Source: a virus
Length of the DNA stretch: 33,289 nt
Reading direction: 5' to 3' (one strand)
Virus record (IMG/VR): IMGVR_UViG_3300034082_001233
Coordinates: 1-33,289 of that record
Part shown: piece by piece, positions 1 through 33,289 of the stretch
Position numbering within the stretch: position 1 is the stretch's first letter
Layout: every line of letters begins with the position of its first letter
Translations under genes and position numbers: made by a program
Notes under the pieces: model-generated
Databases searched by the model: none
Told to the model about the DNA's origin: nothing
Seen by the model: the letters and a program-made list of their open reading frames with translations, nothing else

Positions 1-182
1 ACCAGACTAAGTCTAGGAAGAGGTACAGGGCACGCCTAAACAAGGCTAATAAAGATGCAGGCACTTATGGGAACGGTGACGGGATGGACATGAGCCACAC
101 CAAGTCTGGAAAGTTAAAGCTAGAACTCAAAAGAATTAACAGGGGAAGGAACGGAGCAAACGGAAAGTCAACCAAGGCTTAA
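1..182 (+). CDS. 3' end of a rightward basic phage protein (partial)
   Basis: The reading frame is open from base 3 to a TAA at 180-182, giving 59 visible residues; the start lies outside the window. The fragment is rich in Lys, Arg, Gly and Asn and ends with GANGKSTKA, and it contains the stretch HTKSGKLKLELKRINR. I do not recognise a named family. Its orientation matches the late genes at the other end of the window, so it may be the end of the late structural arm on a circular map. Its stop codon overlaps the stop codon of the convergent gene at 179-313. Function unknown. Confidence 0.7.
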   Translation, partial: QTKSRKRYRARLNKANKDAGTYGNGDGMDMSHTKSGKLKLELKRINRGRNGANGKSTKA

Positions 183-313
183 CTATCATACACAAGCTTC
201 CTGATCCTCTTGGCCAGCTCCTCAGACTTCTTGTCAAGTAACGCCTTCTCCTTCATTAACCTCTCTATCTCTTCGTTGCTACTCTGCACAGAATCTTTCT
301 TTGTGTTTCCCAT
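179..313 (-). CDS. Small coiled-coil protein (44 aa)
   Basis: The start is the ATG at 311-313 (MGNTKKDSVQ), because an upstream extension would run through a divergent promoter-like box and the start of the gene at 331. The body (about residues 14-42) is highly charged with heptad-like spacing of Leu and Ile (EEIERLMKEKALLDKKSEEL), suggesting a short coiled coil. No signal peptide, membrane segment or cysteine is present. It converges on the partial gene at 1-182 with overlapping stop codons. Function unknown. Confidence 0.55.
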   Translation of the reverse strand: MGNTKKDSVQSSNEEIERLMKEKALLDKKSEELAKRIRKLVYDS

Positions 314-319
314 TATAGG

Positions 320-327
320 TATATTTG
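320..327 (+). promoter_or_regulatory. TAnnTTTG box directly before a start codon
   Basis: TATATTTG is followed by GGT and then the ATG at 331. The same arrangement (TAnnTTTG, three bases, ATGA) occurs at 21,086 and 21,580. It matches the -7 element of Bacteroidota primary-sigma promoters, but a TTTG lies only 16 bp upstream rather than the usual 19-21. If used as a promoter, the transcript would have little or no leader. Confidence 0.45.
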
Positions 328-330
328 GGT

Positions 331-516
331 ATGATATATATGCTCCGTCCAATAAATAAAGAGGTTGATGTGATACTTTACATCTGCTCTGTAAAGGAGA
401 GAAACATTGTGTACGAATTAATTGACGAGATTGACTTCGATGCAATCTCTCAGGATGACGGCGTAATTGCGTACGACGACGATCCGTTCCTGTTCGGCAA
501 CATTCGCCTTAACTAG
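331..516 (+). CDS. Small acidic rightward protein (61 aa)
   Basis: The ATG at 331 follows a TATATTTG box by three bases. The product (MIYMLRPINKEVDVILYICS at the N-terminus) is hydrophobic early and acidic in its second half, which contains IDEIDFDAISQDDGV and YDDDPF. It lies opposite to the leftward cluster and its TAG (514-516) overlaps the stop of the convergent phosphoesterase gene at 513. The box, the clean frame and the tight packing support a real gene, though it is short. I do not recognise a family and give no function. Confidence 0.5.
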   Translation: MIYMLRPINKEVDVILYICSVKERNIVYELIDEIDFDAISQDDGVIAYDDDPFLFGNIRLN

Positions 517-1541
517 AAGACGTTTGTTAGCCTTGCCACCTGGCCATCTTTCGGGTGGTGAATAAAAGCCTCTATAGCCTTTGGAGCGTGCATGTATCCG
601 TGAGATGCGTGCCAGCTGTCTGGACCTGACGGACTCCTCATAGACTCAACGGTTACGCCCATGTAGTCCTTAGACTTCTTGTGGTGTATGTGGTGGGTGT
701 AGAAGTACTTGTGCTTGCACTCTGCCCAGTCTGATCCAGTCTCGTGAGCCATAAGCATTGGAAGGTCTGCCTCCTTTGCGCCGTCTCCGTGTGTAGTCCC
801 GATAAGGTTGTTGTGATACCTGTAGTACTTCCTGTGGGATATGTTGGCGTTGAAGCTAACGTGTTTGTCGTTCGCGAACCAAGAACTGAGTGTGTCGGCC
901 AGGAAGAACCCGGTCATGTAGTCGTGGTTGGAAGGGTCGTACTGCACGAAAACGTCAGCAACCATCCTAAGCCTCTCTATGACGGCTACATGTAGCTTCT
1001 TTGCAACAAGGAAGTTAGAGTGCCACATGCCCTCCGTATCTTGTGCAGTACCACCTGTAGTAGTACGCTTAGTGTTGTCAGTGTGTAGTATGTCATTGCC
1101 TATTATGTATAGAACCTTGTCAATCTTAAAACCAGAGCATTTCTGTACAAGACTCTCAACGCCTCTGGTTACCCTGTCTACTGCTATTGCAATGTTGTAG
1201 TCCTCGCCAGTCTCTGAGGAAACGGCAAGCTTTCCTATGTGAACGTCTGCAGGGTCTATCACCAGAAGGTGTGGGTCTTCAATACTGTCACGCTTAAGGA
1301 TCTTATATATTGGGGCATGCTTTAACATGTCCGCAATGATTACATCCTTGACGTCTAAGTACGTAGTTGTGGGCGACTTTACGTTGATCGAGAAGTGCTT
1401 CCCCTTGTACCAGTAGTTCTTTACGTCGTCTACCGGGATTCCTTTCTCTTCGCACTCAGCCTCTAGTGCTGTGTGCTTACCCCTTAGTGACTTTATTACG
1501 TCGTACTCTTCCTGGGTTAGCCTTGGGCGATATTCTTGCAT
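513..1541 (-). CDS. Calcineurin-like phosphoesterase, Mre11/SbcD-like
   Basis: The 342-aa product carries the metallophosphoesterase motif series in order: DPADVHIGK (Asp99, His101), IIGNDILH (148-153), SNHD (204-207), TTHGDG (His251) and THHIHH (282-287). These residues normally bind two metals in phosphodiesterases and in Mre11/SbcD nucleases. The usual GHxH of the last motif is HHIHH here. About 50 N-terminal residues precede the catalytic domain and resemble a small helical DNA-binding segment (LTQEEYDVIKSLRGK). It follows a predicted DUF1064 nuclease with a 65-bp overlap, so a role in DNA processing during replication or recombination is likely, but the substrate is inferred only. Confidence 0.8.
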   Translation of the reverse strand: MQEYRPRLTQEEYDVIKSLRGKHTALEAECEEKGIPVDDVKNYWYKGKHFSINVKSPTTTYLDVKDVIIADMLKHAPIYKILKRDSIEDPHLLVIDPADVHIGKLAVSSETGEDYNIAIAVDRVTRGVESLVQKCSGFKIDKVLYIIGNDILHTDNTKRTTTGGTAQDTEGMWHSNFLVAKKLHVAVIERLRMVADVFVQYDPSNHDYMTGFFLADTLSSWFANDKHVSFNANISHRKYYRYHNNLIGTTHGDGAKEADLPMLMAHETGSDWAECKHKYFYTHHIHHKKSKDYMGVTVESMRSPSGPDSWHASHGYMHAPKAIEAFIHHPKDGQVARLTNVF

Positions 1542-1926
1542 CTGGCTTGTTTTGGTTATTTGCTAAGTTACAACTTTTAATAATCTCAACCACCTCTGCA
1601 CACTGTTTCTGGTTCCTAGGGAAGTGGATTTCCGGATAGGTATCCTTCATCAAATACTTAAAAAACTTCCACTTTAGCACGTTGTCAGGCCTCATGAACC
1701 CCTTCGTGTCTACTATGATGTTTAGACCATGACCAGTAAGGTCAAAGTCTACAGTCAAGGTCATTGCCCTAACCGTAGACTTGCCGTACTTGAATGATGG
1801 GTGAAGTACGTACTGAACCTGGAACTCAAACGGTATGCCCTCCTTCTTCATGAGGTCATAGAAGAAAAGTTCTAGCTTGGAGTCAAACTTCAGTCCGTGC
1901 TTGTACTGCTTCTTAATCTGCTTCAC
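1477..1926 (-). CDS. DUF1064-like PD-(D/E)XK nuclease
   Basis: The 149-aa protein has the pattern of phage DUF1064 proteins: an N-terminal basic KHGLKFDSKLEL with Glu19, a Q-x-x-Y-x-LHPSF segment, Asp60 in MTLTVDFDL, and the core IIVDTKGFMRP, where Asp73-Thr-Lys75 fits the D-(D/E)xK metal site. The family is thought to include phage Holliday-junction or branch nucleases. It starts inside the end of the membrane-protein gene (1913-2185) and its 3' part overlaps the phosphoesterase gene by 65 bp, suggesting coupled translation. Branch resolution is an inference from family and context. Confidence 0.7.
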   Translation of the reverse strand: MKQIKKQYKHGLKFDSKLELFFYDLMKKEGIPFEFQVQYVLHPSFKYGKSTVRAMTLTVDFDLTGHGLNIIVDTKGFMRPDNVLKWKFFKYLMKDTYPEIHFPRNQKQCAEVVEIIKSCNLANNQNKPDARISPKANPGRVRRNKVTKG

Positions 1927-2185
1927 TGAATAGTTTCTTGTGAGTTTCTGGGTCCATTTCGTAAAGCTTTCCCATACGATCTGACAGGCTAAGTGCTATG
2001 CTTGTAGCCTCATCAATTGTTGTATCCTTGTTGTAGCACTGCACCGTAAGACTGTCAACCCTTTGCCTTAGTTGTTGGTTTTCTATGCTTACGTAGTTAT
2101 ACTGAACGCCTACAAAGCTGGCCAGTATCATGATGACGATGCTGAGAATCGATGCAAAAAGTGCGGTGGAATTGAAGTTGTTCAT
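1913..2185 (-). CDS. Single-pass membrane protein with coiled coil (90 aa)
   Basis: Residues about 8-28 are a strongly hydrophobic segment (ALFASILSIVIMILASFVGV), followed by a heptad-like region (ENQQLRQRVDSLTVQ) and an acidic tail. This is a type II or N-anchored inner-membrane layout. Similar shapes occur in inner spanins and in unrelated small phage membrane proteins; no outer-membrane lipoprotein partner is visible here, so I do not call it a spanin. Its 3' end overlaps the nuclease gene start by 14 bp. Confidence 0.65.
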   Translation of the reverse strand: MNNFNSTALFASILSIVIMILASFVGVQYNYVSIENQQLRQRVDSLTVQCYNKDTTIDEATSIALSLSDRMGKLYEMDPETHKKLFSEAD

Positions 2186-2195
2186 GGTGTGTGTT

Positions 2196-2594
2196 TTAGA
2201 GTATATTCATTTCTTGTTTAATAAATGACAGCGAAGACCTCAACAAATCTTGCCTGTAGTGAGCCTCCTTTAGGAGCATCTCGCACACATTGTTGTAGAA
2301 GCTACAGTCTCCGATCTCGTAAGCGATTACGATCTTCTTCTCTGTCGCTCCCATCTGAGAGTCGTTTAGGTTCATACACTTCTGGAAGGATAGCTTCTCT
2401 GTAAGGTACTGGAACTGCGCCTTGCAGGTTACTCCTATTGCCATGACCTCCGTAAGTTCCGTCATGTTCTGGACAACCTCTGCAGGGTTTGAGCAGTCAA
2501 CCTTCTTTGCGACTACTACCCTAAAAAGTTCATACTGTTGCACTGTCTTCTCGAATGCGCTCTGTAGCGCCTGGTCTGTGAATACTTGTCTCAT
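2196..2594 (-). CDS. Hypothetical helical protein (132 aa)
   Basis: The product is predicted mostly helical, with several cysteines (at about residues 34, 57, 74, 97 and 104) that do not form a zinc-ribbon spacing. Its ATG overlaps the stop of the upstream HTH-like gene (ATGA at 2591-2594), placing it in the same operon as the primase-helicase. There is no membrane segment and no recognisable catalytic motif. Function unknown. Confidence 0.65.
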   Translation of the reverse strand: MRQVFTDQALQSAFEKTVQQYELFRVVVAKKVDCSNPAEVVQNMTELTEVMAIGVTCKAQFQYLTEKLSFQKCMNLNDSQMGATEKKIVIAYEIGDCSFYNNVCEMLLKEAHYRQDLLRSSLSFIKQEMNIL

Positions 2595-2830
2595 GTTGAT
2601 TGTTTTTTATATCTAACTGCCACTTCTTTTTGTAGTGCAGGGGAGTAAACCCTACCCCTTTTCTTTATAGCTAATTGAAGAGTCTTGTGAGACACCTGTA
2701 GTATCTGACACGTCTTCTTCATGGTTTCGTAAGACTTTGCCTTCTTCTTTCTCTCTTCCAAGTCCACTATTGATACATCATAAACTACCACTGGAACTCT
2801 ATCCTCGATGATGAAATCATATCCACTCAT
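2591..2830 (-). CDS. Small HTH-like protein (79 aa)
   Basis: The C-terminal half reads as a helix-turn-helix: MKKTCQILQVSHKTLQLAIK followed by a basic tail (KKRGRVYSPALQ). The N-terminus is beta-rich (YDFIIEDRVPVVVYDVSIVD). Its start overlaps the primase-helicase stop by ATGA (2827-2830), so the two are translationally coupled. A DNA-binding accessory role in replication is plausible but inferred from position and the HTH-like segment only. Confidence 0.6.
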   Translation of the reverse strand: MSGYDFIIEDRVPVVVYDVSIVDLEERKKKAKSYETMKKTCQILQVSHKTLQLAIKKRGRVYSPALQKEVAVRYKKQST

Positions 2831-4632
2831 ATCTTGTACTCGTATTTTAAAAGGTAATAGTCTCTAACAATTGGGCTCACTCCGCTCTCGTCAAGGAACT
2901 CAACCTTGTCGCTCATCCTAAGGATGACTGGCTCACTCCTTGGCGTAGGCCTCCCACCTGTGTCGTCGTTCCTAACCTTGTCAATTGACACGTGCGTGAA
3001 CATGAACTCGTTGTTGTCCTTGATCTTCCTGTGGATTGTAACGAAGTTGTCACACCTGTTGTACAACGCACTTCCACCCTCGGCATCTGTTGCGTGTGGC
3101 ATTACCTGGTTTCCGTCCTTGTCCTTCTCACGCTGTGCAGCAGTAGTGGTGTGGACGGATAGGAACAGGCTTGTGTTGTACTTCTTGGTGAACGTGAGCA
3201 TTGCACTGTACGCCTCGTAGTCGTACGTGTACTTGCTTGCGTTGCCAACAAGCTCCATCTTAAGGGAGTTGTACGGGTCAATGAAGATTCCCTTCAGAGA
3301 CTTGTACTCCATCAACTTTACGGCATGGTCTAGGATGTCCTTGTAGGAGTAGATGTAGTTAGAGGACAGCAGGAAGAAGTGCTCGTCTACAAACTTGAGC
3401 GCCATCTTGTGCTCCACCTCGTTGAATAACTGTATCCTCTTTCCCATGAAGAACTGCATCAACTTGATCTTGACGGAAGCAGAACTGTTCTCTCCGCAGT
3501 ACACCATCCAGTTCCAGTCGTGCTTGATTGCTGCTAGGAACAGAAGCCACAGCGTGAGCGTAGACTTTCCTATGTGAGAATGTCCCAGGACTGCGTAGAA
3601 CTCTCCCTCCTTCAATCGTAGGTGGTTGTCAAGGTACTCGTGTCCAAACTCAAGTCCTTGAGGTATCAGACCAAGCCTAAACTTGTGGATGTAGTCCTCG
3701 TCCTTCTTGTTGTCCGTAAGGAATGAAAGGTCTTCACTCTCTACACCAACAAGCTCTACGGCACTCTTGTACTCAACCTCCATGTCTGCAGCTGGCATTG
3801 CCATACCGCTTGTAAGTGCGTCAGAGATTGTCTTCTCTGCATGCTTCAAGTCCCTGATGTCCTTCTTGGATATCTCGTGCCTTAGGATGTTGAATGCCAT
3901 GTCGTACTCGACAGTCTTGGTGGCAACGAATCCACCCATGAGGAACGCAGCCTTGTTTAGCACGTGGTGCTTCTCTCCATCCTGTGCGTTCCGTATCATC
4001 CTAACGGCGATGTCTATCTTCTTGTAGTCGGTAGAGCCGTCTCCAGTCTTGTAGACAACCTCTCGCTTCTTCTCGCTGATGATGTCGTAGAACGTGTCGC
4101 AGTTCTCGTTGACGTAGATGTCTGGGTCGTATGATACGTACAGGACCCTGCTAGGATTTTGTGCAGTGGAGTCAAGCTCAGGTATCTTATCAAGCAGTGC
4201 GCGGTAGTGTTCTGAGTGCCTGTTCGGGTCTCCTATCTTGATCAGTCCATGGATGCCGTTTCCTGATGAGGAAACCCAAAGTGCGTAAACGTATGGGAGT
4301 TTTTTCAACTCTTCCATCTTGTACTCTATGCTGTGGACCTTGTCGATGTCGATAGGGACAAAACCGGAGTGCTTCTTCAGAGACCTGTCGTCCCTGTATG
4401 ATACGTACTTCTTTCCGTCCCTCTCCTTCTCAACACCGTTAGTAAACTCTCCACAGAAGAGCACGCAAGGAAGCTTACTCTTAAGCCTCCTGCGTTCATC
4501 TTCGTTTTCTTCTGTACGGATTAACTCTACTTTGTCTCTGTATCTTCCTGTTCTGATTGCGTCTAGAACATCCGTCAACCTTACTGGTCGTGGGTCCGAC
4601 ACGGACGTGATGTCCGAAAACATGGTAACCAT
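2827..4632 (-). CDS. Primase-helicase: BT4734-like primase domain plus RecA-like ATPase
   Basis: I chose the ATG at 4630-4632 (MVTMFSDITS); an ATG nine bases later is also possible. The first about 190 residues match the BT4734-like primase N-terminal type: KLPCVLFCGEF, HSGFVPIDID (Asp95, Asp97), SSSGNGIHGLIKI and SRVLYVSYDPDIY. The C-terminal half is a RecA/DnaB-like ATPase with Walker A GHSHIGKST (350-358), Walker B IFIDPYN (449-455) and LFLSVHTTTAAQREKD further on. Priming and fork unwinding in one chain would serve phage DNA replication. It is the largest gene of the leftward arm, upstream of an HTH-like protein and downstream of the SSB-like gene. Confidence 0.85.
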   Translation of the reverse strand: MVTMFSDITSVSDPRPVRLTDVLDAIRTGRYRDKVELIRTEENEDERRRLKSKLPCVLFCGEFTNGVEKERDGKKYVSYRDDRSLKKHSGFVPIDIDKVHSIEYKMEELKKLPYVYALWVSSSGNGIHGLIKIGDPNRHSEHYRALLDKIPELDSTAQNPSRVLYVSYDPDIYVNENCDTFYDIISEKKREVVYKTGDGSTDYKKIDIAVRMIRNAQDGEKHHVLNKAAFLMGGFVATKTVEYDMAFNILRHEISKKDIRDLKHAEKTISDALTSGMAMPAADMEVEYKSAVELVGVESEDLSFLTDNKKDEDYIHKFRLGLIPQGLEFGHEYLDNHLRLKEGEFYAVLGHSHIGKSTLTLWLLFLAAIKHDWNWMVYCGENSSASVKIKLMQFFMGKRIQLFNEVEHKMALKFVDEHFFLLSSNYIYSYKDILDHAVKLMEYKSLKGIFIDPYNSLKMELVGNASKYTYDYEAYSAMLTFTKKYNTSLFLSVHTTTAAQREKDKDGNQVMPHATDAEGGSALYNRCDNFVTIHRKIKDNNEFMFTHVSIDKVRNDDTGGRPTPRSEPVILRMSDKVEFLDESGVSPIVRDYYLLKYEYKI

Positions 4633-4674
4633 AAGCAAACGGTTTTAAATTGTTATAACGTGTGTTAGAACGGA

Positions 4675-4971
4675 CTAAAAAGGCAAACTGTCCTCTGACG
4701 TATTGTGACTGCCTGGAGAGAATGTCCTGTTGTCTGACAGCGGTGTGTTGGTTGTCTTGCCCTGGTAGTTAGGGTTTGGCGCAGCCTCAGGCTTCACATA
4801 CGTGTCGATGTAGACGTTGAAGTCTGGAGACTTTTCACTGCTCTTGTACTTGTTGGGCCACGCGTTGTACCTCACGCCGTTTACGGAGAAGTTTAAAACC
4901 TGTGTGGTCTCTCCTGTCTTCATTTTTACTTGCTTTGCCCAGATGCCGAATTCTGACTTTTTCTTTTCCAT
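4675..4971 (-). CDS. ssb: SSB-like single-stranded DNA-binding protein (98 aa)
   Basis: The protein is short, with a beta-rich N-terminal part (residues 1-60, including VKMKTGETTQVLNFSVNG) and a disordered Asn/Ser/Thr/Pro-rich linker, ending in the acidic-hydrophobic tip EDSLPF. That ending is the hallmark of bacterial SSB proteins (DDDLPF), which recruits repair and replication partners. Length is about half that of cellular SSB, so the OB fold would be reduced. It sits directly upstream of the primase-helicase and downstream of an intrinsic terminator. The assignment rests mainly on the tail, size and context. Confidence 0.6.
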   Translation of the reverse strand: MEKKKSEFGIWAKQVKMKTGETTQVLNFSVNGVRYNAWPNKYKSSEKSPDFNVYIDTYVKPEAAPNPNYQGKTTNTPLSDNRTFSPGSHNTSEDSLPF

Positions 4972-4989
4972 GATTATTGATATTTGATT

Positions 4990-5033
4990 GGTTTAAAAAT
5001 AAACCCATCGGATAGAAATCCAACGGGGGGTTT
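4990..5033 (-). terminator. Intrinsic terminator before the SSB-like gene
   Basis: On the minus strand AAACCC (5033-5028) pairs with GGGTTT (5006-5001), with a CCC bulge and an inner 7-bp stem closed by a TTCT loop, followed by ATTTTT. It would end transcripts of the genes at 5046-5684 and isolate the SSB/primase unit, although no clear promoter was found between it and the SSB start. Confidence 0.6.
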
Positions 5034-5045
5034 GCTTATGTTACA

Positions 5046-5315
5046 CTATGGATTGATGAGTTTCTCCCAGAGTTGCCTCTTGTTAGGGTTAGGCTTGGCC
5101 GTGATCTCCACGTCGAAGCCGTTCTCGTTCAGGACGTCAATGATTGCGCCGAATGATACGGTCCTCTTGCCACCTGCAGGGGTATTGTACTTCCCGTCGT
5201 AGTTTGCAAAGAACCAGTAGTGGCGCTTCTTGTGAGCCTGCTCAATCTTTTCAAGTACGTCAGCCACCTGAGGGTAGCTATTCCTTAGTTTTGGTTTGGT
5301 AATTCCTCTGCTCAT
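5046..5315 (-). CDS. Hypothetical protein (89 aa)
   Basis: The product starts MSRGITKPKLRNSYPQVADV and is basic, with an aromatic central motif HYWFFANYDGKYN and a Gly-Lys-rich turn TPAGGKRTVSFG. There is no membrane segment or known catalytic signature. Its start lies a few bases from the stop of the upstream gene (5319), so the two are cotranscribed, ending at the terminator at 4990-5033. Function unknown. Confidence 0.65.
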   Translation of the reverse strand: MSRGITKPKLRNSYPQVADVLEKIEQAHKKRHYWFFANYDGKYNTPAGGKRTVSFGAIIDVLNENGFDVEITAKPNPNKRQLWEKLINP

Positions 5316-5318
5316 GCG

Positions 5319-5684
5319 TTATGTTATTGATATGAGCCTAATGTACTTAAGCTCACCATTTGTAATCTTTGCTTGAAATGTGTACATCTGCTCATACGGC
5401 TTGCCATAAAACATTACAATGCCTGTGAAGTTGTCCTTCTTTGTCCCTATCTCCACCTTCCTCAAATTCTTACTAAACAGTCCATCCGTAGAGTCTACCA
5501 ACTCGTAGTAGAAGTCCTCGTAGTACAGTTGCCTTTCAGAGTCGATGAAGTACTCAAGAAACTCACGCTCCAGGTCTTTGGTCTGGAACTCAAGGCCTTC
5601 TATGTCAATTATGTCGTCGTCGTTTAGACCAGCGACACCCTTGAACAGGTCCTTAGAAATGTATATGTAGTCGTATCTGCTCAT
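5319..5684 (-). CDS. Hypothetical acidic protein (121 aa) behind an attenuator-like leader
   Basis: The sequence is acidic and tyrosine-rich (SRYDYIYISKDLF at the N-terminus; LYYEDFYYELVD in the middle) with a predicted beta-rich C-terminus. I recognise no family. The ATG at 5682-5684 lies only three bases downstream of a hairpin followed by six U residues, itself downstream of a promoter at 5750-5780. This layout suggests conditional expression by premature termination, an inference from sequence. Confidence 0.65.
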   Translation of the reverse strand: MSRYDYIYISKDLFKGVAGLNDDDIIDIEGLEFQTKDLEREFLEYFIDSERQLYYEDFYYELVDSTDGLFSKNLRKVEIGTKKDNFTGIVMFYGKPYEQMYTFQAKITNGELKYIRLISIT

Positions 5685-5687
5685 GTT

Positions 5688-5726
5688 AAAAAAGTGGGAG
5701 CAGGATATTTAAGCGTACCTGCCCCC
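5688..5726 (-). terminator. Intrinsic terminator-like hairpin in a 5' leader
   Basis: On the minus strand the arms at 5726-5718 and 5704-5696 form nine pairs including one G-U, with a 13-nt loop, followed by ACTTTTTT (U-run at 5693-5688) and then the ATG at 5684. It lies downstream of the promoter at 5750-5780, so it would stop a transcript of about 55 nt unless read-through is allowed. Confidence 0.6.
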
Positions 5727-5749
5727 GGTGTTTCAACCAAAACACATTG

Positions 5750-5780
5750 CAAAACTACAACATGTTTGCTTATGTGCAAG
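5750..5780 (-). promoter_or_regulatory. Leftward Bacteroidota-type promoter
   Basis: Minus strand: CTTG (5780-5777), 19 bp, TAGTTTTG (5757-5750). This is one mismatch from TTTG-N19-TAnnTTTG. It lies between the exonuclease gene (5782-6540) and the gene at 5319-5684. Confidence 0.55.
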
Positions 5781-5781
5781 A

Positions 5782-6540
5782 TTAGTTTTCCACATGCCAA
5801 GGAAGTGATATTACCACCTCACCTGCATGGTCGTAGCCACCGGAGAAGTCGCCAGACTCAAGGCATTTCGCGAATTGCGAATTTAGTTTATCCAGCTCGC
5901 TGACACCAAGCTCTGTGTACCTATAGTCAGTAGGTGCGCAGTACGAAAGGTACGGCTCAGACGTCTCAACGATTACGTAAATGACCGTCTTCTGGCTGAT
6001 CATTCCGTATAGTCCTGCCTGTATGTGGTACTTGCGCCTGACGAAGTCGCTCATCACGCTCCTTGGATGTCCGTCAGATGTTGTCTTGATCTCTACGATG
6101 TAGTCGTCTGCAACCCCGTCATAGAATCCCCTGTACGGAAGGCCGTCAATGTCTGCCCTCCACTCGTGCTCGAAGTCGTAGCACCCCTTGATCAACATTG
6201 AGATGTTGTCGTTGCTCATGGCGTTTCCTGCCAGCCTGCGTGCGTGCTCGAAGTCTTCGTTGCCTACAACGGTCTTGTCGGCGTGTTGACTACAGAATGT
6301 AGCCCACTCCTCCTTTCCAGCGTTGGTGCGCTTGTTTATCTCCGGGGCAACCACAAACTGTTTGTTGAACAGGTCTGGTGTCAGCATCATGCAGTGAACC
6401 ATAGAACCAAGCTTCATTGCATCCGTTGGAGGAGTCCTCTGCTTGTTGATGTAGTTCAGGTAGTGCTGTGGTGACTTCTGAAACTCCTTGATGGAGCTGA
6501 AGCTAAGAGGCCTCTCGATAAGCGTGTCAATTGTAATCAT
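5782..6540 (-). CDS. RecE-like PD-(D/E)XK exonuclease
   Basis: The 252-aa protein matches the phage RecE/exodeoxyribonuclease VIII-like (DUF3799/YqaJ) fold: SFSSIKEFQKSPQHYLNYI at the N-terminus, KLGSMVHCMML with His49, VAPEINKRTNAGKEEW, then the catalytic core GFYDGVADDYIVEIKTT (Asp146, Glu150-x-Lys152) and YHIQAGLY with Gln174. These residues coordinate metal and DNA in 5'-3' double-strand exonucleases. With the ERF annealing protein at 7849-8418 it forms a RecE/ERF-type recombination pair acting on phage DNA ends. The start is the ATG at 6538-6540. Confidence 0.8.
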   Translation of the reverse strand: MITIDTLIERPLSFSSIKEFQKSPQHYLNYINKQRTPPTDAMKLGSMVHCMMLTPDLFNKQFVVAPEINKRTNAGKEEWATFCSQHADKTVVGNEDFEHARRLAGNAMSNDNISMLIKGCYDFEHEWRADIDGLPYRGFYDGVADDYIVEIKTTSDGHPRSVMSDFVRRKYHIQAGLYGMISQKTVIYVIVETSEPYLSYCAPTDYRYTELGVSELDKLNSQFAKCLESGDFSGGYDHAGEVVISLPWHVEN

Positions 6541-6557
6541 AACTTGTTATTAAGGTA

Positions 6558-6584
6558 TCAAAAGTGTACGGCTTTTTTCCGTAC
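6558..6584 (-). terminator. Terminator-like hairpin before the exonuclease gene
   Basis: Minus strand GTACGG (6584-6579) pairs with CCGTAC (6571-6566) around a 7-nt A-rich loop, followed by ACTTTT. It lies 18 bp before the exonuclease ATG. It could end upstream transcripts or act as an attenuator; the U-tract is short. Confidence 0.4.
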
Positions 6585-6600
6585 AATTCCCATTACGGAA

Positions 6601-6652
6601 TTATTTTGGTGGTTGCAAAAGTGTTTTTGGTGGTTTTGGTGGTCACTCCTCA
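6601..6652. repeat. Short TTTTGGTGGT repeats
   Basis: The plus strand has three copies of TTTTGGTGGT or a close form (starting near 6603, 6627 and 6636) around GCAAAAGTG. A related TTTTTGGTGGT lies on the minus strand at about 9,196-9,206, over the -33 of a promoter. Binding-site or slipped-strand origin is open. Confidence 0.35.
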
Positions 6653-6951
6653 GCGCCTTGCTGTTCCTCTATGATTTCTATGACCAGGTCTATTATCTCT
6701 CTATGGGTTGGAGGTGTGTTCCTACCATTAATCTCCTCATTAAACGCGTCTATTACCTTGTACTTGTCAATCTTGTGGCCAAGCCACTCAAGGCTGGTGA
6801 TCTTCATCCCCCTCCTATCCGTCAATAGTACTGGGTAGTGCTCTATACCCTTTGAGTACAGGTACATTTGAGCAAAGTTTAGCGAGTCGTTGATGTGGTT
6901 ACACTTGGCATCCTCGTAGCCTGCGTTGTAGGAGTCGATGATAATCTTCAT
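6643..6951 (-). CDS. Hypothetical protein (102 aa)
   Basis: I place the start at the ATG at 6949-6951 (MKIIIDSYNAGYEDAKCNHI), preceded by the A-rich leader AAATCAAACAAA typical of this phage; the longer frame to 7017 would cover a promoter-like AT-rich stretch. The central part (EHYPVLLTDRRGMKITSLEW) and the acidic helical C-terminus (REIIDLVIEIIEEQQGAEE) show no known motif. Function unknown. Confidence 0.65.
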   Translation of the reverse strand: MKIIIDSYNAGYEDAKCNHINDSLNFAQMYLYSKGIEHYPVLLTDRRGMKITSLEWLGHKIDKYKVIDAFNEEINGRNTPPTHREIIDLVIEIIEEQQGAEE

Positions 6952-7026
6952 TTTGTTTGATTTTAGAACAATTGATTGTTTGGTTTTGGCAAAATATAAA
7001 AGTTTATAATCAGCCAAATGCCCGGG

Positions 7027-7215
7027 CTAGTGGCTAATGTCTTCTAAGGTGTTTTCTATTCCGCTTGCCGTTAGCAGGCCAGAAATCATCTCGGCAACCT
7101 TAATCAAGTCTTCTCCGTTTTTAAGGGTAACCTTAACCGACTTGTCTTTCCAAGTGAATTGTACTCCCCAAGGCTGTGGGACAAAGTCAGTCTTTGCCGT
7201 TAATTCTTCGTTCAT
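7027..7215 (-). CDS. Hypothetical protein (62 aa)
   Basis: A short protein starting MNEELTAKTDFVPQPWGVQF, with a beta-hairpin-like FTWKDKSVKVTLKNG and a C-terminal amphipathic helix (DLIKVAEMISGLLTASG). The ATG (7213-7215) is preceded by the A-rich leader AAAAACCAAACA, immediately downstream of the tRNA-like cluster. No family recognised. Confidence 0.6.
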   Translation of the reverse strand: MNEELTAKTDFVPQPWGVQFTWKDKSVKVTLKNGEDLIKVAEMISGLLTASGIENTLEDISH

Positions 7216-7235
7216 TGTTTGGTTTTTAAAGTGAG

Positions 7236-7304
7236 AAGTAGAGGTTGGATTCGAACCAACAACGGAAACTATCGCAACCGCTTTTCCAATTAAGCTACCC
7301 TACT
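7236..7304 (-). tRNA. tRNA-like RNA with a defective anticodon arm
   Basis: The acceptor stem AGTAGGG (7304-7298) pairs with CTCTACT (7243-7237) with one G-U. TA linker, D-arm GCTT/AAGC with AATTGGAA loop, and a textbook T-arm GTTGG-TTCGAAT-CCAAC are present. Only 19 nt (GGTTGCGATAGTTTCCGTT) lie between D- and T-arms instead of about 22-23, and I cannot form a normal 5-bp anticodon stem, so no amino acid is assigned. No encoded CCA. It is either degenerate or a non-decoding tRNA-like RNA. Confidence 0.6.
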
Positions 7305-7425
7305 TGGTCGGGTCTCTCCCCGTATGTCACTTGCTGAGATCTTTACCGGCGGTCGCACTGTACGTAACCTAGATAAGTTGTACAGATTCTCCATTTGGCC
7401 CTCTCTTTAAGTTACTTTGGCCTCG

Positions 7426-7498
7426 CAGTCAAGGTGTGACTTGAACACACATTTCTATGCAATAAAGCATCGCTGTTACCAGTTACAGCCACCTGACT
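7426..7498 (-). tRNA. tRNA, possibly Ile with UAU anticodon
   Basis: Acceptor AGTCAGG (7498-7492) pairs with CTTGACT (7433-7427) with one G-U; TG linker; D-arm GCTG/CAGC with loop TAACTGGTAA; T-arm GTGTG-TTCAAGT-CACAC. The anticodon arm is ATGC-TTTATT-GCAT: a 4-bp stem with a 6-nt loop. Reading T33 normally gives anticodon UAU, which would decode AUA, a codon used often by this phage. The loop is one base short, so identity is tentative. Overall length 73 nt; no encoded CCA. Confidence 0.7.
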
Positions 7499-7557
7499 AA
7501 ATCAACTATTGTGCAAGGAAGTTGACAACCTTCTGTACGTTAATGCAGCACAGAGCG

Positions 7558-7702
7558 TAGAACAGGCATGATTCGAACATGCACGTGAATCATTCATCTT
7601 GACATCTAGACAAGACTTAAGAATGATAAGCAGTTTCACAGATGCGCCAACATCTCGCGTCTACCACGACAGGGGACACCCCTATCCTTCCGCCACTGTT
7701 CT
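7558..7702 (-). tRNA. 145-nt type II tRNA-like RNA with a hairpin in the D-loop
   Basis: Acceptor AGAACAG (7702-7696) pairs perfectly with CTGTTCT (7565-7559). Linker TG, D-stem GCG/CGC and the text TGGTAGACGCG resemble tRNA-Leu. The D-loop holds an inserted 8-bp hairpin (arms 7686-7679 and 7675-7668, loop TGT). Anticodon stem AGATG/CATCT closes a 6-nt loop TTGGCG (nominal anticodon GGC, which does not fit Leu). The variable region is 57 nt with nested stems GTGA/TCAC, ATCATTC/GAATGAT and TCTTG/CAAGA. T-arm GCATG-TTCGAAT-CATGC is canonical. Confidence 0.6.
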
Positions 7703-7848
7703 ATTTTGCTACACTCTGGCAGTAGCCTCCCACCTGTCGGCCTTATCCGTATATTTAGACAATCCCCCGTTTCGTCCGGATGCGCAGGCCAACTATGTCT
7801 TTCCCAACCCAAGTGCGTGGGTACAAGGTTTATGAGACTAACAGGGTG

Positions 7849-8418
7849 TTAATTATTTGACATCAGCTTGGTCTCGATAGCCTTGCTGACCTTAAACTTC
7901 TTCCTTACGTCTGCAATTGTGTAACCACTCTTCAACGACTCTACCACCTTTGACCACTCCGGAGAGTTCTCGTTCAGCCAAGGAAGATCAGGCCCGTTAG
8001 AAGTGTTTTTATTTGCTACACTTGCTACACTAGCTACACTGGATGTCGCCTTGTTGCCGTCATCGTCCTCGTCAGAGATGGTAAGGTTTAGTAGGCCGGT
8101 AAGGCTGTACCTCTTCGCATATGTTACGGCTGATCCGTAGTCCTGTGCAGTGTGCTTACCTACAACCACAGGGAACTCAGAGTATAGACTCTCCCCACTC
8201 TCTACGTGCCAAACGGTGGACACCACAATCGCCTGTCCATCAGAAACCTTGTTTGTTTGTGTGACAACAAGTCCGTTAAGTTGTAGTGGCTTCCTTACGT
8301 GCTCCTGTATAGCCTCTAGGCTGGCGTAGCGTGACTTAAAGAACGGATTGTCAGACGTCTTGATTACTGGTCCGCAGGTGGCGTGGAATCCTGCTAACGC
8401 CTTGAGTAGATTCTTCAT
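7849..8418 (-). CDS. erf: ERF-family single-strand annealing protein
   Basis: The 189-aa product has the ERF signature: an N-terminal KTSDNPFFKSRYASLEAIQ, QAIVVSTVWHVESGESL, and the motif GSAVTYAKRYSLTGLLNL followed by the acidic SDEDDDGN. These are the typical landmarks of phage ERF recombinases, which anneal complementary single strands. The C-terminus after a Ser/Val-rich linker (SSVASVASVA) carries a small helical domain ending KVSKAIETKLMS. It works with the RecE-like exonuclease at 5782-6540. Its ATG overlaps the stop of the upstream gene. Confidence 0.88.
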   Translation of the reverse strand: MKNLLKALAGFHATCGPVIKTSDNPFFKSRYASLEAIQEHVRKPLQLNGLVVTQTNKVSDGQAIVVSTVWHVESGESLYSEFPVVVGKHTAQDYGSAVTYAKRYSLTGLLNLTISDEDDDGNKATSSVASVASVANKNTSNGPDLPWLNENSPEWSKVVESLKSGYTIADVRKKFKVSKAIETKLMSNN

Positions 8419-8747
8419 TTTTGTATATTTAGTATGTATTCTAGTGACTCTTTTTGTTTGTACAAATGCTTCATGTTGTTCTCCTTCTCGTACTTGTCCA
8501 TTGCAGACTTGTGGCCGTCTATAGACCTGTAGTTGTCTATCTTTGGTCCGTAGTCTAACAGCTTGGATATCCTTAGGGATACGTCGCTGTGTTGCTTCCT
8601 AACAAATTCTTCTGACGGGGAAGACTCTAGGTACATCTTGATCAGGTTTAGGTGTTCTAGTCTCCTCTTTAGTGATGGTGTAGTCTTCTGCATCATCATG
8701 TCGTAGACTTCTCGTATCTGTCCTGTTACTTCTTTTATTCCTATCAT
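8415..8747 (-). CDS. Hypothetical basic helical protein (110 aa)
   Basis: The product starts MIGIKEVTGQIREVYDMMMQ and is rich in Lys, Arg and Glu with long predicted helices. There is no clear nucleic-acid motif. It overlaps the ERF gene start by ATGA (8415-8418), so it is translated with ERF and may be an accessory to annealing, a guess from coupling only. It is the first gene after the structured leader at 8748-9073. Confidence 0.65.
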   Translation of the reverse strand: MIGIKEVTGQIREVYDMMMQKTTPSLKRRLEHLNLIKMYLESSPSEEFVRKQHSDVSLRISKLLDYGPKIDNYRSIDGHKSAMDKYEKENNMKHLYKQKESLEYILNIQK

Positions 8748-9073
8748 GCTTAAACTTTTTTGTTTTTATGTATTCATAACTTATATACCAAAGAACTAAA
8801 TGTTGCGACCTGACAGGAATATAACTATTCCCGAACATAGATCAGAGACTAGGTGGTCAGAACAGAAGTTGCCCCCTTCCCCCATTAAGGAAACAACCCC
8901 TGCACCTATTCCGTCACATGAGTCATCGACTAAGGTAGGCTGGTTAGGGAAAAAGTTACATCCTTCTAACCATTTAACAGAGTATACTTAGGAGTCTTTT
9001 GCAAGGCTAAGTATTCATATTCCTTATCCTCAGAACTTAGAGTGGTAGACGACTACTTGCTAGTCAGTTGCAC
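8748..9073 (-). ncRNA. Structured leader or ncRNA region upstream of the ERF operon
   Basis: 326 bp with no credible gene. The minus strand has successive hairpins: GACTA/TAGTC (9064-9050), ATACTTAG/CTAAGTAT (8-bp stem with 15-nt loop, about 9014-8984), TGGTTAG/CTAACCA (7-bp, 18-nt loop, about 8974-8943), AGTC-GAT-GACT near 8932-8922, and GGAATA-GTTA-TATTCC (about 8832-8817), plus CTGAC/GTCAG around the last. It lies downstream of a terminator, so its own promoter is unclear; it may be read through from upstream. Function unknown. Confidence 0.45.
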
Positions 9074-9168
9074 AAAAAAACCCACACAGGGGGGAGCTGT
9101 ATGGGTCTAATAAAAGCGGGTTGCTTAAATCAAACCCGAATAAATACTCCCCCTATCTAATCGGACTG
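9074..9168 (-). ncRNA. Candidate small RNA of about 95 nt
   Basis: A consensus promoter (9175-9205) is followed about 95 nt later by an intrinsic terminator: ACCCATACAG (9106-9097) with CTGTGTGGGT (9089-9080), 10 pairs with one G-U, then seven U residues. Between them is a second hairpin CGGGTT/AACCCG with a 10-nt loop. No start codon with a useful frame is present. It is either a free small RNA or an attenuated leader of the ERF operon. Confidence 0.6.
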
Positions 9169-9174
9169 ACAGTG

Positions 9175-9205
9175 CAAAGATATAAATAGTTTGGATACCA
9201 CCAAA
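9175..9205 (-). promoter_or_regulatory. Consensus leftward Bacteroidota promoter
   Basis: Minus strand TTTG (9205-9202), exactly 19 bp, TATCTTTG (9182-9175): a full match to TTTG-N19-TAnnTTTG. It lies just after the zinc-ribbon gene at 9213-9380. Expected start near 9168. Confidence 0.75.
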
Positions 9206-9212
9206 AATATTT

Positions 9213-9380
9213 TCAATACAGTCCGTACAGTTCCTTCTCTCTCCTCCTCTCGTCGGATAACTCCTTGGATTGCTTACGTTTACATTCCTTGCAGTTGTAT
9301 CCACGGCCATCGGTAGTCACCCTGTCTATGGGGAACTCCTGCAGTGGCTTCGTCTTTGAGCAACGTGGACACTTCTTCAT
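9213..9380 (-). CDS. Small zinc-ribbon protein (55 aa)
   Basis: The ATG at 9378-9380 overlaps the stop of the upstream gene (ATGA). The protein begins MKKCPRCSKTKPLQEFPIDR and has a second pair CKEC, giving CxxC-N22-CxxC (Cys4, Cys7, Cys30, Cys33), a classic zinc ribbon, followed by a basic helical tail (KRKQSKELSDERRREKE). Such proteins are common in phages and are often related to the zinc-binding part of HNH proteins, but no HNH catalytic residues are present here. DNA or RNA binding is a reasonable guess. Confidence 0.75.
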   Translation of the reverse strand: MKKCPRCSKTKPLQEFPIDRVTTDGRGYNCKECKRKQSKELSDERRREKELYGLY

Positions 9381-9637
9381 GGTATTGACGTTATGTGTAC
9401 TGGAGTGAACTCACCTACGTATGCGCACAGGATGTTGAACTCAACGTAGTCTATCACGTCGTCCATTGTTACGTCGTCTGTAGGGTCTTTCTTCCATCCA
9501 GCGTACAGTACCTCCTGTATCTTGTTGACGTCGTACACCACCACCCCATTGGTTGTGAGGCCTACAATAGCGTCGTCCAGGTCGTCCCACATGATCGCGT
9601 CTGGGTTAAACTGCGCAATGAATTCTCTCTTGTCCAT
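9377..9637 (-). CDS. Hypothetical acidic protein (86 aa)
   Basis: The protein begins MDKREFIAQFNPDAIMWDDL and is strongly acidic with WDDLDDAIVG, YDVNKIQEVLY and DDVTMDDVIDYVEFN. Its fold looks alpha/beta with no catalytic motif that I recognise. It is coupled to the zinc-ribbon gene downstream by an ATGA overlap. Function unknown. Confidence 0.65.
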   Translation of the reverse strand: MDKREFIAQFNPDAIMWDDLDDAIVGLTTNGVVVYDVNKIQEVLYAGWKKDPTDDVTMDDVIDYVEFNILCAYVGEFTPVHITSIP

Positions 9638-9642
9638 GTTGT

Positions 9643-9903
9643 TTAGTTGTATAGGTCATCTATTGATATTGACTCCTCCTGTAACATCTCGTAGAACTTT
9701 GAGAACACCATGTCCACCGCGTCGTAGCAGTCAAACGATGGGTCTTTCTGTTGCTCTGCCTCTATGCTGTACTTGATACCCTTCTTGGTGTTGTACATGA
9801 AGTGCCATATCACCTTTGCCATGTCTAGGGACTTTACGCACCTGGCGTGCTCGTCCCTGTCGTCTGAGTCTGTAAGATCGAATGTTAGTGTTGCTGTTGC
9901 CAT
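9643..9903 (-). CDS. Conserved phage protein, TLTFDL type (86 aa)
   Basis: The N-terminus MATATLTFDLTDSDDRDEHA followed by RCVKSLDMAKVIWHFM is a pattern I associate with small, widespread phage proteins that start with a beta strand of the form (A/T)LTFDLP and continue with helices. No function is known for them. It sits in the leftward accessory operon with 1-6 bp gaps to its neighbours. Confidence 0.65.
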   Translation of the reverse strand: MATATLTFDLTDSDDRDEHARCVKSLDMAKVIWHFMYNTKKGIKYSIEAEQQKDPSFDCYDAVDMVFSKFYEMLQEESISIDDLYN

Positions 9904-9904
9904 A

Positions 9905-10525
9905 TTATTTGTTTTCTATGATGTCGTAATAAAATGAATTGCCATCCTCTGCCACCCACCTGTCTGACTGATTCTCAACGGACAGTAGTTCGTCGTCAAC
10001 CTTAAACTGTTTCAGATCGTCCGGGAGTTTCTTGGTCACAAAGTTTGAGTCCTTCCAGAATATCCTATTGTTTGGCATACATAACAGGTAGCCGTCATCA
10101 GCCTGCATTAAGTGACCACACTTGTAGTCAGACGGCTCGTCGCTGTATGGATTGTTAAACCAATCAACAGTCAACATGTAGGTTGCCCAAACCTTAGTAC
10201 CATCCCTTAGCACAACCTCTGCCCTGTGGTAGGCTAATAAGTCATACTCAACAACGGACACATTCTCGCTGAAACAGTCCCACAATTGCTTATAGTTGAA
10301 CGGTATGTCACCTGTAGGGATCTTGGTGTATATCTCAGATATGGGGACCCTGCTCCTTAGCATACCGGAATCAGTAAGAACGTGAAAGGTAAGTATTTTG
10401 CCTCCACATGACTGGATGCCGAACACATACACGTTGAAGTACTCGTTCTCGTCTTCAGTGTTCTTGGTGAAGTACGACTTCTTTACTAAAGCCTTAAAGC
10501 TTGGAATGTTTGAATTTAGTTTCAT
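9905..10525 (-). CDS. Hypothetical protein (206 aa)
   Basis: A beta-rich protein beginning MKLNSNIPSFKALVKKSYFT with many aromatic residues and scattered cysteines (for example QSCGGKI, YKCGHLMQADDGYLLC). There is no signal peptide or membrane segment. I recognise no domain. It lies between the TLTFDL-type gene and the AT-rich pair of small genes at 10,529-10,957. Function unknown. Confidence 0.65.
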   Translation of the reverse strand: MKLNSNIPSFKALVKKSYFTKNTEDENEYFNVYVFGIQSCGGKILTFHVLTDSGMLRSRVPISEIYTKIPTGDIPFNYKQLWDCFSENVSVVEYDLLAYHRAEVVLRDGTKVWATYMLTVDWFNNPYSDEPSDYKCGHLMQADDGYLLCMPNNRIFWKDSNFVTKKLPDDLKQFKVDDELLSVENQSDRWVAEDGNSFYYDIIENK

Positions 10526-10528
10526 AGG

Positions 10529-10780
10529 TTATTTATCAGTTTTATCCTGACTTGATTGATATAATTCGTTATAGTAATCCTCCATTGCTTTATACTTATT
10601 TGCAACTATGGCATCCGCTCCATCATTATATGCAAATTTTATCTGCTCCTTCTCCATTGCTTTTGCCTCTAAAAATAAGTCATCTGGAACATTTATAAAT
10701 ACACCTTCACTTGTTATTAATGCATGACCTTTACTTTTAAGTTGTTCAACTAACCATTCAACTGCTGTTTGTTGTGCCAT
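10529..10780 (-). CDS. Small TAVEWLVEQL-family protein (83 aa)
   Basis: The N-terminal TAVEWLVEQLKSKGHALITS and the later AKAMEKEQIKFAYNDGADAI and YYNELYQ are typical of a small protein seen in many Bacteroidota phages and prophages; no role is established. A related paralog is at 18,239-18,439. The gene is visibly richer in A+T, especially at third codon positions, than its neighbours, as is the next gene upstream, suggesting a shared and more recent origin. Confidence 0.7.
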   Translation of the reverse strand: MAQQTAVEWLVEQLKSKGHALITSEGVFINVPDDLFLEAKAMEKEQIKFAYNDGADAIVANKYKAMEDYYNELYQSSQDKTDK

Positions 10781-10783
10781 AGT

Positions 10784-10957
10784 TTATATTTTACATTTAT
10801 CACAATATTGTGGAGGCATGTCAATCTTTCCTTTAATAGCTTTTATCTCTTCTTCAGTGAAGTCTTTACCAGTCTTGATGATGACTCTACACTTAGAGCA
10901 CAGTAGTGCACCAAGTCCTCCGTTGTATTTGAATATGGCTTTTTCATCTTGTCTCAT
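10784..10957 (-). CDS. Small zinc-ribbon protein (57 aa)
   Basis: The ATG at 10,955-10,957 overlaps the phosphoesterase stop (ATATGA). The product has CSKC at residues 20-23 and CDKC at 52-55, giving a CxxC-N28-CxxC zinc ribbon, with FKYNGGLGALLC before the first pair and MPPQYCDKCKI at the end. It is AT-rich like the gene that follows. A structural zinc-binding role is clear; the target is not. Confidence 0.75.
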   Translation of the reverse strand: MRQDEKAIFKYNGGLGALLCSKCRVIIKTGKDFTEEEIKAIKGKIDMPPQYCDKCKI

Positions 10958-11643
10958 ATGTCAATTGTTATGATGTTCCCGTGAGATGTCAACCCAAGGT
11001 CAAACCTACCATCTGTTACACAGGCGCCATTTGAGAAGATGGTTTCAATCTTACTGAACCTTGCGATGCCTTGATTGTGTATTCCGTCCATGTCGTGGAT
11101 GTGACCGAACAGATGCGCCTTGGGCCTGTGCTTGAATATCCACTTCATTAATGAGCTGTCTCCGCACTGCTTAAGTTCTCCATCCCTTTCCTCGGTCAGG
11201 TCCCTCACGCCCTTCGCAGGCCCGTGTGTGACTAGTATGTTGATATCGGTCGGCATGGCATCCCATACACGGTTGATGGTTTGTCTAGACTTCATGAACG
11301 ACCACTCTCCAAATGTTGGTGTGTAAGGAGATCCGAATATTTTAAATCCGTTAATGGTGACCTCCTCGTGTTCAAGGTAGATGATACCCCGATCTGCAAA
11401 GTTTTCCTTAGTTATCAGCCTCTTCTCGATACTGGTGTCGTGGTTTCCAGCAACGTATAACTTGTGCTCTACTGGGACGGCCATGTACCATTCAAGGAAG
11501 TCAAAGACCTCGTGTGAGTTACGTGCAGTGTCTCTCCAGTTAGAACAGTCACCAGAGTGGATGACCATGTCGATGCCGTCAAAAATGTGCGCAGGAAGTT
11601 GGTGATGTAGGGAGTGCGTGTCTGACAGGTGTAGTATTGTCAT
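10954..11643 (-). CDS. Calcineurin-like metallophosphoesterase
   Basis: The 229-aa product has the full motif set: LSDTHS (Asp8, His10), HSGDCSN (Asp32), AGNHD (Asn67-His68-Asp69), VTHGP (His140) and FGHIHD (His181, His183). It is a compact single-domain phosphoesterase of the class that cleaves phosphodiesters or phosphomonoesters; the substrate cannot be read from sequence. It differs from the Mre11-like enzyme at 513-1541, which has an extra N-terminal region and a divergent last motif. Stop and start overlaps link it to both neighbours. Confidence 0.85.
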   Translation of the reverse strand: MTILHLSDTHSLHHQLPAHIFDGIDMVIHSGDCSNWRDTARNSHEVFDFLEWYMAVPVEHKLYVAGNHDTSIEKRLITKENFADRGIIYLEHEEVTINGFKIFGSPYTPTFGEWSFMKSRQTINRVWDAMPTDINILVTHGPAKGVRDLTEERDGELKQCGDSSLMKWIFKHRPKAHLFGHIHDMDGIHNQGIARFSKIETIFSNGACVTDGRFDLGLTSHGNIITIDI

Positions 11644-12035
11644 TTCTCCATTTTTAAGATGAGGTAAAGTAGTGCACTGTAATTGGCCAGGTCAATGACG
11701 CTATCCTGTACGGACTCATTGTGAGCATTCTTTCCTGAATTAAGCAGTTGACCAAGCCTAGCTACCTTAGTGCCGATAAGATTCAAGCAATTGATTGCGT
11801 CTGGATGGTCAGACGTTTGGTTGACTATCATGCCTGCGAGGCGGAAGTTAGAAAGAAGGTCAGCGCCTGCGTAGTCGCTACCCTTAGAGGCCAGTATCTT
11901 CCTCTGCTCTATAAATAGTTCTTCTATGTATCTGTCCCTATCCTCTACGGTTAGAGATGTGTGGCAGTATACGGGTCCCACCTTTGAAAGTAGTGGCGTG
12001 TTTAAAATTGCGTCCTTGATCTTTTTAAGTGTCAT
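11640..12035 (-). CDS. DUF1599 (Nmad1-like) protein
   Basis: The 131-aa product carries KGSDYAGADLLSNFRLAG, IGTKVARLGQLLNSGKN and ESVQDSVIDLANYSALLYL, the pattern of DUF1599 proteins found in many phages. The family has been proposed to be associated with modified-nucleotide metabolism (nucleotide modification associated domain 1), but biochemical proof is lacking as far as I know. Its helical Asp/Glu-rich core resembles MazG-like all-alpha pyrophosphohydrolases. It is coupled to the phosphoesterase gene (overlap at 11,640-11,643). Confidence 0.75.
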   Translation of the reverse strand: MTLKKIKDAILNTPLLSKVGPVYCHTSLTVEDRDRYIEELFIEQRKILASKGSDYAGADLLSNFRLAGMIVNQTSDHPDAINCLNLIGTKVARLGQLLNSGKNAHNESVQDSVIDLANYSALLYLILKMEK

Positions 12036-12289
12036 AGTGTTGGGAATATGTGTTTAATGTATTCGATTGCGTCTGCGTAATCATCTGATGAGTGTGCACT
12101 GAAATGTGGTATGTTACCCTGTCCGTCGTCCCATGCGTCAGATATCTCCTTCTTGTTGAGGTCTAGTAGATTCTTGGCATGATCCTCGATGAGGGCTACA
12201 TATGCCCAAACCAAAAACCCATCCTCAGGCTTAATTATCTTTTTGATGTTATCAATTTCTTCCAAGAGAAGTTGCATTGATGTCCTCAT
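12032..12289 (-). CDS. Hypothetical protein (85 aa)
   Basis: An N-terminal helical region (TSMQLLLEEIDNIKKIIKPE) is followed by WAYVALIEDHAKNLLDLNKK and a C-terminal ISDAWDDGQGNIPHF with a DYADAIEYIKHIF end. The AWxxG...YI layout resembles small phage proteins of unknown role. It overlaps both neighbours by 4 bp (ATGA), showing one operon. Confidence 0.65.
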   Translation of the reverse strand: MRTSMQLLLEEIDNIKKIIKPEDGFLVWAYVALIEDHAKNLLDLNKKEISDAWDDGQGNIPHFSAHSSDDYADAIEYIKHIFPTL

Positions 12290-12537
12290 TGCTTGTAGAT
12301 TGGGTGGTTATCCATCATCGACTCAAAGTCTTTTATGTCCATGTACACCATCATTCCAGACCCGTCTCTGAATGAGACGTAGGTCCACCCTTCAGGTTCT
12401 ACTGACGGCCTGTAGGAGGCTATAGTGAACGGGTTAACCATCTCGTAGGTCTCTACCTCCATCTCAGTTCCAAGTAACTCGTTCTGATCCTTGTTGTGCA
12501 CCCTTATCGGTAGCCTTACAAACTTTGTACTAAACAT
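12286..12537 (-). CDS. Hypothetical beta-rich protein (83 aa)
   Basis: The product begins MFSTKFVRLPIRVHNKDQNE and looks like a small all-beta domain, with GWTYVSFRDGSGMMVYMD towards the end. The C-terminus is DFESMMDNHPIYKQ. No known motif. The gene overlaps its neighbours at both ends by 4-8 bp. Confidence 0.65.
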   Translation of the reverse strand: MFSTKFVRLPIRVHNKDQNELLGTEMEVETYEMVNPFTIASYRPSVEPEGWTYVSFRDGSGMMVYMDIKDFESMMDNHPIYKQ

Positions 12538-12841
12538 TTTCTATTGATTTTAAGTAGTTAACAATTAAGTCCTCTAACTCTCCTTGGTACTGCTCAGGCA
12601 TTGAGGATAGAAGCCTCAGCACTCCGTCATACCTAAGGGTGTCTACCGTCTTGGAGACGTCCTGCTCTGCCTTGATGTCCATGTTTGTCTTTATCCACTT
12701 GAGTCGGTCACGTATCACGCGCATCACATCCTTTGCAGACTTAGACAGCGTGTCGTCTATGAGCATGTCGTCGGCATAGATCAGAGCATTGCACACGTTC
12801 ACGTACACAAGGTAGATTGATTCTTGTTGCCCCTCAGTCAT
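12530..12841 (-). CDS. Hypothetical helical protein (103 aa)
   Basis: A predicted all-helical, mildly acidic protein (MTEGQQESIYLVYVNVCNAL at the start, YQGELEDLIVNYLKSIENV at the end). There is no membrane segment. Its start overlaps by 8 bp the stop of the small membrane-protein gene at 12,834-12,947. Function unknown. Confidence 0.65.
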   Translation of the reverse strand: MTEGQQESIYLVYVNVCNALIYADDMLIDDTLSKSAKDVMRVIRDRLKWIKTNMDIKAEQDVSKTVDTLRYDGVLRLLSSMPEQYQGELEDLIVNYLKSIENV

Positions 12842-12947
12842 TCTTGAATTTTATAAATTGTAGTGATATGTATAGCGGTATGAATACAATTACAAACGTG
12901 ATTATGAAGTACACAAACTTAATCAGCAGTAGAAAGAACTGCGCCAT
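12834..12947 (-). CDS. Tiny membrane protein (37 aa)
   Basis: The ATG at 12,945-12,947 lies within the end of the DnaA-like gene (12,919-13,251). The product is almost entirely hydrophobic: MAQFFLLLIKFVYFIITFVI, then VFIPLYISLQFIKF and a charged KND tail, enough for one long or two short membrane spans. Its stop overlaps the next gene by 8 bp. Packing at both ends supports translation. Several other tiny membrane proteins occur in this arm (14,541, 17,677, 17,982). Confidence 0.55.
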   Translation of the reverse strand: MAQFFLLLIKFVYFIITFVIVFIPLYISLQFIKFKND

Positions 12948-13251
12948 CGCCTTCAGACGTGTATATCCTTTTTGCCTCATTGAAAATCTTATTGAATTGG
13001 TAATTAAAAGAATCAAACTGACGGCATAGAGGGCCGATATCCCTCATGTGAAACAGCGCAGTGGTGTGGTTCTTGTATCCACAATGCATTGCAACGTCGT
13101 GCATAGACATCAACTCCACGTTGTACAGTATGTGCATCAGCACCTTCTTTGGATACACGTACGCCCTTGACCTGCTCTTGTTGCTTAGGAAGTCCTCCTC
13201 CACATTAAACTCCTTTGCTATAAAATTGGTAATTCTTTTTCGTTTTTCCAT
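12919..13251 (-). CDS. DnaA domain IV-like DNA-binding protein, copy 2 (110 aa)
   Basis: The protein shows the order of helices of the DnaA C-terminal (domain IV) DNA-binding region without the AAA+ ATPase: FNVEEDFLSNKSRSRAYVYP (helix and basic loop), KKVLMHILYNVELMSMHDVA, then the signature-like CGYKNHTTALFHMRDI (about 58-72), equivalent to GRDHTTV in DnaA. It directly follows, with a 34-bp overlap, a closer DnaA-IV homologue at 13,218-13,607. It likely binds DnaA-box-like DNA; it may regulate replication or transcription. Confidence 0.7.
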   Translation of the reverse strand: MEKRKRITNFIAKEFNVEEDFLSNKSRSRAYVYPKKVLMHILYNVELMSMHDVAMHCGYKNHTTALFHMRDIGPLCRQFDSFNYQFNKIFNEAKRIYTSEGDGAVLSTAD

Positions 13252-13607
13252 GTCATTAGTTTTTCAATTAGTTCGTCTGCCTTTGTTTTAAATTCCTCTT
13301 CAGTGTCGTATATGTCGTTGAATCGATTGAGGGAGTTGATGACTGTAGTGTGGTCTCTGCCTCCAAGGAAGGTCTTCCCTACCTCAGCCAGCGTCATACC
13401 CATCTTCCTGACAAGCACCCAAGATATAACGTGCCTTGCCTCAACAATCTTCCTCTGCCTGCTCTTGCTCCTTATCTGCTCTATGTTGACGCAGTATGTC
13501 TCGCACACGGCATCCATAACATCTTCCGACTTGATCTTGTACGACATCGCAAAATATTTTGCCGGTACTTTAACTCCCTTTAAACCTGGTATCACGTATG
13601 GATTCAT
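13218..13607 (-). CDS. DnaA domain IV-like DNA-binding protein, copy 1 (129 aa)
   Basis: Residues 38-96 match DnaA domain IV: YCVNIEQIRSKSRQRKIVEA (basic loop), RHVISWVLVRKMGMTLAEVG and FLGGRDHTTVINSLNRF, with the GGRDHTTVI at 82-90 being the DnaA signature that contacts the DnaA box. No Walker motifs are present and the length is about a quarter of full DnaA, so it is a stand-alone DNA-binding domain with a 37-residue N-terminal extension. It could compete with host DnaA or mark the phage origin. Confidence 0.85.
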   Translation of the reverse strand: MNPYVIPGLKGVKVPAKYFAMSYKIKSEDVMDAVCETYCVNIEQIRSKSRQRKIVEARHVISWVLVRKMGMTLAEVGKTFLGGRDHTTVINSLNRFNDIYDTEEEFKTKADELIEKLMTWKNEKELPIL

Positions 13608-13609
13608 TT

Positions 13610-13831
13610 TTATGTTGTTTGGAATATCCCAATGTTTGTAACCTCCACAATCGTTGTTGATTCTAAGCAGTATACCGACACCTTGTTCCCGTTAGTAATT
13701 ATGGAATACCGGAAGACGTATGCCTCCGGTATTGACTTCCATGGTAGCTCTGCCACAAATGTAGTGTCCTTGAACTGGTCTAGCTCAGACAGTACATTGA
13801 CGGCTATGCGTAGCCTATCCATCCCGGTCAT
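13610..13831 (-). CDS. Hypothetical protein (73 aa)
   Basis: The product (MTGMDRLRIAVNVLSELDQF at the start) has a helical N-terminus and a beta-rich C-terminus (RYSIITNGNKVSVYCLESTT). No motif recognised. It lies immediately upstream of the DnaA-IV genes and overlaps its own upstream neighbour by 4 bp (13,828-13,831). Function unknown. Confidence 0.6.
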   Translation of the reverse strand: MTGMDRLRIAVNVLSELDQFKDTTFVAELPWKSIPEAYVFRYSIITNGNKVSVYCLESTTIVEVTNIGIFQTT

Positions 13832-14076
13832 ATGACCAAGATTGTGGTGGACAACACGTGGCGCTTAAGTATGCGCTCCTCTCCGGTTGAAGACCCTATC
13901 AGCGTGATGACAAACTCGCCACCTATGTCGGATATGTTCTCTCCCATGTCAGCAAGGGTGGTGGAGTAGTAGTTCAGAGCGTCGGTGTGTAGCTCAAACT
14001 CCTTGTCAAACCTGTGTGGCTCTGTCACGTTTGTAAGTTCGATGTTGGGGCTAAATTGTCCAATTACTTTGTACAT
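13828..14076 (-). CDS. Hypothetical protein (82 aa)
   Basis: A small protein beginning MYKVIGQFSPNIELTNVTEP with a helical centre (DALNYYSTTLADMGENISD) and a beta-rich end (GEFVITLIGSSTGEERILK). No family recognised. Its start lies inside the end of the gene at 14,064-14,300. Function unknown. Confidence 0.6.
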   Translation of the reverse strand: MYKVIGQFSPNIELTNVTEPHRFDKEFELHTDALNYYSTTLADMGENISDIGGEFVITLIGSSTGEERILKRHVLSTTILVI

Positions 14077-14300
14077 GTTGATTCTCTTTTACGGTTAAAT
14101 AATATTGTGTACTGCTCGTTTACTAACTCGTTCTGCCTCTGCTCGACGTAGTCAGCTACCTGCTCAGGAGTTGATGCCGTCCTGCCACGTATAGAGTCGA
14201 TGAGGTAGTTTACAAGTGACTCGTAGCTACCAAGTTGACCTATGGCTAGGGTGAGGTGCTCCTCGTTTCTGCGCAGTGATTGGAGTAGTATGTTGTCCAT
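14064..14300 (-). CDS. Hypothetical helical protein (78 aa)
   Basis: I place the start at the ATG at 14,298-14,300 (MDNILLQSLRRNEEHLTLAI), since the longer frame would include a non-coding-like leader. The protein is largely helical and polar (PEQVADYVEQRQNELVNEQ), ending in a basic NRKRESTCTK. Function unknown. Confidence 0.6.
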   Translation of the reverse strand: MDNILLQSLRRNEEHLTLAIGQLGSYESLVNYLIDSIRGRTASTPEQVADYVEQRQNELVNEQYTILFNRKRESTCTK

Positions 14301-14343
14301 GATTGTGAGTGTAAAGTTAAACAATTGATTGTTTGCAAGCAAA

Positions 14344-14544
14344 TTAATCTTCAATGAATCTGATGTAAGAGTTCACGAAGTCGAACAAGGGGTCTTGGTT
14401 GTATGCATTCTCAAACCCCCTCTCGGTGTACACGTCGCCTGATCTACGGGCGATGTCTATGAAGTCTTGGTCAGATACCTTTGGGATGTATAGGTCCTTC
14501 TCTTCTTCCGTAAGTAGTGTGGTGTTGACGATATAAACTTTCAT
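14344..14544 (-). CDS. Hypothetical acidic protein (66 aa)
   Basis: Begins MKVYIVNTTLLTEEEKDLYI, a beta strand then an acidic helix, and ends NQDPLFDFVNSYIRFIED. No known motif. The ATG (14,542-14,544) overlaps the stop of a tiny membrane-protein gene (14,541-14,609), suggesting coupled translation. Function unknown. Confidence 0.6.
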   Translation of the reverse strand: MKVYIVNTTLLTEEEKDLYIPKVSDQDFIDIARRSGDVYTERGFENAYNQDPLFDFVNSYIRFIED

Positions 14545-14609
14545 TGTCTGCGATATTTAATTTGTTGAATGATGATGAAAAGAAGGAGGCCACCCCAATA
14601 GATGGCCAT
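14541..14609 (-). CDS. Tiny membrane protein (22 aa, or 29 aa from TTG)
   Basis: The frame gives MAIYWGGLLLFIIIQQIKYR with an RQ end: a single hydrophobic span followed by a positively charged tail, as in inner-membrane peptides. An in-frame TTG at 14,628-14,630 overlaps the upstream stop (TTGA) and would add seven residues. The stop overlaps the next ATG (ATGA). It fills an otherwise empty gap between two genes. Confidence 0.45.
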   Translation of the reverse strand: MAIYWGGLLLFIIIQQIKYRRQ

Positions 14610-14626
14610 CCATTTGTGTAGCGTAC

Positions 14627-14920
14627 TCAAGCTAGGTCGATTTTGACTGTCTTGACTCGGTTTGCATTTGACTTACTGACGGCCTCGTCGTAGGTCTTGA
14701 ACTGCTCCCTAGATATCCGTATGGTGCCGTTGTAGTCCACCACGTTGACGTAGAAAACCTTGGTCTTCTCAGTCTCGATGGATAGGTCTAGCTTAGACCT
14801 GTTCTTGGACGACCTGCGACCTTCCTTGTCCCATGTGAGCAGTTTGCCGTTGACAAGTCCAACATAGCTGTCTCCTAACTTTTGTAACTTGGTTACCTTG
14901 ATTCCGTTTCGTGTTTGCAT
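14627..14920 (-). CDS. Hypothetical basic protein (97 aa)
   Basis: The product is basic and looks like two beta-rich halves: QTRNGIKVTKLQKLGDSYVG with GLVNGKLLTWDKEGRRSSK, then KVFYVNVVDYNGTIRISREQ and FKTYDEAVSKSNANR. The second half resembles AP2-like or tyrosine-recombinase arm-type three-stranded sheet domains, but this is a weak impression. The leader before ATG is A-rich. Function unknown; nucleic-acid binding is possible from its charge. Confidence 0.6.
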   Translation of the reverse strand: MQTRNGIKVTKLQKLGDSYVGLVNGKLLTWDKEGRRSSKNRSKLDLSIETEKTKVFYVNVVDYNGTIRISREQFKTYDEAVSKSNANRVKTVKIDLA

Positions 14921-14942
14921 TTGATTTGGTTTTTATGATTGA

Positions 14943-15155
14943 TTAATACGTAGACTTGATGATTGTGGAAATACTGGCTGTCCAAACGTGCCACCCTTCG
15001 ATGTCCTTCTCAGACAATACGTAGTCATAGTACTTAGACGCGTGAGGCAGTGAGTCACCGCTTGAGTCCTCGTCATCGTCGAACACCATGTACTCGTCCC
15101 TGAAGGTGTCAGGGATGTCGTTATGCTTTAAAGTATAGGCTACTATATACCTCAT
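14943..15155 (-). CDS. Hypothetical acidic protein (70 aa)
   Basis: Begins MRYIVAYTLKHNDIPDTFRD and contains a strongly acidic stretch (YMVFDDDEDSSGDS), then YYDYVLSEKDIEGWHVW. The start overlaps the upstream gene by 35 bp. No motif recognised. Function unknown. Confidence 0.55.
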   Translation of the reverse strand: MRYIVAYTLKHNDIPDTFRDEYMVFDDDEDSSGDSLPHASKYYDYVLSEKDIEGWHVWTASISTIIKSTY

Positions 15156-15342
15156 AGTTGTAGTATTTTTTGATGAATTTAGCTACCGAAATGTCTTGCA
15201 CCTCAGATGCATTGACGACGTACCGATAAAGGTCTTTGTCTTCAGTTACCGCAAGTGCTAAGATGTCATCCTTGTTGTCGGTCTCCTTGCCACAATAGGT
15301 AAGGATTGCAGTGATTAGTTCTTGTCTGCTGTAGTGGTTCAT
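15121..15342 (-). CDS. Hypothetical protein (73 aa)
   Basis: A small helical protein beginning MNHYSRQELITAILTYCGKE with VTEDKDLYRYVVNASEV in the middle and a Tyr/Lys-rich end (KFIKKYYNYEVYSSLYF). It overlaps both neighbours. Function unknown. Confidence 0.55.
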   Translation of the reverse strand: MNHYSRQELITAILTYCGKETDNKDDILALAVTEDKDLYRYVVNASEVQDISVAKFIKKYYNYEVYSSLYFKA

Positions 15343-15536
15343 GATTGTTTAATTTTTATGTCGTTAAGAAAGTTTAGCATGCACCTATACTCGTCATAAT
15401 CAGAACGATTGAATTCTGACGCATTGTATACGTCATACATGTCAACCATGTCATCATACTGCAGGTCATACGGCTCTTCGCTGACCCCTAGAATGACGTC
15501 GTGTAATTTAGTAAAAAGAAAGAATGAATATCCCAT
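15339..15536 (-). CDS. Hypothetical acidic protein (65 aa)
   Basis: Begins MGYSFFLFTKLHDVILGVSE and continues with an Asp/Tyr-rich stretch (QYDDMVDMYDVYNASEF, YDEYRCMLNFLNDI). Its ATG (15,534-15,536) follows the terminator at 15,555-15,585 by about 20 bp and so begins a new gene group. No motif recognised. Confidence 0.55.
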   Translation of the reverse strand: MGYSFFLFTKLHDVILGVSEEPYDLQYDDMVDMYDVYNASEFNRSDYDEYRCMLNFLNDIKIKQS

Positions 15537-15554
15537 GGCGATTGATTTTTATTT

Positions 15555-15585
15555 GTTAAAAGTTAGGGGAGGAATAACCCTCCCC
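15555..15585 (-). terminator. Terminator-like hairpin after the DUF932 gene
   Basis: Minus strand GGGGAGG (15,585-15,579) pairs with CCTCCCC (15,572-15,566) around a 6-nt loop, followed by TAACTTTT. The U-tract is broken, so efficiency is uncertain. It lies 8 bp downstream of the DUF932 stop. Confidence 0.55.
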
Positions 15586-15592
15586 CATTTAC

Positions 15593-16528
15593 CTAGAACT
15601 TAAGGATGGACTCGAATGAGTTGTTGTCGATGTCAGCACCCCCCCCGACGTACTTAGACTCAAGCCTAGCGTTCTCCCTATTCGGTGTAGGCATGACGTG
15701 TGACGTGTAGTGCGTGATGCCGGAGAACAATCCCCACAATGTCTCGCCCTTCTGCTCGATTTCCTTGGCGATTGAGGAGAGAAGTTCACCGGACCTATTG
15801 ACCGCATACGCGCTGTAGATTTCCTCAGCCTTTGACCTTGGAACGCTGACGTCAACACCCGTCACGCTCTTGACGATGGACGCAATGTTCTTCGAGGTGA
15901 CCTGAACCTCTGACAGTCTTATGAACTGATCAAAGATCGTCTTCTCGGCCATGGTTACGCTCTCGATTTCCCTCAGTGACCTCTCCACCCTATCGTGGAT
16001 GGATGCAGTGTGACGTGCAGAGTTGCTCAACTTTCCCCTAGCAGATGCGAAGGTGTTGCTGCAGCAGATTGTGAAGTTGACAGCGCCCCACTTCAGTGAC
16101 GTAGTGCCATCGTGACCATTGATGCCGGTGATGAATCCCTTGACGGATGTCTTGTTCTTCCCGATGCCGTTAATCTCATTGCCAGTGTTGAGCTGAAGGT
16201 AGACCTTGCCACCTCCGTTGAACATGCCACCGGAGTGGATGCTGTATCCGGTCTTCTCAGACACCCTAAGCAAGAGCTCTGCAAGTTCAGAGTTCTGATA
16301 TGGGACGTACCCGTCCTTGCATGTGGTGAAGACGTCGTTGTTGTCCTCCCTGACAATGGCTTGGAACTTTGTTGCAGTGCCGTCAGGCAGATGCATTTGC
16401 TGTTTGGATACGTTCCACCTCAGACCGAATTGGTCGAGCATGGTTGCCACCCTTTCGGCGTTTGCAGGGTCAGAGAGTGTAAGTCCGGAGAATGCTGATG
16501 TCAAGATGTTGTCTGCGAAATTATTCAT
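15593..16528 (-). CDS. DUF932 phage/plasmid-like protein
   Basis: The 311-aa product matches the DUF932 (TIGR03299-type) family: GLRWNVSKQQMHLPDGTATK, FQAIVREDNNDVF, VPYQNSELAELL, GGMFNGGGKVYLQLN, then WGAVNFTICCSNTFASA and a C-terminal ALA/helical region. The family is widespread on phages and conjugative plasmids and is of unknown biochemical role. The gene is flanked by a terminator and an A-rich leader, so it may be expressed as a short unit with the gene at 16,563-16,883. Confidence 0.85.
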   Translation of the reverse strand: MNNFADNILTSAFSGLTLSDPANAERVATMLDQFGLRWNVSKQQMHLPDGTATKFQAIVREDNNDVFTTCKDGYVPYQNSELAELLLRVSEKTGYSIHSGGMFNGGGKVYLQLNTGNEINGIGKNKTSVKGFITGINGHDGTTSLKWGAVNFTICCSNTFASARGKLSNSARHTASIHDRVERSLREIESVTMAEKTIFDQFIRLSEVQVTSKNIASIVKSVTGVDVSVPRSKAEEIYSAYAVNRSGELLSSIAKEIEQKGETLWGLFSGITHYTSHVMPTPNRENARLESKYVGGGADIDNNSFESILKF

Positions 16529-16562
16529 GTTGTTTTGTTTTTATTTTGTTAGTGGTTTTTGT

Positions 16563-16883
16563 TTATATGTATGTGGGGAAGTCGATGCCATACTTACCGG
16601 TGAAGTTTTCTTTTTCAGACTCGGTTATCTCTATGCTGATTAGGTAGTCCATCATGCCCATTAGTTGCCTTGCATCATATAACTCATAGGCCTCAGTGTC
16701 AGTAGGCACTGAATTTAACCTCCTTGACGTCTCGATGTAGAACAACAGTGCCTTCTTGATGATTTCCGTCTGACTCTTCGGCAAGGTAATGCGATTCACT
16801 GGATTGACCTTGTTTAATTTGAATTCAATTTCCCAATCGATGTCGTTAACGTCGATGCCGTTGCATGTAATTTTGTAACTCAT
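16563..16883 (-). CDS. Hypothetical protein (106 aa)
   Basis: Begins MSYKITCNGIDVNDIDWEIE, followed by a helical core (SQTEIIKKALLFYIETSRRL, ARQLMGMMDYLISIEITE). No catalytic motif or membrane span. The start is preceded by AAAACAAAACAAA. Function unknown. Confidence 0.65.
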   Translation of the reverse strand: MSYKITCNGIDVNDIDWEIEFKLNKVNPVNRITLPKSQTEIIKKALLFYIETSRRLNSVPTDTEAYELYDARQLMGMMDYLISIEITESEKENFTGKYGIDFPTYI

Positions 16884-16925
16884 TTTGTTTTGTTTTAGTA
16901 ATAGTTTAGTAATAATCGTAAAAGT

Positions 16926-17327
16926 TTAGTAGCTAATGTCTATCAATGTCCCGTTAATTATTTGGTATTGGTAGTCATCTTCATCCTCCCATGTCGTCCA
17001 ATAGCAAACGTCACCATTAAATGCATCATCCAAGGATTCATACCCGTATTCCTTTGCCAATGTAATCGCACCGCTCTCGTACTTTGCATATTCTTCCCCG
17101 TCTCCGAATACCCACCCCTCATTCATTCCCTCTCCGGTTACTGAGCATCGTCTAGCAACCTTTGGACCTTCACAATACATGCTCACATTGGTCACGTTAC
17201 ATTGCTCTAGCTCCATTGCATACCTATCGCCCTCTTCAAATTGCTTTAGTGCATCGTCATAATTGGATGCCTCGATTTCTATGACTGTCTGATACACACG
17301 CGTCATAGTGAAAGTAAATTTTTCCAT
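16926..17327 (-). CDS. Hypothetical protein with RCSVTGEGMNEG motif (133 aa)
   Basis: The start is the ATG at 17,325-17,327 (MEKFTFTMTRVYQTVIEIEA); a longer frame to 17,375 would overlap the upstream gene. The N-terminal 60 residues are a beta-rich domain with YDDALKQFEEG. A C-terminal module reads RRCSVTGEGMNEGWVFGDGE, then GYESLDDAFNGDVCYWTTWE, rich in aromatic and acidic residues, a pattern I have seen in Bacteroidota genomes and phages without a known function. Confidence 0.65.
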   Translation of the reverse strand: MEKFTFTMTRVYQTVIEIEASNYDDALKQFEEGDRYAMELEQCNVTNVSMYCEGPKVARRCSVTGEGMNEGWVFGDGEEYAKYESGAITLAKEYGYESLDDAFNGDVCYWTTWEDEDDYQYQIINGTLIDISY

Positions 17328-17346
17328 GTTGATTTGATTTTGATTA

Positions 17347-17604
17347 TTAAATAGTGAAACCATACCCGACCTCATTTAACTTTTTATTGGTAAGATTGCG
17401 AATGTGCCAATATGGTTCAGTATCCCACACCTCTCCATGCTTCTTTTTTATACTAGCCATCACATTGTCGATAACAAAGCACTCAATCTCATACTGCGTA
17501 ATCCGCTTTGCACCCTCAATCTTTTTGTAGATTTTCTTTACCCCGTTCCTACAAGCCAATTCACCGGCTTTTGAATACATTTCAAATTGATAATTGTCTT
17601 TCAT
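17347..17604 (-). CDS. Hypothetical protein (85 aa) preceded by a 46-nt RNA fold
   Basis: Begins MKDNYQFEMYSKAGELACRN and is basic and helical (KKIYKKIEGAKRITQYEIEC), ending WHIRNLTNKKLNEVGYGFTI. No motif recognised. The ATG lies 19 nt downstream of RNA element A (17,624-17,669), whose sister copy precedes the gene at 18,450-19,202; the two genes may share post-transcriptional control. Confidence 0.65.
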   Translation of the reverse strand: MKDNYQFEMYSKAGELACRNGVKKIYKKIEGAKRITQYEIECFVIDNVMASIKKKHGEVWDTEPYWHIRNLTNKKLNEVGYGFTI

Positions 17605-17623
17605 GTCGATTTATTTTGATTAG

Positions 17624-17669
17624 GGACTGAGGATGGTAACGAACCACCTCCGCTCACTGCTATCAGTCC
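17624..17669 (-). promoter_or_regulatory. RNA element A: 46-nt three-way junction before a start codon
   Basis: Minus strand: GGACTGA (17,669-17,663) pairs with TCAGTCC (17,630-17,624); inside are GC-AGTGA-GC and GGTGG-TTCGTTA-CCATC. Element B at 19,224-19,269 has exactly the same length and 36 of 46 identical bases; a closing G-C pair is A-T there, and an inner G-U is A-U, so differences keep pairing. Both end 19-21 nt before an ATG. Confidence 0.65.
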
Positions 17670-17676
17670 GGTTTGA

Positions 17677-17754
17677 TTAAAGCAATCCCCAAGCTAGGAG
17701 ATTGATTGCTACGATACTGCCATAAGCCGATAGAATCACTGCGAATTGTTTCAT
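17677..17754 (-). CDS. Tiny membrane protein (25 aa)
   Basis: The ATG (17,752-17,754) overlaps the stop of the upstream gene (ATGA). The peptide begins MKQFAVILSAYGSIVAINLL and ends AWGLL: one hydrophobic span with a single Lys near the N-terminus. Its stop lies 8 bp before RNA element A. It is supported by the overlap and by similar tiny proteins nearby. Confidence 0.5.
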   Translation of the reverse strand: MKQFAVILSAYGSIVAINLLAWGLL

Positions 17755-17978
17755 ATTTTTTTGATGTTAGTGAATAATCCTTTGAGAAAATCTTGTTGCC
17801 ACCAATCAAGGTCGGCATCGTATTCTGCTAGTTGACTATCATCTGAGACGTAGATGTCAGCGACATGCGAGGCATCAAACACCTCGTCCCTTTGATAGGT
17901 CTCGTAAAGTACACCATGCCCATCCTTGATTTCCAAGGATAGGTAGGTGTTGTCGATTGTTTCAGATTGGTATATCAT
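17751..17978 (-). CDS. Hypothetical acidic protein (75 aa)
   Basis: Begins MIYQSETIDNTYLSLEIKDG with a beta-rich first half and an acidic second half (DIYVSDDSQLAEYDADLDWW). No motif recognised. Its stop overlaps the start of the tiny membrane protein at 17,677-17,754. Function unknown. Confidence 0.6.
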   Translation of the reverse strand: MIYQSETIDNTYLSLEIKDGHGVLYETYQRDEVFDASHVADIYVSDDSQLAEYDADLDWWQQDFLKGLFTNIKKI

Positions 17979-17981
17979 GTG

Positions 17982-18056
17982 CTAGAATTTTAAGCATAAT
18001 CCAAGTGCCATCAATACGATGACGATGAGCAGGTTTCTTTTATCAGATTGTGACAT
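17982..18056 (-). CDS. Tiny membrane protein (24 aa)
   Basis: The ATG at 18,054-18,056 overlaps the end of the upstream gene by 14 bp. The peptide begins MSQSDKRNLLIVIVLMALGL and ends CLKF: a polar, charged N-terminus followed by one membrane span. It fills the gap between two genes. Real expression is inferred from packing and composition. Confidence 0.5.
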   Translation of the reverse strand: MSQSDKRNLLIVIVLMALGLCLKF

Positions 18057-18237
18057 ATAGTTCCGGTTTAGTCATTTGTGTTTTGAAGATGAAATCACGA
18101 TACATGTTGTGCGCAGTCTTGACGTCGCACCCAAACAAGTCCATGTACTTTCGTACGATGGATTGCTTGGTGGTTTCTACCTTGGCTTCAGTCGGCTTGA
18201 ACTTCGAGCGGACCGGCATTTGTTTCCTTTGTCTCAT
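18043..18237 (-). CDS. Hypothetical basic protein (64 aa)
   Basis: The ATG at 18,235-18,237 (MRQRKQMPVRSKFKPTEAKV) lies just after the stop of the upstream gene and has an A-rich leader; the longer frame would overlap that gene. The N-terminal 30 residues are very basic and the rest is helical (SIVRKYMDLFGCDVKTAHNM). Nucleic-acid binding is possible from charge, but no fold is assigned. Confidence 0.6.
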   Translation of the reverse strand: MRQRKQMPVRSKFKPTEAKVETTKQSIVRKYMDLFGCDVKTAHNMYRDFIFKTQMTKPELYVTI

Positions 18238-18238
18238 G

Positions 18239-18439
18239 TTATTTATTTTTAAAAATTTTGGTATAATATTCCTCGTTATCCTTGAAAATCCGGCGTCCCG
18301 TATGTTGGTAAGCATTCTCATTCCATTCGCCACTTTGGAATGAATATTCTATGTTATTCTGCTCAATCCCCAAGGCCGTCTCTACTACCTCAGACATCTC
18401 AAGACCAAGTTCCTTAACTAGCCATTGTACTGCTGTCAT
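18239..18439 (-). CDS. Small TAVEWLVEQL-family paralog (66 aa)
   Basis: The start at 18,437-18,439 gives MTAVQWLVKELGLEMSEVVE, matching TAVEWLVEQL of the protein at 10,529-10,780. Both then have an (E/Q)QN/QI-x-x-(S/A)(F/Y)-x-(S/D)G stretch and a YY-containing end (EEYYTKIF here). The family is frequent in Bacteroidota phages; its role is unknown. Two paralogs in one arm suggest duplication or separate acquisition. Confidence 0.65.
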   Translation of the reverse strand: MTAVQWLVKELGLEMSEVVETALGIEQNNIEYSFQSGEWNENAYQHTGRRIFKDNEEYYTKIFKNK

Positions 18440-18449
18440 GTTGATATGT

Positions 18450-19202
18450 TTAGATTGTTTGTAATGCTTTTGCTCTTGACTTGTGACCAAGGCCATGGTC
18501 AGATATCACTATGCTCTTAGCCTTGATGGTGTTACCACTGCACAGTCTACAATTGGTACACGTGGTCTTGTATCCACCTTCTTTGCTAGCCGGACACCTC
18601 ACCTCACCTTGCAGTGGTGTTTGCGTCCCTATCTCTACGCGGAAGTACCTCATGCCCATGTCGTCAGCTACTAGCTTCTCGAACACATTGTCTACACTAG
18701 CCATCACCAAGGCCTTCCATTCGGGATTGAAATCTTTGTCCATCCAACGATGGGTGTAACCCGTACGTCCCTTGCATGTCTCAGCCAATGCTTGGAAGAT
18801 TTCGATCGGAGCTACACATGGGTCACCATATGTGCCAAACCGGACATTGCGTCCCCTCACAAAGGTCTTAGCCGTCTCTAGGGATATCCTTGGATAGTTC
18901 CCTCTCTTGTATGCCTTCCAAACCATGGTAGCGCCTTGGCCAACATTCACGTAGCACCTTGCCTCACCGGTCTCCTTGGATAGTGACGGCCTATGTTTGC
19001 AGTCACCACATATGCTCACGTCATCTCCGGTCTTCACTGCCTCGATTGGGTTGACGTCTTGGAGGAGGATGTATGTCTGAATCATGTCTCCGGTCTTGCT
19101 ATTGGTTGATGCCGATGCCAAGCCCGTCATGATTACTACGATGTTCTGCCCATCATAGGAGGATGGACCTTCGAACAAGATTGCGCCGTTAAACTTTTTC
19201 AT
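18450..19202 (-). CDS. Cys-rich protein of phage type (250 aa)
   Basis: The start is the ATG at 19,200-19,202 (MKKFNGAILFEGPSSYDGQN), 21 nt downstream of RNA element B. The protein has CGDCKHRP near residue 60, CYVNVGQGA, then TYGDPCVAP, and a C-terminal cluster CPASKEGGYKTTCTNCRLCS, a set of Cys positions like a metal-binding protein, perhaps binding zinc or an Fe-S cluster. Similar Cys-rich proteins occur in many phages and actinobacterial plasmids without assigned function. The RNA element suggests controlled translation. Confidence 0.75.
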   Translation of the reverse strand: MKKFNGAILFEGPSSYDGQNIVVIMTGLASASTNSKTGDMIQTYILLQDVNPIEAVKTGDDVSICGDCKHRPSLSKETGEARCYVNVGQGATMVWKAYKRGNYPRISLETAKTFVRGRNVRFGTYGDPCVAPIEIFQALAETCKGRTGYTHRWMDKDFNPEWKALVMASVDNVFEKLVADDMGMRYFRVEIGTQTPLQGEVRCPASKEGGYKTTCTNCRLCSGNTIKAKSIVISDHGLGHKSRAKALQTI

Positions 19203-19223
19203 GTTATGTATTTTTAGAATGAG

Positions 19224-19269
19224 GAACTGAGGATGGTATCGCTCCATCTACGCACATTGCTCTCAGTTC
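19224..19269 (-). promoter_or_regulatory. RNA element B: second copy of the 46-nt fold
   Basis: Minus strand: GAACTGA (19,269-19,263) pairs with TCAGTTC (19,230-19,224); inside are GCA-ATG-TGC and GATGG-AGCGATA-CCATC. Same length and architecture as element A (17,624-17,669), with compensatory changes, and it lies 21 nt before the ATG at 19,202. Confidence 0.65.
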
Positions 19270-19275
19270 AGTTGG

Positions 19276-19509
19276 CTATTGGAATTTCTCAATTGTCTTG
19301 GTGAATTCTGCCTCCATCCCATTGTTGATGTAGACGTCACGTATTACCTCAATCAGTTTCTTGGATGTTGTCCTAGGGCTGATTCCTACCATTTGGCAGA
19401 ATGTTTTCTTCATTCCACCATAGTGACGGGTTAAGTGCATCCCGTTTCTAGCATGGAGGATTGAATCTAGCAAAAGACATTTCAGTTGAATTGCGTTAAT
19501 TGTGCTCAT
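19276..19509 (-). CDS. Hypothetical protein with HTH-like centre (77 aa)
   Basis: Begins MSTINAIQLKCLLLDSILHA; the central KKTFCQMVGISPRTTSKKLI has the shape of a helix-turn-helix, and the end is EAEFTKTIEKFQ. It may be a small DNA-binding regulator; this is inferred from the HTH-like stretch only. It is the second gene of the leftward arm, after the structured leader RNA. Confidence 0.6.
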   Translation of the reverse strand: MSTINAIQLKCLLLDSILHARNGMHLTRHYGGMKKTFCQMVGISPRTTSKKLIEVIRDVYINNGMEAEFTKTIEKFQ

Positions 19510-19519
19510 TGTGTTTGGT

Positions 19520-19717
19520 TTATTTGGTTGAAATTTTGTTGTTCAGTTTGAGGTAGATGTAGAAGAATGCGCATGCTTCAAGGAAGGAAACTGCTGCGAA
19601 TCTATCATACATGAGATTGGATGTGGATTCCGTTCCACCAATGTGAAACAGGAAGCAGATAGTACATGCGAATGCGAAAAGGAATAACACTGCGAAGATT
19701 GTTGCTAGAACTTTCAT
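19520..19717 (-). CDS. Two-span membrane protein, first gene of the leftward arm (65 aa)
   Basis: Begins MKVLATIFAVLFLFAFACTI, a first membrane span or uncleaved signal, followed by a polar loop (HIGGTESTSNLMYDRF) and a second hydrophobic segment (VSFLEACAFFYIYLKL) with a basic end. It is the first gene transcribed leftward from the promoter at 20,165-20,195, after the about 420-nt structured leader. Early membrane proteins of phages often act on host takeover, but no specific role can be read here. Confidence 0.65.
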   Translation of the reverse strand: MKVLATIFAVLFLFAFACTICFLFHIGGTESTSNLMYDRFAAVSFLEACAFFYIYLKLNNKISTK

Positions 19718-19740
19718 GTTGTTGTGTTTAAAATGTTTCG

Positions 19741-20158
19741 GCGTTACCTGTCGCCATCGTCAGTGCAGGAGGAATACCTGCAGACATTTACAAAGAAACG
19801 GGAGACAAGAACGTGATAGATACCCATCACTTCAAGCCGGAGTCCCGACATCTGTTCGTTGCTAAAGGTCATCGTAAGCTATGCGGCTCTTTGCTTACTA
19901 CTTAGCCTATCCCATTTTTACCGCTCCGGTAGGTAGAGCGCTTAACATTTTAAAGATGTTGAACTTGTAGTCCTTTCGGCGTTCTATAGGGAATCTCTAG
20001 TGCTACTGACATCCGGTGTATCCGGTAGTTTCGCATTCCCGTCTCATTTCCGCTCCGGTAGTAAGCCACTTAGTCACCTAGGTGAGGGTGGGCTGCGCCG
20101 GATAAGTGAGAGACAAACAGTGAAAGAACTTCGGGGCTAGTTATCGTCATCCCCGTTG
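19741..20158 (-). ncRNA. Large structured leader RNA or ncRNA (about 420 nt)
   Basis: No protein frame of note. On the minus strand many helices form: CGGGG/CCCCG at the 5' end; CACTTA/TAAGTG (20,109-20,104 with 20,072-20,067) enclosing TCACCTAGGTGA; a 9-bp long-range helix GCTTACTAC (20,066-20,058) with GTAGTAAGC (19,901-19,893); GGGAAT/ATTCCC (20,040-20,035 with 19,994-19,989); CGCTC/GAGCG (19,940-19,922); AACAT/ATGTT; TGCAGG/CCTGCA (19,782-19,764); GGCG/CGCC near the 3' end. The motif ACCGGAGCGG occurs twice. It resembles ornate phage RNAs in style; I match no known class. Confidence 0.65.
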
Positions 20159-20164
20159 ACAATG

Positions 20165-20195
20165 CAAACATACAACCCCTTTGCAGATTAGCAAA
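20165..20195 (-). promoter_or_regulatory. Main leftward promoter
   Basis: Minus strand TTTG (20,195-20,192), exactly 19 bp, TATGTTTG (20,172-20,165): a full match to the Bacteroidota consensus. The start is expected near 20,158, at the 5' end of the structured RNA. A GTTAA-N6-GTTAA pair (20,205-20,220) sits just upstream and could bind a regulator. Confidence 0.8.
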
Positions 20196-20273
20196 CATTA
20201 AGTTGTTAAAACTTTGTTAAACGATTTTTGCATAGATCTATAGGCCTAATCCCACCACCAATTGAACCGCGCG

Positions 20274-20308
20274 ACGCACATGCGCGCATACGTGTACGCG
20301 TACGTGTA
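20274..20308. other. 35-bp alternating purine-pyrimidine tract
   Basis: From 20,274 to 20,308 bases strictly alternate purine and pyrimidine, with several CG and GT/AC steps (for example TGCGCGCATACGTGTACGCG). Such tracts favour Z-DNA under negative supercoiling. It stands out as GC-rich within an AT-rich origin-like region. Confidence 0.5.
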
Positions 20309-20638
20309 AGGGAAAACTGTGTTATAGAAACGTTAAAAAATATGTTAAAGAAAACCAAATTTCCCCAAATTTCGATTATCTCGACATGGGTAAGGTGTTT
20401 GTATGGTTTGTGGGTAATAGGGCCTAAAATCGTCTTCTAAATCGATTTAGATTGAATCGCAGTGATATGTTAAAGTCCTGTGAAATCCAATGCTTTAACA
20501 CCAAGTTAACAACTTTAACCTTATACGGATAGCATACAATAAAGAGCAATAATGTTGCGGAGGATGGGGACAATGCGCATATGAAAAAATAGGGAGATGA
20601 CAATGGGGTTATCCCCTAGTTTAACATCCCTTTAACAA

Positions 20639-20654
20639 TGTTCCACGTGGAACA
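20639..20654. other. Perfect parS-like palindrome
   Basis: TGTTCCACGTGGAACA is a 16-bp perfect palindrome and fits the broadly conserved chromosomal parS consensus TGTTnCACGTGnAACA, bound by ParB. It is the only such site in the window and no ParA or ParB gene is seen here. It lies between two TTAAC pairs in the origin-like region. Confidence 0.7.
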
Positions 20655-20697
20655 CCTACATTAACGATTGATTAACAAGGCATTGTGAGTTTCTTAA

Positions 20698-20763
20698 CAT
20701 ACTAAAGATCTTAGCAAAGCATACTAAAATAGTTAGCAATCCTACTAAACAATTTAGCAGTTG
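20698..20763. repeat. Three 21-22-bp iterons, CTAAA-N4-TTAG
   Basis: Tandem copies CATACTAAAGATCTTAGCAA, CATACTAAAATAGTTAGCAA and CCTACTAAACAATTTAGCAG, with CTAAA at 20,702, 20,724 and 20,745 (periods 22 and 21). Each has an inner inverted repeat CTAAA/TTAG. Two-turn spacing places them on one DNA face, typical of initiator iterons or operators. Confidence 0.65.
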
Positions 20764-20804
20764 CAACATTGATGTTGGAACATTGACGTTGGACCATTAA
20801 CTTT
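20763..20804. repeat. Three 14-bp direct repeats
   Basis: GCAACATTGATGTT (20,763-20,776), GGAACATTGACGTT (20,777-20,790) and GGACCATTAACTTT (20,791-20,804), exactly tandem. They cover both elements of the rightward promoter at 20,774-20,805, so they could be an operator. Confidence 0.6.
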
Positions 20805-20805
20805 G
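20774..20805 (+). promoter_or_regulatory. Rightward promoter in the control region
   Basis: GTTG (20,774-20,777), 20 bp, TAACTTTG (20,798-20,805): one mismatch from TTTG-N19-21-TAnnTTTG. Transcription would run about 285 nt before the first rightward gene at 21,097. Confidence 0.55.
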
Positions 20806-20877
20806 CACATGTGGGGTACTCGGTATAGGAAAGTGACTTTGCCAGGGTGGGCGTCCGCTCCCACGCATATATAGTCC

Positions 20878-20940
20878 CTCCAGCGACTAGAGTCCTCATA
20901 ATTTTATATCTCCAGCGACCACACATCTCACATAATTTCA
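20878..20940. repeat. 32-bp direct repeat
   Basis: CTCCAGCGAC begins at 20,878 and again at 20,910; each is followed at similar distance by TCATAATTT or CACATAATTT. The unit is 32 bp with some divergence. It lies in the untranslated leader of the rightward arm. Confidence 0.5.
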
Positions 20941-21085
20941 TGCATGCAAATCATAAGGGAATGCATGAATGAATGACTAATTATCCCTCTTAATATATAT
21001 AAGAAGGAAACCCCATAACTAACTGACAATCAATACTAGCATTCCCTAATGGGGGAATGAAATCCCCAGATAGGTAAAAAAGAGG
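20941..21085 (+). other. Leader of the first rightward gene
   Basis: No gene is seen. It contains TGCATGCA and GAATGCATGAATGAATGA, an AT-rich stretch (TTAATATATATAAG), and a hairpin CATTCCC/GGGAATG (21,040-21,046 with 21,053-21,059) about 40 bp before the ATG at 21,097. The hairpin has no U-tract and so is not a terminator. Confidence 0.4.
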
Positions 21086-21093
21086 TACATTTG
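21086..21093 (+). promoter_or_regulatory. TAnnTTTG box three bases before an ATG
   Basis: TACATTTG, then GGT, then the ATG at 21,097. The 18-bp context AGGTACATTTGGGTATGA is nearly repeated at 318-334. No -33 element at the usual distance. Confidence 0.45.
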
Positions 21094-21096
21094 GGT

Positions 21097-21582
21097 ATGA
21101 ACAAGAAGCACGAAGAGTACCTAAATAATCCGTACAAGATCAACGGAATAGTGGAGAGGATGTTTACCACCAAGACAGACGAGACGCTGACGATAGACCC
21201 GGAGACTGGGCAGTACTATACCATGAAGAAGGTTAGCCAGAACAAGAGCATGCTACATGACGGACTGGTGTACGCCAAGTTGTTTCAAAACAGCGTGGGC
21301 ATACTGATGGGGTTGTCACACCCCTCACTTAGGATCATAATATATGCCATGAGTGTGGTACGGCCACTAAGCGAGACTGTTATACTGAACGCACCGGACG
21401 TATGTGTCGCCTGCGGCATGGCTGAGAAGACGTTTTACAACAACATAATAGAGCTGCTGGACAAGAGGATACTGTCCCGGAAGCTGGGGTCTTCGATAGA
21501 GTTCTGGTTCGACCCAAACCTATTCTTTAACGGGAACAGGATCAGGGTTTCGGACCAGAGAATGTCCAGCCTAAAGACCTAA
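21097..21582 (+). CDS. RepL-like winged-helix replication protein
   Basis: The ATG at 21,097 (MNKKHEEYLNNPYKINGIVE) is preferred over a TTG six bases earlier. The 161-aa protein resembles plasmid RepL-type initiators: SVGILMGLSHPSLRIIIYAM, then a wHTH stretch CVACGMAEKTFYNNIIELLD, a wing (RILSRKLGSSIEFWFDPNLF) and the ending FFNGNRIRV, which matches the N-P-x-x-F-x-N-G-x-R pattern of RepL. It lies next to an origin-like region with iterons and is the first rightward gene; it probably binds those repeats to start replication or acts as a regulator. Confidence 0.65.
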   Translation: MNKKHEEYLNNPYKINGIVERMFTTKTDETLTIDPETGQYYTMKKVSQNKSMLHDGLVYAKLFQNSVGILMGLSHPSLRIIIYAMSVVRPLSETVILNAPDVCVACGMAEKTFYNNIIELLDKRILSRKLGSSIEFWFDPNLFFNGNRIRVSDQRMSSLKT

Positions 21583-21587
21583 ATTTG
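21580..21587 (+). promoter_or_regulatory. TAnnTTTG box three bases before an ATG
   Basis: TAAATTTG overlaps the stop codon of the preceding gene, followed by CGT and the ATG at 21,591. Same geometry as at 320 and 21,086. Confidence 0.4.
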
Positions 21588-21590
21588 CGT

Positions 21591-22205
21591 ATGAAGTTTG
21601 AAGTACCTCCTGAGTTTAGGCAGTTTGTTGCGCACGTGAAGAGGAGGTGCAGGGCCAACCGTATAGAGCTGATGATGTCCCCGTCCAGGAATGTGGTGGT
21701 GACGGACAGCTTCTCGACGGACTGTGCAGGGTATTTTGACGATGTAAATAGGACGCTTGTGGTAGCCTGCGGCAAGCCGTTCAAGGACTGGATAGAGATA
21801 CTCGTGCACGAGTACTCACACATGGAGCAGTGGCTCGGTGACGAAAGGTGGTCTCACTGGGGTGACTGTTGTTACAACCTTTGGGCGTGGCTTGACAAGG
21901 ACAGGATCATGAACAACGCGCAGCTTAAGGAGCTGATGGACGGCATGATCGAGCTGGAGAGGGACTGTGAGGTTAGGGCACTGGAGAACATAAGGAAGTG
22001 GAAGCTGCCTATAAACAAGTCCAGGTACGCCAGGAAGGCTAACCTGTATCTATATAGCTACAGGGCGATGCCTGTGATAAGGAGGTTCCCTTCTGGGCTG
22101 TACGACAACAAGGCGCTGATAGACATGTGCCCACCAAGGATGTACAAGAGGTACGAATCCGTCCCGAAGCCTGTGATGGACGTGCTTGTAAAAACTTACG
22201 GATAA
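21591..22205 (+). CDS. HExxH metallopeptidase-like protein (204 aa)
   Basis: Start ATG at 21,591 (MKFEVPPEFRQFVAHVKRRC). A zinc-binding helix WIEILVHEYSHMEQW has HEYSH at residues 73-77, and a later acidic helix IELERDCEVRALENI (about 120-134) could give the third ligand and resembles gluzincin or M78/ImmA-like peptidases. It has no signal peptide, so it would act in the cytoplasm or within the capsid. Its place between the RepL-like gene and head genes does not settle the substrate. Confidence 0.7.
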   Translation: MKFEVPPEFRQFVAHVKRRCRANRIELMMSPSRNVVVTDSFSTDCAGYFDDVNRTLVVACGKPFKDWIEILVHEYSHMEQWLGDERWSHWGDCCYNLWAWLDKDRIMNNAQLKELMDGMIELERDCEVRALENIRKWKLPINKSRYARKANLYLYSYRAMPVIRRFPSGLYDNKALIDMCPPRMYKRYESVPKPVMDVLVKTYG

Positions 22206-22211
22206 GTTTCT

Positions 22212-22219
22212 TATTTTTG
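22212..22219 (+). promoter_or_regulatory. Late TAnnTTTG box
   Basis: TATTTTTG in the 31-bp gap between 22,205 and the ATG at 22,237; 17 bases separate the box and start codon. No TTTG at 19-21 bp upstream. Confidence 0.5.
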
Positions 22220-22236
22220 TTAGAAATAACATAAAT

Positions 22237-22365
22237 ATGAAAAATGCAATGAAAGGATACGGAGCAAAGACAGCAACTAAGGCAGCGCCAAAGAGTGCAA
22301 AGAAGGAAACCAAGATGGCAGCCAAGGAGAAGTTCATGAAGATGATCAAGGCAAAGAAGAAGTAA
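22237..22365 (+). CDS. Small Lys/Ala-rich basic protein (42 aa)
   Basis: Begins MKNAMKGYGAKTATKAAPKS and continues with KETKMAAKEKFMKMIKAKKK: almost only Lys, Ala, Met and Thr. Such histone-like tails in phages can bind DNA in the head, but that is inferred. It has its own TAnnTTTG box and is followed after one base by another small basic gene. Confidence 0.65.
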   Translation: MKNAMKGYGAKTATKAAPKSAKKETKMAAKEKFMKMIKAKKK

Positions 22366-22366
22366 C

Positions 22367-22489
22367 ATGGCAAAGGCTAAGGGATCTTCAGACAAGGTGA
22401 AGGTAAACTTCGGCAAGCGGAAGAAGGGTTCCGCCCAGAAGTCATTCAACAAACACGATCGTAAGGATCGTAAATATAGAAGTAAATGA
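22367..22489 (+). CDS. Small basic protein (40 aa)
   Basis: Begins MAKAKGSSDKVKVNFGKRKK and ends DRKDRKYRSK; it is very basic with no hydrophobic core. The stop overlaps the next ATG (ATGA at 22,486-22,489). Together with the gene at 22,237-22,365 it forms a pair of DNA-binding-like peptides in the late operon. Function unknown. Confidence 0.65.
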   Translation: MAKAKGSSDKVKVNFGKRKKGSAQKSFNKHDRKDRKYRSK

Positions 22490-22929
22490 AACTAGACCTT
22501 AAGAGGATGGCAGGAGCCATCGCAGCAAGTGCGGAAAACGGACCTGGAGACCCAATCGAGGAGCTCAACAAGAAGCTTGCAGCCCAAAACCTGTACTACG
22601 ACAAGGCGTCAAAGACCGTCAAGAGGTTGCCAGACGCAAGCATGAACCGTAAGAACATGGAGAACAAGGTTGCAGACGCAATGTATCAGGCAAACATGAA
22701 GCAGTCGCTTAACATGAGTCCTGAGCAAATGAGAGACCTTCCTGGGTTTGAGAAGTCTTACGACAGGATGATGCAACAAGTCCCTGAGACTGGAGACGCA
22801 CTTAAGGAAATGCTAATAAAGCAGGGGATCATGGCGATGAATCCAAAGACCGGAGACGTTTCAATGACGGAGAAGGGTATGGCCATGAACAAGAAGGGCT
22901 TACTGAGCAAGTACAAGATCACAATGTAA
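22486..22929 (+). CDS. Hypothetical late protein (147 aa)
   Basis: Begins MKLDLKRMAGAIAASAENGP and is Met-, Lys- and Asn-rich with predicted helices (NKKLAAQNLYYDKASKTVKR; MSPEQMRDLPGFEKSYDRMM) and a Gly/Met end (KGMAMNKKGLLSKYKITM). No domain recognised. Its place before head genes suggests a virion or assembly role, by position only. Confidence 0.65.
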   Translation: MKLDLKRMAGAIAASAENGPGDPIEELNKKLAAQNLYYDKASKTVKRLPDASMNRKNMENKVADAMYQANMKQSLNMSPEQMRDLPGFEKSYDRMMQQVPETGDALKEMLIKQGIMAMNPKTGDVSMTEKGMAMNKKGLLSKYKITM

Positions 22930-22930
22930 C

Positions 22931-23317
22931 ATGAGTTCCGCAATAAAAAGAAACCCTGCGTTATGGAAGAGAATAGTTGCACGTGTCAAGGCTGGCTCGA
23001 AAGGCGGAGATGCCAGCGAGTGGTCTGCAAGAAAGGCACAATTAGCGGTAGCCTTATACAAAAAATCTGGTGGTGGATATCAAGGAAAGAAGTCAAGCTC
23101 AAACTCTTTGTCGAAATGGACGAAAGAGAAGTGGACAACTTCTTCAGGGAAGCCGTCGGGTGGGACTCGTCGGTATTTACCGGAGAAGGCGTGGGCAGCA
23201 CTAAGCCCAAGCCAAAGAAAGGCAACAAACCAAGCAAAGGCGGAGGGAAACAAGAAGGGCCAACAGTTCGTAAGGCAGCCAAAAAAGATAGCGGAAAAAG
23301 TAAAAGAGTTTAGGTAA
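22931..23317 (+). CDS. DUF5872-like basic protein (128 aa)
   Basis: The C-terminal two thirds reads LSKWTKEKWTTSSGKPSGGT, RRYLPEKAWAALSPSQRKAT, NQAKAEGNKKGQQFVRQPKK: the pattern KWxxExWxTxSG...RYLPxxAxxALSxxE/Q...KGxQFxxQPKxIAxK that I recall from DUF5872, a family also found in large DNA viruses and many phages, with unknown role. The N-terminal 40 residues (NPALWKRIVARVKAGSKGGD, WSARKAQLAVALYKKSGGGY) are a second short repeatable module. Basic charge suggests DNA packing or nucleoid binding. Confidence 0.65.
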   Translation: MSSAIKRNPALWKRIVARVKAGSKGGDASEWSARKAQLAVALYKKSGGGYQGKKSSSNSLSKWTKEKWTTSSGKPSGGTRRYLPEKAWAALSPSQRKATNQAKAEGNKKGQQFVRQPKKIAEKVKEFR

Positions 23318-23622
23318 TGATAGAGTATAGGGGAGAAAAGTTCAGTGGGTACAACAAGCCAAAGGATGCCTCAGACGGCGTCCACAAGAAGGTTGTGCTC
23401 GCCAAGGAGGGTGACAAGGTACGCATGGTTCGCTTCGGTGCGAAGGGGTACTCGTCTAACTACTCCCCTGAGGCACGTGCCCAGTACAAGAAGAGGCACG
23501 CCAAGGAGGCCAACTCCTCTAAGCTTTCTGCAGGGTGGTGGGCGTACCACTTCCTTTGGGGAAAGGGATCACAAGTATACCGTTCGGGTAAAAAATCTGG
23601 CAAGGGAGAAAGATTTGCGTAA
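23317..23622 (+). CDS. Conserved small basic phage protein (101 aa)
   Basis: Begins MIEYRGEKFSGYNKPKDASD and has VVLAKEGDKVRMVRFGAKGY, PEARAQYKKRHAKEANSSKL and SAGWWAYHFLWG, the pattern KEGxKxxxxRFGxxG...RxxYxxRH...K..AxYWA..xLW seen in small proteins of many phages and of unknown role. It shares the A of the stop of the preceding gene (TAATG). The pattern and position suggest a virion-linked protein. Confidence 0.65.
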   Translation: MIEYRGEKFSGYNKPKDASDGVHKKVVLAKEGDKVRMVRFGAKGYSSNYSPEARAQYKKRHAKEANSSKLSAGWWAYHFLWGKGSQVYRSGKKSGKGERFA

Positions 23623-23627
23623 CTTTG
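23620..23627 (+). promoter_or_regulatory. Late TAnnTTTG box
   Basis: TAACTTTG overlaps the stop of the preceding gene and lies 16 bp before the ATG at 23,644. Upstream TCTGG at 23,596 is a poor -33 candidate. Confidence 0.5.
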
Positions 23628-23643
23628 CTGCAAATCAAACCAA

Positions 23644-24240
23644 ATGCAGCACCTGTACAACACAATCAAGCCTGTTGGGGCAAGGGCAATAGTTGCCGTA
23701 AAGAGTGGGTCGAAGAACTCACACATCGTAACAAAGGATGACGGAACTGAGGTAGAGCTTTTCGTAGACACAAGCTACTCATGGGACGGCAAGATATCTG
23801 GCCAGACACAGGCCGTACTGCTCACAGACTTCAAGAACCTTAAAGCCGGAACAGATGTACTCATTCACCACAACGCTATTAACGAGTCCAACCAGCTGGA
23901 CATCAACATCGACACTACCACGTTCATACACGCTATCGAGGCAGACTTCGTATACTTCGGCTTCAATGACGATGGCATAGTCTGCATAGACGGATACATG
24001 ATGGTAGAGCGTGTGTACGACGAGGACATGGTATCGCCAGGCGGTATTATCCTCACAGAGAAGAAGAAGCATGACTCTCTCATGAAGGTCTTGGTTAAGC
24101 CTGAGTCCATAGACGACTTCGAGGTTGGAGACCTGGCCGTTGTGTACAAGAAGTCAGACTACGAAATGACACACAATATCGGAGGAAAGATGACTAAAAT
24201 AATCAGATTAAAATATTCAGATTGTCTGGGAAAATCATAA
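23644..24240 (+). CDS. GroES-like co-chaperonin, tentative (198 aa)
   Basis: The N-terminus has IKPVGARAIVAVKSGSK, later VSPGGIILTEKKK (the GGIIL of the GroES mobile loop), LMKVLVKPESIDDFEVGDLA and a C-terminal TKIIRLKYSDCLG, which is similar in layout to GroES ends (ILRESDILA). A 100-residue insert separates the first and second parts, so it is about twice the length of GroES, reminiscent of phage T4 gp31-type proteins. If right, it would help host GroEL fold the capsid protein encoded downstream. Tentative. Confidence 0.5.
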   Translation: MQHLYNTIKPVGARAIVAVKSGSKNSHIVTKDDGTEVELFVDTSYSWDGKISGQTQAVLLTDFKNLKAGTDVLIHHNAINESNQLDINIDTTTFIHAIEADFVYFGFNDDGIVCIDGYMMVERVYDEDMVSPGGIILTEKKKHDSLMKVLVKPESIDDFEVGDLAVVYKKSDYEMTHNIGGKMTKIIRLKYSDCLGKS

Positions 24241-24530
24241 AACTAGAGGACAAGATTAAGCTGTACGAGGCCGACGGTATCGTTGGTGCGTACTATGCCC
24301 TTAACAGGAAGCTGAACGAGATAACAGGATTGCTAAACAACAACGACCTTACAAGCCTAGACCTTTCAGACAGGAACGATGGATCGTGGGAGCGCGTGAT
24401 GAAGCTGTTCAACAGCGTTGGTGACATCAACGAGGTTATGAAGAAGCTTCGCATGGACAACCTACTGTCTGGAGACGAGGAGAAGGACAAGGCGAGAAGG
24501 AAGCCGTTAATCGAAGAATTGGTACGATGA
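24222..24530 (+). CDS. Hypothetical helical protein with TTG start (102 aa)
   Basis: The only early start in frame is a TTG at 24,222, 19 bp inside the preceding gene; the next Met is near residue 60, so a TTG or other rare start is needed. The product (SGKIIKLEDKIKLYEADGIV after the start) is helical and acidic, with a charged end (EEKDKARRKPLIEELVR). It overlaps the next gene by 4 bp. Function unknown. Confidence 0.6.
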   Translation: MSGKIIKLEDKIKLYEADGIVGAYYALNRKLNEITGLLNNNDLTSLDLSDRNDGSWERVMKLFNSVGDINEVMKKLRMDNLLSGDEEKDKARRKPLIEELVR

Positions 24531-25153
24531 CATACATGACCAAGAACACCCCTGTAGAAGATCTACTGAAAGAGATAGCAAGGCTTCGGAATCAGATTGA
24601 TCAGTTGAAGCATCACGCTAAAAAGAATACAGAGAAGAGGTCAAAGATACGTGCGGACTGGAAGACTAGGTACAACAAGCTAAAGTACAAGTTGTTCAAA
24701 AAGGATCAGTTGGTGTACGGGAAGAACCTTCACATCCAGAGGATAAAGGCGAAGAACATGAGGTCCTCAAAGGTTTGGAGGAGGGAGGGGTACAATCACG
24801 CAATGAAACGGATCGTGGTCAACCACTACAAGGTGAAGCACCTTGCGTCATTCCTGTTCAAGACCAGTACGGTAATGGAGATATACAAGCTTGACATGAG
24901 GGAGTACTCTTTTATACTTTGGGCAGGCAGGTATGACTTCTTTGACAGGAAGGACTTTAACAATACGGTAGGAGACATTGACGTGTCGTTCTACAGGATG
25001 GTAAATAAATTAATGAAGCGTGGCTTGGTAGACTTTGTGGCAAAGAAGACTGGGGAGGCTAGGAAGATATTCTCGCTGACAGGGACGGGTGTAGACCTGT
25101 ACAACAGGGTAGCCAAGTTTACAAACAAGTCGCTTAGGTCTGATACGGAATAA
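24527..25153 (+). CDS. Coiled-coil and MarR-like wHTH protein, candidate small terminase
   Basis: The first about 75 residues form a basic coiled coil (LLKEIARLRNQIDQLKHHAK and beyond). The C-terminal half looks like a MarR-type winged helix: YRMVNKLMKRGLVDFVAKKT with GEARKIFSLTGTGVDLYNRV. It ends 9 bp before the large terminase gene, where small terminase subunits normally lie. An N-terminal oligomerisation part plus a DNA-binding part would fit TerS, but the order of domains is reversed from most TerS proteins. Evidence is position and fold impression. Confidence 0.5.
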   Translation: MTYMTKNTPVEDLLKEIARLRNQIDQLKHHAKKNTEKRSKIRADWKTRYNKLKYKLFKKDQLVYGKNLHIQRIKAKNMRSSKVWRREGYNHAMKRIVVNHYKVKHLASFLFKTSTVMEIYKLDMREYSFILWAGRYDFFDRKDFNNTVGDIDVSFYRMVNKLMKRGLVDFVAKKTGEARKIFSLTGTGVDLYNRVAKFTNKSLRSDTE

Positions 25154-25162
25154 CATATAATT

Positions 25163-27184
25163 ATGGTACAAGAGCACCAAGTATACGGTATAACATATAA
25201 GACGCCAGAGGTTCCTGCGAAGTCTAAGATACACTCCGTAAAGAATGGCAAGCAGAAGTTTAGGCGTATAGAGATACCTGACATGTTCAACGACCTAGAG
25301 TTTGACGACGACGGGTCTCCTGTGTACAACGACGAGCAGGTTGACTTCATTAAGAGAGAGTTCGAGAGGATATACGACGGGTACTGGTTCATGAACGGTG
25401 AGGAGCCAGCGCCTACATACATAACAGGCCTGCACTACTTCTACCTAAACTACTGGACGCTAGAGGATGGAAACTTTCCAGACTACAGGGACGTGGACAG
25501 GAGATACTTCTACTACCAAGAACATTGCGAAAAGCTTCCACAGTGTTTCGGAATCATACGAATAAAGAAGCGTCGTGAGGGTGCGACATCTCAGGCAACT
25601 GCATATTTGGTGTGGAAGTCTATAACACAAAAGAAGTCATTCTGCGGAATTATATCAAAGACTGGAAAGGATGCCTCAGACGCATTCGTGTACATGGTGA
25701 TGAATGGGTACAGGAACCTCCCCGTGTTCTTCAAGCCTAGGGCAGAGGACGAGGAGACAAAGACTGAGCTGGTGTTCAAGAAGAAGAAGGACAAGCGGAA
25801 GTCTAAGACAAGGGAGAAGGGTCAGATATTCGACGACGACATCGGACTTGAGTCTAAGATCAACTTTAAGAATACGGCACTGAACTCTTACGACTCTGGC
25901 CGTACTACTGCGCTACTTATGGACGAGGCAGGAAAGTGGCCAAAGGATGTACCTGTTAACCAGTACTGGCCGATTGTTAAGAAGACCATGATGCGTGGCG
26001 CTATCAAGGTTGGGTTCTGCTTGATCCCATCAACGGCTAACGACGCCAAGAGCGGAGGTGAACCGTACAAGGCCTTGTTCGACGGTAGCATGCACATGGA
26101 AGAACCGTACACCGCAACTGGATTGTATGGATACTTCTGCCCTGCATATGATGGGTACGAGGGATTTATTGACGAGTATGGAATGTCTATAGTAGACGCG
26201 CCAACAGAAGCTCAGAAGAGGTACATACAGGAAAGGTATGGAATGAAGATAGAGTCTGGAGCGAAGGACTATCTAATCTCTCAGAGGAAGATAATCAAGG
26301 ACAAGAAGGCATTGTCTGAGGAGATCAGGATGAACCCGTTTGATGAGAACGAGGCGTTCATGATCGACCAGAAGAAGTGCTACTTTAACGCTGAGAAGAT
26401 ATACAACCAGATAGACTTCCTGAAGGAGGAGAGGGTTGCGCTTAGGAGGGTTAGACTGTTCTGGAAGACAGAAAAGACTGTAGACTGGGCAGACGATCCG
26501 GATGGGCCGTGGTTGGTTTACAAGATACCGCCAAAGGAGGAGCAGAACAAGTTCAGTGAGACAGACGGAAACAGGAGCCCCGGAAATGCACACAAGTTTG
26601 TGTCGGGCATTGACCCGTTCAAGTCTTCTGTAATCTCCGGCAAGGGTTCTATGGGAGTCTGCTACGTTTTCGAGAGGCTAGACCCAAGCGACCCAAGCAA
26701 CACCTGCCTGCCAATAGCTGAGTACATAGACAGGCCTAGACTCAAGTCAATGTTTCACGACGAGATGTTAAAAGGAGCTGTGCTGTGGGGATACAAGGCA
26801 TGCTACGAGAATGACGTAGGTGACGACTTTGTTGACTACTTCATGAACAAGGGATTCAAGCAGTACCTGATGAGGACGCCTGAGTCTGCAATAGACAGGA
26901 ACAGAAGGAAGACGGTGCAGAAGTATGGCGTAACATCTGGAGATGCTTTTGCGATGTCCAGGCAGCTGGACACCTGCATCGCGTACATAGAGAACCACTG
27001 CGACAAGATTGTGTTCCCTGACCTGCTAGAGGAATTGCTCCAGTACGACCACGAGAACCGTACCCCTTACGACAGAACTGTTGCGTTTATGATCAGCTTG
27101 TTGTCCGGAATAGGCGTTGAAAGCATAAAGAAAGAGGTGTCACGGTCTGTGATACCCATCAAGACGTTTAAGATAAGTGTGTAG
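25163..27184 (+). CDS. terL: Terminase large subunit
   Basis: The 673-aa product is the ATP-driven packaging motor and nuclease. The ATPase has a divergent Walker A, KRREGATSQ (136-144), preceded by CFGIIRIK, and a Walker B with catalytic Glu in LLMDEAGKWP (251-260). The nuclease domain starts with FVSGIDPFKSS (Asp484) and continues with KACYENDVGDDF (Glu549) and DRTVAFMISLLSG near the end. Length and motif order fit TerL of tailed phages. It follows the wHTH gene by 9 bp and precedes the portal gene, the normal order for a head-packaging module. Confidence 0.85.
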   Translation: MVQEHQVYGITYKTPEVPAKSKIHSVKNGKQKFRRIEIPDMFNDLEFDDDGSPVYNDEQVDFIKREFERIYDGYWFMNGEEPAPTYITGLHYFYLNYWTLEDGNFPDYRDVDRRYFYYQEHCEKLPQCFGIIRIKKRREGATSQATAYLVWKSITQKKSFCGIISKTGKDASDAFVYMVMNGYRNLPVFFKPRAEDEETKTELVFKKKKDKRKSKTREKGQIFDDDIGLESKINFKNTALNSYDSGRTTALLMDEAGKWPKDVPVNQYWPIVKKTMMRGAIKVGFCLIPSTANDAKSGGEPYKALFDGSMHMEEPYTATGLYGYFCPAYDGYEGFIDEYGMSIVDAPTEAQKRYIQERYGMKIESGAKDYLISQRKIIKDKKALSEEIRMNPFDENEAFMIDQKKCYFNAEKIYNQIDFLKEERVALRRVRLFWKTEKTVDWADDPDGPWLVYKIPPKEEQNKFSETDGNRSPGNAHKFVSGIDPFKSSVISGKGSMGVCYVFERLDPSDPSNTCLPIAEYIDRPRLKSMFHDEMLKGAVLWGYKACYENDVGDDFVDYFMNKGFKQYLMRTPESAIDRNRRKTVQKYGVTSGDAFAMSRQLDTCIAYIENHCDKIVFPDLLEELLQYDHENRTPYDRTVAFMISLLSGIGVESIKKEVSRSVIPIKTFKISV

Positions 27185-27199
27185 GATATGAAGTTTTTG

Positions 27200-27207
27200 T
27201 ACTTTTG
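27200..27207 (+). promoter_or_regulatory. Late TAnnTTTG box
   Basis: TACTTTTG, eight bases before the ATG at 27,216, in the 31-bp gap after TerL. No TTTG at the usual distance upstream. Confidence 0.5.
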
Positions 27208-27215
27208 CTATAATT

Positions 27216-29522
27216 ATGGAAAATAAGAACATACTAAACTTTCATCTTTCTAACTCTAAGTTGAAGAAGGAAGATGCGGAAGGCCTTAAGGTGTCAAGGT
27301 TTATTGAGAAGGCTTTCAATAGCGGCTACTTCAATAAGAGGAACAAGAAGTTCGAAAAGAACAGGATGTTCTCAAGGGGAAGGCAGCCGATGTCTGAGTT
27401 CCTAGACCTCATGAACGTAGACGGCAAGGAGGCATTCATCAACCTAGACATGAAGGCTCCAGCAATTGCGCCTAAGTTCATTCAGGTAATCCTTGGAGGT
27501 TTCATGAAGAGGCAGGAGGTTGCAAAGGCTACCGCCGTTGACCCCATCTCAACAAAGAGGAAGAAGTACGACAAGGACGAGGCTGAGTTTAGGATGGAGT
27601 TCGGAGACCAGGTCCGTCAGATAGAGGAGCAGTCTGGAGTCAAGTTGATGGCTGAAGGCAAGTTTACGCCTGAAGACTTTGAAGAGCTTGAATTGTTTTT
27701 TGGCCTAGAGTATCAACTCCCAGAAGAGATTCTGTTTGAGAAGGGTATCGACTACGTCAACTACACAAACGGCTGGGAGGTTATTAAAAGAAAGATTCTT
27801 GAGGACTTGATCGAGACTGGAGTTGCTGCAACAAAAGTGTCAACGGCTCCAAATGGGAAGATAAACATGAGGAGGGTAATCCCTGAGAACTTGATATACT
27901 CATTCTCTGAGTATGACGACTTTAGGGACGTATCATTTGTTGGAGAGGTTGTGTCAATGAAGATCATAGACATCCGTAACAACTACCCGAACATTGACGA
28001 GGAGAAACTTTACAAGATATCTCAGCAGGCAAAGCAGTTTAACAGGAGTGTTAAGTGGGACGAGAGGTACAGGTTTGCTGTTGACAGGCCTTACGATGAC
28101 TGGACAGTTGACGTAATCGACTTTGAGATTAAGAGCATAGACACAATGATATACCAAGCTAAGATTAACAAGTTTGGTAACATGATTGTAGAAAAGAAAG
28201 AAAAGGAGCCGCAAAGACTTGGCGACAACAAGGAGATCATAAAGAAGGACATGTACGTCATTTATCGTGGCGTGTTTGTTATGGGCACGGACATCATGCT
28301 TGAGTGGGGTGTTGCGAAGAACATGATCAAGCCTTCGGTTGCTGCTGAGATCGCAGACGTTCACTTCAGCTACAGCCTGTACATGTACGAGAATCTAGAC
28401 TTGATAAACATGGCCATCCCTGAGAGGATGGAGACGTCTATCAGGCAGATGACGCTTGCGCACCTTAAGATACAGCAACTTGTTGCAAAGCTTAGGCCTT
28501 CCGGTCTTATCATAGACATTGACGCATTGTCAGACATTACACTTGGACAGGGTAAGAATGTCACACCTCTTGAGCTTCAGAAGATATACGACCAGACTGG
28601 TAACATATATTATAGGAGAAGGACAGAGGATGGAGACAACCAGAATGGTGTTCCCATCATGGAGGCTCCTAACAGTTCTAGTATTGGACAGTTGCAGGAA
28701 CTAATCACAGTTTACAACCACTACCTTGAAAGACTCAGGGACGAGATTGGCGTAAACGAGTACAGGGAAGGCGCTACCGTTAATCCAAAGATTGGGTTAG
28801 GTGTACAGCAGGCTCAGATAGCAGCGTCTAACAATGCGACTGATTTTATCTATGATGCATTTCTGTCTGTCTACCAGCAGACCGCCCTGAAGACTGCAAT
28901 CCTTTTGTATGACTCAGTGTTGTACGGCGGTCAGCAGTATAGGGAGTACCTCAACCCAGAAGAGATAGAGGGCCGTGTGTTTGATGTGAAGATCGACATA
29001 CTCCCAGACGACAGGGAGAGGCAGTTTGTGGAGGCAATGATTCAGACATCTCTTTCCGCAGGAATGATTGACTTCGAGGACGCATTCCGTGTGAGGAGCA
29101 TCAAGAACACAAAGCTTGCTGAGATGTATCTGGCCAAGGCCAAGAAGAGGAAGGAGAAGCAGGAGATGGAGAAGGCGCAGATGAATTCTCAGATGAATGC
29201 ACAGTCTCAGCAGCAGTCTATACAGGCTAAGGCACAGGCAGACATGCAACTCGAGCAGATGAGCAGTCAGGCTAAGTTGGCCGTTGTTCAGACAGAGCTT
29301 AAGATGAAGCAAGAACTTTCTGAGCAGGAGTTTGTTCAAATGGCGTTACTGAAGTCTTTCGAGATGAGTAAGCCTTTGAGCCCTGAGATCCAAGACGTTG
29401 TTATGTCATTCTTCCAAAAGAAGCAGGCAGACATGGAGCAGCAGGCTATGGCAGACCAGCAAGCTCTTGAGCAACAACAAATGGAACAAATGGCAGCAGA
29501 ACAGCAGCAACAACCAGAATAA
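27216..29522 (+). CDS. Portal protein
   Basis: The 768-aa product is placed directly after TerL and before scaffold and capsid genes. It has the size and layout of large portals: a central body with YVIYRGVFVMGTDIMLEWGV and an alpha-helical stem region around SSIGQLQELITVYNHYLERL, followed by RDEIGVNEYREGATVNPKIG and a long Gln/Met/Ala-rich C-terminus (from about residue 645) ending EQMAAEQQQQPE, a low-complexity tail often seen in portals of Bacteroidota phages. It forms the ring through which DNA enters. Named on synteny and general shape. Confidence 0.8.
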   Translation: MENKNILNFHLSNSKLKKEDAEGLKVSRFIEKAFNSGYFNKRNKKFEKNRMFSRGRQPMSEFLDLMNVDGKEAFINLDMKAPAIAPKFIQVILGGFMKRQEVAKATAVDPISTKRKKYDKDEAEFRMEFGDQVRQIEEQSGVKLMAEGKFTPEDFEELELFFGLEYQLPEEILFEKGIDYVNYTNGWEVIKRKILEDLIETGVAATKVSTAPNGKINMRRVIPENLIYSFSEYDDFRDVSFVGEVVSMKIIDIRNNYPNIDEEKLYKISQQAKQFNRSVKWDERYRFAVDRPYDDWTVDVIDFEIKSIDTMIYQAKINKFGNMIVEKKEKEPQRLGDNKEIIKKDMYVIYRGVFVMGTDIMLEWGVAKNMIKPSVAAEIADVHFSYSLYMYENLDLINMAIPERMETSIRQMTLAHLKIQQLVAKLRPSGLIIDIDALSDITLGQGKNVTPLELQKIYDQTGNIYYRRRTEDGDNQNGVPIMEAPNSSSIGQLQELITVYNHYLERLRDEIGVNEYREGATVNPKIGLGVQQAQIAASNNATDFIYDAFLSVYQQTALKTAILLYDSVLYGGQQYREYLNPEEIEGRVFDVKIDILPDDRERQFVEAMIQTSLSAGMIDFEDAFRVRSIKNTKLAEMYLAKAKKRKEKQEMEKAQMNSQMNAQSQQQSIQAKAQADMQLEQMSSQAKLAVVQTELKMKQELSEQEFVQMALLKSFEMSKPLSPEIQDVVMSFFQKKQADMEQQAMADQQALEQQQMEQMAAEQQQQPE

Positions 29523-29525
29523 TAT

Positions 29526-29533
29526 TATCTTTG
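29526..29533 (+). promoter_or_regulatory. Late TAnnTTTG box
   Basis: TATCTTTG, 15 bases before the ATG at 29,549, in the 26-bp gap after the portal gene. Confidence 0.5.
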
Positions 29534-29548
29534 TAAAAACAATCAATC

Positions 29549-30631
29549 ATGTCAGAAACAATCAATCCGTTTGATGTGTCTTCATATGCACAAGAGGGCC
29601 AAGCTCAAGTAGCTTCAGATCCTGTGCAGGAGACTATAGAAACGACAACAGAAACAGTAAGTGAACCAGTTCAGTCAGAACCAGTTCAAACAGTGTCAGA
29701 GCCCGTAAAGACTGACAGTGTTCAAACATTTGAGCCGACTCCTTTCGAGTGGAAGGATGACTTCTCAAAGAATATTTACGAAAAGCTTGTGAACAAGGAC
29801 GTGTCTGAATTGGCAGACATGTTGTACGAGCAAAAAGTTCTTTCTAGTCTTGACTCAATGGACGAGTCTGATATCATTAAGCTTCAAATGGCTTACGAGT
29901 ATCCAGACCTTACCCCGGAAGAGATTGAGGAAGAGTTTAACTCGAAGTACAAGGTTGACATGGACATAGACGAGGACATGTTGACTGAGGAAGAGATTGT
30001 TAGCAAGAGGAAGCAATTGGAGAAGCAGCAGAAGTCTATCCAGAGGGAAATGAAGAAGATGGTTCGTGAAGCGAAGACTAGCCTCCAAGAAATGAAAAAG
30101 GACATTGACTTTCCAGATATTCTTAGTCAGATGCAAAAAGCTAGTAACCAGCCGATTTCGGAGGAAGCTATCAGTCAGTATCTGGCAAAGCAACAGGAAC
30201 AACAACAGGGTCAGTACCAAGAGGCAAGGAAGGTGTTTGAACAAAGCATCGACACTGGCCTCAAGGCTTTCGATGGGTTTTCTGTCAATTACAAGGACGA
30301 GGATGTCCAGTTTGACGGCAAGTATAACCTAACACAGGAAGACAAGACTGCCCTACAGGGAGTGCTGCAAAGCTTCGACCTGGAGTCGTTCTACGGTAAT
30401 CGCTACTTCAAGGACGGAAGTTACGATACCAAGCAATTGGCGGAAGATGTTTACTTCCTGCAAAACAGGGACAAGATCGTAAACTCGATGGTGACACAGG
30501 CTGTGTCTAAAGCGAAGTCGGATCTCCTGAAGAGTATGAAGAACATCGACTACAGTAACCAACCAAGGCCTTCTACATCAGCGAATAGCAGTGACTACGA
30601 CCAGATGGTGAGTGCAATGTTTAAGCTCTAA
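29549..30631 (+). CDS. Scaffold-like head assembly protein (360 aa)
   Basis: The N-terminal 70 residues are acidic and repeat EPVQ-like units (VSEPVQSEPVQTVSEPVKTD), followed by long helical, highly charged segments (RKQLEKQQKSIQREMKKMVR) and a Gln-rich stretch. The C-terminus is QPRPSTSANSSDYDQMVSAM. Acidic, coiled and located between portal and major capsid genes, it fits a scaffolding protein that shapes the procapsid. No protease motif is visible. Role inferred from composition and position. Confidence 0.7.
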   Translation: MSETINPFDVSSYAQEGQAQVASDPVQETIETTTETVSEPVQSEPVQTVSEPVKTDSVQTFEPTPFEWKDDFSKNIYEKLVNKDVSELADMLYEQKVLSSLDSMDESDIIKLQMAYEYPDLTPEEIEEEFNSKYKVDMDIDEDMLTEEEIVSKRKQLEKQQKSIQREMKKMVREAKTSLQEMKKDIDFPDILSQMQKASNQPISEEAISQYLAKQQEQQQGQYQEARKVFEQSIDTGLKAFDGFSVNYKDEDVQFDGKYNLTQEDKTALQGVLQSFDLESFYGNRYFKDGSYDTKQLAEDVYFLQNRDKIVNSMVTQAVSKAKSDLLKSMKNIDYSNQPRPSTSANSSDYDQMVSAMFKL

Positions 30632-30657
30632 TTTTTAAAAAACTAAAATAAACAACT

Positions 30658-31977
30658 ATGCCAGTTTTACAACCCGGTGGCGTGTCCACAAACGGCGCAG
30701 GCGTAAATAGACAGTTTGTCTCTGACATGTCTATCCTTAAGCCTCAGTACTACTCTCAGTTCATTGAGAAGTACGGATCTCAGAATTATGCCCAATTGCT
30801 TGAAGCTTTGGGAATGAAGGCAACCGTTCCTGCAAAGAAGTTCGGTCACTTCGAATCTCGTGGTAAGTTGCACGACAACGTAAAAGTATTGTCATTCACT
30901 GGCGGTGCTTCTGCAGGTGCTTCTGCTACTGTAACAATCTCTACTGATTCTATCCTTAGCGGTAGGAGCCCTATCCGTGTAGGTGAGGTTCTTGAGAACG
31001 CAAAGAATGGTAAGCAGTACAAGGTTACAAGCGTTACCACCTACCCTAACATCTTCGTGATGGTTCCTTTCGATTCAACTGAGTTGGTTAACGCAACACT
31101 TCTTGCTGCCGACTTCCTGTTGTTCCGTGGAATTTCTGAGGCTGGTGAAGCTTCAACCAAGTTTGATACCTTGACTGGTCTTATCGAAGAGAAGACTTTC
31201 TACACCACTGAGATCCGTGAAGATTTCACCATCAGTGATCGTGCTAAGATTGAAGAACTTTGGTTCGAAGTTAACGGTCAGCCTTACTACACCTACAAAG
31301 GACTCGATGAGGCCGTACGTAGGTTCATGAACAACAAAGAGTTCAAGTTGATGTTCGGTAAGCCTCAGGGCGCAACTGGAACAACTGGCTTGATTCCTCA
31401 AGTTGAGGCAGGTGGACAGGTTACCACATGGGGCGCTACATTTGATGTAGACGATTTCCATAACCTTGCCCGTCTTGCTGACTTCAACGGTGGTGCTCAA
31501 GAGTATCATTTCTTGATGGATAGCTACCTGAGAAGCGCTGTAGATGATGCCTTGTTTGCAAAGTATCAGAACGGTGCTATCCAGTGGGCTTCTGTTGGTG
31601 GATCTTCTGAGGTTGCAATTAAGTATGGTTTTGATTCTATCAAAATCGACGGAACTACCTTCCACTTGAAGAAGTACCTTCCTTTCAATGCTGAAGCTGT
31701 TTACGGACAGAATATCGGTACTGCTGGTTACTACGCTCGTACAGGTCTCTTGATTCCTGTAAAGGACGGTCGTGACGCTCAGACTGGTGACAAAATTCCT
31801 TCACTCCGTCTTGTGTACAACGAGGTTGAGCCTGGAAAAGAAATCAAGGTTTGGGAGACTGGTGCTCTTGCTAAGGTTCCAACCAACGACAAGATGGAAC
31901 TGAACGTACACCACATGTCTTACTGCGGTATTCAGCTGTTCGCAGCTAACCAATTCATTAAGGTTACACACTCCTAG
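30658..31977 (+). CDS. Major capsid protein
   Basis: The 439-aa product begins MPVLQPGGVSTNGAGVNRQF and lies right after the scaffold-like gene. It is rich in Gly, Ala and Thr with beta-rich middle parts (VKVLSFTGGASAGASATVTI; TTGLIPQVEAGGQVTTWGAT), of the size expected for an HK97-fold capsid. The gene uses CGT for arginine and GGT/GCT/TCT codons much more than its neighbours, which favour AGG, as expected for a very highly expressed gene. A strong terminator follows. Named on synteny, size and expression signature. Confidence 0.8.
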   Translation: MPVLQPGGVSTNGAGVNRQFVSDMSILKPQYYSQFIEKYGSQNYAQLLEALGMKATVPAKKFGHFESRGKLHDNVKVLSFTGGASAGASATVTISTDSILSGRSPIRVGEVLENAKNGKQYKVTSVTTYPNIFVMVPFDSTELVNATLLAADFLLFRGISEAGEASTKFDTLTGLIEEKTFYTTEIREDFTISDRAKIEELWFEVNGQPYYTYKGLDEAVRRFMNNKEFKLMFGKPQGATGTTGLIPQVEAGGQVTTWGATFDVDDFHNLARLADFNGGAQEYHFLMDSYLRSAVDDALFAKYQNGAIQWASVGGSSEVAIKYGFDSIKIDGTTFHLKKYLPFNAEAVYGQNIGTAGYYARTGLLIPVKDGRDAQTGDKIPSLRLVYNEVEPGKEIKVWETGALAKVPTNDKMELNVHHMSYCGIQLFAANQFIKVTHS

Positions 31978-32001
31978 TAGTGTCTGATATGAATAAAAGA
32001 G

Positions 32002-32030
32002 GCCCCTCCTAGTGAGGGGCTTTCTTTTTT
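32002..32030 (+). terminator. Intrinsic terminator after the capsid gene
   Basis: GCCCCTC (32,002-32,008), loop CTAGT, GAGGGGC (32,014-32,020), then TTTCTTTTTT. A 7-bp GC-rich stem followed by a U-tract, 25 bp after the capsid stop. Confidence 0.85.
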
Positions 32031-32033
32031 TAC

Positions 32034-32041
32034 TATATTTG
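32034..32041 (+). promoter_or_regulatory. Late TAnnTTTG box after a terminator
   Basis: TATATTTG just after the capsid terminator, 22 bases before the ATG at 32,064. A terminator followed directly by this box argues that it starts a new transcript. Confidence 0.6.
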
Positions 32042-32063
32042 TGTAAACCAAAAACAAAGAAAC

Positions 32064-32981
32064 ATGGCAAAGGCTACACGTAAAACACTTGACGAAAATG
32101 GCAACCTGGTTGATATTGCGTCAGGTCCAGAAGAAATTAATGAGGTTGTTGACATTAAGATCGACACACCTAAAAAGAAAAAAGAGCCAAAGGAATACAT
32201 TTTCCAGTTGGTAGATAAGTTCTACACTTCAACATCTAACTTTAACAGGCCTCCATACCCTGAGACTTACACGATAAGAAACACTGACGTAATCTTTGAC
32301 CAGGAGACTGGCATGGAGAGAAACATCAGGTATCTGGAAGGGGTTGGGACTATATTTGAAGACGAGCAGGAACACCTGTCTGACTTCAAGAAGAGACAAA
32401 GGCCTGACATTAAGTTCATTAGCGGAGTTCTTGTTGTGCCGTCAAACAGGACATCTCTTGTTAAGTTCCTTATGATCAGTAACATGAACGAGGGAAACAA
32501 GAACACGATTGCTGGATCTAGGCACGTGTACAGACTGCTTGACTTCGAGGCACAGGAAGAGCAGGCAATCAACAAGGCTGAGACAAGGATGGACGCAATG
32601 AAGCTGGCAATGAGCGCACCTGTTGAGAACATGATACCACACGCACAGTTCCTTGGGGTTAGGTTTAAGAACCAGTACGGAGAAGATAGGGGAGAGAAGG
32701 CAATCAGGGTAGACTACCTTGACTTTGCTGACAACAATCCAGAGGCGTTCATTAAGTCGTATAATAATCCGTTGGTTAAGGTTGAGTACATAATCAGGAA
32801 GGGAGTGAATGTTAGCCTTATTGACCTAGACTCAAGCAAGGGACAGGCGATATGGGGAGACAGTAGGAAGTTTATCGTCCAGATTCCGGACAACCAAAAC
32901 GCAATTAAGTTCCTTTCTGAGTTCTGTCTGACAGAAAAGGGTAAAGATTTCTATGCGCAGCTGAAGACAATGGCTGACTAA
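32064..32981 (+). CDS. Hypothetical structural protein (305 aa)
   Basis: Begins MAKATRKTLDENGNLVDIAS with a Lys-rich linker, then a mixed alpha/beta body (FQLVDKFYTSTSNFNRPPYP; SGVLVVPSNRTSLVKFLMIS) and a helical C-terminus (NAIKFLSEFCLTEKGKDFYA). It lies between the capsid gene and a connector-like gene, within its own terminator-to-terminator unit. A minor head or decoration protein is plausible; no domain is recognised. Confidence 0.65.
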   Translation: MAKATRKTLDENGNLVDIASGPEEINEVVDIKIDTPKKKKEPKEYIFQLVDKFYTSTSNFNRPPYPETYTIRNTDVIFDQETGMERNIRYLEGVGTIFEDEQEHLSDFKKRQRPDIKFISGVLVVPSNRTSLVKFLMISNMNEGNKNTIAGSRHVYRLLDFEAQEEQAINKAETRMDAMKLAMSAPVENMIPHAQFLGVRFKNQYGEDRGEKAIRVDYLDFADNNPEAFIKSYNNPLVKVEYIIRKGVNVSLIDLDSSKGQAIWGDSRKFIVQIPDNQNAIKFLSEFCLTEKGKDFYAQLKTMAD

Positions 32982-33014
32982 TATAGCTTCTGTTTCTTAT
33001 GGTTTGATTGGTTT

Positions 33015-33048
33015 CTCCCGGTAGGTCTCTACTGGGAGATTTTGTTTT
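33015..33048 (+). terminator. Intrinsic terminator
   Basis: CTCCCGGTAG (33,015-33,024), loop GTCT, CTACTGGGAG (33,029-33,038): ten pairs including one G-U, then ATTTTGTTTT. It ends the transcript of the gene at 32,064-32,981. Confidence 0.8.
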
Positions 33049-33055
33049 ATATTTG
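33048..33055 (+). promoter_or_regulatory. Late TAnnTTTG box after a terminator
   Basis: TATATTTG touching the end of the terminator, four bases before the ATG at 33,060. Confidence 0.55.
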
Positions 33056-33059
33056 CATT

Positions 33060-33289
33060 ATGAATATTAATGAGGTATACAAGCTAGTATCTTACTTGGT
33101 AGACAAGTACCAGGGTACATACCTATCGCCAGAAGACTTTAACATGGTCATAAACATGGCGCAGAATCAGTACTTGGGATTTGTAACGGACGACACAGGC
33201 AGTCCAAACAGGAACCCGAAGAATCCTGTAGGCATGTCAACCTCTGCTATTATCGCAGACACGCTGTCTACATTCCTTACGGAGTCTAC
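33060..33289 (+). CDS. Head/neck protein, 5' part (partial)
   Basis: From the ATG at 33,060 the frame stays open to the window edge, giving 76 complete residues. It begins MNINEVYKLVSYLVDKYQGT, then LSPEDFNMVINMAQNQYLGF and a Pro/Asn-rich loop. In position it corresponds to head completion or connector proteins following the capsid genes, and the helical start fits, but the C-terminus is outside the window and the role is inferred. Confidence 0.65.
   Translation, partial: MNINEVYKLVSYLVDKYQGTYLSPEDFNMVINMAQNQYLGFVTDDTGSPNRNPKNPVGMSTSAIIADTLSTFLTES

Follow-up and report, generated by a model that had tools for sequence, protein, structure and literature searches.

A DNA record of 33,289 bases from a Bacteroidetes phage (the window, meaning the whole stretch analysed) carries between its two gene arms what is probably the leader of a long leftward early operon, one that mimics host rRNA leaders and has a hammerhead ribozyme at its 3' end. 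The ribozyme is a further member of the known hammerhead class. What is new, as far as we found, is the joining of a terminal hammerhead to a large mosaic RNA and to mimicry of the rRNA operon; in the open-access literature neither this RNA nor a phage leader joining rRNA-type boxA signals with a hammerhead was found. The first-pass annotation of the region had overlooked both the type III hammerhead at the 3' end and the boxA-like motif near the 5' end.

The intergenic region and its promoter

The leftward genes occupy the left 19.7 kb of the record, where their ORFs succeed one another from 19717 to the left end. The right part of the window holds terminase, portal, and virion genes pointing rightward. 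Neither strand holds an ORF of at least 60 aa from 19718 to about 20160, in agreement with the earlier description of the region as free of genes. The first leftward ORF (65 aa) had no Pfam or PHROG match. Between the two arms stands a leftward-facing, minus-strand promoter of the Bacteroidetes type, in which the two elements are separated by exactly 19 nt (Table 1). The consensus promoter claimed previously was thereby confirmed as a pattern (TTTG-N19-TATGTTTG), and its activity is presumed. Read from the position of the promoter, transcription would start at about 20161-20157. A search of 84,980 prokaryote genomes with the terminase gave no relative, so there was no prophage for the window's lineage, and a nucleotide search of the INPHARED phages with the region gave no match.

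Upstream of the promoter, TTAAC/GTTAA repeats cluster between 20200 and 20760, roughly tenfold denser than in the genome overall, and near 20 kb both GC and AT skew reverse; this stretch is a probable replication origin. A Z-DNA-prone, 35-nt alternating purine-pyrimidine tract lies at 20274-20308, and close relatives carry alternating tracts of 19-65 nt with different sequence at the same place. A perfect parS-like palindrome, TGTTCCACGTGGAACA, occupies 20639-20654 and recurs with one change at the same place in the loci L003 and L004. The RNA might serve this adjacent origin, for example as a primer or an origin-proximal regulator. The repeat cluster directly upstream (14 in 600 nt versus 1.4 expected), the tract, the palindrome, and the skew flip all accord with such a role. 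However, transcription heads away from the repeats, and distant relatives have the leader and the hammerhead without the repeat cluster, so that we regard an origin function as improbable.

Table 1. Positions of the leader elements in the window and of miniature tRNA-like elements in related phages
Feature	Position	Strand	Basis or remark
-33 promoter element TTTG	20192..20195	(-)	sequence; 19-nt spacing to -7; also in L003, L004
-7 promoter element TATGTTTG (Bacteroidetes TAnnTTTG)	20165..20172	(-)	sequence
5' hairpin, CGGGG 20155-20151 / CCCCG 20136-20132	20132..20155	(-)	boxB place in rRNA leaders
boxA-like motif AGTTCTTTC	20122..20130	(-)	same motif after hairpin in relatives and upstream of Bacteroidetes 16S
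RNA domain I: helix A 20114-20110/20045-20041 (GUCUC/GAGAC), helix B 20102-20098/20058-20054 (UCCGG/CCGGA)	20041..20114	(-)	covariation
Repeat CTACCGGAGCGG, copy 1	20050..20061	(-)	includes one strand of helix B
Repeat CTACCGGAGCGG, copy 2	19921..19932	(-)	exact 12-mer repeat
Predicted free structured RNA, ~375 nt	19783..20160	(-)	inferred from promoter and hammerhead; leaders conserved in relatives
Type III hammerhead	19731..19789	(-)	Rfam RF00008 match 19790-19730, 32.6 bits, E 8.7e-5; covariation over 13 sequences
First leftward ORF, 65 aa	19520..19717	(-)	ATG 13 nt past hammerhead end
Miniature tRNA-like elements	L097:1302-1260, L134:1027-985, L110:1421-1379 and 229-187	(-)	
Miniature tRNA-like elements, further loci	L109 (several), L108, L094, L013, L016, L017, L137, L139		

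The hammerhead ribozyme and its conservation

At curated thresholds Rfam returned no match in the region, and the hammerhead appeared when an E-value threshold was applied. The Rfam gathering threshold of 48.5 bits, a curation cut-off and not a defining biochemical feature, was reached neither by the window, the lowest-scoring of those scored by Rfam here, nor by the relatives (38.6-44.3 bits). All hammerheads scored in this way thus fall below the default threshold, and a default search misses the window's ribozyme. The window holds all elements of the core, AAAUGU-C/UGCAGG...CCUGCA-CUGACGA-(U)-GGCG...CGCC-GAA-ACAUUU (slash, cleavage site), including the U-H cleavage site, CUGANGA in the form CUGACGA, and GAAA. 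Cleavage is predicted between 19783 and 19782. The one extra U before stem II is common to the window and L108, which suggests a functional sub-form.

To keep the RNA from serving as its own bait, relatives were collected through their terminase protein and, for one set, through a leftward gene. In 2.56 Mb of these protein-chosen loci, a strict hammerhead finder gave 16 matches, representing 13 distinct lineages. All 16 were on the leftward strand, 10-19 nt upstream of an ATG, and the same finder gave no match in mononucleotide-shuffled sequence. Besides the window, 12 phage lineages have the hammerhead at the same place, with terminase identity down to ~31%. In a hand alignment of the 13 sequences, stems I and II were paired in every sequence at every shared position, and two to four pair types occurred at 9 of the 10 shared positions. 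Stem III showed two invariant pairs followed by variable positions, mostly compensated. The three helices accordingly stand in type III order with compensatory changes across the 13 lineages. Core and covariation together identify the element as a ribozyme, and its cleavage is a prediction from sequence. A chance likeness to a hammerhead in an unremarkable 5' untranslated region could account for the sub-threshold Rfam score and for the ordinary folding energy reported below, but 13 lineages have this ribozyme at one and the same place, with covariation, and shuffles have none, which leaves chance with hardly any probability. The first-pass annotation had tied its finding to conservation in related phages; such conservation was found, and the finding survived.

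Five close relatives (L003, L004, L005, L034, and L089) have the leader and lack the hammerhead. In three of them a different, conserved closing stem, GGCAUGGG...CCCAUGCC and variants, stands where the hammerhead would be (L004:2297-2245, L005:4324-4275, and L034:4814-4760, all minus strand). The 3' ends of the L034 and L004 leaders matched no other known ribozyme in Rfam; the closing-stem element could be another processing element or ribozyme. Inside the leaders of L004 and L034 lies a T-arm-like hairpin, GGGUUUGAUUCCC (L004:2479-2448 and L034:4995-4964, minus strand), closed by a covarying stem, GCAUG/CAUGC or GCAUA/UAUGC.

The hammerhead was also present at the same place in an Elemovirus isolate, Flavobacterium phage elemoE_6-9C, whose leader recurs at ~98-100% identity in each of the 68 elemo records; its predicted cut follows the GUA at about 8146 of L314 (NC_055854.1). 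Annotated opposite this leader are two small hypothetical proteins, gp57 and gp58 (L314, 8230-8568, plus strand); these annotations are probably spurious. A pattern scan of IMG/VR yielded 97 contigs with a close form of the ribozyme core. In the returned loci, all 99 core matches formed a complete type III hammerhead. Because 92 of these 99 had an ORF start at most 60 nt downstream, hammerheads just before phage genes are common. An rRNA-like leader accompanied only 3 of 86 pattern-scanned hammerheads by a strict criterion, and the idea that every phage hammerhead comes with such a leader was rejected. Since many hammerheads precede ORFs without this leader, ribozyme and boxA are separable. 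One locus, L320, has three hammerheads (11723, 11252, and 9758, minus strand), each 3-5 nt before an ATG; this is ribozyme punctuation of an operon.

Elements of another type also precede leftward genes. Two degenerate tRNAs in the window (7498-7426 and 7304-7236, minus strand) end ~32 and 20 nt before ATGs. ARAGORN detects one of the two, without a clear anticodon, and their role may be in processing and not that of a tRNA. Miniature tRNA-like elements also occur in the leftward arms of this group of phages, with an acceptor stem of ~7 bp, a linker of ~10 nt (AUGGUYGYA), and a T arm, without D or anticodon arm; most stand ~14-20 nt before ATGs of leftward genes. A covariance model, itself built from 13 such elements, gave 23 matches in 1.4 Mb, all 23 on the leftward strand. 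ARAGORN called no gene for these elements in the loci tested, no Rfam family matched them, and the nearest Rfam resemblance, to mascRNA, was weak. They resemble minimal RNase P substrates and look like processing sites.

The rRNA-type 5' end and the body of the RNA

In E. coli rRNA leaders the order of elements is boxB, boxA, boxC, and boxA is necessary and sufficient for the antitermination complex (PMC10250234). In the window, a hairpin at the place of boxB precedes the boxA-like motif. The leaders of the relatives likewise have a hairpin just past the transcription start, followed by AGUUCUUU, AGCUCUUU, or CGCUCUUU; a hairpin is predicted at this place in most leaders, with differing sequence. 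For comparison with the host, Bacteroidetes rRNA leaders were retrieved from public genomes through a pattern for the 16S start, with no motif assumed. The commonest 8-mers upstream of 16S were GTTCTTTG/TTCTTTGA, narrowly above A-rich words. The motif [AT]GTTC[AT]TTGA occurred in 52 of 104 upstream regions versus none of the shuffled ones, and 44 of the 52 had TAnnTTTG 19-138 nt upstream (median ~41). TAnnTTTG stands 5' of the boxA-like motifs in host rRNA leaders and in the related phage leaders, where the distance from promoter to boxA is 19-53 nt. Among the leaders anchored by a hammerhead, 9 of 14 had the strict promoter-to-boxA pattern, versus a mean of 0.035 in shuffles and 1% of control tiles; the other five matched only under relaxed promoter or boxA patterns, and boxA is short. 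The AATTTGG...TAnnTTTGCA layout of several host promoters was also found in L107, L108, and MW202828, and the L003 leader has AGTTCATTGACA, a form found in many host leaders. The phage leader thus has both the host-type boxA motif of an rRNA-type antitermination leader and the boxB-boxA order, which in host leaders was judged by eye.

The part of the RNA body nearest the 5' end, domain I, consists of two helices around the conserved loops UAGGGnAAYGCAY ... CACCAAA ... AAAUGCA. In a hand-placed alignment of ten sequences, in which near-identical rows (e.g. L070 and L087) count more than once, helix A was paired in 50 of 50 cells and helix B in 46 of 50, and each position showed two to four pair types. 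The window's own ensemble likewise made both helices probable (0.75-0.98). The middle of the RNA is a mosaic of varying length, in which modules common to some phage pairs are absent in others. A wider scan for domain I added a single phage, L413, itself a mosaic, in which two modules stand in tandem. Such a middle fits a fast-changing partner and weakens the case for one conserved function.

The structural claims made for the RNA earlier fared differently. The repeated motif is real and longer than had been stated, an exact 12-mer, CTACCGGAGCGG; any repeated 12-mer occurred in 0 of 500 shuffles. The 9-bp pairing of 20066-20058 with 19901-19893 is an exact complement, but as a long-range helix it was rejected. 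Its pairs had an ensemble probability of 0.005, its last pair (20058) collides with the covarying helix B, and 17% of the dinucleotide-shuffled versions of the RNA contained at least one perfect 9-bp helix. Covariation in this helix was sought and not found, the relatives being too distant for a direct test; other helices covary. The count of at least eight helices was not above chance in itself, and folding energies were ordinary compared with shuffles (z -1.16 for the leader and +0.26 for the predicted released RNA). Thermodynamic z-scores were uninformative and were discarded as evidence for a structured RNA. What argues for such an RNA is conservation, not energy, and on this comparative evidence that part of the description stands. 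The proposed size of ~420 nt does not, as ~375 nt would be expected after the hammerhead cut.

No Rfam family covers the RNA, and matches to TYMV_upPK, bxd_7, mir-297, and sno_ZL1 were dismissed as chance or repeat-driven. A large ornate RNA of the GOLLD/ROOL kind, forming a multimeric cage, would agree with an element that is phage-encoded, structured, free of ORFs, and near ROOL in size. However, the GOLLD and ROOL models gave no match in Rfam searches even at permissive thresholds, no tRNA island adjoins the RNA, and GOLLD and ROOL as described have neither boxA nor a hammerhead at the end (PMC12286853). The resemblance suggested by the first-pass annotation was therefore abandoned, and membership in this group is very improbable.

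Proposed course of events and known systems

In the proposed leader, host RNA polymerase would start at the rRNA-type promoter, whose sequence is present. The nascent 5' hairpin and the AGUUCUUU boxA would then recruit the host NusB-S10 antitermination complex, and polymerase could cross the untranslated, structured RNA and ~19 kb of small leftward genes with no Rho-dependent termination. Motif and position are observed here, and recruitment and read-through would follow from established rRNA biology. The RNA would fold, with helices A and B of domain I supported by covariation. The hammerhead would cut after 19783, giving an RNA of ~375 nt that carries a triphosphate at its 5' end and a cyclic phosphate at its 3' end; 65 nt would separate the 5'-OH of the remaining mRNA from the first ATG. 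The freed RNA may persist as a separate, probably abundant early RNA. The two possibilities raised before, a free early RNA or a regulatory leader, are both supported at once by the antitermination-type 5' signals and the 3' hammerhead.

Compensatory changes preserve domain I even between distant phages, and a free early RNA acting in trans is for this reason favoured by a modest margin over a purely cis role. Our tentative suggestion is a class of phage trans-acting RNAs that imitate the host rRNA operon (promoter, hairpin, and boxA) and are released by a hammerhead, in phages that punctuate early transcripts with ribozymes and miniature tRNA-like RNase P sites. Alternatively, the leader could act purely in cis. 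Hairpin, boxA, and RNA would modify polymerase, as HK022 put and lambda nut do, and the hammerhead would only trim the 5' end of the mRNA, leaving the cut-off RNA without a job. This would explain the contrast between a variable middle and conserved ends made up of promoter, hairpin-boxA, and hammerhead, and it is in line with the frequency of hammerheads directly before ORFs in phages and with phi13:2, where a AGTTCATTGACA leader of only ~140 nt comes without a large RNA. However, compensation in domain I across ~31% terminase identity exceeds what an antitermination tag should need; in the rRNA operons of E. coli, boxA on its own is enough to form that complex (PMC10250234). We consider the cis-only leader somewhat doubtful but a serious rival.

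The arrangement offers a natural setting for the phage hammerhead, a ribozyme of mostly unknown function in bacteria and phages, which would here free a structured RNA from an operon under rRNA-type signals. It also suggests that a phage can borrow the host rRNA antitermination machinery via RNA signals alone. Rfam lacks this phage RNA family, whose members come from uncultivated phages and, in the form of leader plus hammerhead, from the cultivable Elemovirus. Since the Elemovirus phages, which infect Flavobacterium sp. BAL314, can be grown in the laboratory, what a large phage RNA does can be tested directly.

Several known systems share parts of this arrangement. The lytic haloviruses HF1/HF2 are described as having a hammerhead 13 nt before the start codon of a helicase gene (Perreault et al. 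2011, PMC3088659), the same distance as in the window. They differ in being archaeal viruses with a variant core and a helicase gene downstream, and, unlike the window, they are not known to have a large leader RNA. With GOLLD and ROOL the window RNA has in common that they are large structured phage RNAs of unknown function; it differs in the lack of a sequence or model match and of a tRNA neighbourhood, in its mosaic interior, and in its hammerhead end. The ribozyme agrees with RF00008 in its complete core, three stems, type III topology, and covariation, whereas it scores below the gathering cut-off, forms the end of a large leader RNA, and carries the extra U in the window and L108. Like lambda nut and HK022 put, the element is leader RNA transcribed from a phage's early operon and would let polymerase run past terminators. 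In contrast to these, its boxA is of the host rRNA type, its hairpin lies upstream as in rrn, no N-like protein is identified with it, and it would be released by a ribozyme. Bacterial rrn leaders have promoter, hairpin, and boxA in the same order, and the motif itself stands upstream of Bacteroidetes 16S; in place of the rRNA, the window has a phage RNA and a ribozyme, followed by protein genes.
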